Shown here piece by piece: positions 1 through 64,000 of a stretch of 64,000 nt of DNA. The DNA comes from Solimonas flava DSM 18980 (GTDB lineage: Bacteria; Pseudomonadota; Gammaproteobacteria; Nevskiales; Nevskiaceae). Location: positions 124,001 to 188,000 of the forward strand of contig NZ_AUFV01000009.1 in NCBI RefSeq assembly GCF_000426685.1. The letters are read 5' to 3'. The notes under the pieces were generated by a model. That model ran no database searches. It saw only the letters and a program-made list of their open reading frames with translations, and was not told where the DNA came from. Position 1 is the first letter of the stretch. Each line of letters begins with the position of its first letter. Position numbers and translations under genes: made by a program.

Positions 1-805
1 GCTGCTCGGCGGGTGCACCGAGGGCCTGCACGCCGGCGGCGACCAGGATCCAGGCCAGCAGGCCGCCGAGCAGGCCGTGCCAGAAGCCGGCGTAGAGGAA
101 CGGCCGGCGGATGAAGCTGTCCGGCGCCCCGATCAGCTTCATCACCTCGACCTCTTCGCGGCGCGCCTCGATGTCGAGGCGGATGGTGTTGCCGATGATG
201 ACCATGACGGCGACGCCGAGCAGGATCGCGACGATACCGACCGAGCGCTGGGCGATGTCGAGCAGCGCGTACAGGCGCTCCAGCCATTTCTGGTCGAGCT
301 TGGCGAGGTCGACTTCGGGCAGGCGCCCGAGCCGCGCCGCCAGTTCCTCGACGCCGGCCTTGCCGAGCTTGCGGTTCGGCGTGACGGCGATGACCGCCGG
401 CAGCGGGTTGTCCTGCAGGATCGCCAGGGCGTCGCCGAAGCCGGACTGCGCCTTGAAGTCGGCGAGCGACTGCGCGCGCGAGATGTAGTTCGTCTTGCTG
501 ACGCCGATTTCGGCGCGCAGTTCCCGGGCCAGTGCCGCGCCGCGTTCCTCGGCCACGCTGTCCTTGAGAAACAGCGAGATCTGCAGCGATTCCTGCCAGC
601 TGTAGCCGACGCTGGCGAGGTTGCGCGTCAGCACGTAGAGCCCGGCCGGCAGCGCCAGGGCGATGCCGATGACCAGCGCGGTCAGCGCCGCCGCCAGCGG
701 CGCGCGCGCCAGCTTGCCGAGCGAGAAGAAGAACACGCGCGCGTGTTCCTGCGCCAGGCGCGCGAGCCAGCCCGGGCGTTCGAGTCCGGCTTCAACGAGC
801 GCCAT
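1..805 (-). CDS. ftsX: cell division protein FtsX (partial, C-terminus off the left edge)
   Basis: FtsX is the membrane subunit of the FtsEX complex, which sits at the septum and activates peptidoglycan hydrolases during division. About 268 residues are visible: a basic cytoplasmic N-terminus, a first membrane helix near residues 38-58, a periplasmic domain of about 110 residues, then a second helix near 175-195 followed by the conserved run RREEVEVMKLIGAP of FtsX/ABC permeases. The ATG at 805 is chosen because it overlaps the ftsE stop by 14 bases, the usual ftsE-ftsX coupling. The gene continues past base 1, so its end and the next gene cannot be seen. Confidence 0.95.
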   Translation of the reverse strand, partial: MALVEAGLERPGWLARLAQEHARVFFFSLGKLARAPLAAALTALVIGIALALPAGLYVLTRNLASVGYSWQESLQISLFLKDSVAEERGAALARELRAEIGVSKTNYISRAQSLADFKAQSGFGDALAILQDNPLPAVIAVTPNRKLGKAGVEELAARLGRLPEVDLAKLDQKWLERLYALLDIAQRSVGIVAILLGVAVMVIIGNTIRLDIEARREEVEVMKLIGAPDSFIRRPFLYAGFWHGLLGGLLAWILVAAGVQALGAPAEQ

Positions 806-1514
806 GGCGGTCTCCGAGTTGCGAGGCGGCGGTCGGCCGCTTGTCGGTGATCTGCCCGTGTTCGAGGTGGATGATGCGGTGTGGCAATGCCTCGATCAGG
901 TCGATCGCGTGCGTGGCGATCATCACCGTCACGCCGGCCTCGTTGAAGCGCTGGAAGCCGCGCATCACTTCGAGTGCCATTTCCGGGTCGAGGTTGCCGG
1001 TCGGCTCGTCGGCGAGGATCAGCGCCGGCTTGGTGACGATCGCGCGGGCGATGCCGACGCGCTGCTGCTCGCCGCCGGACAGCGTCAGCGGCAGCGACTT
1101 CTCGCGGTTCAGCAGGCCGACCGCGTCGAGCGCCGCACGCGTGCGGCGGCCGATGTCGGCGTACGCATAGCCACGGATCACCAGCGGCAGCGCCACGTTG
1201 TCGAACACCGTGCGGTCGTAGAGCAGGTTGAAGTTCTGGAAGACCAGGCCGATGTGCTGGCGGTAGGCCGGGATGTGGCGGTTCTTCAGTGCCGACAGGT
1301 TCTGGCCCATGACGACGAGCTGGCCGCGCGTCGGCCGGCACAGCGCTGCGATCAGGCGCAGCAGCGTGCTCTTGCCGGCGCCGCTCGGGCCGGTTACGTA
1401 GACCATCTCGCCCTGCGCAATCGAGAAGCTGACGCCGCTGAGCACGTCCTGGCCGCCGGGGTAGCGGTAGGCGAGCTGGTCGAAGCGGACGATGTCGGAG
1501 GCGGGCGGGCTCAT
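792..1514 (-). CDS. ftsE: cell division ATP-binding protein FtsE
   Basis: FtsE is the cytoplasmic ABC ATPase that powers FtsX at the division septum. The 240-residue protein has the Walker A motif GPSGAGKST at 42-50, the Q-loop near 93, the signature LSGGEQQR at 145-152 and Walker B LILADEP at 165-171, followed by a TGNLD D-loop and a switch histidine (ATHAIDL). It is slightly longer than the roughly 220 residues usual for the family because of a short C-terminal tail. It lies 49 bases after ftsY and overlaps ftsX, reproducing the conserved ftsY-ftsE-ftsX cluster. Confidence 0.96.
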   Translation of the reverse strand: MSPPASDIVRFDQLAYRYPGGQDVLSGVSFSIAQGEMVYVTGPSGAGKSTLLRLIAALCRPTRGQLVVMGQNLSALKNRHIPAYRQHIGLVFQNFNLLYDRTVFDNVALPLVIRGYAYADIGRRTRAALDAVGLLNREKSLPLTLSGGEQQRVGIARAIVTKPALILADEPTGNLDPEMALEVMRGFQRFNEAGVTVMIATHAIDLIEALPHRIIHLEHGQITDKRPTAASQLGDRHGAR

Positions 1515-1563
1515 GCGCGCGTCGTCTCCGACGCGGTTCGCCGCCTGTGCTTGCGCATGCCGT

Positions 1564-2487
1564 TCACTCCCCGATGAGCGCGTCCGCGTAGGCTTCGGCG
1601 TCGAACGGCTGCAGATCGTCCACCGCCTCGCCGAGCCCGATGAAGCGCACCGGCAGGGCCAGCCGGCGCGCGATCGCCAAGAGGATACCGCCCTTCGCGG
1701 TGCCGTCCAACTTGGTGATGACGAGGCCGGTGAGGCCGATCGCTTCGTGGAACTGGATGGCCTGCGTCAGCGCGTTGCCGCCGGTCGTGGCGTCGACGAC
1801 CAGCAGCACTTCGTGCGGCGCGTACGGGTCGTGCTTCTGCACGACGCGCTTGATCTTGCGCAGCTCGTCCATCAGGTGCGCCTGCGTGTGCAGGCGGCCG
1901 GCGGTGTCGGCGATGACCAGATCGATGTTGCGGGCCTTGGCCGACTGCACGGCGTCGTAGATCACGCTCGCCGAATCGGCGCCTTCGCCCTGCGACAGGA
2001 GCGGTACGCCGACGCGGTCGGCCCAGGTCTGCAGCTGCTCGACGGCGGCGGCGCGGAAGGTGTCGCCGGCGGCCAGCAGCACGCTCTTGCCCTCGCGCTT
2101 GTAGCGCGCGGCGAGCTTGCCGATGGTCGTCGTCTTGCCGACGCCGTTGACGCCGGCGACGAACAGGATGAAGGGCTTGATGAAGGCTGGCATCACCAGC
2201 GGCTTGGCGATCGGCGCGAGCAGTTCGACCAGATACTTCTTCAGCGCGGCGCGCAGCTGCGCCGGATTCTTGATGCGGCCGGCGTTGACGTCGTTCTGCA
2301 GGCGCTCGATCAGCCACTGCGTCGCATCGACGCCGGCGTCGGCCATCAGCAGGCGCGTCTCGAGCTCCTCGAGCGCTTCCGGCGTCAGCTTGTCGGCCGT
2401 GAAGAACGTCGAGATGTCGCGCGTCAGCCAGGAGTCGCCCTTGTTCAGGCGGGTGCGCAGCTTGCTCAGCAGGCCGGGTTCGGACAT
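1564..2487 (-). CDS. ftsY: signal recognition particle receptor FtsY
   Basis: FtsY is the SRP receptor GTPase that docks ribosome-nascent-chain/SRP complexes at the inner membrane. The protein of 307 residues shows the helical N domain, then the G domain with GVNGVGKTT (112-120), the insertion-box region GDTFRAAA (141-148), DTAGR (194-198) and TKLDG (258-262). The start at 2487 (MSEPGLLSK) is preferred to upstream in-frame codons because those lie inside the neighbouring membrane-protein gene. The long acidic N-terminal A domain of Escherichia coli FtsY is absent, giving the compact form common in other proteobacteria. It is the first gene of the ftsY-ftsE-ftsX operon. Confidence 0.96.
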
Positions 2488-2515
2488 GAGGATTTCAAAA
2501 ATGGTGGGAACAGAT

Positions 2516-4474
2516 TTACCACAGCAACCATAACGGACCGTGGACGCGGTGGTGCGTGTCGGGCAGCGCCGCGACCAGCGGCGCCAGCGGCGGATCGAAG
2601 TCGGTCGCGACCGGATAGCGCAGCAGGCGGTGGAAGCTGCGCGCCTCCTGGCGCGTGACGGTGCCGATCCAGATCGGCCGGCCGTCGTCGAGGCGGTAAT
2701 GCGAAGGCCACAGGCGCACGAAGTACTGATGCGCATCGTCGAGCGGCAGGCGCAGCATCAGCGCCGGATGTTCGCCGGCGTGCACCTGCGGCATCACCGG
2801 CAGCTCGCCGATCGCCGCCGAGCTGGTCAGCCAGTGCAGCATCTGCGCCGCGCCGAGCGGAGCCGGCGTTTGCCAGCCGGCGGCGCGCAGGCGGGTTTCG
2901 ACTTCGCTGAGATCGCCCGCCCACTGCAGGGTGAACGGCTGGCGCGCGCGGCCGGCGGCGTCCTGGCGCTGCAGCGCAAAGCGCGGCGCGGCGGCGGACG
3001 CATCGAGCCAGTCGGCGAGGCTCAGCGTGCGATAGTGCGGCGGCGGCAGCGCGCGCGGTTGCGCCAGGCGCTGCCATTGCCAGCCGAGCGCCAGCGCGAA
3101 GCAGAGTGTGATCAGCGGCAGGACGCGCCAGGCGCGCAGCACCTGCGGCCGGTGCAGGCGATAGCCAAGACCGAGCAGCGCGGTCCAGGCGAGGCCGAAC
3201 AGCAGCAGCAGCAGCGCGACGCTGAACCACTGCAGACCCAGATACAGCTGTGCGAACACGACGAGCAGCAGCAGCACGGCGCTGATCGCGTAGAACACCG
3301 TGCGCAGCGCCGGTGCACGGCCGGTCGCCAGCAGCACCGGCAGGAAGCCGTAGGTCACGGCCGCGAGCACGAGGTCACGGCTGCGCGCGGCACCGGGGGC
3401 GGGTGTGTCGAAGTAATGATACGGCGGCGGCAGCAGCGGGATCGCGTACAGGCCGGCGGCGATCGCGCCGCCGAAGGCCAGCGCCGCCGCCCAGTGCGTC
3501 GCCGCGCGCAGCTTGCGCAGCGCCAGCAACACCCCGAAACCGGCGATCGCGACGGTGCCGTAGACCGGCCACTCGCCGATCTGCAGCAGGCGCCGCGCCA
3601 GGGCCGAGCCCCAGGGCGTGTGCAGATCGCGCAGCGACTGGAAGACCGCACCGTCCAGCCGCAGCGGGTAATGGTGCAAGTGCGTGCCGGCGACCAGGTA
3701 CAGCGCGCCGGCGGCGACCAGCAGCAGCAGCAGTGCGAGCACGGCGAGCGCCGGCGTTTCCGGCATTTCGTCATCGATCAGCGCAAGACCGTGATGGCCG
3801 CTCTGCCGCCGTCGCCGGCTCCATTCGATCAGGCGCGGAATCCAGGCCGCGGTCAGGCGGCCGACGAGCCGCGACAGCACCGCCGTCAGCCACAGCGCCA
3901 GCCACAGGCCGAGCAGCAACGCCAGCAGCAGGCTGGCGAGACGGCCGGCGACTTCGGCGGCGAGGCCCAGCGAAGCGCCGAACACGACGCCCGGCAGGAT
4001 GAAGGCGCAGGCCCACAGAAAGGCGCCGACGGCGTCGGCGAGCGCGAATTTCCAGTACGGCATGCCGGCGGCCGCGGCGAGTGCCGGCGTCATCGCCCGC
4101 AGCGGGCCGAGGAAGCGCGCCAGCACGATGCTGTACGAGCCGTAGCGCGTGAAGAAGCTGCGGCCGCGCAGCACCAGGTCCGGATGCCGGAGGAAGAAGC
4201 GCGCCCGGAACAGGCGCTCGCCGTAGCGGTGGCCGAGCCAGAAGCCGAGGCTGTCGCCGAGCAGCGCGCCGGTGGCAGCGATCAGCAGTGTCGGCCACAG
4301 TTCCAGCGCGCCGAGCGCAACCAGCGCCCCGATCGCGAACAGCGGCAGCGCCGCCGGCACGAAGGCGCCGACGATGAACAGCGAATCGAGCAGCGTGATG
4401 CCGAACAACAGCCACAGCGCCCAGTGCGGATGGGCGCCGATCCAGGCCAGAAGCGACTGCAGCGCTTCGGTCAT
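2516..4474 (-). CDS. DedA-family membrane protein with PAP2-like and LssY-type C-terminal regions
   Basis: The 652-residue protein fuses an N-terminal DedA/SNARE-associated domain (about residues 1-200, with the FLGPLRAMTPALAA region typical of DedA proteins, a family linked to lipid-carrier translocation and envelope homeostasis) to a further run of membrane helices (about 240-470) that resembles a PAP2-type segment. A soluble C-terminal domain of about 180 residues matches LssY-type proteins. In the middle segment I do not see a complete PAP2 signature (no clear PSGH), so phosphatase activity is uncertain. It ends 28 bases before ftsY starts and may be co-transcribed with it. The role is probably in envelope lipid transport; the substrate is unknown. 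Confidence 0.8.
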   Translation of the reverse strand: MTEALQSLLAWIGAHPHWALWLLFGITLLDSLFIVGAFVPAALPLFAIGALVALGALELWPTLLIAATGALLGDSLGFWLGHRYGERLFRARFFLRHPDLVLRGRSFFTRYGSYSIVLARFLGPLRAMTPALAAAAGMPYWKFALADAVGAFLWACAFILPGVVFGASLGLAAEVAGRLASLLLALLLGLWLALWLTAVLSRLVGRLTAAWIPRLIEWSRRRRQSGHHGLALIDDEMPETPALAVLALLLLLVAAGALYLVAGTHLHHYPLRLDGAVFQSLRDLHTPWGSALARRLLQIGEWPVYGTVAIAGFGVLLALRKLRAATHWAAALAFGGAIAAGLYAIPLLPPPYHYFDTPAPGAARSRDLVLAAVTYGFLPVLLATGRAPALRTVFYAISAVLLLLVVFAQLYLGLQWFSVALLLLLFGLAWTALLGLGYRLHRPQVLRAWRVLPLITLCFALALGWQWQRLAQPRALPPPHYRTLSLADWLDASAAAPRFALQRQDAAGRARQPFTLQWAGDLSEVETRLRAAGWQTPAPLGAAQMLHWLTSSAAIGELPVMPQVHAGEHPALMLRLPLDDAHQYFVRLWPSHYRLDDGRPIWIGTVTRQEARSFHRLLRYPVATDFDPPLAPLVAALPDTHHRVHGPLWLLW

Positions 4475-4638
4475 CTAGAGGCCTGTCAAGGCCGCGGGCA
4501 TCGTCGCGATGCTGCCGCCTGGCAAGCCACCCGGCGCCGCGGCCCCGGCCATGGGGAAGGCGCGGGACGCGCACTCGGGCGATCCCCAGGAAGCGTTCCG
4601 CGACACCGCCTGGCGGTTGGCCAGACGACACCCGGAAG

Positions 4639-4659
4639 GCCGGGCCGTCCTGGCCCGGC
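4639..4659. other. perfect 8-bp inverted repeat in the hemL/DedA gap
   Basis: The arms GCCGGGCC and GGCCCGGC flank a five-base loop about 100 bases after the hemL stop. No T-run follows on either strand, so this is only a weak candidate for a terminator or mRNA end. The rest of 4475-4755 shows no convincing gene. Confidence 0.35.
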
Positions 4660-4755
4660 GCGGCGCCACTCGTCGCTCAGGTACTTCGCGCACACGTCGC
4701 TCCTCGTCTCTTGCGCAGGGCCGGAACGACCTCGGTCGCGGCGACGCCCATGGCC

Positions 4756-6042
4756 TCAGCTGGCCACGACGGCGAACGCCTCGGCGGCGGCGTCCAGCGT
4801 GCGCTCGATCTCTTCCGGGCCGTGACGCGTCGACACGAATCCGGCTTCGTAGGCGGACGGCGCGAGGTACACGCCGCGCGCCAGCATCGCGTGGAAGAAG
4901 CGCTTGAAGCGCTCGCCGTCGCAGCGCATGACGTCGGCGTAGCCGCTGATGCGTTCGGCGTCCGTGAAATAGAGTCCGAACATGCTGCCGACCTGCGTTG
5001 TCGTGAACGGCACGCCGGCATCGCGCGCGCGTTCGCGCAGGCCGGCGAGCAGCTGCGCGGTGCTGTGTTCGAGCGCGGCGTACAGGTGCGCGTCATTGAG
5101 CTTGCGCAGGATCGCCAGGCCGGCGGCCATCGCCAGCGGATTGCCCGACAGCGTGCCGGCCTGATAGACGGGGCCGAGCGGCGCCAGCTTTTCCATGATC
5201 TCGCGCCTGCCGCCGAAGGCGCCGACCGGCAGGCCGCCGCCGATGATCTTGCCGAGCGTGATCAGGTCCGGCGTCAGGCCGTAGCGGCCGCAGGCGCCGC
5301 GCGGGCCGACGCGAAAGCCGGTCATCACCTCGTCGACGATCAGCAGCGCGCCGCTCTTCGTGCACAGCGCGCGCAGGCCTTCGAGAAAGCCCGGCAGCGG
5401 CGGCACGCAGTTCATGTTGCCGGCGACCGGTTCGAGGATGATCGCGGCGACGTCGCCGTCGTGGTCGCGCAGCAGCGCCTCGACCGACGCGAGGTCGTTG
5501 TACTGCGCGGTCAGCGTGTACTTGGCGAGGTCGGCCGGCACGCCCGGCGAGGTCGGCACGCCGAAGGTCAGCAGGCCCGAGCCGGCCTTGACCAGCAGCG
5601 CGTCGCCGTGGCCGTGGTAGCAGCCCTCGAACTTGATGATGTAGTCGCGGCCGGTGGCGCCGCGCGCCAAGCGCAGCGCCGACATCGTCGCCTCGGTGCC
5701 GCTGTTGCACATGCGCACCATGTCGAGGCCGGGCACGCGCGCGCACAGGAGCTCGGCCATCTCGATTTCGAGCTCGGTCGGCGCGCCGTACGAAACGCCG
5801 ATCGTCGCCTGATGCTGGATCGCGGCGATGACGTCCGGATCCTGGTGGCCGGTGATCATCGGCCCCCAGGAGCCGACGTAGTCGATGTAGCGCTGGCCGT
5901 CGGCGTCGCAGAGGTAGGCGCCGTCGGCCGAGGCGATGAAGCGTGGCGTACCGCCGACGGCGCGGAAGGCGCGCACCGGCGAGTTCACGCCGCCGGGAAT
6001 CGTGCGTTGCGCGCGCTGGAACAGTTCGTCGGAGCGGGTCAT
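4756..6042 (-). CDS. hemL: glutamate-1-semialdehyde 2,1-aminomutase
   Basis: HemL converts glutamate-1-semialdehyde to 5-aminolevulinate, the last step of the C5 route to haem and other tetrapyrroles, in the cytoplasm with PLP as cofactor. The 428-residue length is typical. Visible marks are the N-terminal [14 protein letters not shown], the substrate-binding NSGTEA (113-118), EGCYHGHGD (139-147), VDEVMTGFR (236-244) and the PLP lysine in TLGKIIGGG (Lys265). The ATG at 6042 gives the conserved [12 protein letters not shown] start. It is the last gene of a thiD-thiE-hemL run, 53 bases after thiE, an arrangement known from Pseudomonas and relatives. Confidence 0.97.
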
Positions 6043-6095
6043 GGGCGTCAGGGGGGCGGCGCGCACGGCGCCGACGGTGGGCGGGAGGAGGGATT

Positions 6096-6725
6096 CTAAG
6101 GGGCTTCGCCGAGCGCGGCGACGTAGGCGCGTGCCGCCGCCGCGACGTCGTCGGCGCCGAACACGCCGTCGACCGCGGCGATCAGCGCGGCGCCGGCGGC
6201 GCGCACGGCGCCGGCATTGGCCGGCGTGATGCCGCCGATGCCGCAGATCGGCACCGCCACTGCGTGCCGCGCGGCCGTCAGCGTCGCCAGCTGCGCCGGC
6301 GGTGCATCCGGTTTGGTGCGCGACGGGAACAGGCGGCCGAAGGCGACGTAGTCGGCGCCGGCGGCGACGGCGGCACGCGCCCGCTCCAGCGAATCGCCAC
6401 AGGTCGCGCCGAGGATCGCCTGCGGGCCGAGCCGCACGCGCGCCGCGGCCAGGCTGCCGTCGCCGGCGCCGAGGTGCACGCCGTGCGCGCCGGCCGCGGT
6501 GGCGAGTTCGGCATCGTCGTTGACGATCAACAGCGCGCCGCCGGCGCGGCAGCGCTGCGCCAGCGCCCGCGCCAGACGCAGCCGCTCGTCCGGCGCGTTC
6601 CACTTGTCGCGGTACTGGATCAGGCGCGCGCCGCCGGCGATCGCCGCCGCGACGGCCGGCAGCAGGCGCTCGGGGGCGCGGACCAGCGCCTCCGGCGTGA
6701 TCGCGTAAAGGCCCTTCAATTCCAT
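6096..6725 (-). CDS. thiE: thiamine-phosphate synthase
   Basis: ThiE joins the hydroxymethylpyrimidine pyrophosphate and thiazole phosphate moieties to give thiamine phosphate. The 209-residue TIM-barrel protein starts [11 protein letters not shown] and carries the QYRDK pyrophosphate-binding element (around 38-42), NDDAELA, GVHLG, the GRLFPSRTK segment and the C-terminal GIGGI phosphate loop. Its start overlaps the thiD stop by 10 bases, which implies translational coupling. The only other thiamine gene in the window is thiC, 55 kb away with a TPP riboswitch. Confidence 0.95.
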
Positions 6726-7510
6726 TGACGGCTCCGGCGCGGAATCATGCGGCCGTGGCCGGTGCGGTAGGCCCGGGCCAGCGCCGCATGCGTATAGCGC
6801 TGGCCCTGCTCGATCGCCGCCGCCCAGTCGTCGCCGACGGCGAGGCGGCCGGCGATCGCCGCCGCCAGCGTGCAGCCGGCGCCGTGAAAACGCGCGGCGA
6901 GGCGCGGCCAGCGGTATTCGCGGCGACGGCCCTCGGCATCGACCCAGAGGTTGCGGACTTCGGCATCCGGCTCGTCGCCGCCGGTGATCAGCACCTGCCG
7001 GCAGCCGAGCCCGCGCAGGGTGGCCGCCGCGGCCGCGGTGTCGGCGGCGTCCGGCGCCAGCCGCCGTGCCTCGGCGGCGTTCGGGGTCAGCAGGTCGACG
7101 TGCGGCAGCAGCGTGTCGCGCAGCGCCGCCAGCGTCGGCGCGGCACTGACCTCGGCGCCGCCACCGGCGCGCAGCACCGGATCGCAAACCACCGGTACGC
7201 CGGCACGCCGGATGGTGTCGACGATGATCGGTACCTGCGCCGCGTCGCCGAGTAGGCCGATCTTGATCGCGGCGATGCGGCTGTCGGCGAGCAGCACGGT
7301 CAGCTGCTCGGCGATCAGCTGCGGTGCGACCGCCTCGACGCGGCGCACATCACGGCTGTCCTGCACGGTCAGCGCGGTGATCACGGTCAGCGCATGGGCG
7401 CCCTGCGCGGCGATCGACTCGAGATCGGCGTGAATGCCGGCGCCGCCGCCGGGGTCATGGCCGGACAGACACAGCACCAGTGGCGGGTCGGCTAGGAGCG
7501 GGTCGGACAT
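6716..7510 (-). CDS. thiD: hydroxymethylpyrimidine/phosphomethylpyrimidine kinase
   Basis: ThiD phosphorylates HMP and HMP-phosphate to supply the pyrimidine half of thiamine. The 264-residue ribokinase-fold protein has [14 protein letters not shown] near the N-terminus, KIGLLG, the substrate-loop region [21 protein letters not shown] and the catalytic [11 protein letters not shown] segment near the C-terminus, where a GSG(C)T is usual. It heads the thiD-thiE-hemL operon. The AT-rich gap upstream must hold its promoter, but no TPP riboswitch is visible there. Confidence 0.95.
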
Positions 7511-7882
7511 CGGGGGAGTCGCTCTGGCGGAATAACGAGGTTTGTGAAAGCCCTTGACAGATGCGCGCGATTTACGCTGCGCTGCGGCATGTTATGCACA
7601 AGCTTTGGGCATGGACGCTACAGGCCGCATGAGAGCGACATTTTTCTGCAAAAACACCGTAAGAATTCCGCATCGCCATGATCCTAAAAGGAAAAATGCC
7701 ATGAGCACAAACTGCCCCCAAAGCAGAAACAGGCGCAGTTACGGTCACTTATCGCATTGCTCCCGCCATTGTGCACAAACTTATCCACAGATGCTGTGGG
7801 CAAAATCGACCTTTTGCCCCACGGACAGGGGGTTAGCGCCGCCTTTTAAAGTGATGCCGGGATTTTGGGCCTGGGGCGGAGC
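7511..7882. promoter_or_regulatory. 372-base AT-rich divergent gap between thiD and the next gene
   Basis: The stretch is strikingly richer in A and T than anything around it, especially 7640-7720. A consensus -35 hexamer TTGACA lies at 7554-7559 on the plus strand, but no good -10 follows at 16-18 bases. It must hold the thiD promoter (minus) and the promoter of the exported protein at 7883 (plus). DnaA-box-like sequences inside it are listed separately. No credible protein-coding gene is seen. Confidence 0.6.
7592..7803. promoter_or_regulatory. cluster of DnaA-box-like 9-mers
   Basis: Two exact matches to the DnaA box consensus TTATNCACA are present: TTATGCACA at 7592-7600 and TTATCCACA at 7781-7789. 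Next to the second lie TTGTGCACA at 7769-7777, inside the palindrome TTGTGCACAA (so a box reads on both strands), and the weaker reverse-strand box TTGCCCACA at 7795-7803. Four to five boxes in 212 bases beside an AT-rich stretch could be an origin, a DnaA-titration site or a DnaA-controlled promoter. The sequence match is direct; the function is inference. Confidence 0.5.
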
Positions 7883-8785
7883 ATGAGGCGGCGGCTCCCG
7901 GAAGCCCTGTGGCGGCTCGCCATAGTGCTCTGTTTTCCGCTGGTTGCGCGCGCCGGCGAGGCGCCGCCGGTGCTCATCGACGATCCCGCGCTGCCGGAAA
8001 TCTCCGGTTGCGCCGCCTCGCACCGGCATCCGGGCTGGCTGTGGCTGCACAACGACAGCGGCAATGCCCCGCGCCTGTTCGCGGTCGACGATCGTGGCCG
8101 CGTGCAGGCGCGAGTCGCGATCGACGGCGTCGCCGCCGGTGACTGGGAGGACATTGCCCGCTACGACGGCGCGGACGGTCCGATGCTGGCGATCGCCGAC
8201 ACCGGCGACAACTTCGCGCTGCGCCGCGAGCTCAGCGTGCTCCTGCTGCCCGAACCGGAGGCGGGGACGACCCACGCCGCACCGGCGCGGCGGATCCGCT
8301 TTCGTTATCCGGACGGACCGCGCGATCTGGAGGCAATGGCGGTCGACGCGGCGGCCGGCCAGATCCTGCTGCTCGACAAGCGCCGCCCGCCCGCCACGCT
8401 TTACGCGCTGGCGCTCGCCGGTCCCGACGAGCAGACCGCGCAGCGGCTGGCGACCGTGCCGGACTGGTGGCCGGAGCCGCCGACGCCGGTCGAGACGATC
8501 GGCGCCAGCCGCTACCGCGGCGCGGCGACGGCGATGGATCTGTCGCCCGACGGCCGCCGGCTCGCGGTGCTGAACGACACGCACTGGCAGGTCTACGCCC
8601 GCCAGTCCGGGGAGTCCTGGGCGAGGGCGCTGCAGCGTGCGCCGCGTTCCGGGCGGCTGCCGCGCCAGGGTCTGCCGATGCGCGACACGATTTACGAAGC
8701 GCTGTGCTGGGACGCCGCCGGCGCCGGTCTGTGGATCAGCGGCGAACGCCTGCCGGCACCGCTGATTCATGTCGAGGTGCCGTAG
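7883..8785 (+). CDS. exported beta-propeller-like protein of unknown function
   Basis: The 300-residue protein begins with a signal peptide (RRLPEALWRLAIVLCFPLVARAG, cut after about residue 24) and then has repeated short strands with LHNDSGN, DWEDIARY and IADTGDN. These acidic motifs occur in secreted phytase-like or esterase-like propeller proteins, where they may bind calcium. The ATG at 7883 is preferred over a TTG at 7865 because GGGGCGGA sits just before it. The product is probably periplasmic; no enzyme activity can be assigned. It is followed 78 bases later by another exported protein on the same strand. Confidence 0.75.
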   Translation: MRRRLPEALWRLAIVLCFPLVARAGEAPPVLIDDPALPEISGCAASHRHPGWLWLHNDSGNAPRLFAVDDRGRVQARVAIDGVAAGDWEDIARYDGADGPMLAIADTGDNFALRRELSVLLLPEPEAGTTHAAPARRIRFRYPDGPRDLEAMAVDAAAGQILLLDKRRPPATLYALALAGPDEQTAQRLATVPDWWPEPPTPVETIGASRYRGAATAMDLSPDGRRLAVLNDTHWQVYARQSGESWARALQRAPRSGRLPRQGLPMRDTIYEALCWDAAGAGLWISGERLPAPLIHVEVP

Positions 8786-8863
8786 CGCACGTTTCGTTGC
8801 GGGGCCCGACGCTATCGTCCTGCCAGCGCCTTCGGGGGCACACGCGTCAGGGAAGGGGGACGT

Positions 8864-9646
8864 ATGCAAAGGATGCTGATCCTGGTGTTGGCGTTGCTGC
8901 TGGTGCCGGCCGCGATGACGTCGCGCGCCGGGGAGGTGCTGACCAATCAGACCGTGGTCGAAATGGTGCAGCTGCATCTGGCGGACGAGATCGTCGTGCG
9001 CAAGATCGAGACTTCGCTCTGCCAGTTCGACACCACGCCACAGGCGCTGGCACAGCTGCAGGCCGCCGGCGTCCCGGCGACCGTGATCGGCGCCATGCTG
9101 TCTGCGGGCAGCCCCGCCGCGAGCACTGCTTCGGCCCCAGCCGCGGCCGCAGCGGCGCCGGCCGCGCGCACGCCGGAGTTCGGCCTGCTGCTGGGCAACG
9201 GCTACCGCTCGATGGCGGCGACGCCGGTGTCGTCAGAAAGCTCGCGGCGCAAGAAGTGGATTCCGATCTACGGCAGTTACGCCGGGACTGAAACCTTTTT
9301 CTTCATCAAGGGCGTGCATGCGGCCACCGTGACCGGGCCGCGGCCCGTCTTCGTGACGACGATCGAGCCTTCGCGCATGCGGCTGGTTCACCTGGGGGTG
9401 CGCGACGACGAGGAGCGCTACGTCGTGTTCGCCAAGGGACGTTCCGATCGCGAAATCGCCGTCACCGCCGAGCCGTCGAGCGCCGGTGCTTACCACTTGT
9501 CGCCGAGCCAGGCGCTGGAGCCGGGCGAGTACGCCTGGCTCGTCACGCCGTCCGCGCCGCAGTCGGGGCAGAGCGTGCTGGCCGTCGCGCTGGCGGCGCA
9601 GATCGGGGGCATGTGGACTTCGGGTTACGATTTTTCCGTGCAATGA
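8864..9646 (+). CDS. exported protein of unknown function
   Basis: The 260-residue protein has an N-terminal signal peptide ending near SRAG, a short helical region (about 25-75, including TVVEMVQLHLADEIVVRKI), an Ala/Pro-rich linker at about 85-105, and a C-terminal beta-rich domain. The strong ribosome site AGGGAAGGGGGA fixes the ATG at 8864. The helical part resembles the small domain found in some exported bacterial proteins whose members sense unfolded substrates, but I cannot name a family. It faces mtgA tail to tail with a 29-base gap. Confidence 0.7.
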   Translation: MQRMLILVLALLLVPAAMTSRAGEVLTNQTVVEMVQLHLADEIVVRKIETSLCQFDTTPQALAQLQAAGVPATVIGAMLSAGSPAASTASAPAAAAAAPAARTPEFGLLLGNGYRSMAATPVSSESSRRKKWIPIYGSYAGTETFFFIKGVHAATVTGPRPVFVTTIEPSRMRLVHLGVRDDEERYVVFAKGRSDREIAVTAEPSSAGAYHLSPSQALEPGEYAWLVTPSAPQSGQSVLAVALAAQIGGMWTSGYDFSVQ

Positions 9647-9675
9647 GGGCTGAGGCGGCCGGCGGCAGCCGCGCT

Positions 9676-10548
9676 TCAGCCGTCTTGCGGAGTCGCGTCT
9701 CCCGATGCCGGGGGATCGGTCGGGGCTGAAGATTCGGGTGACGGTGCGGCGTCCGGCGCGGAGGGGACTGCCGGCGGCGCCGGCGACGGGGATTCGGCGG
9801 GGACGCTTGCCGGCGCGCGACCGGCCTCTTCCTCGTCGATCTGCCGCTGCAGCTCCTCGGGGATGTCCGGCTCCGGTTCGGGTTCCGGCTCGGCGCTGCG
9901 GCTGCCGTAGCCCATCTGTCCGACGATCCAGTTGGCACGGCGCTGCACGTAGGCGCCGGGGCGGGTGACGCTCCAGTGCCGCGGGCTAGGCAGCACCGCG
10001 GCGAGCCGCGCCGCCTCCATCGGCGTGAGCCGCGTCGCCGGCTTGTGGAAATAGGCCTGCGCGGCGGCTTCGACGCCGTAGATGCCGGGGCCGAACTCGG
10101 CGACGTTCAGATAGACCTCGAGGATGCGCTGCTTCGGCCACAGCGCTTCGATCAGCACGGTGTAGCCGGCTTCGATGCCCTTGCGGAAATAGCCGCCGCC
10201 CGGCCACAGGAACAGGTTCTTGGCGGTCTGCTGGCTGATCGTCGAGGCACCGCGCTTGTGCCGGGAGCGCCGGTTGTGGGCGCGCGCCTGCTCGATCGCC
10301 TCGAGATCGAAGCCGTTGTGCGTCCAGAACTTCTGATCCTCGGCCGCGACCACGGCGCGGCGCGCGTTGTCGCTGATGCGGCTGGCCGGCACCCAGTGGT
10401 ACCGCACCGGCCGCGTCGGGCTCTGCAGCATGTACGCGGTCGTCGGCGGCGGCAGCACGCGCAGCAGCGCGACCGGCAGCACCGTGACCGCAAGGGCGGC
10501 GAACAGCAGCCAGCCAAGGAGCCGCAGGCCGCGGCGGCGTTTCTTCAT
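9676..10548 (-). CDS. mtgA: monofunctional biosynthetic peptidoglycan transglycosylase
   Basis: MtgA polymerises lipid II into glycan strands at the outer face of the inner membrane. Residues 1-30 give a basic start and one membrane anchor. The GT51 domain follows, with [14 protein letters not shown] (catalytic Glu), [14 protein letters not shown], and [16 protein letters not shown]. After the domain comes an unusual tail of about 70 residues, first (EP)-repeats and acidic, then Pro/Ala/Ser-rich; ordinary MtgA proteins of about 230-240 residues lack it. The start ATG overlaps the stop of the upstream TRIC gene as ATGA, so translation is probably coupled. Confidence 0.94.
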
Positions 10549-11177
10549 GATTTCGGGTAGTGGCGATCGAGGTCGAAGACCGGCAGCGTCAGGTTCCACC
10601 AGATCGCCGCCAGACGCAGGGCCGCGATCAGGGCCATGCCGGCGAAGGCGGCGAGATCGCGGTCGAGGCCGAGCCGCTGCAGCAGCACGTAGCTGAGCGC
10701 GCCGGCGACGACGGCGCTCGCGTACATCTGGCCGCGACGCAGGATCATCGGGATTTCATTGCACAGCACGTCGCGCACGACGCCGCCGAAGGTGCCGGTG
10801 ATGACGGCGATGACGACCGCGATCAGCCCGGGCAGCTGCGCGTTCTCGGCGATGCGCGCGCCGGAGATCGAGAACATCGCCAGGCCCAGCGCGTCGGCGA
10901 TCTCCAGCTGCTTCTCCGGCGGATGGCGGTAGCGCACGTAGAGCATCGTCAGCGGCGCGGCGACGAAGATCGCGATCAGATACGCCGGATCGGCGAACCA
11001 GAACACCGTGCGGTTCATCAGCAGATCGCGCAGCGTGCCGCCGCCGATCGCGGTGACGGTGGCGATGACGACCACGCCGAACAGATCGAGCCGCTTGCGC
11101 CCGGCGGCGAGCGCGCCGGACACGGCGAACACGCCGACGCCGGCGAAATCGAGGATGCGGACCAGGGACAGGCTCAT
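10545..11177 (-). CDS. TRIC-type (UPF0126) cation channel family protein
   Basis: The 210-residue inner-membrane protein has two copies of a three-helix TRIC domain. The first contains [12 protein letters not shown] and the second [13 protein letters not shown], the glycine-rich hallmark kinked helices of the family. Bacterial and archaeal TRIC proteins form trimeric monovalent cation channels; the physiological role in bacteria is not settled. The gene is tightly packed: its ATG overlaps the benE stop (ATGA at 11174-11177) and its stop overlaps the mtgA start in the same way. Confidence 0.9.
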
Positions 11178-12391
11178 GGCGCGATTGTAGCGGGCGCCAT
11201 GCGCGTGCCGCGGGCTCTTCGGCGCTGCAGCAGGCGGCGCGCGCCGAGCGCGGCGAAGCCGACAACCAGTCCCCAGAACGCCGAGCCGATGCCGAACAGG
11301 CTGATGCCGGATGCGGTGGCGATGAACGTCAGCGCCGCGGCTTCGCGCTCGTCGGCGATCGACAGCATGCTGTGCAGTGCGCCGGTCAGCGGCGCGATCA
11401 GCGCCAGGCCGGCGATCGTCGCGATCGCGCCGGCCGGCAGCGCCAGGAACAGCGCGACCAGTGGCACCGAGAACAGCGCCAGCGCACCGTACAGCGCGGC
11501 ATAGACGAGGCCGACCTTCCAGCGCTGGCGCCGGTCCGGATGGGCGTCGTCGCCGGTGCAGATCGCCGCGGTGATCGCCGCCAGATTGACGCTGTGCGCG
11601 CCGAACGGCGCCAGCAGCACCGAGGCGAGGCCGGTGACGAGCAGGATCGGCTGCGGCGGCGCGTCGAAGCCGGCGCTGCGCAGCACCGCGAAGCCGGGCA
11701 GGTTCTGCGAGGCCAGCGTGACGAGGAACAGCGGCACGCCCAGACCGATCAGGGTGCGCGGGTCGAAGGTCGGCAGCGTCGCCTGCAGCGCGCCGAGGTG
11801 CAGCGCGGCCGGCGCCGGCGGTGCGTCGCCGTGGGCCAGCACCAGCACCACGACCGCGAGCAGCGCCAGCAGCAGCGCGTAGGTCGGCAGGCGCTGGCGT
11901 GCACCGATGAACACCAGCAGCGCCGGCAGCGCCAGCCACATCTCGTGCTGCACGCTGCGGAACAGCGCGAGGCAGAACGGCAGCAGCACGCCGGCCAGCA
12001 TCGCGCTGGCGATCGGCGTCGGGATGCGCGCGGCGAGCCGGCCGAGCGCCGGCACCAGGCCCAGCAGACTCATCAGCGCGCCGGCCAGCGCGAACGCGCC
12101 GAGCGCGTCGGCGTAGCCGGCGACCGTGGCGCTGGCGACCAGCGCCGCGCCCGGGGTCGACCACGCGAGCACGATCGGCATGCGCAGCCGCCAGCTGAGC
12201 ACGGCGCCGGCGAGACCGATGCCGATGCACAGCGCGGTGACGCTGGAGCCGATCTGCGCGCTCGTGCCGCCGAGCCGCTGGCCCATGCCGATGATGAGCG
12301 CGACGGTGCCGCCGAAGCCGACGATGGCGGCGATCAGCGCCGAAGTGAAGGCCGATGCGGGCCAGGTCGAGGCGGATGGAGTGGCGGACAT
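11174..12391 (-). CDS. benE: benzoate/H+ symporter BenE family transporter
   Basis: The 405-residue protein is a polytopic membrane carrier of the BenE family (about 11-12 helices). Recognisable segments are IVLAWSTPGAAL near residues 65-75, the PTPIASAMLAGVLLPFC region, GFDAPPQP and the C-terminal half with PFGAHSVNLAAITAAICTG. BenE imports benzoate with protons in Acinetobacter, but no benzoate-degradation gene is in this window, so the substrate here is open. The ATG at 12391 (MSATPSAS) is chosen because family similarity begins there; the longer in-frame extension is low-complexity. First gene of benE-TRIC-mtgA. Confidence 0.88.
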   Translation of the reverse strand: MSATPSASTWPASAFTSALIAAIVGFGGTVALIIGMGQRLGGTSAQIGSSVTALCIGIGLAGAVLSWRLRMPIVLAWSTPGAALVASATVAGYADALGAFALAGALMSLLGLVPALGRLAARIPTPIASAMLAGVLLPFCLALFRSVQHEMWLALPALLVFIGARQRLPTYALLLALLAVVVLVLAHGDAPPAPAALHLGALQATLPTFDPRTLIGLGVPLFLVTLASQNLPGFAVLRSAGFDAPPQPILLVTGLASVLLAPFGAHSVNLAAITAAICTGDDAHPDRRQRWKVGLVYAALYGALALFSVPLVALFLALPAGAIATIAGLALIAPLTGALHSMLSIADEREAAALTFIATASGISLFGIGSAFWGLVVGFAALGARRLLQRRRARGTRMAPATIAP

Positions 12392-12683
12392 GATGCAGAA
12401 GCAACGGACGGGGCGGGCCAGCCGGAAATTCTCGCGCAATCCGGGGCTCGCTGCGTGCGAGCCTTCGTCCGTCGGCGCGGGCGTCATCGCCACTCCCCGT
12501 GTCGCGCGCCCCAGCGGCGCGAGCGCGCGCCTGACGATATCGGCGGGTCGGAAGTTTTCGCGGCGCTGCGGCTGCGGCGCGAACGCGCCGACGGCGGGCG
12601 GAATGCAGGCGGCAACGCAGGACGCGCGCATTCCGGCCCGCGGCGGGACGCCTGCGCCGCGCATCGTCGTCCGGGCCGCGCAG

Positions 12684-12752
12684 CGCCGGCAGGCCGAAGT
12701 TTTTTACAGGCGCGGTGTCGGCCCGGTCTGGTTGAGCGTAGGGAAGCGGATG
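12684..12752 (-). pseudogene. decayed fragment duplicating the 3' end of metF
   Basis: About 70 bases here align base for base, with scattered differences, to the last codons of metF at 12875-12945, in the same orientation and 191 bases away. Read on the minus strand the copy gives RFPTLNQTGPTPRL and then a stop, against HFYTLNQAEPTLRL in intact metF. The remnant cannot make protein. It most likely came from a local duplication followed by deletion, or from replacement of an older metF. Confidence 0.75.
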
Positions 12753-12783
12753 CGCCGTCGCGAGTCGCGTGCGGGCTGCCTGT

Positions 12784-12815
12784 CCGCGGCGCAGCGTGAC
12801 TCTGTCACGCCGCGG
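12784..12815 (-). terminator. interrupted hairpin downstream of metF
   Basis: An outer CCGCGG/CCGCGG pair and an inner CGTGAC-TCT-GTCACG pair form a strong stem with a five-base bulge, 55-85 bases after the metF stop. There is no U-run, so it is only a tentative terminator or RNA-end structure. Confidence 0.4.
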
Positions 12816-12868
12816 CTTGAGTCAGGAAGACGGCGGGGGGATGCCAGTGTTGCGAGCGGCGACGAGCA

Positions 12869-13720
12869 TCAGGACGCCGGCAGGCCGAGGTTTTTCCACA
12901 GGCGCAGCGTCGGCTCGGCCTGGTTGAGCGTGTAGAAGTGGATGCCCGGCGCGCCGTTCTTCAGCAGGGTTTCGCACAGGCGCGTGACGACGTCGAGGCC
13001 GAAGTCGAGCAGCGCCGGCTTGTCGTCCTGCAGCGCTTCGAGCCGCAAGCGGATCCAGCGCGGGATCTCGGCGCCGCAGGCCGCCGAGAAGCGCATCAGC
13101 TGCGCGTAGTTGGTGATCGGCATGACGCCGGCGACGACCGGCACGCGCAGGTTCGCGCGCTCGCAGCGCGCGACGAAATCGAAGTAGGCGTCGGCGTTGT
13201 AGAAATACTGCGTGACCGCGCCGTGCGCGCCGGCCTCGACCTTGCGCCTGAAGCTCTCGAAGTCCTGCACCGGATCACGGGCTTGCGGATGCATCTCGGG
13301 GTACGCGGCGACTTCGAGCTGGAAGGCATCGCCGTGCGTCTCGCGGATGAAGGCGACGAGTTCGTTCGCGTAATGGAATTCGCCGGGCGCGCTGGCCGAG
13401 GTCGCGGTCGCCGGCAGGTCGCCGCGCAGCGCGACGATGCGGCGCACGCCGGCCGCCTGGTAGCGATCGAGCAGTGCCGCGATCTTGTCGCGCGTCGAGC
13501 CGACGCAGGTCAGGTGCGGCGCGGTTTCGATGCCGGTCTGCGCGACGACCTGGCAGACCGTGCCGTAGGTGCCGTCCTGATCGGAGCCGCCGGCGCCGTA
13601 GGTGACCGAGAAGAAGGCCGGCTGCAGCGCCGCCAGCCGCGCGACGGTCGCCGGCAGCTTGGCGCTGCCTTCGGGCGTGCGCGGCGGGAACAGCTCGAAC
13701 GAGAAGTGGATGTTGCTCAC
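12869..13720 (-). CDS. metF: 5,10-methylenetetrahydrofolate reductase
   Basis: MetF reduces methylene-THF to methyl-THF, the methyl donor for methionine synthesis, using FAD. The product has about 283 residues and the TIM-barrel motifs FELFPPRTPEGSAKL, SVTYGAGGSDQDGT, ALRGDLP, AAYPEMHP and TQYFYN, ending in a HFYTLNQAEPT segment. The start is taken as GTG at 13720 because the family begins at SFELFPP and the upstream GNAT gene ends at 13735. No strong ribosome site is visible, so coupling to that gene is likely. A perfect 16-bp palindrome lies directly upstream (13723-13738). Confidence 0.94.
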   Translation of the reverse strand: MSNIHFSFELFPPRTPEGSAKLPATVARLAALQPAFFSVTYGAGGSDQDGTYGTVCQVVAQTGIETAPHLTCVGSTRDKIAALLDRYQAAGVRRIVALRGDLPATATSASAPGEFHYANELVAFIRETHGDAFQLEVAAYPEMHPQARDPVQDFESFRRKVEAGAHGAVTQYFYNADAYFDFVARCERANLRVPVVAGVMPITNYAQLMRFSAACGAEIPRWIRLRLEALQDDKPALLDFGLDVVTRLCETLLKNGAPGIHFYTLNQAEPTLRLWKNLGLPAS

Positions 13721-13722
13721 GC

Positions 13723-13738
13723 CTGAATCCGGATTCAG
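13723..13738. promoter_or_regulatory. perfect 16-bp palindrome before metF
   Basis: CTGAATCCGGATTCAG covers the end of the GNAT gene and stops two bases short of the metF GTG. It contains TGAA-n6-TTCA, close to but one base longer than the MetR consensus TGAA-n5-TTCA, and the core ATCCGGAT that also occurs in the ahcY operator region. It may be an operator or an RNA hairpin that controls metF translation. Confidence 0.45.
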
Positions 13739-14166
13739 AACCGCTTCTGGTAGAAGTGCCGCGCGTGGCCGTCGTGGAAATCCGCGATCGTGCCGAAGCG
13801 CGTGTAGCCCAGGTGCTCGTAGAAATGCGGCGCCTGGAAGTCGAAGGTGTCGAGCCAAACGCCGTGGCTGCCGCGCTCGCGCGCCGCGGCTTCCGCCTGC
13901 GTCAGCAGCGCGCGGCCGGCGCCGCTGCCGCGCAGCGCCGGGGCGACGACGAGGATGTCGACGTGCAGCCAGTGGCTACGGAACTGGCCGAGCAGGCCGC
14001 CGGCGAGGCGGCCGTCGCTCATCAGCGCGAGCTGCAACGGCGCCGTGGCCGGCCGGCCGAGATACGGCGCGTTGTGCGCGCGCAGCAGGTCGATGATCGC
14101 CTCCGCCGTCGCCGTGTCGGACGGCGGCAAGGGGGCGATCGACCAGTTCGCCGGATGCGCGCTCAC
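13735..14166 (-). CDS. GNAT-family N-acetyltransferase
   Basis: The 143-residue protein has the GNAT fold: LHVDILVVAPALRGSGAGRALL includes the acetyl-CoA pyrophosphate loop (R-G-S-G-A-G), followed by the EAAARERGSHGVWLDTF and FYEHLGYTRFG elements at the C-terminus. The substrate cannot be told from sequence. It lies between ahcY (15 bases upstream) and metF (14 bases downstream) on the same strand, so it is probably part of one ahcY-GNAT-metF transcript. Confidence 0.85.
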   Translation of the reverse strand: MSAHPANWSIAPLPPSDTATAEAIIDLLRAHNAPYLGRPATAPLQLALMSDGRLAGGLLGQFRSHWLHVDILVVAPALRGSGAGRALLTQAEAAARERGSHGVWLDTFDFQAPHFYEHLGYTRFGTIADFHDGHARHFYQKRF

Positions 14167-14181
14167 CTCAGTAACGCCCCA

Positions 14182-15621
<1,440 letters not shown>

Positions 15622-15652
15622 GCGTCGCTCCTGCTGCAGTCGGTCTGTTCGG

Positions 15653-15793
15653 AGGGCGCCGTTACGGTGCCGTCGGCCCGCCGTCCGTGGACGGGGCGGC
15701 GGCACAGCGTGCCGCGCGAACTTGGCCTGACGGTGTCCGCCGAGCCTGGTCCGGCCGCCGGCGGCGGCGCGGATCGCAGCGCCCCTCGGCGGG
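15653..15793 (-). ncRNA. SAH riboswitch upstream of ahcY
   Basis: On the minus strand the P1 stem is CCGCCGAG (15785-15792) paired with CTCGGCGG (15737-15744). Between them are the signature blocks GAGGGGCGCTGCGA and CCAGGCTCG. The pseudoknot strand GCGCCC (15654-15659, within AACGGCGCCC) pairs with GGGCGC beside P1. These match the ligand-binding core of the known SAH (ahcY-motif) riboswitch class, which turns ahcY on when SAH builds up. The segment between P1 and the pseudoknot strand is about 77 bases, far longer than the short linker of the Ralstonia crystal-structure RNA, and can fold into extra hairpins. It ends about 30 bases before the ahcY start, which suits control of ribosome access. 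Confidence 0.9.
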
Positions 15794-15809
15794 AACGCGG
15801 GCGGTAGTA

Positions 15810-15827
15810 TATCCGCTTATCCGGATA
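15810..15827. promoter_or_regulatory. 18-bp inverted repeat in the ahcY/ppc gap (candidate operator)
   Basis: TATCCG-CTTATC-CGGATA is a 6-6-6 inverted repeat, and TTATCCGGATAA (15817-15828) inside it is itself a perfect palindrome. On the minus strand TATACT (15806-15811), a fair -10 element for ahcY, directly abuts it, so a bound repressor would block the promoter. Nearly the same element stands before metK (20080-20097). SahR-type ArsR repressors control these genes in other proteobacteria; whether this is such a site is inference. Confidence 0.6.
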
Positions 15828-15894
15828 AAGAGATATGCCTTTCCGGTCGCGCGGGCTGACGGTTTGTCACGCTGTTTGCTAGCGTCTTGGCTCT

Positions 15895-18615
15895 ATGAGC
15901 ACTCCAGATCCGCTGCCCGCCGCCGGCCGCCGTGATACCGGCGCCGATTCCGCCCTGCGCGAGGACGTGCGCCGCCTCGGCGCCACCGTCGGCGAGATGC
16001 TCGCCGAGCAGCTCGGCGACGGCTTTCTCGCCCGCGTCGAGACGCTGCGCACCGCGGCGATCGCGCGCCGCGAGCGCGGCGAGCCGGCCGGCATGCTGGC
16101 CGCCCAGCTCGGCGGGCTGCCGCTGTCGCTGGCCGAGTCGCTGACGCGCGCGTTTTCGACCTACTTCCAGGCCGTCAACATCGGCGAGCGCGTGCACCGC
16201 ATCCGCCGCCGCCGCGACTACCAGCGCGGCAGCGACCGGCCGCAGCCCGACGGCCTGGTCGACGGCCTGCAGCAGATCAAGGACGCCGGCGTCGGCGCGG
16301 CGCCGCTGCTCGACGCGCTCGCGCGGCTGGATGTCGAACCGGTCTTCACCGCGCATCCGACCGAAGCGGTGCGCCGCGCGCTGCTCGAAAAGGAGCAGGA
16401 CATCGTGCGCTGCCTGATCCGCGGCTTCGATCCGGAGCGCACGCCGATCGAGGAGCGCCACGACTGGGAACGCCTGCGCATGGCGCTGACCGCCGGCTGG
16501 CAGACCAGCGAGACGGCGCCGGTCAAGCCTTCGGTGCAGGACGAGTTCGAGCACGTCGGTTTCTACATCGGCGGCCCGCTGTATCAGGTCGTGCCGGTGC
16601 TCTACGAGTTGCTCGAGGACGCCGTGCAGCAGGTCTACGGCCTCCAGGTCGAGCTGCCGCGGCTGCTGCGCTTCGCGTCCTGGGTCGGCGGCGACATGGA
16701 CGGCAATCCCAACGTCGGCGCCGAGACGATCGCGGCGACGCTGCGCGGCCAGCGCGAGATGATCCTCGAGCGCTATATCGCCGAAGTCGCGGCGCTGGCG
16801 AGCCTGCTGAGCCAGACCGAGCGGCGCGTGTCGGTGTCCGAGCCGCTGGCGCTGCGCATCGTCGACTATCGTGCGCGCCTGCCGCGCGCGGCGGCGACGA
16901 TCCGTCCGCGCCACGCCGACATGCCGTACCGCGTGTTCTTCACGCTGGTGCGCGCGCGGCTGCGCGCGACGCTGCGCGACGACGGCGAGGCCTACCTCAA
17001 CGCCGACGAATTCATCGCCGACATCCGCCTCGCCGTCGATTCGCTGCGCGCGAACAAGGGCGTGCACGCCGGCTGGTTCGCGGTACGCCGCCTGCTGTGG
17101 CGCGTGCGCACTTTCGGCTTCCATCTGGCACGTCTGGACGTGCGTCAGGATGCGCGCGTGCACGCGCAGGCGCTCGCTGCGCTGCTCGGCGACCCGCACT
17201 GGGCGCAGCGCGAAGCCGACGAGCAGGCGGCGCTGCTGCGGCCGTACGCCGGCCGCAGCGCGGTGTTCGGCGCGACGACGGAGCCGGTCGCGCAGCGCAC
17301 GCGCGCCGTCTTCGCGCAACTCGCCGAGAGCCAGGAAATCTACGGCCGCGAGGCGACCGGCCTCTACATCATCAGCATGGCGCAGCGTCCGGCCGACGTG
17401 CTCGCGGTGCTGGCGCTGGCGCGCCATGGCGGGCTCGTCGATCCGCGCGGCGCCGTGCCGCTCGACGTCGCGCCGCTGTTCGAGACCGTCGACGATCTGC
17501 AGAACGGTCCGGCGACGCTGCGCTCGCTGTTCGCCGATCCGGTCTACCGCGCGCATCTGGCGGCGCGCGGCCACCGCCAGATCGTCATGCTCGGTTATTC
17601 GGACAGCGGCAAGGACGGCGGCACGGTGGCCTCGCGCTGGGGCCTGCAGCGCGCGCAGGTCGAACTGCTCGAAGTCGCGCACGGCGCCGGTGTGGCGCTG
17701 AGCTTCTTCCACGGTCGCGGCGGTTCGGCGAGCCGCGGCGGCGGCCGCATCTCGACGGCGCTCATCGCCAGTCCGCGCGGCTCGGTCGGCGGCGTGCTGC
17801 GCGTCACCGAGCAGGGCGAAGTGATTCATCGCAAATACGGCATTCGCGCGCTGGCGCTGCGCGAACTGGAGCGAGCGGTGTCGGCAACGCTGCGCGCCAC
17901 GCTCGTGCCGCGCGCGCCGGACGCGCGCGAGGCCGGCTGGAAGGAAACCGTCGCGCTCGTCGCGCAGGCCTCGCGCGGCGCCTATCGCGAGTTCGTCGAT
18001 GCGCCGGGCTTCGTCGACTATTTCCGCACGGCGACGCCGATCGACGTCATCGAGCGCATGACGCTCGGCTCGCGGCCGTCGCGGCGCGGCACCATGCAGG
18101 GCGTCGAGTCGCTGCGCGCGATTCCCTGGGTGTTCGCGTGGACCCAGTGCCGCGCGATCATCACCGGCTGGTACGGGCTCGGCACCGGTCTCGAACAGGC
18201 GGCGGCGCGCTTCGGCGAGGCGCGGCTGCTGGAGATGGCGCGCGACTGGCCGTTCTTCAGCACGATGCTCGACGACGTCGACATGGTGCTCGCCAAGTGC
18301 GACCTCGACGTCGCCGAACAGTACTCGCGCCTCGCCGGTGCCCTGCACGCGCCGTTCTTCGCGCGCGTGCGCGGCGAGTTCGAGCGCACCGTGCACTGGG
18401 TGCTGCGCATCAAGCAGGCCGAGCGCCTGCTCGCCGGCGACGCGCGCCTCGCGCAGTCGATCCGCCTGCGCAATCCCTACGTCGATCCGATCAACCTGTT
18501 GCAGGTCGATCTGCTCGCGCGCTGGCGAGAGCGCGGCGCGGAGGACGAGGAGCTGCTGCGTGCGCTGGTGGCGACGGTCAACGGTGTCGCGCAGGGCCTG
18601 CAGAACACGGGGTGA
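15895..18615 (+). CDS. ppc: phosphoenolpyruvate carboxylase
   Basis: PEPC carboxylates phosphoenolpyruvate with bicarbonate to oxaloacetate, refilling the TCA cycle. The 906-residue protein has both active-site signatures: [12 protein letters not shown] with catalytic His154, and [10 protein letters not shown] followed by [14 protein letters not shown]. The C-terminus reads QGLQNTG, the conserved end that sits in the active site. It is divergent from ahcY across 273 bases and faces metK, with a shared terminator between them. No clear ribosome site precedes the ATG at 15895. Confidence 0.97.
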
Positions 18616-18621
18616 GCCGAC

Positions 18622-18662
18622 GCGCTTGCGAAGCGAAGCTTCGCGCGGCGGCGAACGCCCGG
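18622..18662. repeat. 41-bp direct repeat, copy 1
   Basis: This copy begins seven bases after the ppc stop codon and is identical over 41 bases to 18743-18783. Its core GCGAAGCTTCGC is a 12-bp palindrome, so each copy can form a small hairpin. It resembles a REP-like dispersed intergenic element; only two copies are visible here. Confidence 0.75.
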
Positions 18663-18742
18663 CCAGGGATGGCCGGGCCGGGGCATGATCGAGCGATGAA
18701 GTCCCGCCACGGATGGCCGCTGCGAGCTTGTTTTGGGTTGCG

Positions 18743-18783
18743 GCGCTTGCGAAGCGAAGCTTCGCGCGGCGGCGAACGCCCGG
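18743..18783. repeat. 41-bp direct repeat, copy 2
   Basis: The second copy of the 41-bp element lies 121 bases after the first, in the same orientation, just before the metK/ppc terminator. The 80 bases between the copies contain two further short GGATGGCC echoes. Confidence 0.75.
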
Positions 18784-18796
18784 CGCGCATCCCAAC

Positions 18797-18823
18797 AAAA
18801 AGGCCGCCTTGCGGCGGCCTTTT
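18797..18823. terminator. bidirectional terminator between ppc and metK
   Basis: GGCCGCC-TTGC-GGCGGCC is flanked by AAAAA on the left and TTTT on the right, giving an intrinsic terminator on both strands. It serves convergent ppc (plus) and metK (minus). Confidence 0.9.
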
Positions 18824-18843
18824 CGATCCTGCGATGTGGCGCC

Positions 18844-20046
18844 TTACTTCAGCTTCTTCGCGTCTTCCTTCAGCGCTTCGGCGCGGTCGGTCTTCTCCCA
18901 GGAGAAGGCCGTCGCGGTCGTGCCGTCGGCGAGCTTGACCGTGTATGGCTTGCGGCCGAAGTGGCCGTAGGCGGCGGTCGGCTGGTAGATCGGGTGCACG
19001 AGGTCCAGCATCTTGGTGATGCCGTACGGGCGCAGGTCGAAGTGCTTGCGGACCAGCTTTTCGAGCGCGACGTCGCTGATCTTGCCGGTGCCGAAGGTGG
19101 TGACCATGATCGAGGTCGGCTCGGCGACGCCGATCGCGTAGCTGACCTGCACCTCGCACTTCGCGGCGAGCCCGGCGGCGACGATGTTCTTCGCCACGTA
19201 GCGCGCCGCGTAGGCGGCCGAGCGGTCGACCTTCGACGGGTCCTTGCCGGAGAACGCGCCGCCGCCGTGACGGGCCCAGCCGCCGTACGAGTCGACGATG
19301 ATCTTGCGGCCGGTGAGGCCGCAGTCGCCGACCGGGCCGCCGATCACAAAGTTGCCGGTCGGGTTGATGTGGAACTTGGTGTTCTTGCTGATCCACTTGG
19401 CCGGCAGCACCGGCTTGAGGATTTCTTCCATCACCGCTTCGCGCAGCGTCTTCAGCTTGATGTCGGGATCGTGCTGGGTCGACAGCACGACCGCGTCGAG
19501 GCCGACCGCGACGCCGTCCTGGTAGCGCAGCGTGACCTGGCTCTTGGCGTCCGGGCGCAGCCACGGCAGCGGCGACTTCTTCGCTTTGCGCACCTTCGAC
19601 TGCTGTTCGACGATGCGGTGCGAGTAGTAGATCGGCGCCGGCATCAGTTCCTTGGTCTCGTCGCAGGCGTAGCCGAACATCAGGCCCTGGTCACCGGCAC
19701 CCTGTTCTTCCGGCTTCTTGCGGTCGACGCCCATGGCGATGTCGGGCGACTGCTTGCCGATCAGGTTCAGCACGCCGCAGGTGGCACCGTCGAAGCCGAC
19801 CGCCGACGAGGTGTAGCCGATGTCGGTGATGACCTTGCGCACCAGCGCTTCGAGGTCGACCCAGGCGCTGGTCGTGATCTCGCCGGCGACGATTGCCACG
19901 CCGGTCTTGACCAGCGTTTCGCAGGCAACGCGCGCCTTCTTGTCCTGCATGAGGATCGCGTCGAGGACCGCGTCCGAGATCTGGTCGGCGACCTTGTCGG
20001 GATGACCTTCGGAAACGGATTCGGACGTGAACAGGTATTCGGACAT
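18844..20046 (-). CDS. metK: S-adenosylmethionine synthetase
   Basis: MetK makes SAM from methionine and ATP. The 400-residue protein starts [20 protein letters not shown], and shows [12 protein letters not shown] (the signature around the methionine loop), the P-loop-like [19 protein letters not shown], and [15 protein letters not shown] near the C-terminus. The ATG at 20046 follows CGAGGAACCCC. It completes the methionine-cycle set with ahcY and metF in the same 8 kb. The leader carries an inverted repeat shared with ahcY but no recognisable SAM riboswitch. Confidence 0.97.
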
Positions 20047-20079
20047 CGATGGGGTTCCTCGGGGATTCGGCAATCTGCC

Positions 20080-20097
20080 TATACGGATGGACGGATA
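20080..20097. promoter_or_regulatory. 18-bp inverted repeat before metK (candidate operator)
   Basis: On the minus strand TATCCG-TCCATC-CGTATA sits 34-51 bases before the metK start. It has the same 6-6-6 design and 14 of 18 bases in common with the ahcY element at 15810-15827, with the same ATC before the right arm and an extra A on the left (ATATCCG) in both. A shared repressor of SAM/SAH-cycle genes is the simplest reading. Confidence 0.6.
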
Positions 20098-20288
20098 TTC
20101 TAGGGCAGTGGGTCGGGGGCGCATAGGGGGACCGCCCCACGCGGCATCGTCGGCGGCGCCGATGAAAGCCTCGTGACGCCCGCGGATAGGAAATCCGTCC
20201 CATGCCGGTGCTGTCGCCGCGGCCGGCGACTACGATGGTCCCGTCCACCCGCAGAGGCGGACCACGAAAAGACAACGGGGGAGAGAAC

Positions 20289-22712
20289 ATGATGCACGCG
20301 CGCAGGGCGGCCGGTCTGGCCGCCGGTTTGCTGTTGCTGCTGTCGGCCTGTGGTCGCAGCGATCCGTCGGTCGAGACCGGTGCCGAGGTCGACGCCGATT
20401 TCCACACCCTGAAGACGCCGCCGCTGACGCCCGGGCAGGTCGAGCTGCTGACGCTGTCGACGCTGCCCGACGCCGTCAGCGGCGGCGACGTCCGCGTCGC
20501 GCTGCGCGGCCTGAGCGCCGACGACACCTACACGGTGAAGCGCGGCGGCACCGACATCAGCGCCGCCTTCACGCGTGTCAGCGACGGCGAGGCGCAGGGC
20601 CTGGTCGACGGGCTCGCCGACGGCGCCAACACCATCGCCGCGACCGTCGACGGACCGCTCGGCGCGCGCCGCGTGGCGCTGACGGTGCGCAACCACCCGC
20701 TGAGCGGGCCGATGATCTCGGGGCCGCACCAGACGCCGTTCATCTGCCGCGGCGAGGAGGCCGGGCTCGGCGCGCCGCTCGACGCCGACTGCACGGTCGC
20801 CACGCAGCTGCAGTGGGTCTATCGCTCGGCGCGGACGCAGGCCTTCGAGACGCTCGACGATCCGTACGCGGCGTACCCGGCCGACGTGATCCGCACGGTG
20901 ACGCGCGACGGCCGCGACGTGCCCTTCGTCGTGCGCATCGAAAGCACCACGATCAACCGCGGCATCGCGCGCCTGGCGGTGCTCGACGATCCGGCCGCGC
21001 GCGGCGCCGACGCGCCGTTCGACGCCGGCACCTGGGATCACGGCGTCTACTACGTGTTCGGCGAGTCCTGCGGGCCCGGTTACCAGCAGGGCGTCAGCAC
21101 GCCGAACTACGTGCTCGGCGCCTTCGACCTGAGCAAGATCTCGGCCGACAACCTGCTGATCAACCTGGTCGGCATCGCCGACCGCCTCGGCAAGGGCGAC
21201 CTGATCGTGCACAACACGCTCAGCGCCTTCGGCAACCACTGCAACCCGATGGTCAGCCTCGAAACGGCGATGATGACCAAGGAGTACATCGGCGATCACT
21301 ACGGCGTGGTCGCGCGCGTGGTCGGCACCAACGGTTCCGGCGCGGCGCTGCAGCAGTACAACGCCATCAACAATGCGCCGGGCCTGCTCAGCGCGGCGAT
21401 GCCGACCGCGACCTTCGCCGACATCCTCAGCACGGCGATGACGGTCGGCGACTGCGGCCTGCTGGAGCATTACTACGCGACCACGACGCTCGGCTGGTCG
21501 GCGACGCAGAAAGCCGCGGTCGACGGCCACAACCTGCTGTCCGGCACGCCGCTGAATTCGATCTGCGCGTCCTGGGTCGACGCCTTCCTGCCGCTGCTCG
21601 ATCCGAAGCGCGGCTGCGACGGCTCGGTGCCCGAGGACATCCGCTACGACGCGCAGACCAATCCGCAAGGCGTGCGCTGCACGCTGCAGGACGGCAACGT
21701 CAACATCTTCGGCCGCGATCCGAAGACCGGCTTCGCGCGCCGCCCGCTCGACAACACCGGCGTGCAGTACGGCCTGCAGGCGCTGCGCGACGGCACGATC
21801 TCGGCCGCGCAGTTCCTCGACGTCAACCGCCGCATCGGCGGCTTCGGCATCGACGGCGACTACATCGACGAGCGCATGCGCATGGACCCGGAGCTGGCGC
21901 AGATCGCCTATCGCATCGGCGGCGTGATCGGCCGCGGTGCGCTGGCCGAGACCCCGGTGCTCGATCATGCGCCGTACCTCGATCTGATTCCGGTCGCCAA
22001 CATCCACGAATCGGTACGGCCGTTCACAGTGCGCGCGCGTCTCGACAAATACAGCGGCCAGACGGCGACGCAGGGCATCTGGCGCGGCGTCGTCACGCAG
22101 GCCGACGGCTACCCGGTCGTCGAACAGTGGCTGGACACGCTCGACACGATGCAGCCGCCGTACAGCGCCGATGCCGGCGCCGCCCACATGGCGGCGGTGA
22201 CCGCCGCCAAGCCGGCAGCGGCGAACGATCACTGCGTGTTCGGCACGGTCGGCGGCCGGCTCGAACTGCCCGACGCGATCCTGCTGCCGCTGGGCCTGGC
22301 GCAGCTGCCGCTGCTGCCGAGCGTCGAGCCGCTGTACGAGCTGGTGCCCGGTTTCAGCGTCGACGTGCCGCTGCGCGTCAATATTCCGGAAGATTTCGGG
22401 CTCGACGGCCGCGACGCCGGCGTCTGCGGCCTGGCGCTGCCGGTGGTGCGCACGCCGCGCATGGTCGCCGGCATGCCGATGAGCGACGACATCATCCGCT
22501 GCCAGCTGAGAGCCATCGACCCCGCCGATTACGACGGCAAGCTCGACGACGCGCAGCTCGCCGAGCTGCGCGCGATCTTCCCGGACGGCGTCTGCGATTT
22601 CAGCAAGCCGGCGGCCGAGGACGTCGCGCACAGCTTGCTGTGGCCCTCGCTCGGCGGCGCGCGGCTGGAGTCGCCGCACGGCTTGCGCTGGCGCGTCGCG
22701 CGCTCGAAATGA
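20289..22712 (+). CDS. DUF6351-like exported lipoprotein
   Basis: The 807-residue protein opens with a lipoprotein signal peptide, lipobox LSAC (Cys near residue 22), so it is probably anchored in the envelope. Large secreted proteins with this layout (TLSTLPDAVSGGDVRV start, FICRGEEAGLG, TWDHGVYYVFGESCGPGYQQG, GLLEHYYATTTLGWS) are grouped as DUF6351 and are frequent in Nevskiales and actinobacteria; no biochemical role is established. Several cysteines suggest disulfides. The family assignment is from memory. The ATG at 20289 follows GGGGGAGAG. It stands alone between divergent metK and downstream tkt. Confidence 0.75.
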   Translation: MMHARRAAGLAAGLLLLLSACGRSDPSVETGAEVDADFHTLKTPPLTPGQVELLTLSTLPDAVSGGDVRVALRGLSADDTYTVKRGGTDISAAFTRVSDGEAQGLVDGLADGANTIAATVDGPLGARRVALTVRNHPLSGPMISGPHQTPFICRGEEAGLGAPLDADCTVATQLQWVYRSARTQAFETLDDPYAAYPADVIRTVTRDGRDVPFVVRIESTTINRGIARLAVLDDPAARGADAPFDAGTWDHGVYYVFGESCGPGYQQGVSTPNYVLGAFDLSKISADNLLINLVGIADRLGKGDLIVHNTLSAFGNHCNPMVSLETAMMTKEYIGDHYGVVARVVGTNGSGAALQQYNAINNAPGLLSAAMPTATFADILSTAMTVGDCGLLEHYYATTTLGWSATQKAAVDGHNLLSGTPLNSICASWVDAFLPLLDPKRGCDGSVPEDIRYDAQTNPQGVRCTLQDGNVNIFGRDPKTGFARRPLDNTGVQYGLQALRDGTISAAQFLDVNRRIGGFGIDGDYIDERMRMDPELAQIAYRIGGVIGRGALAETPVLDHAPYLDLIPVANIHESVRPFTVRARLDKYSGQTATQGIWRGVVTQADGYPVVEQWLDTLDTMQPPYSADAGAAHMAAVTAAKPAAANDHCVFGTVGGRLELPDAILLPLGLAQLPLLPSVEPLYELVPGFSVDVPLRVNIPEDFGLDGRDAGVCGLALPVVRTPRMVAGMPMSDDIIRCQLRAIDPADYDGKLDDAQLAELRAIFPDGVCDFSKPAAEDVAHSLLWPSLGGARLESPHGLRWRVARSK

Positions 22713-22824
22713 CGGCGGGATCGGCGCGGCGGCCGCTTGAGCGCGGCCGCCGCTGCTGATTTCTTGCCCGCGCCCGGCCAAACCCGGACAATACGCCCCC
22801 TTTTTGCCTGCCCTCCGGTGCGTC

Positions 22825-24825
22825 ATGCCGACCCGTTTCGAACTCGCCAACGCCATTCGCGCGCTGGCGATGGATGCCGTCCAGAAAGCCAACTCCGGTC
22901 ACCCGGGCATGCCGATGGGCATGGCCGACATCGCCGAGGTGCTGTGGAATGACTTCCTGTCGCACAACCCGGCGAACCCGAAATGGGCCAACCGCGACCG
23001 TTTCATCATCTCCAACGGTCACGGCTCGATGCTGCTGTACGCGCTGCTGCACCTGACCGGCTACGACCTGCCGCTCGACGAGCTGAAGAACTTCCGCCAG
23101 TTCAAGAGCAAGACGCCGGGACACCCCGAGAACTTCGTCACCGCCGGCGTCGAGACGACTACCGGTCCGCTCGGCCAGGGCCTCGCCAACGCCGTCGGCA
23201 TGGCGATCGCGGAAAGCGTGCTCGCCGCGCGCTTCAACCGCGACGGCCTGCCGCTCGTCGACCATCACACCTATGTGTTCGTCGGCGACGGCTGCCTGAT
23301 GGAAGGCATCTCGCACGAGGCCTGCTCGCTGGCCGGCACGCTCGGCCTCGGCAAGCTGATCGCGCTGTACGACGACAACAACATCTCGATCGACGGCGAG
23401 GTCGGCGGCTGGTTCGCCGACGACACGCCGGCGCGCTTCGAGGCCTACGGCTGGCAGGTCGTGCGCAACGTCGACGGCCACAACCCGGCGGAAGTGAAGA
23501 AGGCGCTGGAGACGGCGCGCGCCGAAACCGCCAAGCCGACGCTGATCTGCTGCAAGACCGTCATCGGCTTCGGCGCGCCGAACAAGCAGGGCAAGGAGTC
23601 CTCGCACGGCGCGCCGCTCGGCGATGCCGAGATCGCGCTGGCGCGCGAGAAGCTCGGCTGGCCGTACGCGCCGTTCGAGATTCCGGACGCGATTCGCGCC
23701 GGCTGGGATGCCAAGCGCAAGGGTGCCGAGCGCGAAGCCGCCTGGAACGCGCTGTTCCAGGACTACGCCGCCCGCTTTCCGGACGACGCCGCCGAGTTCC
23801 GGCGGCGCCTCGGCGGCGAGCTGCCGGCCGACTGGGCGCAGACGATCGGCGCGGTGCTGGCCGACGCCGCCAAGGCCGAAAAGCCGAACGCCACGCGCAA
23901 GGCCAGCAAGGCCGTGCTCGACGCCGTCGCCGGCAAGCTGCCGGAACTGATCGGCGGTTCGGCCGACCTCGGCGAGTCGAACTGCACCGACTTCAAGGGC
24001 CACGTCGCGCTGCGCCACGGCAAGCTGGCCGGCAATTACATCAACTACGGCGTGCGCGAATTCGCGATGGCGGCGGCGATGAACGGCATCGCGCTGCACG
24101 GCGGCCTGATTCCGTTCGGCGGCACCTTCCTGGTGTTCTCCGACTACGCGCGCAACGCGATCCGCATGGCGGCGCTGATGCGCCAGCGCAGCATCTTCGT
24201 GCTGACGCACGACTCGATCGGTCTCGGCGAGGACGGCCCGACGCACCAGCCGGTCGAGCACGTCGCCTCGTTGCGCCTGATCCCGAACGTGCACGTCTGG
24301 CGCCCGGCCGACGCCTTCGAGACCGCGGTGGCATGGCAGGCGGCGATCGAGCGCAGCACCGGCCCGGCGGCGCTGGCGCTGACCCGGCAGAACCTCGAGC
24401 CGCAGCCGCGCAGCGAGCAACAGCAGGCCGACGCGGCGCGCGGCGGCTACGTGCTGTGGGAGCCGAAGACGGCGCCGGAAGCGCTGATCGTCGCCACCGG
24501 CTCGGAAGTGCAGCTCGCGGTCGCCGCCGCCAAGCGCCTCGCCGAGCAGGGCCGCGCCGTGCGCGTGGTGTCGATGCCCTGCGCCGAGGTCTTCGCGCAG
24601 CAGGACGCCGCCTACCGCGACACCGTGCTGCCGCCGGAACTGCGCAAGCGCCTGGCCGTCGAGGCCGGCGTCACCAACTACTGGCGCGCCTACGTCGGCC
24701 TCGACGGCGACGTGGTCGGACTCGACCGCTTCGGCGAATCGGCGCCGGCGGCGGCGGTGTTCAAGTACTTCGGTTTCACGGTCGAGCACGTCGTCGAGCG
24801 CGTCGAAGCGCTGCTGGCGCGCTGA
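22825..24825 (+). CDS. tkt: transketolase
   Basis: Transketolase moves two-carbon units between sugar phosphates in the pentose phosphate pathway using thiamine pyrophosphate. The 666-residue protein has [20 protein letters not shown], the TPP motif [20 protein letters not shown] and the C-terminal half [22 protein letters not shown]. The ATG at 22825 ([12 protein letters not shown]) matches the usual start; an upstream in-frame codon adds only seven residues. A possible promoter is TTGCCC (22764-22769) with GACAAT (22787-22792), 17 bases apart. Followed by gap and pgk on the same strand. Confidence 0.97.
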
Positions 24826-24904
24826 CGCGGGATCGGGACCCGAACGGGGAGCGACGGCGCATTGAGGCCTTCCGCACAGGCAGCAGGCCGCCCAGTGTTG
24901 CTAA

Positions 24905-25996
<1,092 letters not shown>

Positions 25997-26013
25997 CGCG
26001 CTGCATCATCCGG

Positions 26014-26042
26014 AAAGCCCCGTTCATGCGGGGCTTTTCTTT
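26014..26042 (+). terminator. terminator after gap
   Basis: AAAGCCCC pairs with GGGGCTTT around an eight-base loop, followed by TCTTTT, 18 bases after the gap stop and about 28 bases before pgk. It may be partial (attenuating) rather than complete. Confidence 0.85.
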
Positions 26043-26069
26043 TCCAGGAATCTGCAAACGGAGCAGGTC

Positions 26070-27248
26070 ATGAATGTTCTCCGCATGTCCGATCTCGATC
26101 TCGCCGGCAAGCGCCTGCTGATCCGCCAGGACCTCAACGTGCCGGTCCACAACGGCCGCATCACTTCCGATGCGCGCCTGCGCGCGTCGCTGCCGACGCT
26201 CAAGCTCGCGCTCGAAAAGGGCGCCTCGGTGCTCGTCGTCTCGCATCTCGGCCGGCCGAAGGCCGGCAAGCTCGATCCGGACGCGTCGCTGACGCTGGTC
26301 GCCGCCTGGCTGTCGGACAAGCTCGAACGCACCGTGCCGCTGGTCTCGAACTGGATCGACGGCCTGACGCTCGAACCGGGCCAGATCGTGCTCGGCGAGA
26401 ACACGCGTTTCCTCAAGGGCGAGAAGGAAGACGACGAGGCGCTGTCGAAGAAGATGGCGGCGCTGTGCGACATCTACGTGATGGACGCGTTCGGCACCGC
26501 GCACCGCGCCGAGGCCTCGACGCACGGCGTGGCGAAGTTCGCGCCGGTCGCCTGCGCCGGCCCGCTGCTCGCGGCCGAGCTCGACGCGCTCGGCAAGGCC
26601 ATGGCGCATCCGAAGCGGCCGCTCGCCGTCATCGTCGGCGGCAGCAAGGTGTCGACCAAGCTCGATCTGCTCAACAACCTTGCCGACGTCGCCGACCAGC
26701 TGATCATCGGCGGCGGCATCGCCAACACCTTCCTCGCCGCGGCCGGCTTCGGCGTCGGCAAGTCGCTGTGCGAGAAGGACATGCTCGATACCGCCCGGGC
26801 GATCCGCGCCAAGATCCAGGCGCGCGGCGGCGATATCCCGCTGCCGGAGGACGTAGTCTGCGCGACCGAATTCTCGGCCGAGGCGCACGCCGTGGTCCGC
26901 AAGGTCGACGAGGTCGAGGACGACGAGATGATCCTCGACATCGGGCCGAAGACGCGCGCCAAGCTCGCGGCGCAGCTGCGCAGCGCCGGCACGATCGTCT
27001 GGAACGGCCCGGTCGGCGTGTTCGAGTACGACGCCTTCGCGGAAGGCACCAAGGCGCTCGCCGAGGCGATCGCGCAGAGCAGCGCGTTCTCGCTCGCGGG
27101 CGGCGGCGACACGCTGGCGGCGATCGACAAGTTCCATGTCGCCGACAAGATCGGCTACATCTCGACCGGCGGCGGCGCTTTCCTCGAATTTCTCGAAGGC
27201 AAGACCCTGCCGGCGGTGGCGATGCTGGAGTCGCGCGCCAAGGGTTGA
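26070..27248 (+). CDS. pgk: phosphoglycerate kinase
   Basis: PGK transfers phosphate between 1,3-bisphosphoglycerate and ADP. The 392-residue two-lobed protein has RQDLNVPV near the N-terminus, [31 protein letters not shown] and the ATP-binding [11 protein letters not shown] in the C-terminal lobe. The ATG at 26070 ([14 protein letters not shown]) has GGAGCAGG before it. The tkt-gap-pgk order is a common proteobacterial Calvin/gluconeogenesis-type cluster; fba, which often follows, is not here. Confidence 0.96.
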
Positions 27249-27297
27249 GCCGGGCCGGCGCCGCAGCGGGCGCCGGCATCACGAAAGGCGTCATCAG

Positions 27298-27332
27298 GGC
27301 CGCGCGGTGTCCGCACGCCACGCGGCCTTTTT
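27298..27332 (+). terminator. terminator after pgk
   Basis: GGCCGCG and CGCGGCC form the stem with a 16-base loop, followed by five Ts, about 50 bases after the pgk stop. A second GC-rich hairpin (GCCGGCGCC/GGCGCCGGC) without Ts lies between. Confidence 0.85.
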
Positions 27333-27391
27333 CGTGGGCCGCGCCGTAAACTGTGGCGCCCTCGGCCTCACCGCTTCGCGCAGCGCCCGCC

Positions 27392-29428
27392 ATGACCCGC
27401 ACCATCGTCAAAGCCGCCTGTCCGCACGACTGTCCCGATACCTGCGCGATGCGGGTGACCGTCGAGGACGGTCGTGCGGTGAAGGTGCAGGGCGATCCGG
27501 ACCATCCGACGACCCAGGGCGCGCTGTGCACGAAGGTGGCGCGCTATCCGGAACGCACCTACCACGACGAGCGCCTGCTGCATCCGCTGAAGCGGATCGG
27601 CGCCAAGGGCAGCGGCCGCTTCGTGCGCGTCGGCTGGGATGAAGCGCTCGACGACATCGCCGCGCGGCTGCGGGCGATCGCGGCGCGCGATGCCGAGGCC
27701 ATCGTGCCGTACAGCTACGCCGGCACGATGGGACTGGTGCAGGGCGAGAGCCTTGCCGCGCGCTTTTTTCACAAGCTCGGCGCCTCGCGCCTGGACCGCA
27801 CGATCTGCGCGAGCGCCGGCGCCGCCGCGCTGCGCGTGACCTACGGCAAGAGCGTCGGCATGCACGTGCAGCACTTCGCCGAGTCGAAACTGATCCTCAT
27901 CTGGGGCAGCAACAGCATCGCCTCGAATCTGCATTTCTGGAGCATCGCGCAGCAGGCCAAGCGCCAGGGCGCGAAGCTGATCTGCATCGACCCGCGCCGC
28001 ACCGAAACCGCCGACAAGTGCCACCAGCACATCGCCCTGCTGCCGGGCACCGACGGCGCGCTCGCGCTCGGGCTGATGCACGAGCTGATCGTCAACGACT
28101 GGCTCGACCACGACTACATCGAGCGCCACACCGACGGCTGGGCCGAGCTGCGCGCCCGCGCGCTGCAGTGGCCGTCGGAGCGCGTCGCCAAAATCTGCGG
28201 CATCGAGGCCGACATCGTGCGCGGACTGGCGCGCGACTACGCGACGCTGACGCCGGCGGCGATCCGCGTGAACTACGGCATGCAGCGCGTGCGCGGCGGC
28301 GGCAGCGCGGTACGCCTGATCGCCGCGCTGCCGTGCCTGACCGGTGCCTGGCGCGACCGCGCCGGCGGCCTGCTGCTGTCGGCCTCGGGCTGGCATCCGG
28401 TCGACAGCGCGGCGCTGGAGCGTCCGGACCTGCTCGGCGCGCGCACGCCGCGCATCATCAACATGAGCACGATCGGCGCCGATCTGCTGCGCGAGGCGTC
28501 GCCGGCGTTCGGCCCGAAGATCGAAGCGCTGATCGTCTACAACAGCAACCCGGTCGCGGTCGCGCCGCAATCGCGCGAGGTCGTCGCCGGCTTCGCGCGC
28601 GAGGATCTGTTCACGGTGGTGCTGGAACACTTCCGCACCGATACCGCCGACTACGCCGACTACCTGCTGCCGGCGACGACGCAGCTCGAACACTTCGACG
28701 TGCACAAGAGCTACGGGCACACCTACGCGCTGGTCAACCATCCGGCGATCGCGCCGCTCGGCGAGGCGTTGCCGAACACGGAAATCTTCCGTCGCCTCGC
28801 GGCGCGCATGGGCTTTGACGAGCCGTGCTTCGCCGACAGCGACGAGGCGATCGGCCGCCAGGCCTTCGGTGCGGCGATCGACTTCGACGCGCTGTGCCGC
28901 GACGGCTGGGTGCGGCACGCGCTGCCGGATGCGCCGTTCGCGCTGGGCGGTTTTCCGACCGCGAACGGCCGCGCGCAGCTGGCGCCGGCGGACCTCGGCG
29001 CGGCCGATTTCGTCGCGCCGTACGAGTCGCGCGCCTCGGCGCCGGCGCTCGCGGCGCGCTATCCGCTGGCGATGATCTCGCCGCCGGCGCGGCATTTCCT
29101 GAACTCGACGTTCGTCAACGTGCGCAGCCTGCGCAGCATCGAGGGCGAGCCGCTGCTCGAACTGCATCCGGACGACGCGCGGCCGCGCGGCATCGCCGAC
29201 GGCGCGCGCGTGCGTGTCTGGAACGACCGCGGCCGCTACGCCTGCACCGCGCGCGTCAGCGAGCGGGCGCGGCCCGGCGTCGTGGTCGGCCTCGGCGTGT
29301 GGTGGCGCAAGCTCGGTCTCGAAGGCACCAACGTCAACGAGCTGACCAGCCAGCGGCTCACCGATCTCGGTCGCGCGCCGACGTTCTATGACTGTCTCGT
29401 CGAGGTTGCGGCGGAAAACACTGAATAA
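27392..29428 (+). CDS. molybdopterin-dependent oxidoreductase, catalytic subunit
   Basis: The 678-residue protein belongs to the DMSO-reductase superfamily. It has an N-terminal [4Fe-4S] motif (CPHDCPDTC then LCTK near residue 46), the bis-MGD binding domains (WGSNSIASNLHFW, DPRRTETADKC) and the C-terminal molydopterin-dinucleotide domain (HPDDARPRGI through GVWWRKLG). CASAGAA near residue 140 may supply the metal ligand, but I cannot say whether Cys or Ser. There is no Tat signal, so it is probably cytoplasmic. No partner iron-sulfur or membrane subunit is adjacent, so the electron acceptor and substrate are unknown. Confidence 0.88.
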   Translation: MTRTIVKAACPHDCPDTCAMRVTVEDGRAVKVQGDPDHPTTQGALCTKVARYPERTYHDERLLHPLKRIGAKGSGRFVRVGWDEALDDIAARLRAIAARDAEAIVPYSYAGTMGLVQGESLAARFFHKLGASRLDRTICASAGAAALRVTYGKSVGMHVQHFAESKLILIWGSNSIASNLHFWSIAQQAKRQGAKLICIDPRRTETADKCHQHIALLPGTDGALALGLMHELIVNDWLDHDYIERHTDGWAELRARALQWPSERVAKICGIEADIVRGLARDYATLTPAAIRVNYGMQRVRGGGSAVRLIAALPCLTGAWRDRAGGLLLSASGWHPVDSAALERPDLLGARTPRIINMSTIGADLLREASPAFGPKIEALIVYNSNPVAVAPQSREVVAGFAREDLFTVVLEHFRTDTADYADYLLPATTQLEHFDVHKSYGHTYALVNHPAIAPLGEALPNTEIFRRLAARMGFDEPCFADSDEAIGRQAFGAAIDFDALCRDGWVRHALPDAPFALGGFPTANGRAQLAPADLGAADFVAPYESRASAPALAARYPLAMISPPARHFLNSTFVNVRSLRSIEGEPLLELHPDDARPRGIADGARVRVWNDRGRYACTARVSERARPGVVVGLGVWWRKLGLEGTNVNELTSQRLTDLGRAPTFYDCLVEVAAENTE

Positions 29429-29493
29429 GCGACGACGCTCGGCATCTCGCTCGCGGGCGGTGCGCGGAATGCTCACGCCCTGATGTACGCTGC

Positions 29494-29565
29494 GCTGCCT
29501 GCGCTGCCTGCGCTGCCTGCGCTGCCTGCGCTGCCTGCGCTGCCTGCGCTGCCTGCGCTGCCTGC
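29494..29565. repeat. 9-bp tandem repeat, eight perfect units
   Basis: The unit GCTGCCTGC is repeated eight times without error over 72 bases, between the molybdopterin enzyme and lemA. A 9-bp unit preserves reading frame, and on the plus strand it lies inside a small frame (29483-29638) encoding (Ala-Leu-Pro)8; that frame lacks a ribosome site. The rest of 29429-29716 shows no gene. Confidence 0.95.
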
Positions 29566-29716
29566 GCTCCGTCCTCGCGCGACCTGCCTTCGCTCGCGAC
29601 GCTTCTTCGGCGTTTCCCCGGCGCACGGCTGCTCTTGAACCGCTGTGGTCTGGCAACATCTTGAAGCTCGGGTGCGCGTACACTGGCGCCCGCCACTTTC
29701 GCTACGGGAGTTCGCC

Positions 29717-30313
29717 ATGCGTCATCTGATCCGCCTGATGCTGCTGTCGTCCGTGCTGCTGCTGTCCGCCTGCGGCTACAACACGCTGCAGAGCGAGGAC
29801 GAGCAGATCAAGGCCGCGTGGGCCGAAGTGCTGAACCAGTACCAGCGCCGCGCCGATCTGGTGCCCAACCTCGTCAACACGGTGAAGGGCTACGCCCAGC
29901 ACGAGGAGCAGGTGCTGACCGAGGTCACCAATGCGCGCGCCAAGGTCGGGCAGGTCAACGTCAGCAACGACAGCTATAACGACGAAGGCAAGCTCAAGCA
30001 GTTTGCCGCCGCGCAGGGCGAGCTGAGTTCGGCGCTGTCGCGCCTGCTGGTCGTTTCCGAGAACTATCCGCAGCTCAAGGCTGACACGCTGTTCCGTGAT
30101 CTGCAGGCGCAGCTGGAGGGCACCGAGAACCGCATCACCGTCGCGCGCAACCGCTATATCCAGGCGGTGCAGGCCTACAACACGACGGTGCGCTCGTTCC
30201 CGACCAATCTCACCGCCAAGGTCTTCGGCATGCAGGTCAAGCCGAGCTTCACGGTCGAGAACGAGAAGGCGATCTCGGAAGCGCCGAAAGTCGATTTCGG
30301 CAGCGGCAAGTAA
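29717..30313 (+). CDS. lemA: LemA-family lipoprotein
   Basis: The 198-residue protein has a lipoprotein signal (LSAC, Cys near 19) followed by the helical LemA domain with QYQRRADLVPNLVNTVKGYA, VTNARAKV, SENYPQLKAD and ENRITVARNRY. LemA proteins are envelope proteins whose function is uncertain. It is followed 15 bases later by two TPM-domain genes, the standard LemA-TPM-TPM neighbourhood, so the three products probably work together at the membrane. The ATG at 29717 gives the signal peptide directly. Confidence 0.93.
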   Translation: MRHLIRLMLLSSVLLLSACGYNTLQSEDEQIKAAWAEVLNQYQRRADLVPNLVNTVKGYAQHEEQVLTEVTNARAKVGQVNVSNDSYNDEGKLKQFAAAQGELSSALSRLLVVSENYPQLKADTLFRDLQAQLEGTENRITVARNRYIQAVQAYNTTVRSFPTNLTAKVFGMQVKPSFTVENEKAISEAPKVDFGSGK

Positions 30314-30328
30314 GCCGGGAGCGGCGCC

Positions 30329-31162
30329 GTGCTGCTGCGCGCGTTCATCGCGCTGACGCTGCTGCTCGGTACCGCGCTGGCGCGCGCCGACGTGCCGGTG
30401 CCGGCGCTGGCGGCGCGCGTCACCGACCAGACCGGCACGCTCGACGCCGCGCAGCGCGCCGCGCTGGAGGCCAAGCTGGCCGCCTTCGAGCAGGCCAAGG
30501 GCAGCCAGATCGCGATCCTGATCGTGCCGAGCACCGAGCCGGAGACGATCGAGCAGTATTCGATCCGCGTCGCCGAGCAGTGGAAGCTGGGCCGCAAGGG
30601 CGTCGATGACGGCCTGCTGATCCTCGTCGCGCGCAACGACCGCACGATCCGCATCGAGGTCGGCTACGGCCTCGAAGGCGTGGTGCCGGACGCAATCGCC
30701 CATCGCGTGATCGACGAGATCATCGTGCCGAAGTTCCGCGGCGGCGATTACTACGGCGGCCTCGATGCCGGCGTCGATCAGCTGATCAAGGTGATCGACG
30801 GCGAGCCGCTGCCGCCGCCGCCGCAGCGACCGGCCGCTGGCAGCGGCAAGCGCATCGAGCCGCTGATCCCGCTGTTGATCATCGCGCTGATCGCCGCGCA
30901 GTTCCTGCGCCGCGTGTTCGGCGCCGGGCTCGGCTCGGTGCTCGCCGGCGGCGGCGTGTTCGCCCTGGTCTGGCTGCTGTCCGGCACGCTGCTGCTCGCC
31001 GCGTTCTTCGGCTTCGTCGCCTTCATGCTGACCTTGTTCGGCGTCGCCATTCCGCTCGGTGGCGGCGGCTGGAGCTCGCGCGGCGGCGGCGGTTTCGGCG
31101 GCGGCGGCTTCGGCGGCGGTGGCGGCGGTTTCGGTGGCGGCGGCGCTTCGGGGAGGTGGTGA
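30329..31162 (+). CDS. TPM-domain membrane protein (YgcG type)
   Basis: The 277-residue protein has a signal peptide, a periplasmic TPM domain (about 25-165, with LTDQTGTL-like VTDQTGTLDAAQ, WKLGRKGVDDGLLILVA and RIEVGYGLEGVVPD), two or three membrane helices (about 175-235), and a C-terminal tail almost entirely of Gly with Phe (GGGFGGGGFGGGG). The start is GTG at 30329, with GGGAG upstream. YgcG-type proteins are usually next to lemA, as here; a role in envelope maintenance is suspected but not proven. Confidence 0.9.
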   Translation: MLLRAFIALTLLLGTALARADVPVPALAARVTDQTGTLDAAQRAALEAKLAAFEQAKGSQIAILIVPSTEPETIEQYSIRVAEQWKLGRKGVDDGLLILVARNDRTIRIEVGYGLEGVVPDAIAHRVIDEIIVPKFRGGDYYGGLDAGVDQLIKVIDGEPLPPPPQRPAAGSGKRIEPLIPLLIIALIAAQFLRRVFGAGLGSVLAGGGVFALVWLLSGTLLLAAFFGFVAFMLTLFGVAIPLGGGGWSSRGGGGFGGGGFGGGGGGFGGGGASGRW

Positions 31163-31163
31163 G

Positions 31164-31664
31164 ATGGACTGGGCCCGCCTGTTCCGGCATCTGACGGCAT
31201 CGCCGTGGCGGCGCCGGCGCTGCTTTCCGCCGCAGGCGCTGGCGGCGATCGAGGCCGCGGTGCGCGCCTGCGAGTCGCGCCACGCCGGCGAAATCCGCTT
31301 CGCGGTCGAGACCGCGCTGCCGCTGCACCGCGTCTGGGCCGGCCTGACGCCGCGCGAGCGCGCCGCCGAGGTCTTCGCGCAGCTGCGCGTCTGGGACACC
31401 GAGCACAACAACGGCGTGCTGATCTACGTGCTGCTCGCCGACCGCGATGTCGAGATCGTCGCCGATCGCGGCGTCGGCAATGCCCGCGTGCCGGCGGCCG
31501 AATGGCAGGCCTGCTGCCAGCTGATCGAAGCGCAGTTCCGCGCCGGCCGCTATGCCGACGGCGCCTGCGCCGGCATCGCCGCCGTCGCCGAGGTGCTCGC
31601 CCGGCATCCGCCGGACCGGCCCGATGTCGGCAACGAGCTGCCCGACGCGCCGGTACTGCTCTAG
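31164..31664 (+). CDS. second TPM-domain protein
   Basis: The 166-residue protein has no signal peptide. It carries a TPM domain with FPPQALAAIEAAV, HAGEIRFAVE, FAQLRVWDTEHNNGVLIYVLLADRDVEIVADRG, and GRYADGACAGIAAV. The ATG at 31164 follows GGGAGGTG and comes directly after the stop of the previous TPM gene, so the two are translationally linked. It is predicted cytosolic or membrane-associated, working with the LemA and YgcG-type partners upstream. Confidence 0.9.
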   Translation: MDWARLFRHLTASPWRRRRCFPPQALAAIEAAVRACESRHAGEIRFAVETALPLHRVWAGLTPRERAAEVFAQLRVWDTEHNNGVLIYVLLADRDVEIVADRGVGNARVPAAEWQACCQLIEAQFRAGRYADGACAGIAAVAEVLARHPPDRPDVGNELPDAPVLL

Positions 31665-31708
31665 CCTCGCGCGGCGGAGCTGCGCCGCCTTCGCGCAGGC
31701 TCTAAACT

Positions 31709-31726
31709 GACAGTCTTTTGACTGTC
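31709..31726. promoter_or_regulatory. 7-4-7 inverted repeat before the SNF2 helicase
   Basis: GACAGTC-TTTT-GACTGTC is a perfect inverted repeat just after a TAAACT sequence that could be a -10 element. It lies 45 bases after the TPM gene and 78 before the helicase start. It may be an operator or the stem of a weak terminator; no T-run follows. Confidence 0.4.
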
Positions 31727-31803
31727 GAGTCTCCCATGTCGCCGTCGGCGTTCGCGCCTGCCGCTGTTTCCCGACTCTGGTTCGCGCCGCGAGGCGCGCG
31801 TCG

Positions 31804-34731
<2,928 letters not shown>

Positions 34732-34846
34732 AAACGGGCAGGAGTGACCGCCGAAGCGGCCGGCGCAGGCGCCAGGTGCCACGGCCCGGTCTTTCGAATA
34801 ACCTGTGAAATCTGTGGTTTTGATTCTCTAGAACGGAAACACCGCA

Positions 34847-35689
<843 letters not shown>

Positions 35690-35887
35690 AGAAACGGCAC
35701 GCCGGCGCGGATGGCGCCGGCGTGCGGTGTCAGGCATCTGTCCGCGCCGCGGGGGGCGGCGTCGGCGACGATGCGAACTGCCGCACGAAACAGCGGCGCG
35801 TGCGTGCGTCCGTGTGTCCGAGTGCACGGTCGGCCGCCGGCGCAGCTGCTGAACTCGCGGCCCTTCGAATCCGGTGTGGGGGATGAC

Positions 35888-37021
35888 ATGAAATCGATCT
35901 GCAAGCTGATGGCCGTGGCCGCGGCCGCATCTGCGTGGTTCGGGCCGCTGGCGGCGCAGGCGGCGGGTGATGAGGCGCTGGCGCCGTGGTTCGACCGTGC
36001 GCCGGCGCCGCCGAAGACGGCGACCGAAGCGGCGGCACGAGTCCGTTTCGAGGGTGATCGCGCGACGCTGGACGGCGCGGCGTTCGCGGCCTTCCAGCGG
36101 CAGTACGACGCCCGCCGGCAGGCGATCGAGGCCAGGATGCAGGCGGCCGTGGCCGAGGGGCAGGTCGCCGCGCAGGGCATGCACCAGGATCTCAACGTGG
36201 CGGCCGGCGAGGACGTCACCAGCGAGGCCTTCCAGGAAAAGTTCGAGAAGATGTCGGACGCCGAGAAGATGGCGCTGGCGATGAAGATGAACAGCCAGAT
36301 GCAGAAGAGCATGGGCAGCAGCTACGCCGGCGGCGCGAACTTCGCCGGCCAGGAGCCGCCGGCCGTGCAGGCGGCGACGCGTACCTACCTCGCGTACCAG
36401 CAGCAGTCGGCGGCGCAGGCGCAGGATGCCGTGGCCAACGCGCAGCTGATCGCCGGCCTGGAACGGGCGCACCGCGAGCTCGACCAGCGGCTCAGCCGCG
36501 AGGCGGCGGCCTGCGTCGCCAGCGGTGATGCGGCCCAGGCGCTGCCCTGTCTGCGGGCCAAGACAGCTGCGTGCTGGGACCAGCATGCGGCGCTCGGTGC
36601 GCAGCAGCTGACGCAGCTGCAGGGCGCGTACCAGCAGCAGCTGGCGCGCAGCCGCAAGGCGGCGGCCGAGGCCGACCGCGTGCTCGCGCCGGCCCAGTAC
36701 GGTGCCGCCGCGCGCAGCTATACCGGCCGTTCGCAGCTGTACGGCTATCAGAGCCAGATTCTCGGCGAGGTCGACGGGCTCGCGAAGCTGTCGCAGGCGG
36801 CGTGGCTATACGGCGGCGCCTGGTCGGCCGGCAAGAGCGCCGCGCCCGCCGGGGCTCTCTACATCGCCGGCGGCGAGGCCAGCTGCGGTTATGAAACCCG
36901 TTTCGGTCGCGCCGGCAGTTCCGGGCGCAGCGGCAGCTCGCGTCCGTCGACGCCGGCGACGCAGGCCGCCAAGAGCGTGCAGGACGGCGCCAAGAAGGTG
37001 CTCAACTGGCTCGGCCGCTGA
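35888..37021 (+). CDS. exported helical protein of unknown function
   Basis: The 377-residue protein has a signal peptide ending AAQAAG (about residue 26), then mostly helix with many Gln, Ala and Arg residues (for example FQRQYDARRQAIEARMQAAV and QQQLARSRKAAAEADRVLA), which suggests coiled coils. A Cys-containing stretch (ACVASGDAAQALPCLRAKTAACW) may form disulfides. The C-terminus is Ser/Gly-rich and ends KKVLNWLGR. No family recognised. The ATG at 35888 is chosen for the signal peptide; the longer in-frame extension upstream has no such sense. It is 35 bases before the TPR protein gene. Confidence 0.75.
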   Translation: MKSICKLMAVAAAASAWFGPLAAQAAGDEALAPWFDRAPAPPKTATEAAARVRFEGDRATLDGAAFAAFQRQYDARRQAIEARMQAAVAEGQVAAQGMHQDLNVAAGEDVTSEAFQEKFEKMSDAEKMALAMKMNSQMQKSMGSSYAGGANFAGQEPPAVQAATRTYLAYQQQSAAQAQDAVANAQLIAGLERAHRELDQRLSREAAACVASGDAAQALPCLRAKTAACWDQHAALGAQQLTQLQGAYQQQLARSRKAAAEADRVLAPAQYGAAARSYTGRSQLYGYQSQILGEVDGLAKLSQAAWLYGGAWSAGKSAAPAGALYIAGGEASCGYETRFGRAGSSGRSGSSRPSTPATQAAKSVQDGAKKVLNWLGR

Positions 37022-37056
37022 GCCGCGGCTGACGGCGCGCTCGCCGCGCTGCCGCT

Positions 37057-38466
37057 GTGGAGGCGCAAGGGCGTGATGCGCCGGCAGGCGCTGTGTGGCG
37101 CGTGCCGCTGCTGCTCGTGCTCGCCGTCGCGCTCGCGTATACGAACGCGCTCGGCGGGCCGTTCCAGTTCGACGACTTCGATGCCTTCGTCGAAGTGCCG
37201 GCTGCGCACGACTGGGCGGCGTGGTGGGCCGATCTCGGCCGCGGCCTGCGACCGCTGCTCAAGCTCAGCTATCTCGTCGACTGGCAGCTCGCCGCGCGCT
37301 TCGGCGGCGGTGCGCTCGTCTTTCATCTCGACAATCTGCTGATCCACGCGGCGAACGTGCTGCTGGTCGCGCGACTCGTCGACCGGGCCTGCGTCCGCTG
37401 GCTGCCGGCGCTCGACCTTGTGGCACGCCGGCGCGCCGTGCTCGTCGCCGCGCTGCTGTTCGCCCTGCATCCGGCGCAGACCGAAGCGGTCACCTACATC
37501 AGCGGCCGCTCGGTGTCGCTGATGACGCTGCTGATGCTGGCGTCGACGCTGGCCTATCTGCAGCGCCGCTGGTGGCTCGCCGCGGCGCTGTACGTGCTGG
37601 CGATGGCGACCAAGGAACCGGCGGCGGTGCTGCCGCTGCTGTTCGCGCTCGCCGAAGCCTGCGGCCTGTCGTGGCGGCGCGCCGACGGCCCGCGGCGCGG
37701 CGTCGTCTGGCGCCTCGGCGCTTTCCTGCTGCTGCCCTTGCTGCTCGGCGGCTGGATGGTGCTGCATTCGCGCTATCGCGAATTTCTGCTCGCGAGCCTC
37801 GGCACGCGCACGATCGGCGACAACCTGCTGTCGCAGCTGCAGGCGCTGCGCTACCTGGCGGAACTGGCGCTCGGCCTGCGTGCGCCGAACATCGATCCCG
37901 CGCTCGCCGGGGCGACGCAATGGACGCCGGCGCTGGCCGCGAGCGCCGCGCTGTTGCTGGCGCTGCTGGCGGCGACGGTCGCGCTGCGGCGTACGCGGCC
38001 GTGGTGGAGCTTCGGCCTCGGCTGGTGCCTGATCGGTCTGCTGCCGACCAATTCGATCCTGCCGCGCTACGACCTCGTCAACGACCGCCAGCTCTACCTG
38101 CCGCTGATCGGACTGAGTCTGGCGCTGGCGCTCGAACTGGCGGCGCGCGGTGCGTTTGCTGCCGGCGCCTGGCGGCGCGTCGCGCCGCCGCTGCTGGCGC
38201 TTGCGCTGCTGCTCGGCGCGGGCACGCAGCGTCGCAACGCCGATTACGCGAGCGAGATCGCGCTATGGCGCGCGACGGTCGCGGCCGCGCCGGACAAGGC
38301 GCGGCCGTACAACAATCTCGGCTACGCGTATCAGCTTGCCGGCTGTGACGCCGAGGCCGCCGCCGCCTACCGGCGCGCGCTCGAACGCGAGCCGGATTAC
38401 CAGCGTGCCCGTGACAATCTGCTGGTCATCGAAGCGCGGGCCGCAGCGGCGCGCCGCTGTCGCTGA
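37057..38466 (+). CDS. multi-pass membrane protein with C-terminal TPR repeats
   Basis: The 469-residue protein has about ten membrane helices and a DDFDAF acidic motif in the first periplasmic loop, as in GT-C glycosyltransferases (PMT/TMTC class). A short C-terminal TPR region (RPYNNLGYAYQLAGCDAEAAAAYRRAL and following repeat) is cytoplasmic or periplasmic. FHLDNLLIHAANVLL, HPAQTEAVTYISGRS and NDRQLYLPLIGL are typical of bacterial TMTC-like proteins. The donor and acceptor are unknown. The start is probably GTG at 37057, with weak support; a GTG at 37093 is possible. Confidence 0.8.
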   Translation: MEAQGRDAPAGAVWRVPLLLVLAVALAYTNALGGPFQFDDFDAFVEVPAAHDWAAWWADLGRGLRPLLKLSYLVDWQLAARFGGGALVFHLDNLLIHAANVLLVARLVDRACVRWLPALDLVARRRAVLVAALLFALHPAQTEAVTYISGRSVSLMTLLMLASTLAYLQRRWWLAAALYVLAMATKEPAAVLPLLFALAEACGLSWRRADGPRRGVVWRLGAFLLLPLLLGGWMVLHSRYREFLLASLGTRTIGDNLLSQLQALRYLAELALGLRAPNIDPALAGATQWTPALAASAALLLALLAATVALRRTRPWWSFGLGWCLIGLLPTNSILPRYDLVNDRQLYLPLIGLSLALALELAARGAFAAGAWRRVAPPLLALALLLGAGTQRRNADYASEIALWRATVAAAPDKARPYNNLGYAYQLAGCDAEAAAAYRRALEREPDYQRARDNLLVIEARAAAARRCR

Positions 38467-38495
38467 CGGCCGGTGACGATTCGATGACACGCTGC

Positions 38496-38530
38496 GCGTG
38501 CCGCGTGCCGCGTGCCGCGTGCCGCGTGCC
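38496..38530. repeat. 7-bp tandem repeat, five perfect units
   Basis: GCGTGCC is repeated five times plus three bases, 29 bases after the TPR protein gene. The unit is not a multiple of three, so copy-number change would shift any frame through it; it seems to lie in non-coding DNA. The rest of 38467-38644 shows no gene. Confidence 0.9.
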
Positions 38531-38644
38531 GCGAGTGCAGCCGGCCGGCGCACGAGTGCCGGGGCCATCGGGTCGGCGTGTCGTTCCGGCGCTGAGGGTT
38601 ATTCCGATCCCAAGGTCGCTTCGGGCGCGCTACGATCGAACGCC

Positions 38645-39292
38645 ATGAGCGATCATGGCCTTCATCGTTTGCGCACCGACATGCCGATGATCAGGCCGGC
38701 CCGAGGGGACGATGCTGCGGCGCTGGTGCCGCTGGTCTACGCCTCGGGGCCTGCCGTGTTCGATTACGTGTTCGGCGCCGCCCGTCGGCCGGCTGCGGCT
38801 TTCCTGCGTTATGCGCTCGCCAGCGGCGAGGGCCTGCTTGGCTGGCGCGCGCATCACGTCGCCGAGCACGACGGCAAGGTGATCGCCAGCCTGGCGCTCT
38901 ATGCCGGCGATGATGCGGCGCGCCTGTCGCGCGCGACGATCGCACAGTACTTCCGCTTCCATCTGCCGTGGACCGCTGTCGGCGTGTTGCGCCGCGCGAT
39001 GCGGATCGGCGAGATGCAACCGCCGCCGGATGCGCACGATCTCTATATCGCGCATCTCGCGGTCGCCGAAGGCTGGCGCCGGCGCGGCGTTGCATCGCGC
39101 CTGCTGGCCTACGCTCAGCGCATCGCCGCCCTGCATGACTGCGAGCGCAGTGTGCTCGATGTCGCCGACGGCAATGCCGCGGCGCGGCGTCTGTACGAGC
39201 GGCATGGATTCTTCGCGGCGTCGGTGCCGCGCCGGCTGCCGGGCGCGCGCCTGCCGGCGTCGTTGCGCATGCAGCGCGCGGCGCCGATCTGA
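38645..39292 (+). CDS. GNAT-family N-acetyltransferase
   Basis: The 215-residue protein has the GNAT fold: IRPARGDDAAAL at the start, a central variable region, then LYIAHLAVAEGWRRRGVASRLLAYAQ with the acetyl-CoA loop (R-R-R-G-V-A) and DVADGNAAARRLYERHGF. The substrate is unknown. The start is ATG at 38645 or the internal ATG at 38681 (MPMIRPARG), which would remove 12 residues. Next on the same strand are the trehalose genes. Confidence 0.82.
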   Translation: MSDHGLHRLRTDMPMIRPARGDDAAALVPLVYASGPAVFDYVFGAARRPAAAFLRYALASGEGLLGWRAHHVAEHDGKVIASLALYAGDDAARLSRATIAQYFRFHLPWTAVGVLRRAMRIGEMQPPPDAHDLYIAHLAVAEGWRRRGVASRLLAYAQRIAALHDCERSVLDVADGNAAARRLYERHGFFAASVPRRLPGARLPASLRMQRAAPI

Positions 39293-39351
39293 ACGCGGCA
39301 TGAACCGCTCGGGTTGTGCTGTCCGGATCGATTGCCGACAATCGGATCACG

Positions 39352-40125
39352 ATGCCAATGTCCCGAGCCCCAGAAGCGGCGTCGCCGCCGCTGCTCGCGC
39401 CGCGCGACGCGTTGTTCCTCGACTTCGACGGCACCCTCGCCGAAATCGCGGAGCGTCCCGATCTGGTGCGAGTGCCACCTGATCTGGTTGCGCTGATCGA
39501 GCGTACGCAGCGTCTGCTCGGCGGTGCGCTGGCGGTCATCAGCGGCCGGCCGCTGCGCCAGATCGACGAGCACCTGCTGCCGCTGCAGTTGCCGGGCGCC
39601 GGCCAGCACGGCGCCGAGCTGCGCGTGCACGGCAATGCCACGCCACAGCGCCGCGCCTGGCCTGGCATTGCGGCGATGGCCGCAGACGTCGCGGCGCGTT
39701 TCGGCGCCGATCCGCAGCTGATCGTCGAAGCCAAGGGCGCGGCGGTGGCGCTGCACTATCGCGCCGCGCCGGAGCGTGCCGAGGAATGTCAGGCGGCGAT
39801 GCGCGAGCTTGCGGCCCGACATGGACTCGCGGTTCTGGTCGGCAAGATGGTCGTCGAAGCGCGGCCGCATGGTTTGCACAAGGGCCTCGCCGTCGAGACG
39901 CTGCTGGCGCGACCGCTGTTCGCCGGCCGGCGGCCGGTCTTCGTCGGCGACGACACCACCGACGAGGACGGTTTCGAATTCGTCCAGGCGTGCGGCGGCT
40001 ACGGGGTCAAGGTCGGGCCGGGCGACAGCGTCGCGCGCTACCGGCTTGATGACGTCGGGGCCGTGCACGACTGGCTCGCGCGCAGCGCCGACGCCGTGGC
40101 GCGAGCCCGGGAATCCGCCGCGTGA
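39352..40125 (+). CDS. otsB: trehalose-6-phosphate phosphatase
   Basis: OtsB dephosphorylates trehalose-6-phosphate, the second step of trehalose synthesis. The 257-residue HAD-family protein has DFDGTLAEIA (nucleophile and acid/base Asp), ISGRPL, GAGQHGAELR, KGLAVETLL and GDDTTDEDGFE. The start is ATG at 39352; another ATG follows two codons later. Its stop overlaps the otsA GTG as GTGA, so the pair is coupled. Trehalose protects against osmotic and drying stress. Confidence 0.94.
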   Translation: MPMSRAPEAASPPLLAPRDALFLDFDGTLAEIAERPDLVRVPPDLVALIERTQRLLGGALAVISGRPLRQIDEHLLPLQLPGAGQHGAELRVHGNATPQRRAWPGIAAMAADVAARFGADPQLIVEAKGAAVALHYRAAPERAEECQAAMRELAARHGLAVLVGKMVVEARPHGLHKGLAVETLLARPLFAGRRPVFVGDDTTDEDGFEFVQACGGYGVKVGPGDSVARYRLDDVGAVHDWLARSADAVARARESAA

Positions 40126-41522
40126 GCCGCCTCGTCGTCGTCTCGAACCGTGTCGGCCCGCTGCGCGGCGCCGCGCGCGCCGGCGGCCTCGCGGTGGCGC
40201 TGGCCGACGCGTTGCAGCGCCGGCGCGGCCTGTGGTTCGGCTGGAGCGGCGAGCTTGCCGAGTCTCCGGCGGTGCGCGCACGGACGCAGACGACCGCCGG
40301 CGTCACGCGCGCCACGCTCGATCTGACGCAGGCCGAACTCGACGACTACTACAACGGCTTCGCGAATCGCTGCCTGTGGCCGCTGTTCCACTACCGGCTC
40401 GATCTCGCCGCGTTCGACCGCCGCTTCTACGACGGCTATCAGCGCGTCAACCGGCGTTTCGCGCAGACGCTGGCGCCGCTGCTGCACGACGACGATCTGG
40501 TCTGGGTGCACGACTACCACCTGCTGCCGTTCGCCGAGACGCTGCGCGAGATGGGGGCGCAGCAGAAGCTCGGCTTCTTCCTGCACATCCCGTTTCCGGT
40601 GCGCGAGTTGTTGACGGCGTTGCCGAGCGCCGATCGCCTGGTGCGCGCGCTGATGGCCTACGATCTGATCGGTTTCCAGACCGAAGGCGATCTGCAGGCC
40701 TTCCGCGACTACGTGCTGCGCGAGGCCGGCGGCATCATCGACGGCGAGACGCTGCGCGCCTACGGACGCAAGGTCATCGCGCGGGCGTTTCCGATCGGCA
40801 TCGATACCGCACAGTTCGCGCAGATGGCGCGCAGTGAGGACGCCCGTCGCGACGCCGAGCGCCTGAAGGCGGCGATCTTCAATCGTGCGCAGATCATCGG
40901 CGTCGATCGTCTCGACTACACCAAGGGTCTGCCCGAGCGTTTTCTGGCCTACCAGAAGCTGCTCGAGGATTACCCCGACGCGCACGGGCAGGTCAGCTTC
41001 CTGCAGATCGCGCCGACCTCGCGTGGCGACGTGCCCGAGTACGTGCATATCCGCGAGGAGCTCGAAACGCTGGCCGGGCATATCAACGGCCGCTTCGCGC
41101 AGTTCGACTGGACGCCGCTGCGCTACATCAATCGCGCGATCACGCGCCGCCAGCTCGCCGGTCTGTACCGCATGAGCCACATCGGCTTCGTCACGCCGCT
41201 GCGCGACGGCATGAATCTGGTGGCCAAGGAATACGTGGCCGCGCAGGATCCCGTCGATCCGGGCGTGCTGGTGCTGTCGCGTTTCGCCGGCTGCGCCCGG
41301 CAGATGACGGCGGCGCTGATCGTCAATCCGTACGATGTCGCCGGCGTCGCCGAGGCGCTGCAGACGGCGCGGCACATGGCCGTCGAGGAGCGCCGCGAAC
41401 GTCACGCCGAGCTGATGCGCGGATTGATCGAGAACGACGTCAGCCGCTGGTGCGACGACTTCCTCGGCGTTCTCGATCGCGTCGGCCCGCATGCGCCGGG
41501 AGATGCCGGGCCTTCCGCTTGA
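40122..41522 (+). CDS. otsA: alpha,alpha-trehalose-phosphate synthase (UDP-forming)
   Basis: OtsA (GT20) joins UDP-glucose and glucose-6-phosphate to trehalose-6-phosphate in the cytoplasm. The 466-residue protein has VVSNRVGPL with the GGLAVAL loop at the N-terminus, WFGWSGE, the YYNGFANRCLWPLFHY motif, VWVHDYHLLP, HIPFPVREL, DRLDYTKGLPERF and LRDGMNLVAKEYVA. The start is GTG at 40122, overlapping the otsB stop by four bases. Confidence 0.96.
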   Translation: MSRLVVVSNRVGPLRGAARAGGLAVALADALQRRRGLWFGWSGELAESPAVRARTQTTAGVTRATLDLTQAELDDYYNGFANRCLWPLFHYRLDLAAFDRRFYDGYQRVNRRFAQTLAPLLHDDDLVWVHDYHLLPFAETLREMGAQQKLGFFLHIPFPVRELLTALPSADRLVRALMAYDLIGFQTEGDLQAFRDYVLREAGGIIDGETLRAYGRKVIARAFPIGIDTAQFAQMARSEDARRDAERLKAAIFNRAQIIGVDRLDYTKGLPERFLAYQKLLEDYPDAHGQVSFLQIAPTSRGDVPEYVHIREELETLAGHINGRFAQFDWTPLRYINRAITRRQLAGLYRMSHIGFVTPLRDGMNLVAKEYVAAQDPVDPGVLVLSRFAGCARQMTAALIVNPYDVAGVAEALQTARHMAVEERRERHAELMRGLIENDVSRWCDDFLGVLDRVGPHAPGDAGPSA

Positions 41523-41619
41523 TCCGCGTCAGCTCCGGCCTGCAGCACGCCTGCTAGGTTCGGCGCAAAGGGGGGATGGCGATGGCGCGGGATGCGCGTG
41601 AATTTCGCGGAGGATGGAT

Positions 41620-42621
41620 ATGGCGCCGGTGCTGACGCTGTGGGCGCAGTTTCTGCTGTGTCTCGCGCTGATCGGACTCGGTGGGCCCGAGCTATGCCGC
41701 AGCGGCGAGGCGATCGCGCGGCGCACCGGCCTGTCCGGCAGCTGGATCGGGCTGGCCTTGCTCGCCACGGTGACTTCGCTGCCGGAGCTGGTGACCGGCC
41801 TCAGCGCCGCTGGTGTCGCCGAAGCTCCGGACATCGCCGCCGGCGACGTGCTCGGCAGCTGCATCTTCAATCTGGCAATCCTGGGGGCACTGGTGGTCGG
41901 CCTGCGCCGGCGTCCGGTGTTCACGGTCGTCAGCCGCACGCATCTGATGACCGCGGCGTTCGGCGTGGTGCTGCTGGCGCTGGCACTGACCGGCCTGCTG
42001 GTCGCGCCGCGCGCCGCGCTGCCGGCGTTCGGTCATGTCGGCGTGTTCTCCCTGCTGCTGCTCGTGGCCTATGCGCTGGCGATGCGCGCGATCTTCACCG
42101 GCGAGGCGGCACAGGCGACGCCGCCGGCGGCCGCGAGCGACGGGCCCGGGCCGTCGCTGAGTGCGGCGCTGGCCCGCTACATCGGCGCCGCGATCGTCGT
42201 CGCCGCCGCCGGCGTGTGGCTGCCGCTGGTCGGCGAGCAGCTCGCCGAGGCGATGCACTGGAAGCAGAGCTTCGTCGGCACGTTGCTCATCGCCGGCGCG
42301 ACCTCGATGCCGGAGATCGTGGTCACGGTCGCCGCGGCGCGCATCGGCGCGATCGACATGGCGATCGGCAATCTGCTCGGCAGCAATCTGTTCAACGTCC
42401 TGCTGCTGGCGTTCGACGATGTGGCGTACCGGCCGGGGCCGCTATTGGCGGCGGTCGCGCCGATTCACGCCACGACCGCGGCGGTGGCGCTGCTGATGAC
42501 CGGCATCGTGCTCGCGGCGCTCGCCTCGGCCGGTGGCACCCATCAGCGGCAGCGCTGGGCCGGCTGGGCGTTGCTGCTCGCTTATCTGCTGAACACCTGG
42601 CTGGTCTATCGCGATCCGTGA
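41620..42621 (+). CDS. cation/Ca2+ exchanger family protein
   Basis: The 333-residue membrane protein has the two-fold repeat of sodium/calcium exchangers: the first repeat carries VTSLPELVTGLSAA and GDVLGSCIFNLAIL, the second GATSMPEIVVTVAAA and GNLLGSNLFNVLLLAF. These glutamates and serines bind the cation. The second repeat ends with FDDVAYR, a usual family mark. The ATG at 41620 is supported by GGAGG six bases before it; the ATG at 41614 would sit on that site. Next gene, acs, is convergent. Confidence 0.9.
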   Translation: MAPVLTLWAQFLLCLALIGLGGPELCRSGEAIARRTGLSGSWIGLALLATVTSLPELVTGLSAAGVAEAPDIAAGDVLGSCIFNLAILGALVVGLRRRPVFTVVSRTHLMTAAFGVVLLALALTGLLVAPRAALPAFGHVGVFSLLLLVAYALAMRAIFTGEAAQATPPAAASDGPGPSLSAALARYIGAAIVVAAAGVWLPLVGEQLAEAMHWKQSFVGTLLIAGATSMPEIVVTVAAARIGAIDMAIGNLLGSNLFNVLLLAFDDVAYRPGPLLAAVAPIHATTAAVALLMTGIVLAALASAGGTHQRQRWAGWALLLAYLLNTWLVYRDP

Positions 42622-42682
42622 GCGGACGCGTCGCCGCGGGCCGGGCCAGCGCGGCGAGCGCGTGCCCCGCGTCCGCGGGGAG

Positions 42683-42724
42683 CGGAAAAAGAAACGGCCG
42701 GCGTCCCTGGCGGGGACGCCGGCC
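42683..42724 (-). terminator. terminator after acs
   Basis: A 12-bp stem GGCCGGCGTCCC/GGGACGCCGGCC with a five-base loop is followed on the minus strand by GTTTCTTTTTCC, about 35 bases after the acs stop. It probably also limits read-through from the plus-strand exchanger gene. Confidence 0.9.
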
Positions 42725-42758
42725 GCGTCATGCAGCCCGGTTCGATGCGGCGCCGCGC

Positions 42759-44726
<1,968 letters not shown>

Positions 44727-44835
44727 GAGCTTCTCCTGCGATCTTGGACGCGGTTTCTCGGCCGCGCTCTTTCGTTTTCGGGACCTTGATGATTATTCCG
44801 CATCCCGGCGCCGGATTTCAGCGCCGGATGCGAGC

Positions 44836-44860
44836 GGCCCCGACACAGTGTGTCGGGGCC
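44836..44860. terminator. perfect 12-bp palindromic hairpin between the transporter and acs
   Basis: GGCCCCGACACA and TGTGTCGGGGCC are separated by one base. It lies 32 bases after the transporter stop and 110 before acs. No U-run follows, so it may stabilise the transporter mRNA or separate the two expression levels rather than terminate fully. Confidence 0.6.
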
Positions 44861-44891
44861 GGTACACGCCGGTGGCGCGTCACGCGCAACC

Positions 44892-46568
44892 TCAGTCGTT
44901 GGCGTGCAGCGAACTGCCCTTGGTTTCGCGCAGGAACAGCGTGCCGATCACCAGCGTCATCACCGCGACCACGATCGGATACCACAGGCCGTAGTAGATG
45001 TCGCCATGCAGGCTGACCAGCGCGAAGGCGATCGTCGGCACGAAGCCGCCGAACCAGCCGTTGCCGATGTGATACGGCAGCGACATCGAGCTGTAGCGGA
45101 TACGGGTCGGGAACATTTCGACGAGCCAGGCGGCGATCGGGCCGTAGACCATCGTCACGTACAGGACGAGCACCGTCAGCAGCACGATCAGCATCGGTTT
45201 GTTGATCCGCGCCGGGTCGGCCTTCTTCGGATAGTTGGCCGCCGCCAGTGCCTCGCCGAGCGTTTTACCGAACGCGCCGGTTTGTTCCTTGAACGCGGCC
45301 TTGTCGAGCGCCTTGCCGTCGAACGAGGACAACACGGTGCCGCCGATCTTGACCTGCGCGACCGTGCCGGCCGGCGCCGCTTCGTTCGCGTACGGCACGC
45401 CGGCCTTGGCGAGCGCGCTCTTGGCGATGTCGCAGGAGCTGTTGAAGACCTTCTTGCCGACCGGGTCGAACTGGAAGCTGCACTCCTTCGGATCGGCGAC
45501 GACGACCACCGGCGCGGTCGCGGCGGCGCCTTCCAGTGCCGGATTGGCGTAGTGGGTGATGGCCTTGAAGATCGGGAAGTAGGTCAGCGCCGCGAGCAGG
45601 CAGCCGGCCATGATCACGCTCTTGCGGCCGATGCGGTCCGACAGCCAGCCGAAGAAGATGAAGAACGGCGTGCCGATCAGCAGGCCGGCCGCGATCAGCA
45701 GGTTGGCCGTCGTCGCGTCGACCTTCAGCGTCTGCGTCAGGAAGTACAGCGCATAGAACTGGCCGGTGTACCAGACCACCGCCTGGCCGGCGGTCGCGCC
45801 GAACAGCGCGAGGATCACCACCTTCAGGTTCTTCCACTGGCCGAACGCTTCCGTCAGCGGCGCCTTCGAGTGCTTGCCTTCCTCTTTCATCTTCTTGAAC
45901 AGCGGCGACTCGTTCAGCTGCAGGCGGATGTAGACCGAGACCGCCAGCAGCAGCGCCGAGACCAGGAACGGAATGCGCCAGCCCCAGGCTTCGAACGCTT
46001 CGTTGCCGAGCGCGAGGCGGCAGCCGAGGATCACCAGCAGCGACAGGAACAGGCCGCCGGTCGCCGTCGTCTGAATCCAGCTCGTTGACTGGCCGCGGTT
46101 GTCGTCACGCGCATGCTCGGCGACGTAGGTCGCCGCGCCGCCGTACTCGCCGCCGAGCGCGAGGCCCTGCAGCAGGCGCAGCGAGATCAGGATCACCGGG
46201 GCGGCGACGCCGATCGAGGCATAGCTCGGCAGCACGCCGACCAGGAAGGTCGAGAGACCCATGATCAGGATCGTGATGAGGAAGGTGTATTTGCGGCCGA
46301 CCAGATCGCCGAGCCGGCCGAACACCAGCGCACCGAACGGGCGCACCGCGAAGCCGGCCGCGAAGGCGAGCAGCGCGAAGATGAAGGCGCTGGTGTCGTT
46401 GAGGCCGGAGAAGAACTGCTTGGCGATGATCGCCGCCAGCGAGCCATAGAGGTAGAAGTCGTACCACTCGAAGACGGTGCCGAGCGAGGACGCGAAGATG
46501 ACGCGCCGCGTCTCCGACTTGCTGATGGCGGGTGTGGTAGCGCCGAAGGCGCCGGCCGGACTGCTCAT
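44892..46568 (-). CDS. MHS-family (metabolite:H+ symporter) MFS transporter
   Basis: The 558-residue protein is an MFS carrier of the MHS group, related to ProP, KgtP and ShiA. It has SSLGTVFEWYDFYLYGSLA in helix 1, RPFGALVFGRLGDLVGRKYTF between helices 2 and 3, LALGGEYGGAATYVAE and GWLSDRIGRKSVIM. A roughly 110-residue insertion after about residue 345 contains two Cys (KECSFQ, SSCDIA) and faces the periplasm if topology is standard. The upstream sigma-54 promoter and shared GTTAC-n5-GTAAC site, and acs downstream, point to uptake of acetate or another carboxylate; the substrate is not proven. Confidence 0.9.
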   Translation of the reverse strand: MSSPAGAFGATTPAISKSETRRVIFASSLGTVFEWYDFYLYGSLAAIIAKQFFSGLNDTSAFIFALLAFAAGFAVRPFGALVFGRLGDLVGRKYTFLITILIMGLSTFLVGVLPSYASIGVAAPVILISLRLLQGLALGGEYGGAATYVAEHARDDNRGQSTSWIQTTATGGLFLSLLVILGCRLALGNEAFEAWGWRIPFLVSALLLAVSVYIRLQLNESPLFKKMKEEGKHSKAPLTEAFGQWKNLKVVILALFGATAGQAVVWYTGQFYALYFLTQTLKVDATTANLLIAAGLLIGTPFFIFFGWLSDRIGRKSVIMAGCLLAALTYFPIFKAITHYANPALEGAAATAPVVVVADPKECSFQFDPVGKKVFNSSCDIAKSALAKAGVPYANEAAPAGTVAQVKIGGTVLSSFDGKALDKAAFKEQTGAFGKTLGEALAAANYPKKADPARINKPMLIVLLTVLVLYVTMVYGPIAAWLVEMFPTRIRYSSMSLPYHIGNGWFGGFVPTIAFALVSLHGDIYYGLWYPIVVAVMTLVIGTLFLRETKGSSLHAND

Positions 46569-46635
46569 GGTGTTCTCCTCGATGTCGTTATGCCCGTGGC
46601 TGCGGTCTGCGCGCACGGTGTCGGACCTTGTGCTT

Positions 46636-46650
46636 GCAGAACCGATGCCA
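46636..46650 (-). promoter_or_regulatory. sigma-54 promoter of the MHS transporter
   Basis: On the minus strand CTGGCATCGGTTCTGCA has GG and GC separated by exactly ten bases, the -24/-12 pattern, with TGGCA intact and TTGC weakened to CTGC. Transcription would start near 46624, giving a leader of about 55 bases. Confidence 0.65.
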
Positions 46651-46703
46651 GCATCGAGGTTGAACGGAAACAGTGACTTGGCGATGACGCTCCGGGGCGG
46701 ACT

Positions 46704-46718
46704 GTTACCTAAGGTAAC
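46704..46718. promoter_or_regulatory. GTTAC-n5-GTAAC inverted repeat (activator site) before the transporter
   Basis: GTTACCTAAGGTAAC is a perfect palindrome about 87 bases upstream of the predicted start point, the usual position for an enhancer-binding activator. The same arms and spacing occur before the porin at 56917-56933. Confidence 0.65.
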
Positions 46719-46790
46719 GCGGTGTCACGAAACGAAAGCGGCGCGGCGACCGCTGGGGCCGACGCGCCGCAAGACCCACAGGGAACGGAC

Positions 46791-47801
46791 TCAGCGCGGA
46801 TGCGCGCTGAAGAAATTCCAGATTTCGGTATTGGCCTTGAAGTCCTGGCTGGTCTTGCCGATCAGCGATTCGGACAAATACTGCCGGCCGCCCGGCCAGG
46901 TGTGGCCGCCGTTGTCGACCGTGTAGAGACGCACCTCGCCGCCGCTGCCGCAGCCGGTGTTGGTCTGCACGCGGGTCGTGGTGCCGTCGTCGACGGCGTC
47001 CGGCAGCGCCGTGGTGGTCGTCGCGCTGGCGGTGCAGTTGTGCCGGCTCAGCCAGAACGCATAGGCGTCCGGCGCCGACAGCACGCCGATGCGGCCGCCG
47101 GCATACGGCACGATCGGGTCGGCGGTGCCGTCGATGAACAGGATCGGGCGCGGCGTCGCCGGCGCGCAGGCCAGCGAAAGTCCCTTGGACATCGTGCCGG
47201 CGAGCAGCGCGACGGCGGCGATGCGATTGGACAGCTCGCAGCCCAGGCGCTCGGCCATGAACGCGCCGTTCGACAGGCCGCTGGCGTAGAGGCGATTCGC
47301 GTCGAGGCCGAGATAGCCGGTGAGAATATCGATGATCTTGGCGTGGAAGCCGACGTCGTCGACCCCGGTCGAATTGCCCGGATCGTCGTTCCAGGTGTTG
47401 TCGACGCCTTCGGGCAGGATCGCCCAGTAGCCGTTGGCGACGACGCCCTCACCGATGATCGTGAGGTTGGCCTGCGCTTCCGGAGTGCCGCCGTTGCCGT
47501 GCAGCACGAGGAACGCGGCGGCGCCGGGGCCTGCCGGCTCCGGACGCACGACCAGGAAGCGCCGCGTCGTCCCATCGTGGACGAAGCTGATGTCGAAGGC
47601 GGCCGTACCGCGCGGCAGTGTCAGCAGCCGGCCGTTCATCGTCACCACCGTGTTGGCGAACAGCTTGCCGGCCTTCTTGGTGTCCGACACCGTCAGATCC
47701 CCGATCGGCCCGGTGTAGGCGCCGACGAAATTGCTGACCGTGGTCGCGGCGAAAGCCGGGGCGGTTCCGAGCAGCGCGGCGAGCAGTATCAACATGCGCA
47801 T
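46791..47801 (-). CDS. exported PHB-depolymerase-like esterase (LpqC family)
   Basis: The 336-residue alpha/beta hydrolase has a signal peptide (LILLAALLGTAPAFA), a 60-residue lead, then FLVLHGNGG (oxyanion region), the nucleophile motif GLSNG (Ser177), DGTADPIVPY (acid) and NGGHTWPG (His). This set defines LpqC/poly(3-hydroxybutyrate) depolymerase-like secreted esterases, including feruloyl and acetylxylan esterases, so the true substrate is uncertain. The ATG at 47801 has GGGAGGA seven bases upstream. Acetate released by such an enzyme would fit the adjacent transporter and acs. Confidence 0.88.
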   Translation of the reverse strand: MRMLILLAALLGTAPAFAATTVSNFVGAYTGPIGDLTVSDTKKAGKLFANTVVTMNGRLLTLPRGTAAFDISFVHDGTTRRFLVVRPEPAGPGAAAFLVLHGNGGTPEAQANLTIIGEGVVANGYWAILPEGVDNTWNDDPGNSTGVDDVGFHAKIIDILTGYLGLDANRLYASGLSNGAFMAERLGCELSNRIAAVALLAGTMSKGLSLACAPATPRPILFIDGTADPIVPYAGGRIGVLSAPDAYAFWLSRHNCTASATTTTALPDAVDDGTTTRVQTNTGCGSGGEVRLYTVDNGGHTWPGGRQYLSESLIGKTSQDFKANTEIWNFFSAHPR

Positions 47802-48184
47802 AGATAAATCCTCCCATTTCGCGGACAGCGTAGGGCGCATCGGCGCGCGCCGGGGCGCCGCTCATCTGTCCGCAAGCGCACGTTGGGCGGGGTGTTGCGC
47901 TGCAATACGCGCGCTCGCGTCCGGCTCCGACCGCTCGTCCTCGATTTGCGCCCGCTCAGCCGCCGCGCTCTTCAGATGGCGACGGCCGCGCTCGCCGCCG
48001 GGTTCCGGGCGCTGCTGCCAGCGGTCGTCGCTGCGCCCGCAGCGGCCAGTTCCGGAACGGCATCCGTCCGCGCGTCACCGCGATCATCGTCCTGATGGGG
48101 TCGTTCTGATCTGGTCGTCGTGATCCGGGTGGGGAAACAAAAAACGCCCGCCGGTCGGCGGGCGTTTGTCAGTCGCTTGCGGGC
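47802..48184. other. 383-base gap with no gene recognised
   Basis: It holds the upstream region of the LpqC-like gene (minus) and the terminator of the lipase gene (48138-48168). Arginine-rich frames on the plus strand match nothing and have no ribosome site. No repeats seen. Confidence 0.5.
48138..48168 (-). terminator. terminator after the lipase-like gene
   Basis: ACGCCCGCC-GGTC-GGCGGGCGT is followed on the minus strand by a T-rich run (six Ts, G, three Ts), 17 bases after the stop. Confidence 0.9.
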
Positions 48185-51100
48185 TTAGCGAAGCCGGCGC
48201 CGCAGGCCGAAGAGCGCACCAAGCGCCAGCAGGCTGCTCCACGGCAGCGCGCCGCCGTTGTGCTTGCGTCCGCCGCGTCCGCTCATGGCGACGGTCGCCG
48301 TCTCGTCGTGCGCGCCGGTGAGGGTCAGCGTTGCGCTGGACGCCTCGGTCGAGGCCGGCGTGAACTTCACATCGATCGTGAACGATTGGCCGGCCGCCAG
48401 CGCCGTCCCGTCTGCGACGCTCGAGTTGAAGGTGAACTCGGCGCCGTCGCTGTCGATCGACGACAGCGTGCAGCCGGGTCCGTCGGCGGCATTCTGGACC
48501 GTGATCTGCCGCGTCGCGCTGCTGCCTTCTCGTACCGTGCCGAAATCGAGCGTGCTGGGGTTCGTCTCGAACACACAGTCGTAATCGGCGGATCCGCTCA
48601 GCGCTACGTGCTGCACCGGTTGCGTGTCGTCGTTCGAATTCACGTCGAGTGTTCCGGTCGCCGGACCGGCCGCGGTTGGCGCGAAACTGAGCGTCACTTT
48701 GACGGTCTGGTCTTTCTCGACGAGCAACGGCAGCGTCGTCGCGCCGATCGCGAACGGTGCCGACGTGTCGAGCGAAGTGACGACACAGTTGTTGCCGCTG
48801 GCGGTGAGAGACAGTTCGGCCGTCGAGTTGCTGCCGCGTGCTGTGAAAGGAAACTCGACGCTCGAAGGCGCCACGGCCAGCGCACAAGGGACATAGCCCT
48901 CCATCGCCGACGTGGCCGGGCCGCTGATGCTGCCGACCACGTTGCGGATCGCCGAGCCGCCGTTGCCGAAGATCAGCAAGCCTTCGACGACGAACGGCGG
49001 CGGCAGGTTCCGCGCTACGATCTCCGTGGTCGGGAAGACCAGCGTCAGGACGTTGCTGCCGGCGGCTAGGCTCGTGGTCTTCTGCTGGAAGCCCAACTCG
49101 TCGCCAAACAGGCTGCTGAGCCTCGCCGAGTACGTGTAGGTGCCGGCGGCGTCCACCTCGACCGGGAAGGAGACCTCGATGGCTTCGATGCCATCGGTGC
49201 CGTTCTCGTCGATGCCGCGTGACGATTCGATGGCGCCGACCAGGACCGGGTTGTGCTCGAAGATGGTGTGGTCGTACGCGGGCGTGGTCCGCGTCAGCGT
49301 CGATTCGCCGACCAGTTGCGAGCTGTCGACGCGGATCGCGGTCGCTTTCGCGAGCGTGTACGGGCCGTTTTCGCCGCTCAGATACAGCTCGTTGCCCGGG
49401 AAGCTGAGCGCGCCGGATACCGCTTCGGCTGCGCCGGCCGTGAGACGGCCGACGCCGATGACGCTCTGTCCGCCTGATGTGTGCAATTCGCCACGGATGT
49501 CGTAGTCGCCCGGCGCCGGCGCCGCGAGCGTGACCGGTATCCGCAGTACGTCGATCAGACCGTTGCCGTTCGTATCGAGCGTGGTGACCGCGCTTGCCGT
49601 GTCACTGCTCAGGGTCACCGCGGGATCGATGACCGGGAACAGCACATTGCTGACGCGGGCGCCGCTTGCCGTCTGCGCCGTCAAGGTCATCAGTACGGTG
49701 CCGGCGGCATCGGGCCGGAGCACGCCGCTCAGGTCGCTGCCGTCGACGGTGAGCGGCACCGTTGCCTGGTGGGCGTCGGCGTAGGTGACCGTCACCGAGC
49801 CGCCGGTCAGCGCCAGCGCGGCGGCGTTACGCGTCATCGAGAAGCGCAAGCTCGTATCGGCGCCGACGACGCCGATTTCGGGCATCGCATAGATATACGC
49901 TGTGTCGCTCAGACCGGCGGGGAAAGCCGACAGTACGAGCTTGGTGTTCGCGGTCGTGCGCGTCGCTTTGACGATCACGCGCGCGGTGCCGGTCTGCGTC
50001 GAACTGATCGTGCCCTGGATCAGACCCAGCGAACCCAGTCCGAGATCGCCGATCGTGGCGCCGGTGCCCGATGTCGGCGTGACGATGTCGCCGTTCGGAA
50101 GGCGGAGGCTGATGTCGTACTGCGCGGGATCGCCGGCGAAGGCGATAGCGAACGATTCGCCGCCGCCACCGGCAAGCGGGAACTCGAGCGTCGCTTCCGC
50201 GCCGACGGCAACCGACGCCATCGACTGCGCGAGCATCACGGCGCCCATGTTGCCGTCGCCGGTGCCCGCCACCTTGCGCTTGGCGCTCGTGCCCTGCGCA
50301 TCCGCGGCGAGTGCGTAGCTGCGCAGATACTGGTCGTAGACCAGCCGCGACTTGTTCATGCCGGTGTGGCAGCTGTCGTCGCTGCTGCTGTTCAGTGGTC
50401 CGAGCTTGGTCGCATACGACAGGCCGTGTGCGCTGCCGAGCGGCACGATGCCGTCATTGTCGCCGAGCAGCCACGTCCAGCCCGACAGCAGGCAATTGCC
50501 GCCGGTATGCACGCCGGCGAACGAGATCGTCGGTACCGCGGGGTTGGCGCCATGCCGGGCGTTGAAGTACGCCATGTAGGTGGTCGACAGGTTGATCAGC
50601 GCGGGATTGAGGGCCGACGCCAGGACCCCGCCGAGCCAGTACTGGAGAACGGTGCCGACGTCGGCGGCCGGACTGCCCTTGTTGGGTGAACCGACCTGGA
50701 TCAGGCGCACGACATCGTCGTCGTAGGCGCCGCTCTCGATATAGCCGCGCGAGTCGAGGCCGCCCTTGGAGTGGCCGATCAGCTGTACGCGCTTGATGCC
50801 CCAGGCCTGCTTGTACGCGGCGATCTTGGATTTGATGTCGCCGGCGTTGTCGGCGATGGAGTCGAAGCCGCCGATGCTGATGTCCGAACCGGAATTCTGC
50901 ACGCCGTCGTCGTTGAGCCCCTGCAGCACTCCGCCGCCGGCCCAGGCGCCAGGCCCGTCGGACAGAAAGCCGTGCAGGAGCAGTGCGGGCACCGGGGCCT
51001 CGATCGTCACGGCAACCCAGTCGATGCCGGTGCACCAGTTCTCGTCCGATCCGCTGGCGGTATCGATGTCGATCTGCAGGACATTGTCGCCCGGGGTGCC

Positions 51101-51592
51101 GGCGCTGCCGAAGTGCAGCAGGCCGACCGGTACCTTGAACTCGTTCAGATACCAGGCGTTGTTGTAGCCGTTCAGATAGGGGCCGACGCCGGCGGCGTTG
51201 TTGACGTTCGTGCCGTTGAGCGAGATGAGGTCGCGTTCCGGCGGAGTCGAGCCGTCCCCGCCGTCGTAATCGACGTCATAGGCCGGGAAGAAGATGCGCG
51301 CAGTCGCGCCGAGGCCGCCCTTGGCGACCAGATTGGCGATGGTGTCGGAGAGCACGCGCGGAATTTTCAGCGTGATGACGAGCGGCCCGCCGCTGCGGAA
51401 GGTGCAACCGGTGTCGAGCCCGGAACCCGAGTTGACGACGAAGGTCGTGTCGCTCTCGACGGGCGGTGCGATATTCGACGTGGTGTTCTTCGGTGCAATC
51501 GACTTGGCATGAAGCGGTGGCGGCTGGTCACGGTCGGAAGCCGAGGCCACCCCTGCCGCCAGCATCAGCGACATCAGTAGAACGAAGCGCAT
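48185..51592 (-). CDS. large exported lipase-like protein with C-terminal sorting signal
   Basis: The 1135-residue protein has a signal peptide (cut after ASA, about 19), a lead domain, an alpha/beta-hydrolase domain (about 200-430) with LLHGFLSDGPG, nucleophile GHSKGG (Ser275) and GDNDGIVPLGS (acid), then several beta-sandwich repeats. The last two (about 930-1100) resemble choice-of-anchor D domains (VEFPFTARGSNSTAELSL and LDFGTVREGSSATRQI). It ends GGALPWSSLLALGALFGLRRRLR: a Gly-Gly, a hydrophobic helix and a basic tail, the layout of GlyGly-CTERM proteins processed by rhombosortase. Probably a cell-surface lipase or esterase. It is three bases after a coupled upstream gene. Confidence 0.85.
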   Translation of the reverse strand: MRFVLLMSLMLAAGVASASDRDQPPPLHAKSIAPKNTTSNIAPPVESDTTFVVNSGSGLDTGCTFRSGGPLVITLKIPRVLSDTIANLVAKGGLGATARIFFPAYDVDYDGGDGSTPPERDLISLNGTNVNNAAGVGPYLNGYNNAWYLNEFKVPVGLLHFGSAGTPGDNVLQIDIDTASGSDENWCTGIDWVAVTIEAPVPALLLHGFLSDGPGAWAGGGVLQGLNDDGVQNSGSDISIGGFDSIADNAGDIKSKIAAYKQAWGIKRVQLIGHSKGGLDSRGYIESGAYDDDVVRLIQVGSPNKGSPAADVGTVLQYWLGGVLASALNPALINLSTTYMAYFNARHGANPAVPTISFAGVHTGGNCLLSGWTWLLGDNDGIVPLGSAHGLSYATKLGPLNSSSDDSCHTGMNKSRLVYDQYLRSYALAADAQGTSAKRKVAGTGDGNMGAVMLAQSMASVAVGAEATLEFPLAGGGGESFAIAFAGDPAQYDISLRLPNGDIVTPTSGTGATIGDLGLGSLGLIQGTISSTQTGTARVIVKATRTTANTKLVLSAFPAGLSDTAYIYAMPEIGVVGADTSLRFSMTRNAAALALTGGSVTVTYADAHQATVPLTVDGSDLSGVLRPDAAGTVLMTLTAQTASGARVSNVLFPVIDPAVTLSSDTASAVTTLDTNGNGLIDVLRIPVTLAAPAPGDYDIRGELHTSGGQSVIGVGRLTAGAAEAVSGALSFPGNELYLSGENGPYTLAKATAIRVDSSQLVGESTLTRTTPAYDHTIFEHNPVLVGAIESSRGIDENGTDGIEAIEVSFPVEVDAAGTYTYSARLSSLFGDELGFQQKTTSLAAGSNVLTLVFPTTEIVARNLPPPFVVEGLLIFGNGGSAIRNVVGSISGPATSAMEGYVPCALAVAPSSVEFPFTARGSNSTAELSLTASGNNCVVTSLDTSAPFAIGATTLPLLVEKDQTVKVTLSFAPTAAGPATGTLDVNSNDDTQPVQHVALSGSADYDCVFETNPSTLDFGTVREGSSATRQITVQNAADGPGCTLSSIDSDGAEFTFNSSVADGTALAAGQSFTIDVKFTPASTEASSATLTLTGAHDETATVAMSGRGGRKHNGGALPWSSLLALGALFGLRRRLR

Positions 51593-51595
51593 GAT

Positions 51596-52324
51596 CTATC
51601 CCCCTGGTGTGATAGTAGGCGCCGGGCATCGGAGAAACGTTGCCTGCACGTCGCCCGGTCGCCACGTGGAGGCGGAGAACCCGGTGCCGCGTTGCGCACG
51701 GTCGAGTTCGAAAACGAAGGCCCAGACGCCGTCGGCGGCCAGGATCAGATTCTCCAGATACTGGGATTGCAACGTGCCGCGCGGCAGTCGCCCGCTGTGT
51801 TCGCCGTTCCAGAACTCGATGCCGTAGAACACATCACGGCCGGTGTTGTTCTGCAGGTCGATGAAGGTGCGCAACCAGCCCAGCGGACGTGCTTCCTCCG
51901 CCTGCACGCGATTGACGACGAGCATCGGACACGGCGCGTCGCTGCGCAGGGCGCGGCGGATGTCGCCGGCGCGGCCGAGATCGGCGGGGAACGTCGTGCG
52001 GTCGGAAGCGCTGTGCACGCGCGAATCGTGACGGTGTGCGGACGGCGGCTCCCAAATACCGAATGCATGGCCGTCGCGAACGCTGACGAAGAGTTCCTGA
52101 GTGGCGGGCTGCGCACCTTGCCGCCGCAGGCATATGCCGGATTCGCCTTCGCGGCTGCAGGCGCCGTCGATGATGTCGGGCAGCGGCCAGCTTCCGAACA
52201 GCTGGCGAATCTGCGGGACGGCATTGAAGTCGATGCGGGTCTGCGCCGTCGCGACGACGGGCAGCATCGCCATCCCCAGCAGGATGGCGCCGCTCCAGCG
52301 TGTGCCGTGATGCCGTGCCGTCAT
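51596..52324 (-). CDS. exported protein of unknown function, coupled to the lipase-like gene
   Basis: The 242-residue protein has a signal peptide ending VVATAQ (about residue 28) and a single domain with several cysteines (GACSREGESGICLRR, APCPML, LRCPAP) that could pair as disulfides in the periplasm. No family recognised. The ATG at 52324 has GGGGGGACAG upstream; a longer in-frame start at 52372 would place that site inside the gene. Only three bases separate its stop from the lipase start, so it may be a chaperone or accessory factor for that protein. Confidence 0.75.
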   Translation of the reverse strand: MTARHHGTRWSGAILLGMAMLPVVATAQTRIDFNAVPQIRQLFGSWPLPDIIDGACSREGESGICLRRQGAQPATQELFVSVRDGHAFGIWEPPSAHRHDSRVHSASDRTTFPADLGRAGDIRRALRSDAPCPMLVVNRVQAEEARPLGWLRTFIDLQNNTGRDVFYGIEFWNGEHSGRLPRGTLQSQYLENLILAADGVWAFVFELDRAQRGTGFSASTWRPGDVQATFLRCPAPTITPGG

Positions 52325-52455
52325 GATCGCTGTCCCCCCCCCGGTGGGCTCGAAACAGGCCGTGGGTGTCAAGAATACGTATGGACACTCATCGGAATGA
52401 GTGCCAGCTCACGCTTCCGGAGGTGTCTCCGCAGGCAACTGTGAACTGCTCGGCC

Positions 52456-53796
52456 TCAGCCGCGGCTGCGCGGCAGGTTCATCTTGCCGCGACGTTCCCA
52501 GAGCGTCTTGCGGCTGATGCCGAGCGCGCGCGCCAGATCGGACTCGGTCATCGCATCCTGATTGGCGAGCACGAACTGGCGGAAGTAGTCGTCAAGGCTC
52601 TGGCCGCTGCTGCCGCCCGCGGCGAATGGCGCGGCGGCGGCCGGCGCCGAGTCGGGAATCGCCAGATGCTCGGGCTCGATCGCGGGGCCGTCGCAGAGGA
52701 TCACCGCGCGTTCGAGCGCGTTGCCGAGTTCGCGCACGTTGCCGGGCCAGTCGTAGCGGCGGATCGCCGCGAGCGCGCGTTCCGACAGGCGCAATCCGCC
52801 GCGGCTCAGGCGCTGGGCAGCGCGCTCGAGCAGATGCCGGGCGAGCAGCTCGACGTCGTCGCCGCGCGCACGCAGCGGCGGCAGCGTGATCTCCATGACC
52901 TTGAGGCGGTAGTAGAGATCTTCGCGAAAGCTCTTGTCGCGCACCATCTGCTCCAGATCGCGGTGCGTCGCCGCGAGCAGGCGCACGTCGACGCGCCGCG
53001 ACTGCGTGCTGCCGACCGGGCGGATCTCGCCTTCCTGCAGCACGCGCAGCAGGCGCGACTGCACGCCGGGCGCCAGCTCGCCGACCTCGTCCATGAACAG
53101 CGTGCCGCCATGCGCGGCGGCGATCAGGCCGTCCTTCTTCTGCGTTGCGCCGGTGAACGCGCCCTTCTCGTGACCGAACAGCTCAGCCTCGATCAGGTTG
53201 TCGGGAATCGCCGCGCAGTTGACGGCGATGAACGGGCCATCCTTGCGCGCGCCGAGGTCATGGATCGCGCGCGCGACGAGTTCCTTGCCGGTGCCGGATT
53301 CGCCGCGGATCAGCACGGTGACGTCGGCGCCGGCGACGCGGCGCACGCGGTCGAAGACCTCGCGGATCGCCGTGCTGTTGCCGACCATGCCGAGCGTCGG
53401 ATAGTCGCGGCCGAGATCCTGCTTGAGCGCGGCGTTCTGCCGCGCCTGCAGGCCGCTCTTCAGGATGCGCGCGATCGTCAGCAGCATCTCGTCGTGATCG
53501 AACGGCTTGGCGATGTAGTCGGCGGCGCCGAGCTGCATGGCCTCGACCGCCGAACGGATGCTGGCGTAGCTGGTCATCACCAGCACCGGTGTCGGTGTCG
53601 CGCGCGGGATCAGATCGGTCCCCGGCGCGCCCGGCAGGCGCACGTCGGCGACGACCAGATCGAACTGCGACGGTCCGAGCGCCTCGGCCTCGGCGACACT
53701 GCCGGCTTCGGCGATCTGGTAGCCATGGCGCGCGAGCAGGCGGGCGAGCTGGCGACGGATGACGGCTTCGTCTTCGACGATGAGGATGCGGCTCAT
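52456..53796 (-). CDS. NtrC-family sigma-54-dependent response regulator
   Basis: The 446-residue protein has a receiver domain with phosphorylated Asp51 (VVADVRLPG) and Lys near 97, a central AAA+ domain with Walker A GESGTGKE (165-172), the sigma-54 contact loop GAFTGA (212-217), Walker B GTLFMDEVGEL, and a C-terminal Fis-type helix-turn-helix (SDLARALGISRKTLWERR). It activates promoters used by sigma-54. It starts nine bases after the symporter-kinase and is surely its partner. Two sigma-54 promoters with a common upstream element lie before the porin and the MHS transporter, the likely targets. Confidence 0.95.
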   Translation of the reverse strand: MSRILIVEDEAVIRRQLARLLARHGYQIAEAGSVAEAEALGPSQFDLVVADVRLPGAPGTDLIPRATPTPVLVMTSYASIRSAVEAMQLGAADYIAKPFDHDEMLLTIARILKSGLQARQNAALKQDLGRDYPTLGMVGNSTAIREVFDRVRRVAGADVTVLIRGESGTGKELVARAIHDLGARKDGPFIAVNCAAIPDNLIEAELFGHEKGAFTGATQKKDGLIAAAHGGTLFMDEVGELAPGVQSRLLRVLQEGEIRPVGSTQSRRVDVRLLAATHRDLEQMVRDKSFREDLYYRLKVMEITLPPLRARGDDVELLARHLLERAAQRLSRGGLRLSERALAAIRRYDWPGNVRELGNALERAVILCDGPAIEPEHLAIPDSAPAAAAPFAAGGSSGQSLDDYFRQFVLANQDAMTESDLARALGISRKTLWERRGKMNLPRSRG

Positions 53797-53805
53797 GTGG
53801 CGGTC

Positions 53806-56709
53806 TCAGGTCAGGATGCCCTGCAGCGATTCGGACGCCGCCGGCAGGCGCAGCGTGAACGTGGTGCCGGCGCCGGCATGGCTGTCGACGGTGATGCTGC
53901 CGCCATGGTCGGCGACGATGCGGAACACCAGCGGCAGGCCGAGACCGGTGCCGCGGCCGGGAGCCTTGGTGGTGACGAACGGCTCGAAGATGCGGTCGAG
54001 CAGCGCCTCGGGAATGCCGCTGCCCCAGTCCTGCACCTCGACGGTGACGCTGGCGGCGCCGCGCGCGGCGCGGATCTCGATGCGGCCGCCGGCCGGCGAG
54101 GCGTCGGCGGCGTTGGCGAGCAGGTTGAGAAAGACCTGCGTCAGGCGCGCGCGATCGCCATCGATCGCCAGCGCCGGCGGCACGCGGTTGACGAAGGCGA
54201 TGTCGCGGCCGGAGCGCGACAGGCGCACGAGGCGGATCGCCTCGTCGACCAGGGCGGCGAGATCGAGGCGGTCGAGCGTGCGCGTTTCCGGCGCCGACGG
54301 CCGCGCGAAGCTGAGCAGCGATTGCACGATGTCGCTGATGCGCCGCGACTGCGCGAGGATCTCGTCGATGCCCTGCTCGCGCTCGCGCGGATCGTCCTCG
54401 TCGCGCAGGTTCTGCGCGATGCACGAGATGCCGGTCAGCGGATTGCCGATCTCATGCGCGACGCCGGATGCCAGCGTGCCGATCGACGCCAGCCGCGCGC
54501 TGTGCGCGAGCTCGGCCTCGAGCTGCTGCTGCTCGGTGAGATCCTCGACCAGCAGCACCAGGCTGTCCGTCTCGCCGCCGGCTTCGCCGATCGCTTCCTT
54601 GTGCAGGTTCAGCCAGCGCGTGCGGCCGGCGAGCGTCGCCTGCTGCTTGTAGAGATGCGGCGTGTCGGCGGCGATCAGGCGCGTGAACAGGCCCTGCCAC
54701 GGCGGCGGCAGTTCGTCGACGCGCGCGCCGAGCATGGCGTCCGCCGGCAGGCCGGCGATCTCCGCCATGCGTTCGTTCCACAGCAGCACCTCGCGCTGCG
54801 GGCCGAGCGAGCACACGCCGACCGGCAGATCCTGCAGGATCTGGCGATGGAAGCGGCGCAGGTGGTTGAGCTCGGCGGCCAGGCCGCGCAGGCGATCCTG
54901 CGAATGCTCGAGTTCCTCCTCGACGAGTCGCCGCCGCGGCGCCGTGGCCTCTTCGCTGGCCAGCACTTCGCGCGCCAGTTGCGGGCCGATCAGGCCGGAC
55001 AGATTGCGCTGCAGGCGTTCGAGCAGGAAGTGCAGCTGGCGCGGCCGGCGCTCGGTGTCGTCGAGCTTGAGATCGGTGAGCGCACGCGCCAGCTCCGCCT
55101 GCGCGGCCTCCGGTCCGAGCGCGGCGTCGATGCGTGCGCGCAGCTCGGCGATGCCGAGCGCCTGCGGGCGTTCCGACAGCAGCAGCACGGCGTCGAGGCG
55201 GCAGGCCTGGTCGGCGGCCTGCTCCTTGGCGCTCGGGGCGGCGAGCAGCGAGCCGAGCGCGAACAGCAGCACGTTGACGGCGAGCGACCAGAACGTCGCG
55301 AACAGCCAGGGATCCTCGTCGTGCAGCGGCAGGCCGGCGAGCGGCGACGGCGAGCCGAAGGCCAGCGGCCAGACCAGGATCAGGAACCACATCGACATGC
55401 CGCCGCTGACGCCGGCGAGGAAGCCGACGCGGTTGGCGCGCGGCCAGCTCAACATCGCGATCACCGCCGGCAGGAACTGCGTGACTGCGCAGAACGAGAT
55501 CAGGCCGAGATGGACCAGGCCGGAGGTCTTGCGCATCGTCGCGTAAGCGCCGTAGCCGGTGAAGATGACCACGGCGATCAGCACGCGGCGGCCCCACAGC
55601 AGGCGCCGGTACAGATGCTGCGACGGCGGCGCGCCGCTGTTGACCCAGAGCGGCAGGATCAGGTGGTTGAGGCACATCGCCGCCAGCGCCAGGCTCTCGA
55701 CGATGATCATCGCGCTCGCCGCCGAGATGCCGCCGATGAAAGTCAGGAACGTCAGCCAGCCGCCGCCGCGCTGCGCCAGCGCCAGCGCGTAGTAGTCCGG
55801 CGGTACGTCGAGCCCCGACGCTTGCCCGGCCCACAGCAGCACCGGCACGGCGAGATTGAGCAGCAGCAGGAACAGCGGGAAAGCCCAGCTGGCGACGCGC
55901 AGGCCGTCGGGATTGATGTTCTCCGCAAACAGCATGTGGAACTGGCGCGGCAGCAGGAACGCGGCCGAGAACGCGAGCAGCAGCAGCGTCGTCCAGCTGC
56001 CCTCGCGCAGCGGCGCCTGCAGCTGCGCGACCGCCTGCGGATGCGCGGCGAGCCAGGCCTGCAGCTCGGCCGGGCCGCCGAACACGCCGAACAGCGCGAA
56101 CGCGCCGCAGGCCGCGAGCGCGATGAGCTTGATCAGCGACTCGAAGGCGATCGCCACGACCAGGCCTTCGTGCTTCTCGCGCGGCGTGACGTTGCGGGCG
56201 CCGAACAGCACCGCGAACAGCGTCACCGTCGCGCAGAACACCAGCGCCAGCATGCCGGTCGACGGTTCGCGCGTGAGCACCTGTGCCGAGCTGACGACCG
56301 CCTGGATCTGCAGGGCGATGTACGGCAGCACGCCGACCAGCATGCAGACCGTCACCAGCATGCCGGTCCACGGGCTCGAATAGCGGAACGCGAACAGATC
56401 GGCGAGCGAGGCGAGCTGGTAGTCGCGCACCAGGCGCAGCAGCGGTTGCAGCAGCACCGGCGCGAGCACGAAGGCCAGCGTCACGCCGACGTAGATCGTC
56501 AGGTACAGATAGCCTTGCGTCGCCGCGAAACCGGCGCTGCCGTAGAAGCTCCAGGTGGTGGCGTAGACGCCGAGCGAGAGCGCGTAGGTCAGCGGATGGC
56601 GGACCACGCGCTGCGGCAGCCAGCCCCGCTCGGCGGCGTAGGCGACGACGAACAGCACGGCCAGATAGCCGAGTCCGGCGAGGAACAGCTGCCAGAGTTC
56701 GGTCGTCAT
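53806..56709 (-). CDS. sensor histidine kinase fused to a sodium:solute symporter domain
   Basis: The 967-residue protein has a 12-13-helix SSS (PutP-like) symporter domain (about 1-500), a linker, a PAS domain (about 620-720), and a kinase core with GVAHEIGNPLTG (phosphorylated His752) and the ATP lobe DWGSGIPEALLDRIFEPF...GTGLGLPL. The design matches CrbS of Vibrio and MxtR of Pseudomonas, which sense acetate or related carboxylates and control acs. Its partner here is of NtrC type, not the LuxR-type CrbR/ErdR. The start overlaps the upstream small membrane protein gene as ATGA (56706-56709). Confidence 0.94.
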   Translation of the reverse strand: MTTELWQLFLAGLGYLAVLFVVAYAAERGWLPQRVVRHPLTYALSLGVYATTWSFYGSAGFAATQGYLYLTIYVGVTLAFVLAPVLLQPLLRLVRDYQLASLADLFAFRYSSPWTGMLVTVCMLVGVLPYIALQIQAVVSSAQVLTREPSTGMLALVFCATVTLFAVLFGARNVTPREKHEGLVVAIAFESLIKLIALAACGAFALFGVFGGPAELQAWLAAHPQAVAQLQAPLREGSWTTLLLLAFSAAFLLPRQFHMLFAENINPDGLRVASWAFPLFLLLLNLAVPVLLWAGQASGLDVPPDYYALALAQRGGGWLTFLTFIGGISAASAMIIVESLALAAMCLNHLILPLWVNSGAPPSQHLYRRLLWGRRVLIAVVIFTGYGAYATMRKTSGLVHLGLISFCAVTQFLPAVIAMLSWPRANRVGFLAGVSGGMSMWFLILVWPLAFGSPSPLAGLPLHDEDPWLFATFWSLAVNVLLFALGSLLAAPSAKEQAADQACRLDAVLLLSERPQALGIAELRARIDAALGPEAAQAELARALTDLKLDDTERRPRQLHFLLERLQRNLSGLIGPQLAREVLASEEATAPRRRLVEEELEHSQDRLRGLAAELNHLRRFHRQILQDLPVGVCSLGPQREVLLWNERMAEIAGLPADAMLGARVDELPPPWQGLFTRLIAADTPHLYKQQATLAGRTRWLNLHKEAIGEAGGETDSLVLLVEDLTEQQQLEAELAHSARLASIGTLASGVAHEIGNPLTGISCIAQNLRDEDDPREREQGIDEILAQSRRISDIVQSLLSFARPSAPETRTLDRLDLAALVDEAIRLVRLSRSGRDIAFVNRVPPALAIDGDRARLTQVFLNLLANAADASPAGGRIEIRAARGAASVTVEVQDWGSGIPEALLDRIFEPFVTTKAPGRGTGLGLPLVFRIVADHGGSITVDSHAGAGTTFTLRLPAASESLQGILT

Positions 56710-56894
56710 CGCGGCGCGCGCGTGCGCAGGACGGCGATGGCGGCGATCACCGCGAACCAGGCCGCGTACAGCCACCACCACGGCCGGCCGGCGCCGGCCC
56801 AGACCCACAGCCCCGGCGGCAGCAGCACGCCGAGGGCGATCAGAAACAAGATCACGGCGCGGTCGTTGCCGCTGCCGCCGCTATCGCGCTGCAT
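56706..56894 (-). CDS. small membrane protein upstream of the symporter-kinase
   Basis: The 62-residue protein has two membrane helices (about 13-32 and 36-57, including ILFLIALGVLLPPGLWVW and WWWLYAAWFAVIAAIAVL). Small two-helix proteins are known beside symporter subunits such as those of the acetate permease type, where they may be accessory subunits. Here its stop overlaps the kinase start. The ATG at 56894 is chosen because GAGGAGAA lies before it; the ATG at 56915 would put that site inside the gene. It is likely a partner of the symporter domain. Confidence 0.75.
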   Translation of the reverse strand: MQRDSGGSGNDRAVILFLIALGVLLPPGLWVWAGAGRPWWWLYAAWFAVIAAIAVLRTRAPR

Positions 56895-56916
56895 GGCGCG
56901 TTCTCCTCTCCGCATC

Positions 56917-56933
56917 TGTTACCGAGCGTAACA
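56917..56933. promoter_or_regulatory. GTTAC-n5-GTAAC inverted repeat between kinase operon and porin
   Basis: TGTTACCGAGCGTAACA has the same arms and five-base spacer as the site before the transporter (46704-46718). It is about 132 bases upstream of the predicted porin start point and only 23 bases from the start of the small membrane protein, so one bound regulator could drive the porin and also affect its own operon. Confidence 0.65.
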
Positions 56934-57030
56934 GGCCTCGGTTCCGGAATGTGACAACGGCGTTGCGCGCCAGTCGGCGTTCGCCAGACAAGCCTTTGCT
57001 TTATATGGGAATCGACGTTCCGTTCCGGCA

Positions 57031-57045
57031 TGGCATGCGGCTTGC
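57031..57045 (+). promoter_or_regulatory. sigma-54 promoter of the DcaP-like porin
   Basis: TGGCATGCGGCTTGC has GG (57032-57033) and GC (57044-57045) ten bases apart with TGGCA and TTGC both intact. Start of transcription would be near 57057, with a leader of about 50 bases to the ATG. Confidence 0.75.
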
Positions 57046-57108
57046 CCCTTCATCGTTGCACCGGCGCTTTCCGTGCCGGCGACGACATAACAAGCTGGAG
57101 GAGACTAG

Positions 57109-58308
57109 ATGAACAAGCTAGGCATAGCCGCCGCTGCCGGCGTGCTGTTCGCGGCGCACGCCGCGCAGGCCGCCGAGACCAAGTTCGGCGATACCAACGT
57201 GACGATCGGCGGATACGTGAAGCTCGACGTGCTCGCCAGCCGCTTCTCGGACGGCGAGGTCGGCCAGGGCACGGCGCGCGACTTCTACGTGCCGAGCGCG
57301 ATCCCGGTATCGGGCGGCAGCGGCGAATCGCACAGCACGCTCGACCTGCACGCCAAGGAAACGCGGCTGTTCATCAAGACCGACACGCCGGTCGAGGGCC
57401 ACAAGCTCGGCACGCTGATCGAGTTCGACTTCATCAGCGGCCAGATCAGTCCGACGATCAACAATGCGGCGAGCGGCGCCGGCAACGAGAACACCACCAA
57501 CGCCTACAACCCGGCGCTGCGCCGCGCGTACATCACCTTCGACAACTGGTTGTTCGGCCAGGACTGGACCACGTTCATCAACCTCGGCGCGATTCCGGAG
57601 ACGCTGGACTTCGTCGCCTTCCCGTCGGAAGGCACCGTCTTCGCACGCCAGCCGCAGGTGCGTTACACGAAAGGCGGCTTCGCGATCGCGCTGGAGAATC
57701 CGCAGACCACGGTCGCCGGCGTCGGCGCGACCGACGACAACATCGTGCCGGACGTCACGGCGCGCTACGGCTTCAAGCTCGGCAGCGCCGAACTGAACGT
57801 GGCCGCCGTGCTGCGCCAGCTCAAGATCGACAATGCCGCGGTCGCCGGTCCGCCGGCGGTGCCGGCGCGCGACGACACCGCGTTCGGCGGCGGCGTCAGC
57901 GTCTCCGGCAAGATTCCGCTCGGCAAGGACGACATCCGCTTCATGCTGACCGGCGGCGACGGCATCGGCCGCTACGTGGCGCTCGGCACCGCGACCGACG
58001 CCGTGCTCGACGGCACCGACCTGAGCACCGTGCCCGTCTACGCCGGCTACATCGCCTACCGCCATCCGTGGACCTCGCAGCTGCGCAGCTCGCTGGCGAT
58101 CTCGGGCCTGAGCGTCGACAACGACGAGAATCTGGTGAACACGGCGACGACGACCAAGACGGTCTACAGCGCCGCCGTCAATCTGCTGTACTCGCCGGTC
58201 AAGACGCTGACGCTCGGCGCCGAGTTCCGCCACGCGCATCGCGAGGTCGAGAACGGCGACGACGGCAATCTCGATCGCCTGCAGTTCTCCGCCAAGTACA
58301 TGTTCTGA
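57109..58308 (+). CDS. DcaP-like outer-membrane porin
   Basis: The 399-residue protein has a signal peptide (cut after AQA, about residue 21), TNVTIGGYVKLDVLAS and ESHSTLDLHAKETRLFIKTDTP, then a beta-barrel pattern ending in Phe (SAKYMF), as in DcaP family porins first named in Acinetobacter for dicarboxylate uptake. It is the probable channel by which carboxylates reach the periplasm. The ATG at 57109 follows GGAGGAGA. A sigma-54 promoter and enhancer-like site lie upstream, next to the kinase/regulator operon, so it is likely a main target of that system. Confidence 0.9.
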   Translation: MNKLGIAAAAGVLFAAHAAQAAETKFGDTNVTIGGYVKLDVLASRFSDGEVGQGTARDFYVPSAIPVSGGSGESHSTLDLHAKETRLFIKTDTPVEGHKLGTLIEFDFISGQISPTINNAASGAGNENTTNAYNPALRRAYITFDNWLFGQDWTTFINLGAIPETLDFVAFPSEGTVFARQPQVRYTKGGFAIALENPQTTVAGVGATDDNIVPDVTARYGFKLGSAELNVAAVLRQLKIDNAAVAGPPAVPARDDTAFGGGVSVSGKIPLGKDDIRFMLTGGDGIGRYVALGTATDAVLDGTDLSTVPVYAGYIAYRHPWTSQLRSSLAISGLSVDNDENLVNTATTTKTVYSAAVNLLYSPVKTLTLGAEFRHAHREVENGDDGNLDRLQFSAKYMF

Positions 58309-58411
58309 GGCATCAGACCCGCGGCGGCGCCTCCGGGCGTCGCCGCGGCCCGGCATCACGATCCCCCCGAGGAAACCGGCACTGCGAACCTGAGCGCGTG
58401 CCGGATTTGTC

Positions 58412-58455
58412 CCGCGGCCACCGACCCTTCCCCTGTCGTGGCCGCGGTTTTTTTT
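58412..58455 (+). terminator. terminator after the porin gene
   Basis: CCGCGGCCAC and GTGGCCGCGG form a 10-bp stem around a 16-base loop, followed by eight Ts. A GC-rich hairpin without Ts lies nearer the stop (58319-58348). Confidence 0.9.
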
Positions 58456-58492
58456 ACGAACCCGCCAAGGCGCGAGCCGGTCAGGCGCTGCG

Positions 58493-58759
58493 TCAGCGCA
58501 GCTGACTGTCCTTGCTGCCGCGGCGGTTGTAGCCGCTCAGATTCTCGGGTCTGCGATCCTGCGCGGCTTGGCAGCTCACGCACAGGCGCACGCCGGGAAT
58601 CGCCGCGCGGCGCGCTTCGGGAATCGGCTCGCCGCATTCCAGGCAATGGCTCAGGCTCGGCCCGTCGGCGAGCTTGCTGCGCGCGCGCAGCACCGCGTCC
58701 TGAACGGTCGCGTCGATCTGATCCTGCACGGCGCCGTCATGCGCCCAGCCGGTGGCCAT
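58493..58759 (-). CDS. DksA/TraR-family C4 zinc finger protein
   Basis: The 88-residue protein has the DksA/TraR zinc finger CLECG...LCVSC (four Cys, C-x2-C-x17-C-x2-C) after a short helical part, and lacks the long coiled coil of DksA. It resembles YbiI-type small members, whose role is unclear; DksA relatives bind in the RNA polymerase secondary channel. No operon partner: it faces the porin gene tail to tail and is divergent from rlmJ. Confidence 0.88.
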   Translation of the reverse strand: MATGWAHDGAVQDQIDATVQDAVLRARSKLADGPSLSHCLECGEPIPEARRAAIPGVRLCVSCQAAQDRRPENLSGYNRRGSKDSQLR

Positions 58760-58908
58760 GATGAAACTCCTGCCGATATGGCGATCGGTCTGCGTGAGCC
58801 GGCTGCGAGCATAGCGCGCCGGGCGGCGGCGGTGCGGGTCGTGGCCGGGGCGGGAAGCGCGGCCGGCGCTCGCTATACTGCCGGCCCTCGCCGTTCACGG
58901 ACCCGCGC

Positions 58909-59757
58909 TTGCACTACCAGCACCGTTTTCACGCCGGCAATTTCGCGGACGTGTTCAAGCACGTCCTGCTCTGCGGCCTGCTGCGCGCGCTGAACCGCAA
59001 GGAAACCCCGTGGGCCTACATCGAGACCCACGCCGGCGGCGGCGATTACGACCTGCGCAGTGCCGCGGCCGAGCGCACCGCCGAGTTCCACGACGGCATC
59101 GCCCGCCTGCTGCCGATGCGCGATGCGCCGGCGCCGGTCGACGCCTATCTCGACATCGTGCGTGCCATGAACGGCATCGCCGACGGCGGCGAGCTGCGCC
59201 GCTACCCCGGTTCGCCCTGGTTCGCGAGCCGGCTCGCGCGGCGCGATGATCGCATCGTGCTGTGCGAACGCGAGCCGGCGATCGCCGCCGAGCTGAAGGC
59301 CTCGCTCGGCGCCGATCCGCGCGTCGCCGTGCACCAGCGCGATGGCTACGAGGTGCCGGCGTTGTTGCCGCCGCGCGAGAAGCGCGGGCTGGTGCTGGTC
59401 GACCCGCCGTTCGAGCGGCCCGACGAGTTCGACGCCGTCGCCGCGTTCCTGCAGCGCGCGCAGGCGCGCTTCGCCAACGGCATCTACGCGGTCTGGTATC
59501 CGTACAAGAAACGCTTCGACACCGAGCGCTTCCTGCGCCGCGTGCGCCGCGACGGCGAGCGCGAGGCGATCAACTACACGCTGGAAACCGGTGCGCCGAG
59601 CGCGGGGCAGATGCATGCCTGCGGCGTGCTCGTCGTCAACCCGCCGTACGCCTTCGTCAGCGAGATCGAGGCGGCGCTGCCGTGGCTCGCCGAGATGCTG
59701 GCGCAGGGCCCGCAGGCGGCGGCGCGCGCCGAGCGCTGGGTGCCCGGCAAGTCCTGA
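58909..59757 (+). CDS. rlmJ: 23S rRNA (adenine(2030)-N6)-methyltransferase RlmJ
   Basis: RlmJ methylates A2030 of 23S rRNA with SAM. The 282-residue protein starts HYQHRFHAGNFADVFKHV, has YIETHAGGGDYDL (SAM site), the catalytic VDPPFE and VWYPYKKR. These are typical of the family, which is found mostly in gammaproteobacteria and some betaproteobacteria. The start codon is TTG at 58909; no in-frame ATG lies near. It ends 30 bases before the Nudix gene and may be co-transcribed with it. Confidence 0.93.
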   Translation: MHYQHRFHAGNFADVFKHVLLCGLLRALNRKETPWAYIETHAGGGDYDLRSAAAERTAEFHDGIARLLPMRDAPAPVDAYLDIVRAMNGIADGGELRRYPGSPWFASRLARRDDRIVLCEREPAIAAELKASLGADPRVAVHQRDGYEVPALLPPREKRGLVLVDPPFERPDEFDAVAAFLQRAQARFANGIYAVWYPYKKRFDTERFLRRVRRDGEREAINYTLETGAPSAGQMHACGVLVVNPPYAFVSEIEAALPWLAEMLAQGPQAAARAERWVPGKS

Positions 59758-59787
59758 AACCGCAATGAAGGTTCCTGCCCGTCGACC

Positions 59788-60327
59788 ATGAACGCCGATA
59801 CGCCCGTCATCGAAGAACTCCATCGCGGCAAGTTTCTGCGCCTGCTGCGCGACCGGCACTGGGAGTACGTCTCGCGCGTCAACAGTTCCGGCGCCGGCTT
59901 CATCGCCGCCGTGACACCGGAACGCGAGCTGTTGCTGGTCGAGCAGTACCGCCTGCCGCTGCAGGCGCGCACGATCGAGCTGCCGGCCGGCATGATCGGC
60001 GACGAGGCGGAATTCAAGGATGAGAGCATCGAGGCCTCGACGCTGCGCGAGCTCGAAGAGGAGACCGGCTATCGCGGTGCGCGCGCCGAGATCCTGCTGT
60101 CGGGGCCGGTCGCCGCGGGGCTGACCAGCGAGATGCTGCACCTCGTGCGCATTCGCGATCTGGTCCGCGTCGGCGCGGGCGGCGGTGTCGCCGGCGAGGA
60201 CATCACCGTGCATCGCGTGCCGCTCGCCGAAGTCGACGGCTGGCTGCGCGGCAAGGCGGCCGAGGGTCTGCTGATCGAGCCGCGCATCTACGCGGCGCTG
60301 TACTTCATCCAGCGCGACGGCGCCTGA
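59788..60327 (+). CDS. Nudix hydrolase (ADP-ribose pyrophosphatase type)
   Basis: The 179-residue protein has a Nudix box in GMIGDE...EASTLRELEEETGY, with the REL..EE..G metal-binding core; there are a few extra residues between the first Gly and the Glu helix compared with the standard box. The flanking ELPAGMI and LLLVEQYRLPLQ are typical of ADP-ribose pyrophosphatases. It probably hydrolyses ADP-ribose or another nucleoside diphosphate derivative; the exact substrate is not shown. Confidence 0.88.
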   Translation: MNADTPVIEELHRGKFLRLLRDRHWEYVSRVNSSGAGFIAAVTPERELLLVEQYRLPLQARTIELPAGMIGDEAEFKDESIEASTLRELEEETGYRGARAEILLSGPVAAGLTSEMLHLVRIRDLVRVGAGGGVAGEDITVHRVPLAEVDGWLRGKAAEGLLIEPRIYAALYFIQRDGA

Positions 60328-60348
60328 GCCGCGCGTCGCCGCGCCGCG

Positions 60349-60936
60349 TCAGGGCGCGAAGTCGAGGTGCAGCTGCAGGCCGACGGTATCGCGGTCGATG
60401 ATCGGCGCGATGCTGAGCCGGTGCTCTTCCTGATAGCGCGTGGTGATCAGCTTGGAGACGCCGACCGCCAGCGCGCAGCCGGCGATGACGTCGCGCCAGT
60501 GGTGGAAGTGCTCGTCGACGCGCGAGTAGCCGGTGAACAGCGCGGTGCCGTACAGCGGCAGGCCGTACATCCAGCCGTAGCGGTCCGACATGAAGGCCGC
60601 GGCCGAGCAGGCGGACGAGGTATGGCCGGACGGAAACGAGCCGTCGTGGCCGTTCGGCCGCTCGCCCCAGCTGGTGTTGTTGAACGCGTACTTCAGCGCC
60701 TGCGTCGCGGCGAAGGTCGCGGCGAAGTTGTAGGCGTATTCCTTGGTGCCCTGATAGTCGTGCTTGTAGAGCGTGAAGCCGGTGGCGACCAGCGGGTTGA
60801 GGATCTGAAAGATGTCGCCGGCGGCGCGATCCGGGTCGTCCCGTATCTCGGTTGTCAGGCCCGCGGCCTCGGCCGCATTCCAAGCCAGTGTCAGCGCGGC
60901 GGCTGTCGCGGCGCTCAACCAAACCTTCTTGTTCAC
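60349..60936 (-). CDS. PAP2-family phosphatase
   Basis: The 195-residue protein has a signal peptide (KKVWLSAATAAALTLAWNAAEA) and the three PAP2 motifs: KYAFNNTSWGERPNG, FPSGHTSSA and SRVDEHFHHWRDVIAG. This set fits a periplasmic or membrane-attached acid phosphatase acting on lipid phosphates or undecaprenyl diphosphate. The GTG at 60936 is preferred to the ATG at 61002 because it starts exactly at the signal peptide; the ribosome site is weak. It is divergent from thiC. Confidence 0.85.
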   Translation of the reverse strand: MNKKVWLSAATAAALTLAWNAAEAAGLTTEIRDDPDRAAGDIFQILNPLVATGFTLYKHDYQGTKEYAYNFAATFAATQALKYAFNNTSWGERPNGHDGSFPSGHTSSACSAAAFMSDRYGWMYGLPLYGTALFTGYSRVDEHFHHWRDVIAGCALAVGVSKLITTRYQEEHRLSIAPIIDRDTVGLQLHLDFAP

Positions 60937-61091
60937 GACGATCGCGGTTCCTGAATGCTCGGGCCGCGACTGTGCCGGCCGCCACGTCAAGAGGCGGTGC
61001 ACGACACGTCAATGGAATGTCGAGGCCGGCTGCGGCGCTCCGAACGGCATGTTTTGCGCGGACCGGCGGGCGGGTTAAGCTAGCCGTTCGT

Positions 61092-63152
<2,061 letters not shown>

Positions 63153-63180
63153 TCCCCGGGGTCGTATCGCGCCGCTGCTG

Positions 63181-63212
63181 CACAAGGCCGGGTCGCTCCC
63201 GGCCTTTTTGTG
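63181..63212 (+). terminator. terminator after thiC
   Basis: AAGGCCGGG-TCGCT-CCCGGCCTT is followed by TTTGTG, 28 bases after the thiC stop. The outer CACA/TGTG also pair. Confidence 0.93.
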
Positions 63213-63282
63213 GGCGTCGCGCCATTTCCGCTTTGCGGCGCGGCTCCGTTATGGTCATGGCTCTCCTCGTCAGGTCGCTACG

Positions 63283-64000
63283 ATGAAGAACGGTTTCGCG
63301 CGTCATTGCCTGCTGTCGTCGGCGTTCGTCGCCACCTTGCTGTCGGGCTTCGCGTTCGCGCGCGGCGACGCGATTTCGGCGCGCGCGCTCGATGCCACCG
63401 CGCCGCCGACCACGCTGGCGGCGCTCGCCGACGCGCAGCCGGTGCGCGCGAAGCAGGCGATGGTGGTGTCGGCGCAGCATCTGGCGACGCAGGTCGGCGT
63501 CGACGTACTCAAGCGCGGCGGCAACGCGGTCGACGCGGCGGTCGCGGTCGGCTACGCGCTGGCCGTCGTGCATCCGTGCTGCGGCAATGTCGGCGGCGGC
63601 GGTTTCATGCTGATTCACCTCGCCGGCGGCCAGAACCTTTTTCTGGATTTCCGCGAGCAGGCGCCGGGCAAGGCGACGCCGACGATGTTCCAGGACGAGG
63701 CCGGCAACGTCGTCAGAGGCCGCAGCACCGACACGTATCTCGGCGTCGGGGTGCCGGGCACGGTGATGGGGCTCGAAGCGGCGCGCGCGAAGTTCGGCAC
63801 GATGAGCCGCAGCGCGCTGATCGCGCCGGCGCTGGCACTGGCGCGCGACGGTTATGTGCTGGAGCAGGGCGACGTCAACATCCTCAACACGCGCGTCGCC
63901 GACTTCGCGAAGTATCCGAACGTCGCGGCGATCTTCCTGCGCGACGGCCAGCCGTACGCGGCCGGCGAGACGCTGCGCCAGCCGCAGCTCGCGCGCACGC
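63283..64000 (+). CDS. ggt: gamma-glutamyltransferase (partial, cut by right edge)
   Basis: GGT cleaves the gamma-glutamyl bond of glutathione and related compounds in the periplasm. About 239 residues are visible: a signal peptide (HCLLSSAFVATLLSGFAFA), then AMVVSAQHLATQVGVDVL, GGNAVDAAVAVGYALAVVHP, GNVGGGGFMLIHL and FREQAPGKAT with the conserved arginine. The self-cleavage threonine lies beyond base 64000, so activity cannot be judged. The ATG at 63283 is the first in frame. Confidence 0.93.
   Translation, partial: MKNGFARHCLLSSAFVATLLSGFAFARGDAISARALDATAPPTTLAALADAQPVRAKQAMVVSAQHLATQVGVDVLKRGGNAVDAAVAVGYALAVVHPCCGNVGGGGFMLIHLAGGQNLFLDFREQAPGKATPTMFQDEAGNVVRGRSTDTYLGVGVPGTVMGLEAARAKFGTMSRSALIAPALALARDGYVLEQGDVNILNTRVADFAKYPNVAAIFLRDGQPYAAGETLRQPQLART

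Follow-up and report, generated by a model that had tools for sequence, protein, structure and literature searches.

The CbrX-CbrA-CbrB system of Pseudomonas putida and P. aeruginosa comprises a small ORF that overlaps cbrA, the cbrA gene itself, which specifies an SLC5-STAC-PAS-kinase, and the gene of an NtrC-type sigma54 partner. All of these features recur in the Solimonas locus described here, as do the gene order, kinase residue K196, the operator half-sites TGTTAC and GTAACA and a similar helix-turn-helix (HTH). Cryo-EM shows CbrX in an ordered state on the SLC5 domain of CbrA (PDB 10ed; available text of PMC13022988), and P. putida CbrA takes up histidine (available text of PMC7918813). 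The latest structural paper, as far as its available text goes, treats both what triggers CbrA and what CbrX does as open questions (PMC13022988). CbrAB has been called exclusive to Pseudomonads (PMC6296734, PMC8871633).

CrbS/CrbR (MxtR/ErdR) resembles the Solimonas locus in having an SLC5-STAC kinase and acetate genes as targets. However, CrbS is a hybrid kinase that carries a REC domain of its own, and its system uses a different DNA motif (both from the available text of PMC5715377), whereas the Solimonas kinase has no Pfam Response_reg match. The regulator beside it is a sigma54 activator rather than a LuxR-type partner like that of CrbS. In Sinorhizobium, the SLC5-STAC kinase of RpuS/RpuR regulates a carboxylate symporter; the text of that paper contains neither the word NtrC nor the term small protein (PMC9100948).

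Small subunits of SSS transporters (DUF4212) offer a looser parallel, being short membrane proteins encoded near an SLC5-family protein. YjcH/DUF485 and YhdT/DUF997 are further small subunits of such transporters.

Gene layout

The window is a 64,000-nucleotide stretch of Solimonas flava DNA (features in Table 1). Its three regulatory genes probably form a CbrX-CbrA-CbrB-type system that operates in the way outlined under Proposed mechanism. A sequence-only reading of this DNA had described a kinase with a full symporter domain, joined by ATGA to a 62-residue two-helix ORF and accompanied by an NtrC-type regulator. Each of these observations is borne out. The kinase ATG and the TGA of the small ORF share minus-strand bases 56706-56709 (ATGA), a 4-nt overlap where P. 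putida has 17 nt (available text of PMC6591292), and Pfam assigns REC and sigma54 AAA domains to the regulator beside the kinase gene. The further suggestion that an NtrC-type partner departs from described systems fails, since CbrB is already of this type (available text of PMC6591292 and PMC13022988). The regulator gene lies just beyond the segment treated in that reading (53806-56894).

The HTH of the regulator is close to that of Pseudomonas-type regulators, and the genome has two sigma54 genes. The first palindrome sits between the cbrX-like and porin genes. The acs gene, 9 kb from the kinase gene, perhaps forms one operon with the MFS transporter gene, judging by their common strand and the 165-bp gap between them.

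Table 1. Features of the window and their proposed identities
Feature	Position	Strand	Remarks
cbrX-like gene, 62-aa two-helix membrane protein	56706..56894	-	ATG start; profile match to PDB 10ed chain X
cbrA-like gene, SLC5-STAC-PAS-HisKA-HATPase kinase, 967 aa	53806..56709	-	no REC match
cbrB-like gene, REC + sigma54-activating AAA + Fis-type HTH, 446 aa	52456..53796	-	
Palindrome TGTTACCGAGCGTAACA, proposed CbrB-type operator	56917..56933	.	22 nt before cbrX; sole perfect copy in genome
Sigma54 -24/-12-like promoter of porin, TGGCATGCGGCTTGCC	57031..57046	+	1 mismatch
DcaP-type outer membrane porin, divergent, proposed target	57109..58308	+	PF19577, E 1e-18
Second palindrome, before transporter gene	46703..46719	.	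1 mismatch
Sigma54-like element TGGCATCGGTTCTGCA	46635..46650	-	2 mismatches, GG-N10-GC kept
Metabolite/H+ symporter (MFS), proposed target	44892..46568	-	TIGR00883, below its cut-off
acs, acetate--CoA ligase	42759..44726	-	TIGR02188, 1003 bits, above cut-off

The small protein is a homologue of CbrX

Profile comparison indicates that the small protein is homologous to CbrX, the protein that is bound to the SLC5 domain in PDB 10ed. Its profile matches chain X of that structure with E 2.9e-12; the profile is required for this match, as a PDB search with the single sequence returned nothing useful. In an AlphaFold2 model of modest confidence, with a mean pLDDT of 67, residues 9-34 and 40-59 are helical. 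The frame could also open at an ATG at 56915, giving 69 aa, but an AGGAGA-like ribosome site separates this codon from the one at 56894, which is therefore the preferred start. Pfam DUF983 was rejected as an identity for the protein (16.5 bits against a cut-off of 22.6).

The sequence-only reading would have fallen if the small frame were not conserved among relatives with the same kinase. It is conserved: a CbrX-like ORF precedes the kinase in all 73 CbrA-like loci that have upstream sequence (worst profile E 4.5e-10), 38 of them from other genomes that were kept out of profile building. For this reason the ORF is not a chance frame. Codon-position counts within Solimonas are uninformative by themselves; changes relative to S. 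soli number 9, 6 and 12 at positions 1, 2 and 3.

The small ORF might instead be a mere translated leader that opens the start of cbrA, its peptide having no role of its own. When P. putida makes a frameshifted version of CbrX with unchanged length, CbrA is still produced at a near-normal level, and cells that lack CbrX continue to grow on histidine (both from the available text of PMC6591292 and PMC13022988). The overlap with cbrA is also regular, amounting to 4 or 11 nt in 30 of 36 loci and not being measurable in the other six. However, side chains are conserved and not the frame alone, with P27, W32 and W39 invariant in 25 CbrX-like sequences. The presence of the ORF at every locus with upstream sequence and the ordered position of CbrX on the SLC5 domain in 10ed also argue against a leader. 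Finally, a related ORF (hhalign 97.6%) lies upstream of a second, shorter class of kinases in 19 of 20 loci. We therefore regard the leader explanation as rather unlikely and take the small protein to be a putative CbrX-type subunit.

A helper protein for a sensory symporter, comparable to helper subunits of transporters, had also been envisaged. The helper part gains from the homology to CbrX, an SLC5 partner in 10ed. The likeness to transporter subunits is one of position: hhalign gives 0.1-0.8% against DUF4212, which does not surpass the reversed and YgaP-TM controls (0.6-1.2% for the latter), and descent from DUF4212 subunits was rejected. This comparison covers DUF4212, since DUF485 and DUF997 gave too few sequences over the cut-off (1 and 0, respectively).

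A small ORF ahead of the SSS-kinase is thus the rule in the CbrA-like and second classes but not in a third, longer class, in which 31 loci gave no CbrX-profile match. This longer class presumably includes CrbS.

Kinase domains and ligand pocket

Residues 3-583 of the kinase align with the SLC5-STAC chain of CbrA (PDB 10ed_A) with E 4e-164 and 49% identity. The symporter domain is thus present, though Pfam SSF gives no match at E<=0.1; Pfam does recognize the PAS, HisKA and HATPase domains. A tree was built from 124 SLC5 rows by a quick method with SH-aLRT support; one of its branches, with support 100, has all 73 CbrA-like rows, P. putida CbrA among them, on the same side.

The pocket retains Y51, W55, Y75, K196 and F406, and F71 is Y. 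At three further positions the window kinase has T53, S56 and A248, whereas 10ed and the histidine pocket of Pseudomonas-type CbrA have S53, A56 and F248. The latter combination occurs only in 10ed, L116, L119 and L121 among the 124 rows.

These residues bear on whether the cue in Solimonas could be histidine or general carbon limitation, as it is in Pseudomonas, with the acetate genes being merely neighbours. Identical domain order, K196 in all 124 rows and histidine uptake by P. putida CbrA are in keeping with this explanation. The restricted occurrence of the S53/A56/F248 pocket and the palindromes and sigma54 elements that precede acetate genes speak against it. So does an Rfam scan of the window, in which no family reached threshold; Rfam includes CrcZ. 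We judge a histidine or general carbon cue to be unlikely and favor a system of CbrXAB type that responds to another ligand.

Proposed palindromic operators and sigma54 promoters

The palindrome TGTTAC-N5-GTAACA occurs before cbrX in 49 of 75 CbrA-like loci and, at that spacing, in 0/21 and 0/30 loci of other kinases, the classes, pattern and thresholds having been fixed after a first look at the data. The other 26 CbrA-like loci lack it at <=1 mismatch, two of them having no upstream sequence. At the level of sequence, its half-sites are identical to the CbrB subsites published for P. putida (PMC6296734). The geometry differs. P. putida CbrB binds separated, non-palindromic subsites (PMC6296734), whereas the Solimonas operator is a single N5 palindrome just before cbrX, and subsites with centers 20-25 bp apart were not found there.

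Within CbrA-like loci there are 33 further copies, some of which precede sigma54 promoters, often of acetate genes. By the rule used, 15 of the 33 (12 of 27 loci) have a sigma54 element within 160 bp and 18 do not, compared with 12 of 2880 random positions, coding DNA included. Among palindromes located before cbrX, only those of Solimonas have a nearby sigma54 element, and the role of their counterparts outside Solimonas is consequently a guess.

Unlike those of Pseudomonas CbrXAB, the proposed targets in Solimonas are a porin and the transporter/acs genes. The porin promoter on its own is no more than chance expectation in 64 kb: at one mismatch the window has 2 copies of the sigma54 pattern, against 1.29 expected from shuffles. 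Both promoter and porin gene are kept in all six Solimonas loci (L009-L014). Four of 11 Solimonas-genus genomes have the kinase, and the same four have the porin operator (0/7 without the kinase). One of them, G384, has no transporter operator at <=1 mismatch; L229 and L233, from two further Solimonas genomes, repeat the transporter palindrome and sigma54 layout. L226-type palindromes were set aside, as they lack a sigma54 element and occur in Solimonas-genus genomes whether or not these have the kinase.

It is very unlikely that the palindrome is the operator of another regulator that happens to share these promoters. In favor of such a regulator, binding by a CbrB-type protein outside Pseudomonas is predicted from sequence, P. 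putida CbrB binds subsites of a different geometry, and three genomes of the genus carry one-mismatch copies while lacking the kinase. Against it, the half-sites are those of CbrB, the palindrome precedes the kinase at CbrA-like loci only (0/51 others), no kinase-free genome of the genus has a perfect copy, and an NtrC-type activator would be expected to pair with sigma54 elements as seen here. A CbrB-type regulator remains the preferred candidate. The published CbrB subsite geometry is seen in L116.

Proposed mechanism

In the CbrXAB-type system proposed here, the SLC5 domain of CbrA would be linked through STAC to the PAS and kinase domains, and CbrX would be a two-helix membrane subunit packed on the SLC5 domain. 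Overlap of the two genes may also couple their translation. The ligand state of SLC5, PAS or both would set kinase activity, and phosphate would pass from the kinase to the CbrB-type regulator. This protein is predicted to bind the 17-bp palindromes and to drive sigma54 promoters about 60-100 bp away, which in the window would serve the divergent porin and the MFS transporter next to acs. The palindrome just before the cbrX start probably lets the regulator restrain its own operon as well. Many neighboring target genes in the wider family serve acetate uptake or activation, which makes a short carboxylate the likely cue; acetate itself may be the signal.

Distribution and neighboring genes

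CbrA-like kinases are found in 41 of 370 gammaproteobacterial genomes, which would correct the view that CbrAB is exclusive to Pseudomonads. Co-occurrence with NtrC-type regulators applies to this class, where 69 of 75 loci have such a gene nearest the kinase; of the remaining six, four end near the kinase. It does not extend to the 20 loci of the second class, which have no NtrC gene of their own in the fetched stretch; a REC-bearing ORF adjoins the kinase in 11.

Among the open-licence PMC matches listed, in the text available, none reports CbrXAB outside Pseudomonas/Azotobacter, the N5 palindrome or a CbrX-like protein with another kinase class. CbrA-like loci beyond Pseudomonads, the palindrome before cbrX and acetate-linked sigma54 targets appear to be new.

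A broader proposal seems to us evenly balanced. Pseudomonas CbrAB would be a derived offshoot of a widespread gammaproteobacterial CbrXAB system for acetate response that uses palindromic sigma54 enhancers, and CbrX would be an ancient membrane subunit of one entire symporter-kinase clade, including the second class without an NtrC partner. The CbrA trigger and the role of CbrX become testable in relatives that combine another pocket with a simple palindromic operator and acetate genes nearby. Pocket comparisons can address ligand choice, and a comparison of the kinase classes that have CbrX with those that lack it can address what CbrX does.

Acetate-related genes (acs, a VC_2705-type symporter, DUF294/CBS and another SSS symporter) accompany 40 of 74 CbrA-like loci and are absent from the fetched stretch in 34, including all six Solimonas loci. 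In Pseudomonas, crcZ and pcnB follow cbrB. No pcnB gene was found within 5 kb downstream in the six Solimonas loci, a count that leaves out the window itself and includes its near-copy L010, and for crcZ the Rfam scan gave no match in the window. Other neighbors of CbrA-like loci are ABC solute-binding genes (five loci) and pcnB (two loci).

A CbrXAB-type locus

The small open reading frame, the kinase and the NtrC-type regulator agree with the sequence-only reading, as does the ATGA overlap between the first two. The symporter domain claimed for the kinase goes unmatched in a Pfam scan (SSF, E ≤ 0.1), but it is evident from a homology match: residues 3-583 match the SLC5-STAC chain of Pseudomonas CbrA (PDB 10ed_A, E 4e-164).

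Features of the locus and its surroundings in the window
Feature	Position	Strand	Remarks
Small ORF (cbrX-like)	56706-56894	minus	Overlaps kinase by ATGA
Kinase (cbrA-like)	53806-56709	minus	Pfam PAS, HisKA, HATPase
NtrC-type regulator (cbrB-like)	52456-53796	minus	Pfam REC and sigma54 activation
Proposed operator before porin	56917-56933		Palindrome
Proposed operator before MFS transporter	46703-46719		Palindrome
1135-aa frame	48185-51592	minus	Weak lipase-like matches, N-terminal part; ASH/HYDIN-type Ig repeats, C-terminal

A profile built from 25 sequences, the window's small protein plus 24 relatives, matches the CbrX chain of the same structure (10ed_X, E 2.9e-12; runner-up 0.85); the window's protein as a single-sequence query does not. 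Because of the profile match and the agreement with the known gene set, the system is, judged from its sequence, of CbrXAB type. The closest named relative is Solimonas variicoloris (L010, 98%). A relationship of the small protein to DUF4212 was rejected, since profile comparison shows no similarity.

According to PMC6591292 and PMC8871633, the product of P. putida cbrX is a peptide of 58 residues predicted to form two helices; the gene overlaps cbrA by 17 nt in a translationally coupled arrangement, and the NtrC-type partner is the product of cbrB. In a 2026 preprint (PMC13022988), CbrX packs against the SLC5-domain helices TM3 and TM8 and is dispensable for growth on histidine; the preprint leaves its role open. 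CbrAB is described as exclusive to Pseudomonads in PMC6296734 and PMC8871633, in the latter on the grounds of conserved synteny that includes crcZ. In that strict sense the window's system is a relative of CbrAB and not a member. Loci L116 and L121 carry a stretch rich in AAnAAnAA between cbrB and pcnB (11 and 14 motifs per 700 bases), as would be expected of crcZ.

Kinase classes and their small proteins

When 370 gammaproteobacterial genomes were searched with SLC5, 74 of them yielded a total of 93 matches, divided between a strong group (>400 bits, 41 genomes, among them the window's genome and at least one that is Pseudomonas-like, G145) and a weaker one. Loci were fetched for 90 matches, with L001 serving as the window's own and two fragments from G313 excluded. 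Thirty-six named loci (L009-L044) out of 45 candidates were added; the remaining nine matched the kinase part only. The fragmented copy L043 was left out of the counts; duplicates were counted unless stated (the small gene of L010 equals the window's, and the kinase of L087 that of L024).

Three classes emerge: CbrA-like kinases (75 loci), a second class (20 loci, open frames of 893-1030 aa) and a third (31 loci, 984-1342 aa, the shortest being L162, truncated at a contig end and assigned by hand). The third is probably CrbS-like, given its length and acetate neighbours. In a quickly built tree with 124 SLC5 rows, a branch (support 100) separates the 73 CbrA-like rows from the rest, and another (support 99) separates the CbrA-like and second-class rows together; L123 forms a long branch of unsure placement. 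Second-class and CbrA-like kinases sit some 7-14 kb apart in three genomes (G055, G012, G274).

A CbrX-like ORF is present in all 73 CbrA-like loci with upstream sequence (worst E 4.5e-10); L020 and L120 begin at a contig edge and are outside this count. In 19 of 20 second-class loci (exception L134) an ORF at the kinase start encodes two hydrophobic stretches. These ORFs match the CbrX profile weakly (11/20 at E ≤ 0.05), and profile-profile comparison of the two families gives 97.6% (E 4.7e-12), against ≤4% for reversed and ≤1.2% for YgaP-TM controls. The CbrX profile is unmatched at E ≤ 10 in all 31 third-class loci; L156 has a hydrophobic ORF upstream, and in a few other loci an ORF has a single hydrophobic stretch, but these ORFs do not match the profile either.

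Co-occurrence with an NtrC-type partner is a feature of the CbrA-like class, where such a gene is nearest on the kinase strand in 69/75 loci; in L032 and L118 it is present as a short frame only. Sequence stops near the kinase in four loci without it (L034, L036, L038, L074), and L015 and L041 lack it despite enough sequence beyond the kinase. Within the stretches fetched, second-class loci lack an NtrC gene belonging to their own system; the one in view in L122 is part of an adjoining CbrA-like system. A REC-bearing ORF sits next to the second-class kinase and on its strand in 11/20 loci, and the two scanned (L127, L143) carry Response_reg alone. A short REC gene follows the kinase in L127, L137, L143, L146, L151 and L123; in some, an exonuclease-domain protein (RNase_T, scanned in L127) or a DUF294/CBS protein (L143) also follows.

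Proposed operators and promoters

The palindrome TGTTAC-N5-GTAACA (≤1 mismatch) occurs 5' of the kinase in 49/75 CbrA-like loci, in 0/21 loci of the second class plus L162 and in 0/30 others. Its end lies 17-43 nt 5' of the cbrX start in 38 of 45 loci with a measurable start (exceptions L028, L039, L104, L112-L115). When half-site spacings of 0-30 were scanned, CbrA-like loci gave other spacings (15 and 25-28) in only nine loci, where each such site has one half in common with a site at spacing 5. The second class gave a single match, at spacing 8. At ≤2 mismatches the window holds two palindromes versus a mean of 0.05 in shuffled windows, and the operator at cbrX is the sole perfect copy in the 4.46 Mb genome.

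P. putida CbrB subsites, as described in part of PMC6296734, are TGTTAC (F) and GTAACA (R), non-palindromic, with centres 20-25 bp apart. This separated layout is found in L116 (82% kinase identity to 10ed), ahead of a sigma54 element. The HTH of the CbrB-type regulators is similar to that of Pseudomonas-type regulators.

Among 11 genomes of the genus Solimonas, four carry the kinase (E ≤ 1e-100; G000, G375, G378, G384). The porin operator is in all four and in none of the other seven, and perfect copies anywhere in the genome are confined to these four. Single-mismatch palindromes alone prove little, because other kinds also occur in kinase-less G377, G380 and G382. One such palindrome (L226, 1501-1517; also in L228, L231, L234 and L236) recurs in five genomes of the genus, some carrying the kinase and some lacking it. 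Its neighbours in L226 are the frame of an OmpR-type regulator and a small EF-hand-like one, and it has no sigma54 element there.

Operator, porin-directed sigma54 element and porin occur together in all six Solimonas loci (L009-L014). It is this conservation that constitutes the sigma54 evidence, since in the window alone the pattern is at least as frequent as in shuffled sequence. Two sigma54 genes are present in the genome. Upstream of the MFS transporter stands another proposed operator with a sigma54-like element, an arrangement shared by the window and two further genomes of Solimonas (L225, L229, L233); G384 has no transporter operator at ≤1 mismatch. In the window, acs lies downstream of the transporter on the same strand.

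Away from cbrX, CbrA-like loci contain 33 additional copies of the palindrome in 635,606 bases, and other kinase loci none in 357,597. Twenty-two (18/27 loci) are within 1.2 kb 3' of cbrB. Fifteen (12/27 loci; tandem copies share one element) have a sigma54 element (≤1 mismatch) within 160 bp, always on the downstream side, compared with 12 of 2880 random positions, coding DNA included.

Homology, gene order, operator and promoter conservation and pocket residues are established by computation. The kinase would pass phosphate to the adjoining CbrB-type regulator, which would bind the operator and activate the porin and transporter. Binding at the cbrX start may let the system limit its own expression; in P. 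putida, a passage of PMC6591292 describes a CbrA level independent of CbrA or CbrB.

Neighbouring genes and the ligand pocket

Acetate or a similar acid is a candidate cue. VC_2705-type symporters transport acetate. Genes for these (16), acs (15), DUF294/CBS proteins (11) or another SSS symporter (3) occur in 40/74 CbrA-like loci in total, and absences mean little because the fetched downstream stretches are short (<2 kb in eight loci, about 2-5 kb elsewhere). Some DUF4212 matches near these loci are in the wrong reading frame and were disregarded. Acetate-related genes, DUF4212 included, also lie near second-class (9/20) and third-class (11/31) kinases. Two CbrA-like loci have pcnB, and five have ABC solute-binding protein genes (upstream in L112, L114 and L115; downstream in L100 and L105, with Peripla_BP_6 in L105), which may mark a further substrate branch.

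Positions lining the histidine modelled in PMC13022988 were compared. S53, A56 and F248 occur together only in 10ed, L116, L119 and L121; L100 has S53 without the rest. The remaining readable CbrA-like rows, including the window's, have T53, T/S56 and A/S248, the second class T53, T56 and A/S248, and the third mostly T53, T56 and A/G/S248. K196 is present in 124/124 rows. P. putida CbrA nests inside the CbrA-like branch, within a 12-row group (support 88). All eight rows in the other half of this group (L026, L027, L030-L032, L039, L042, L113) carry acs close to cbrB. This suggests, without proving it, that histidine sensing is a derived trait.
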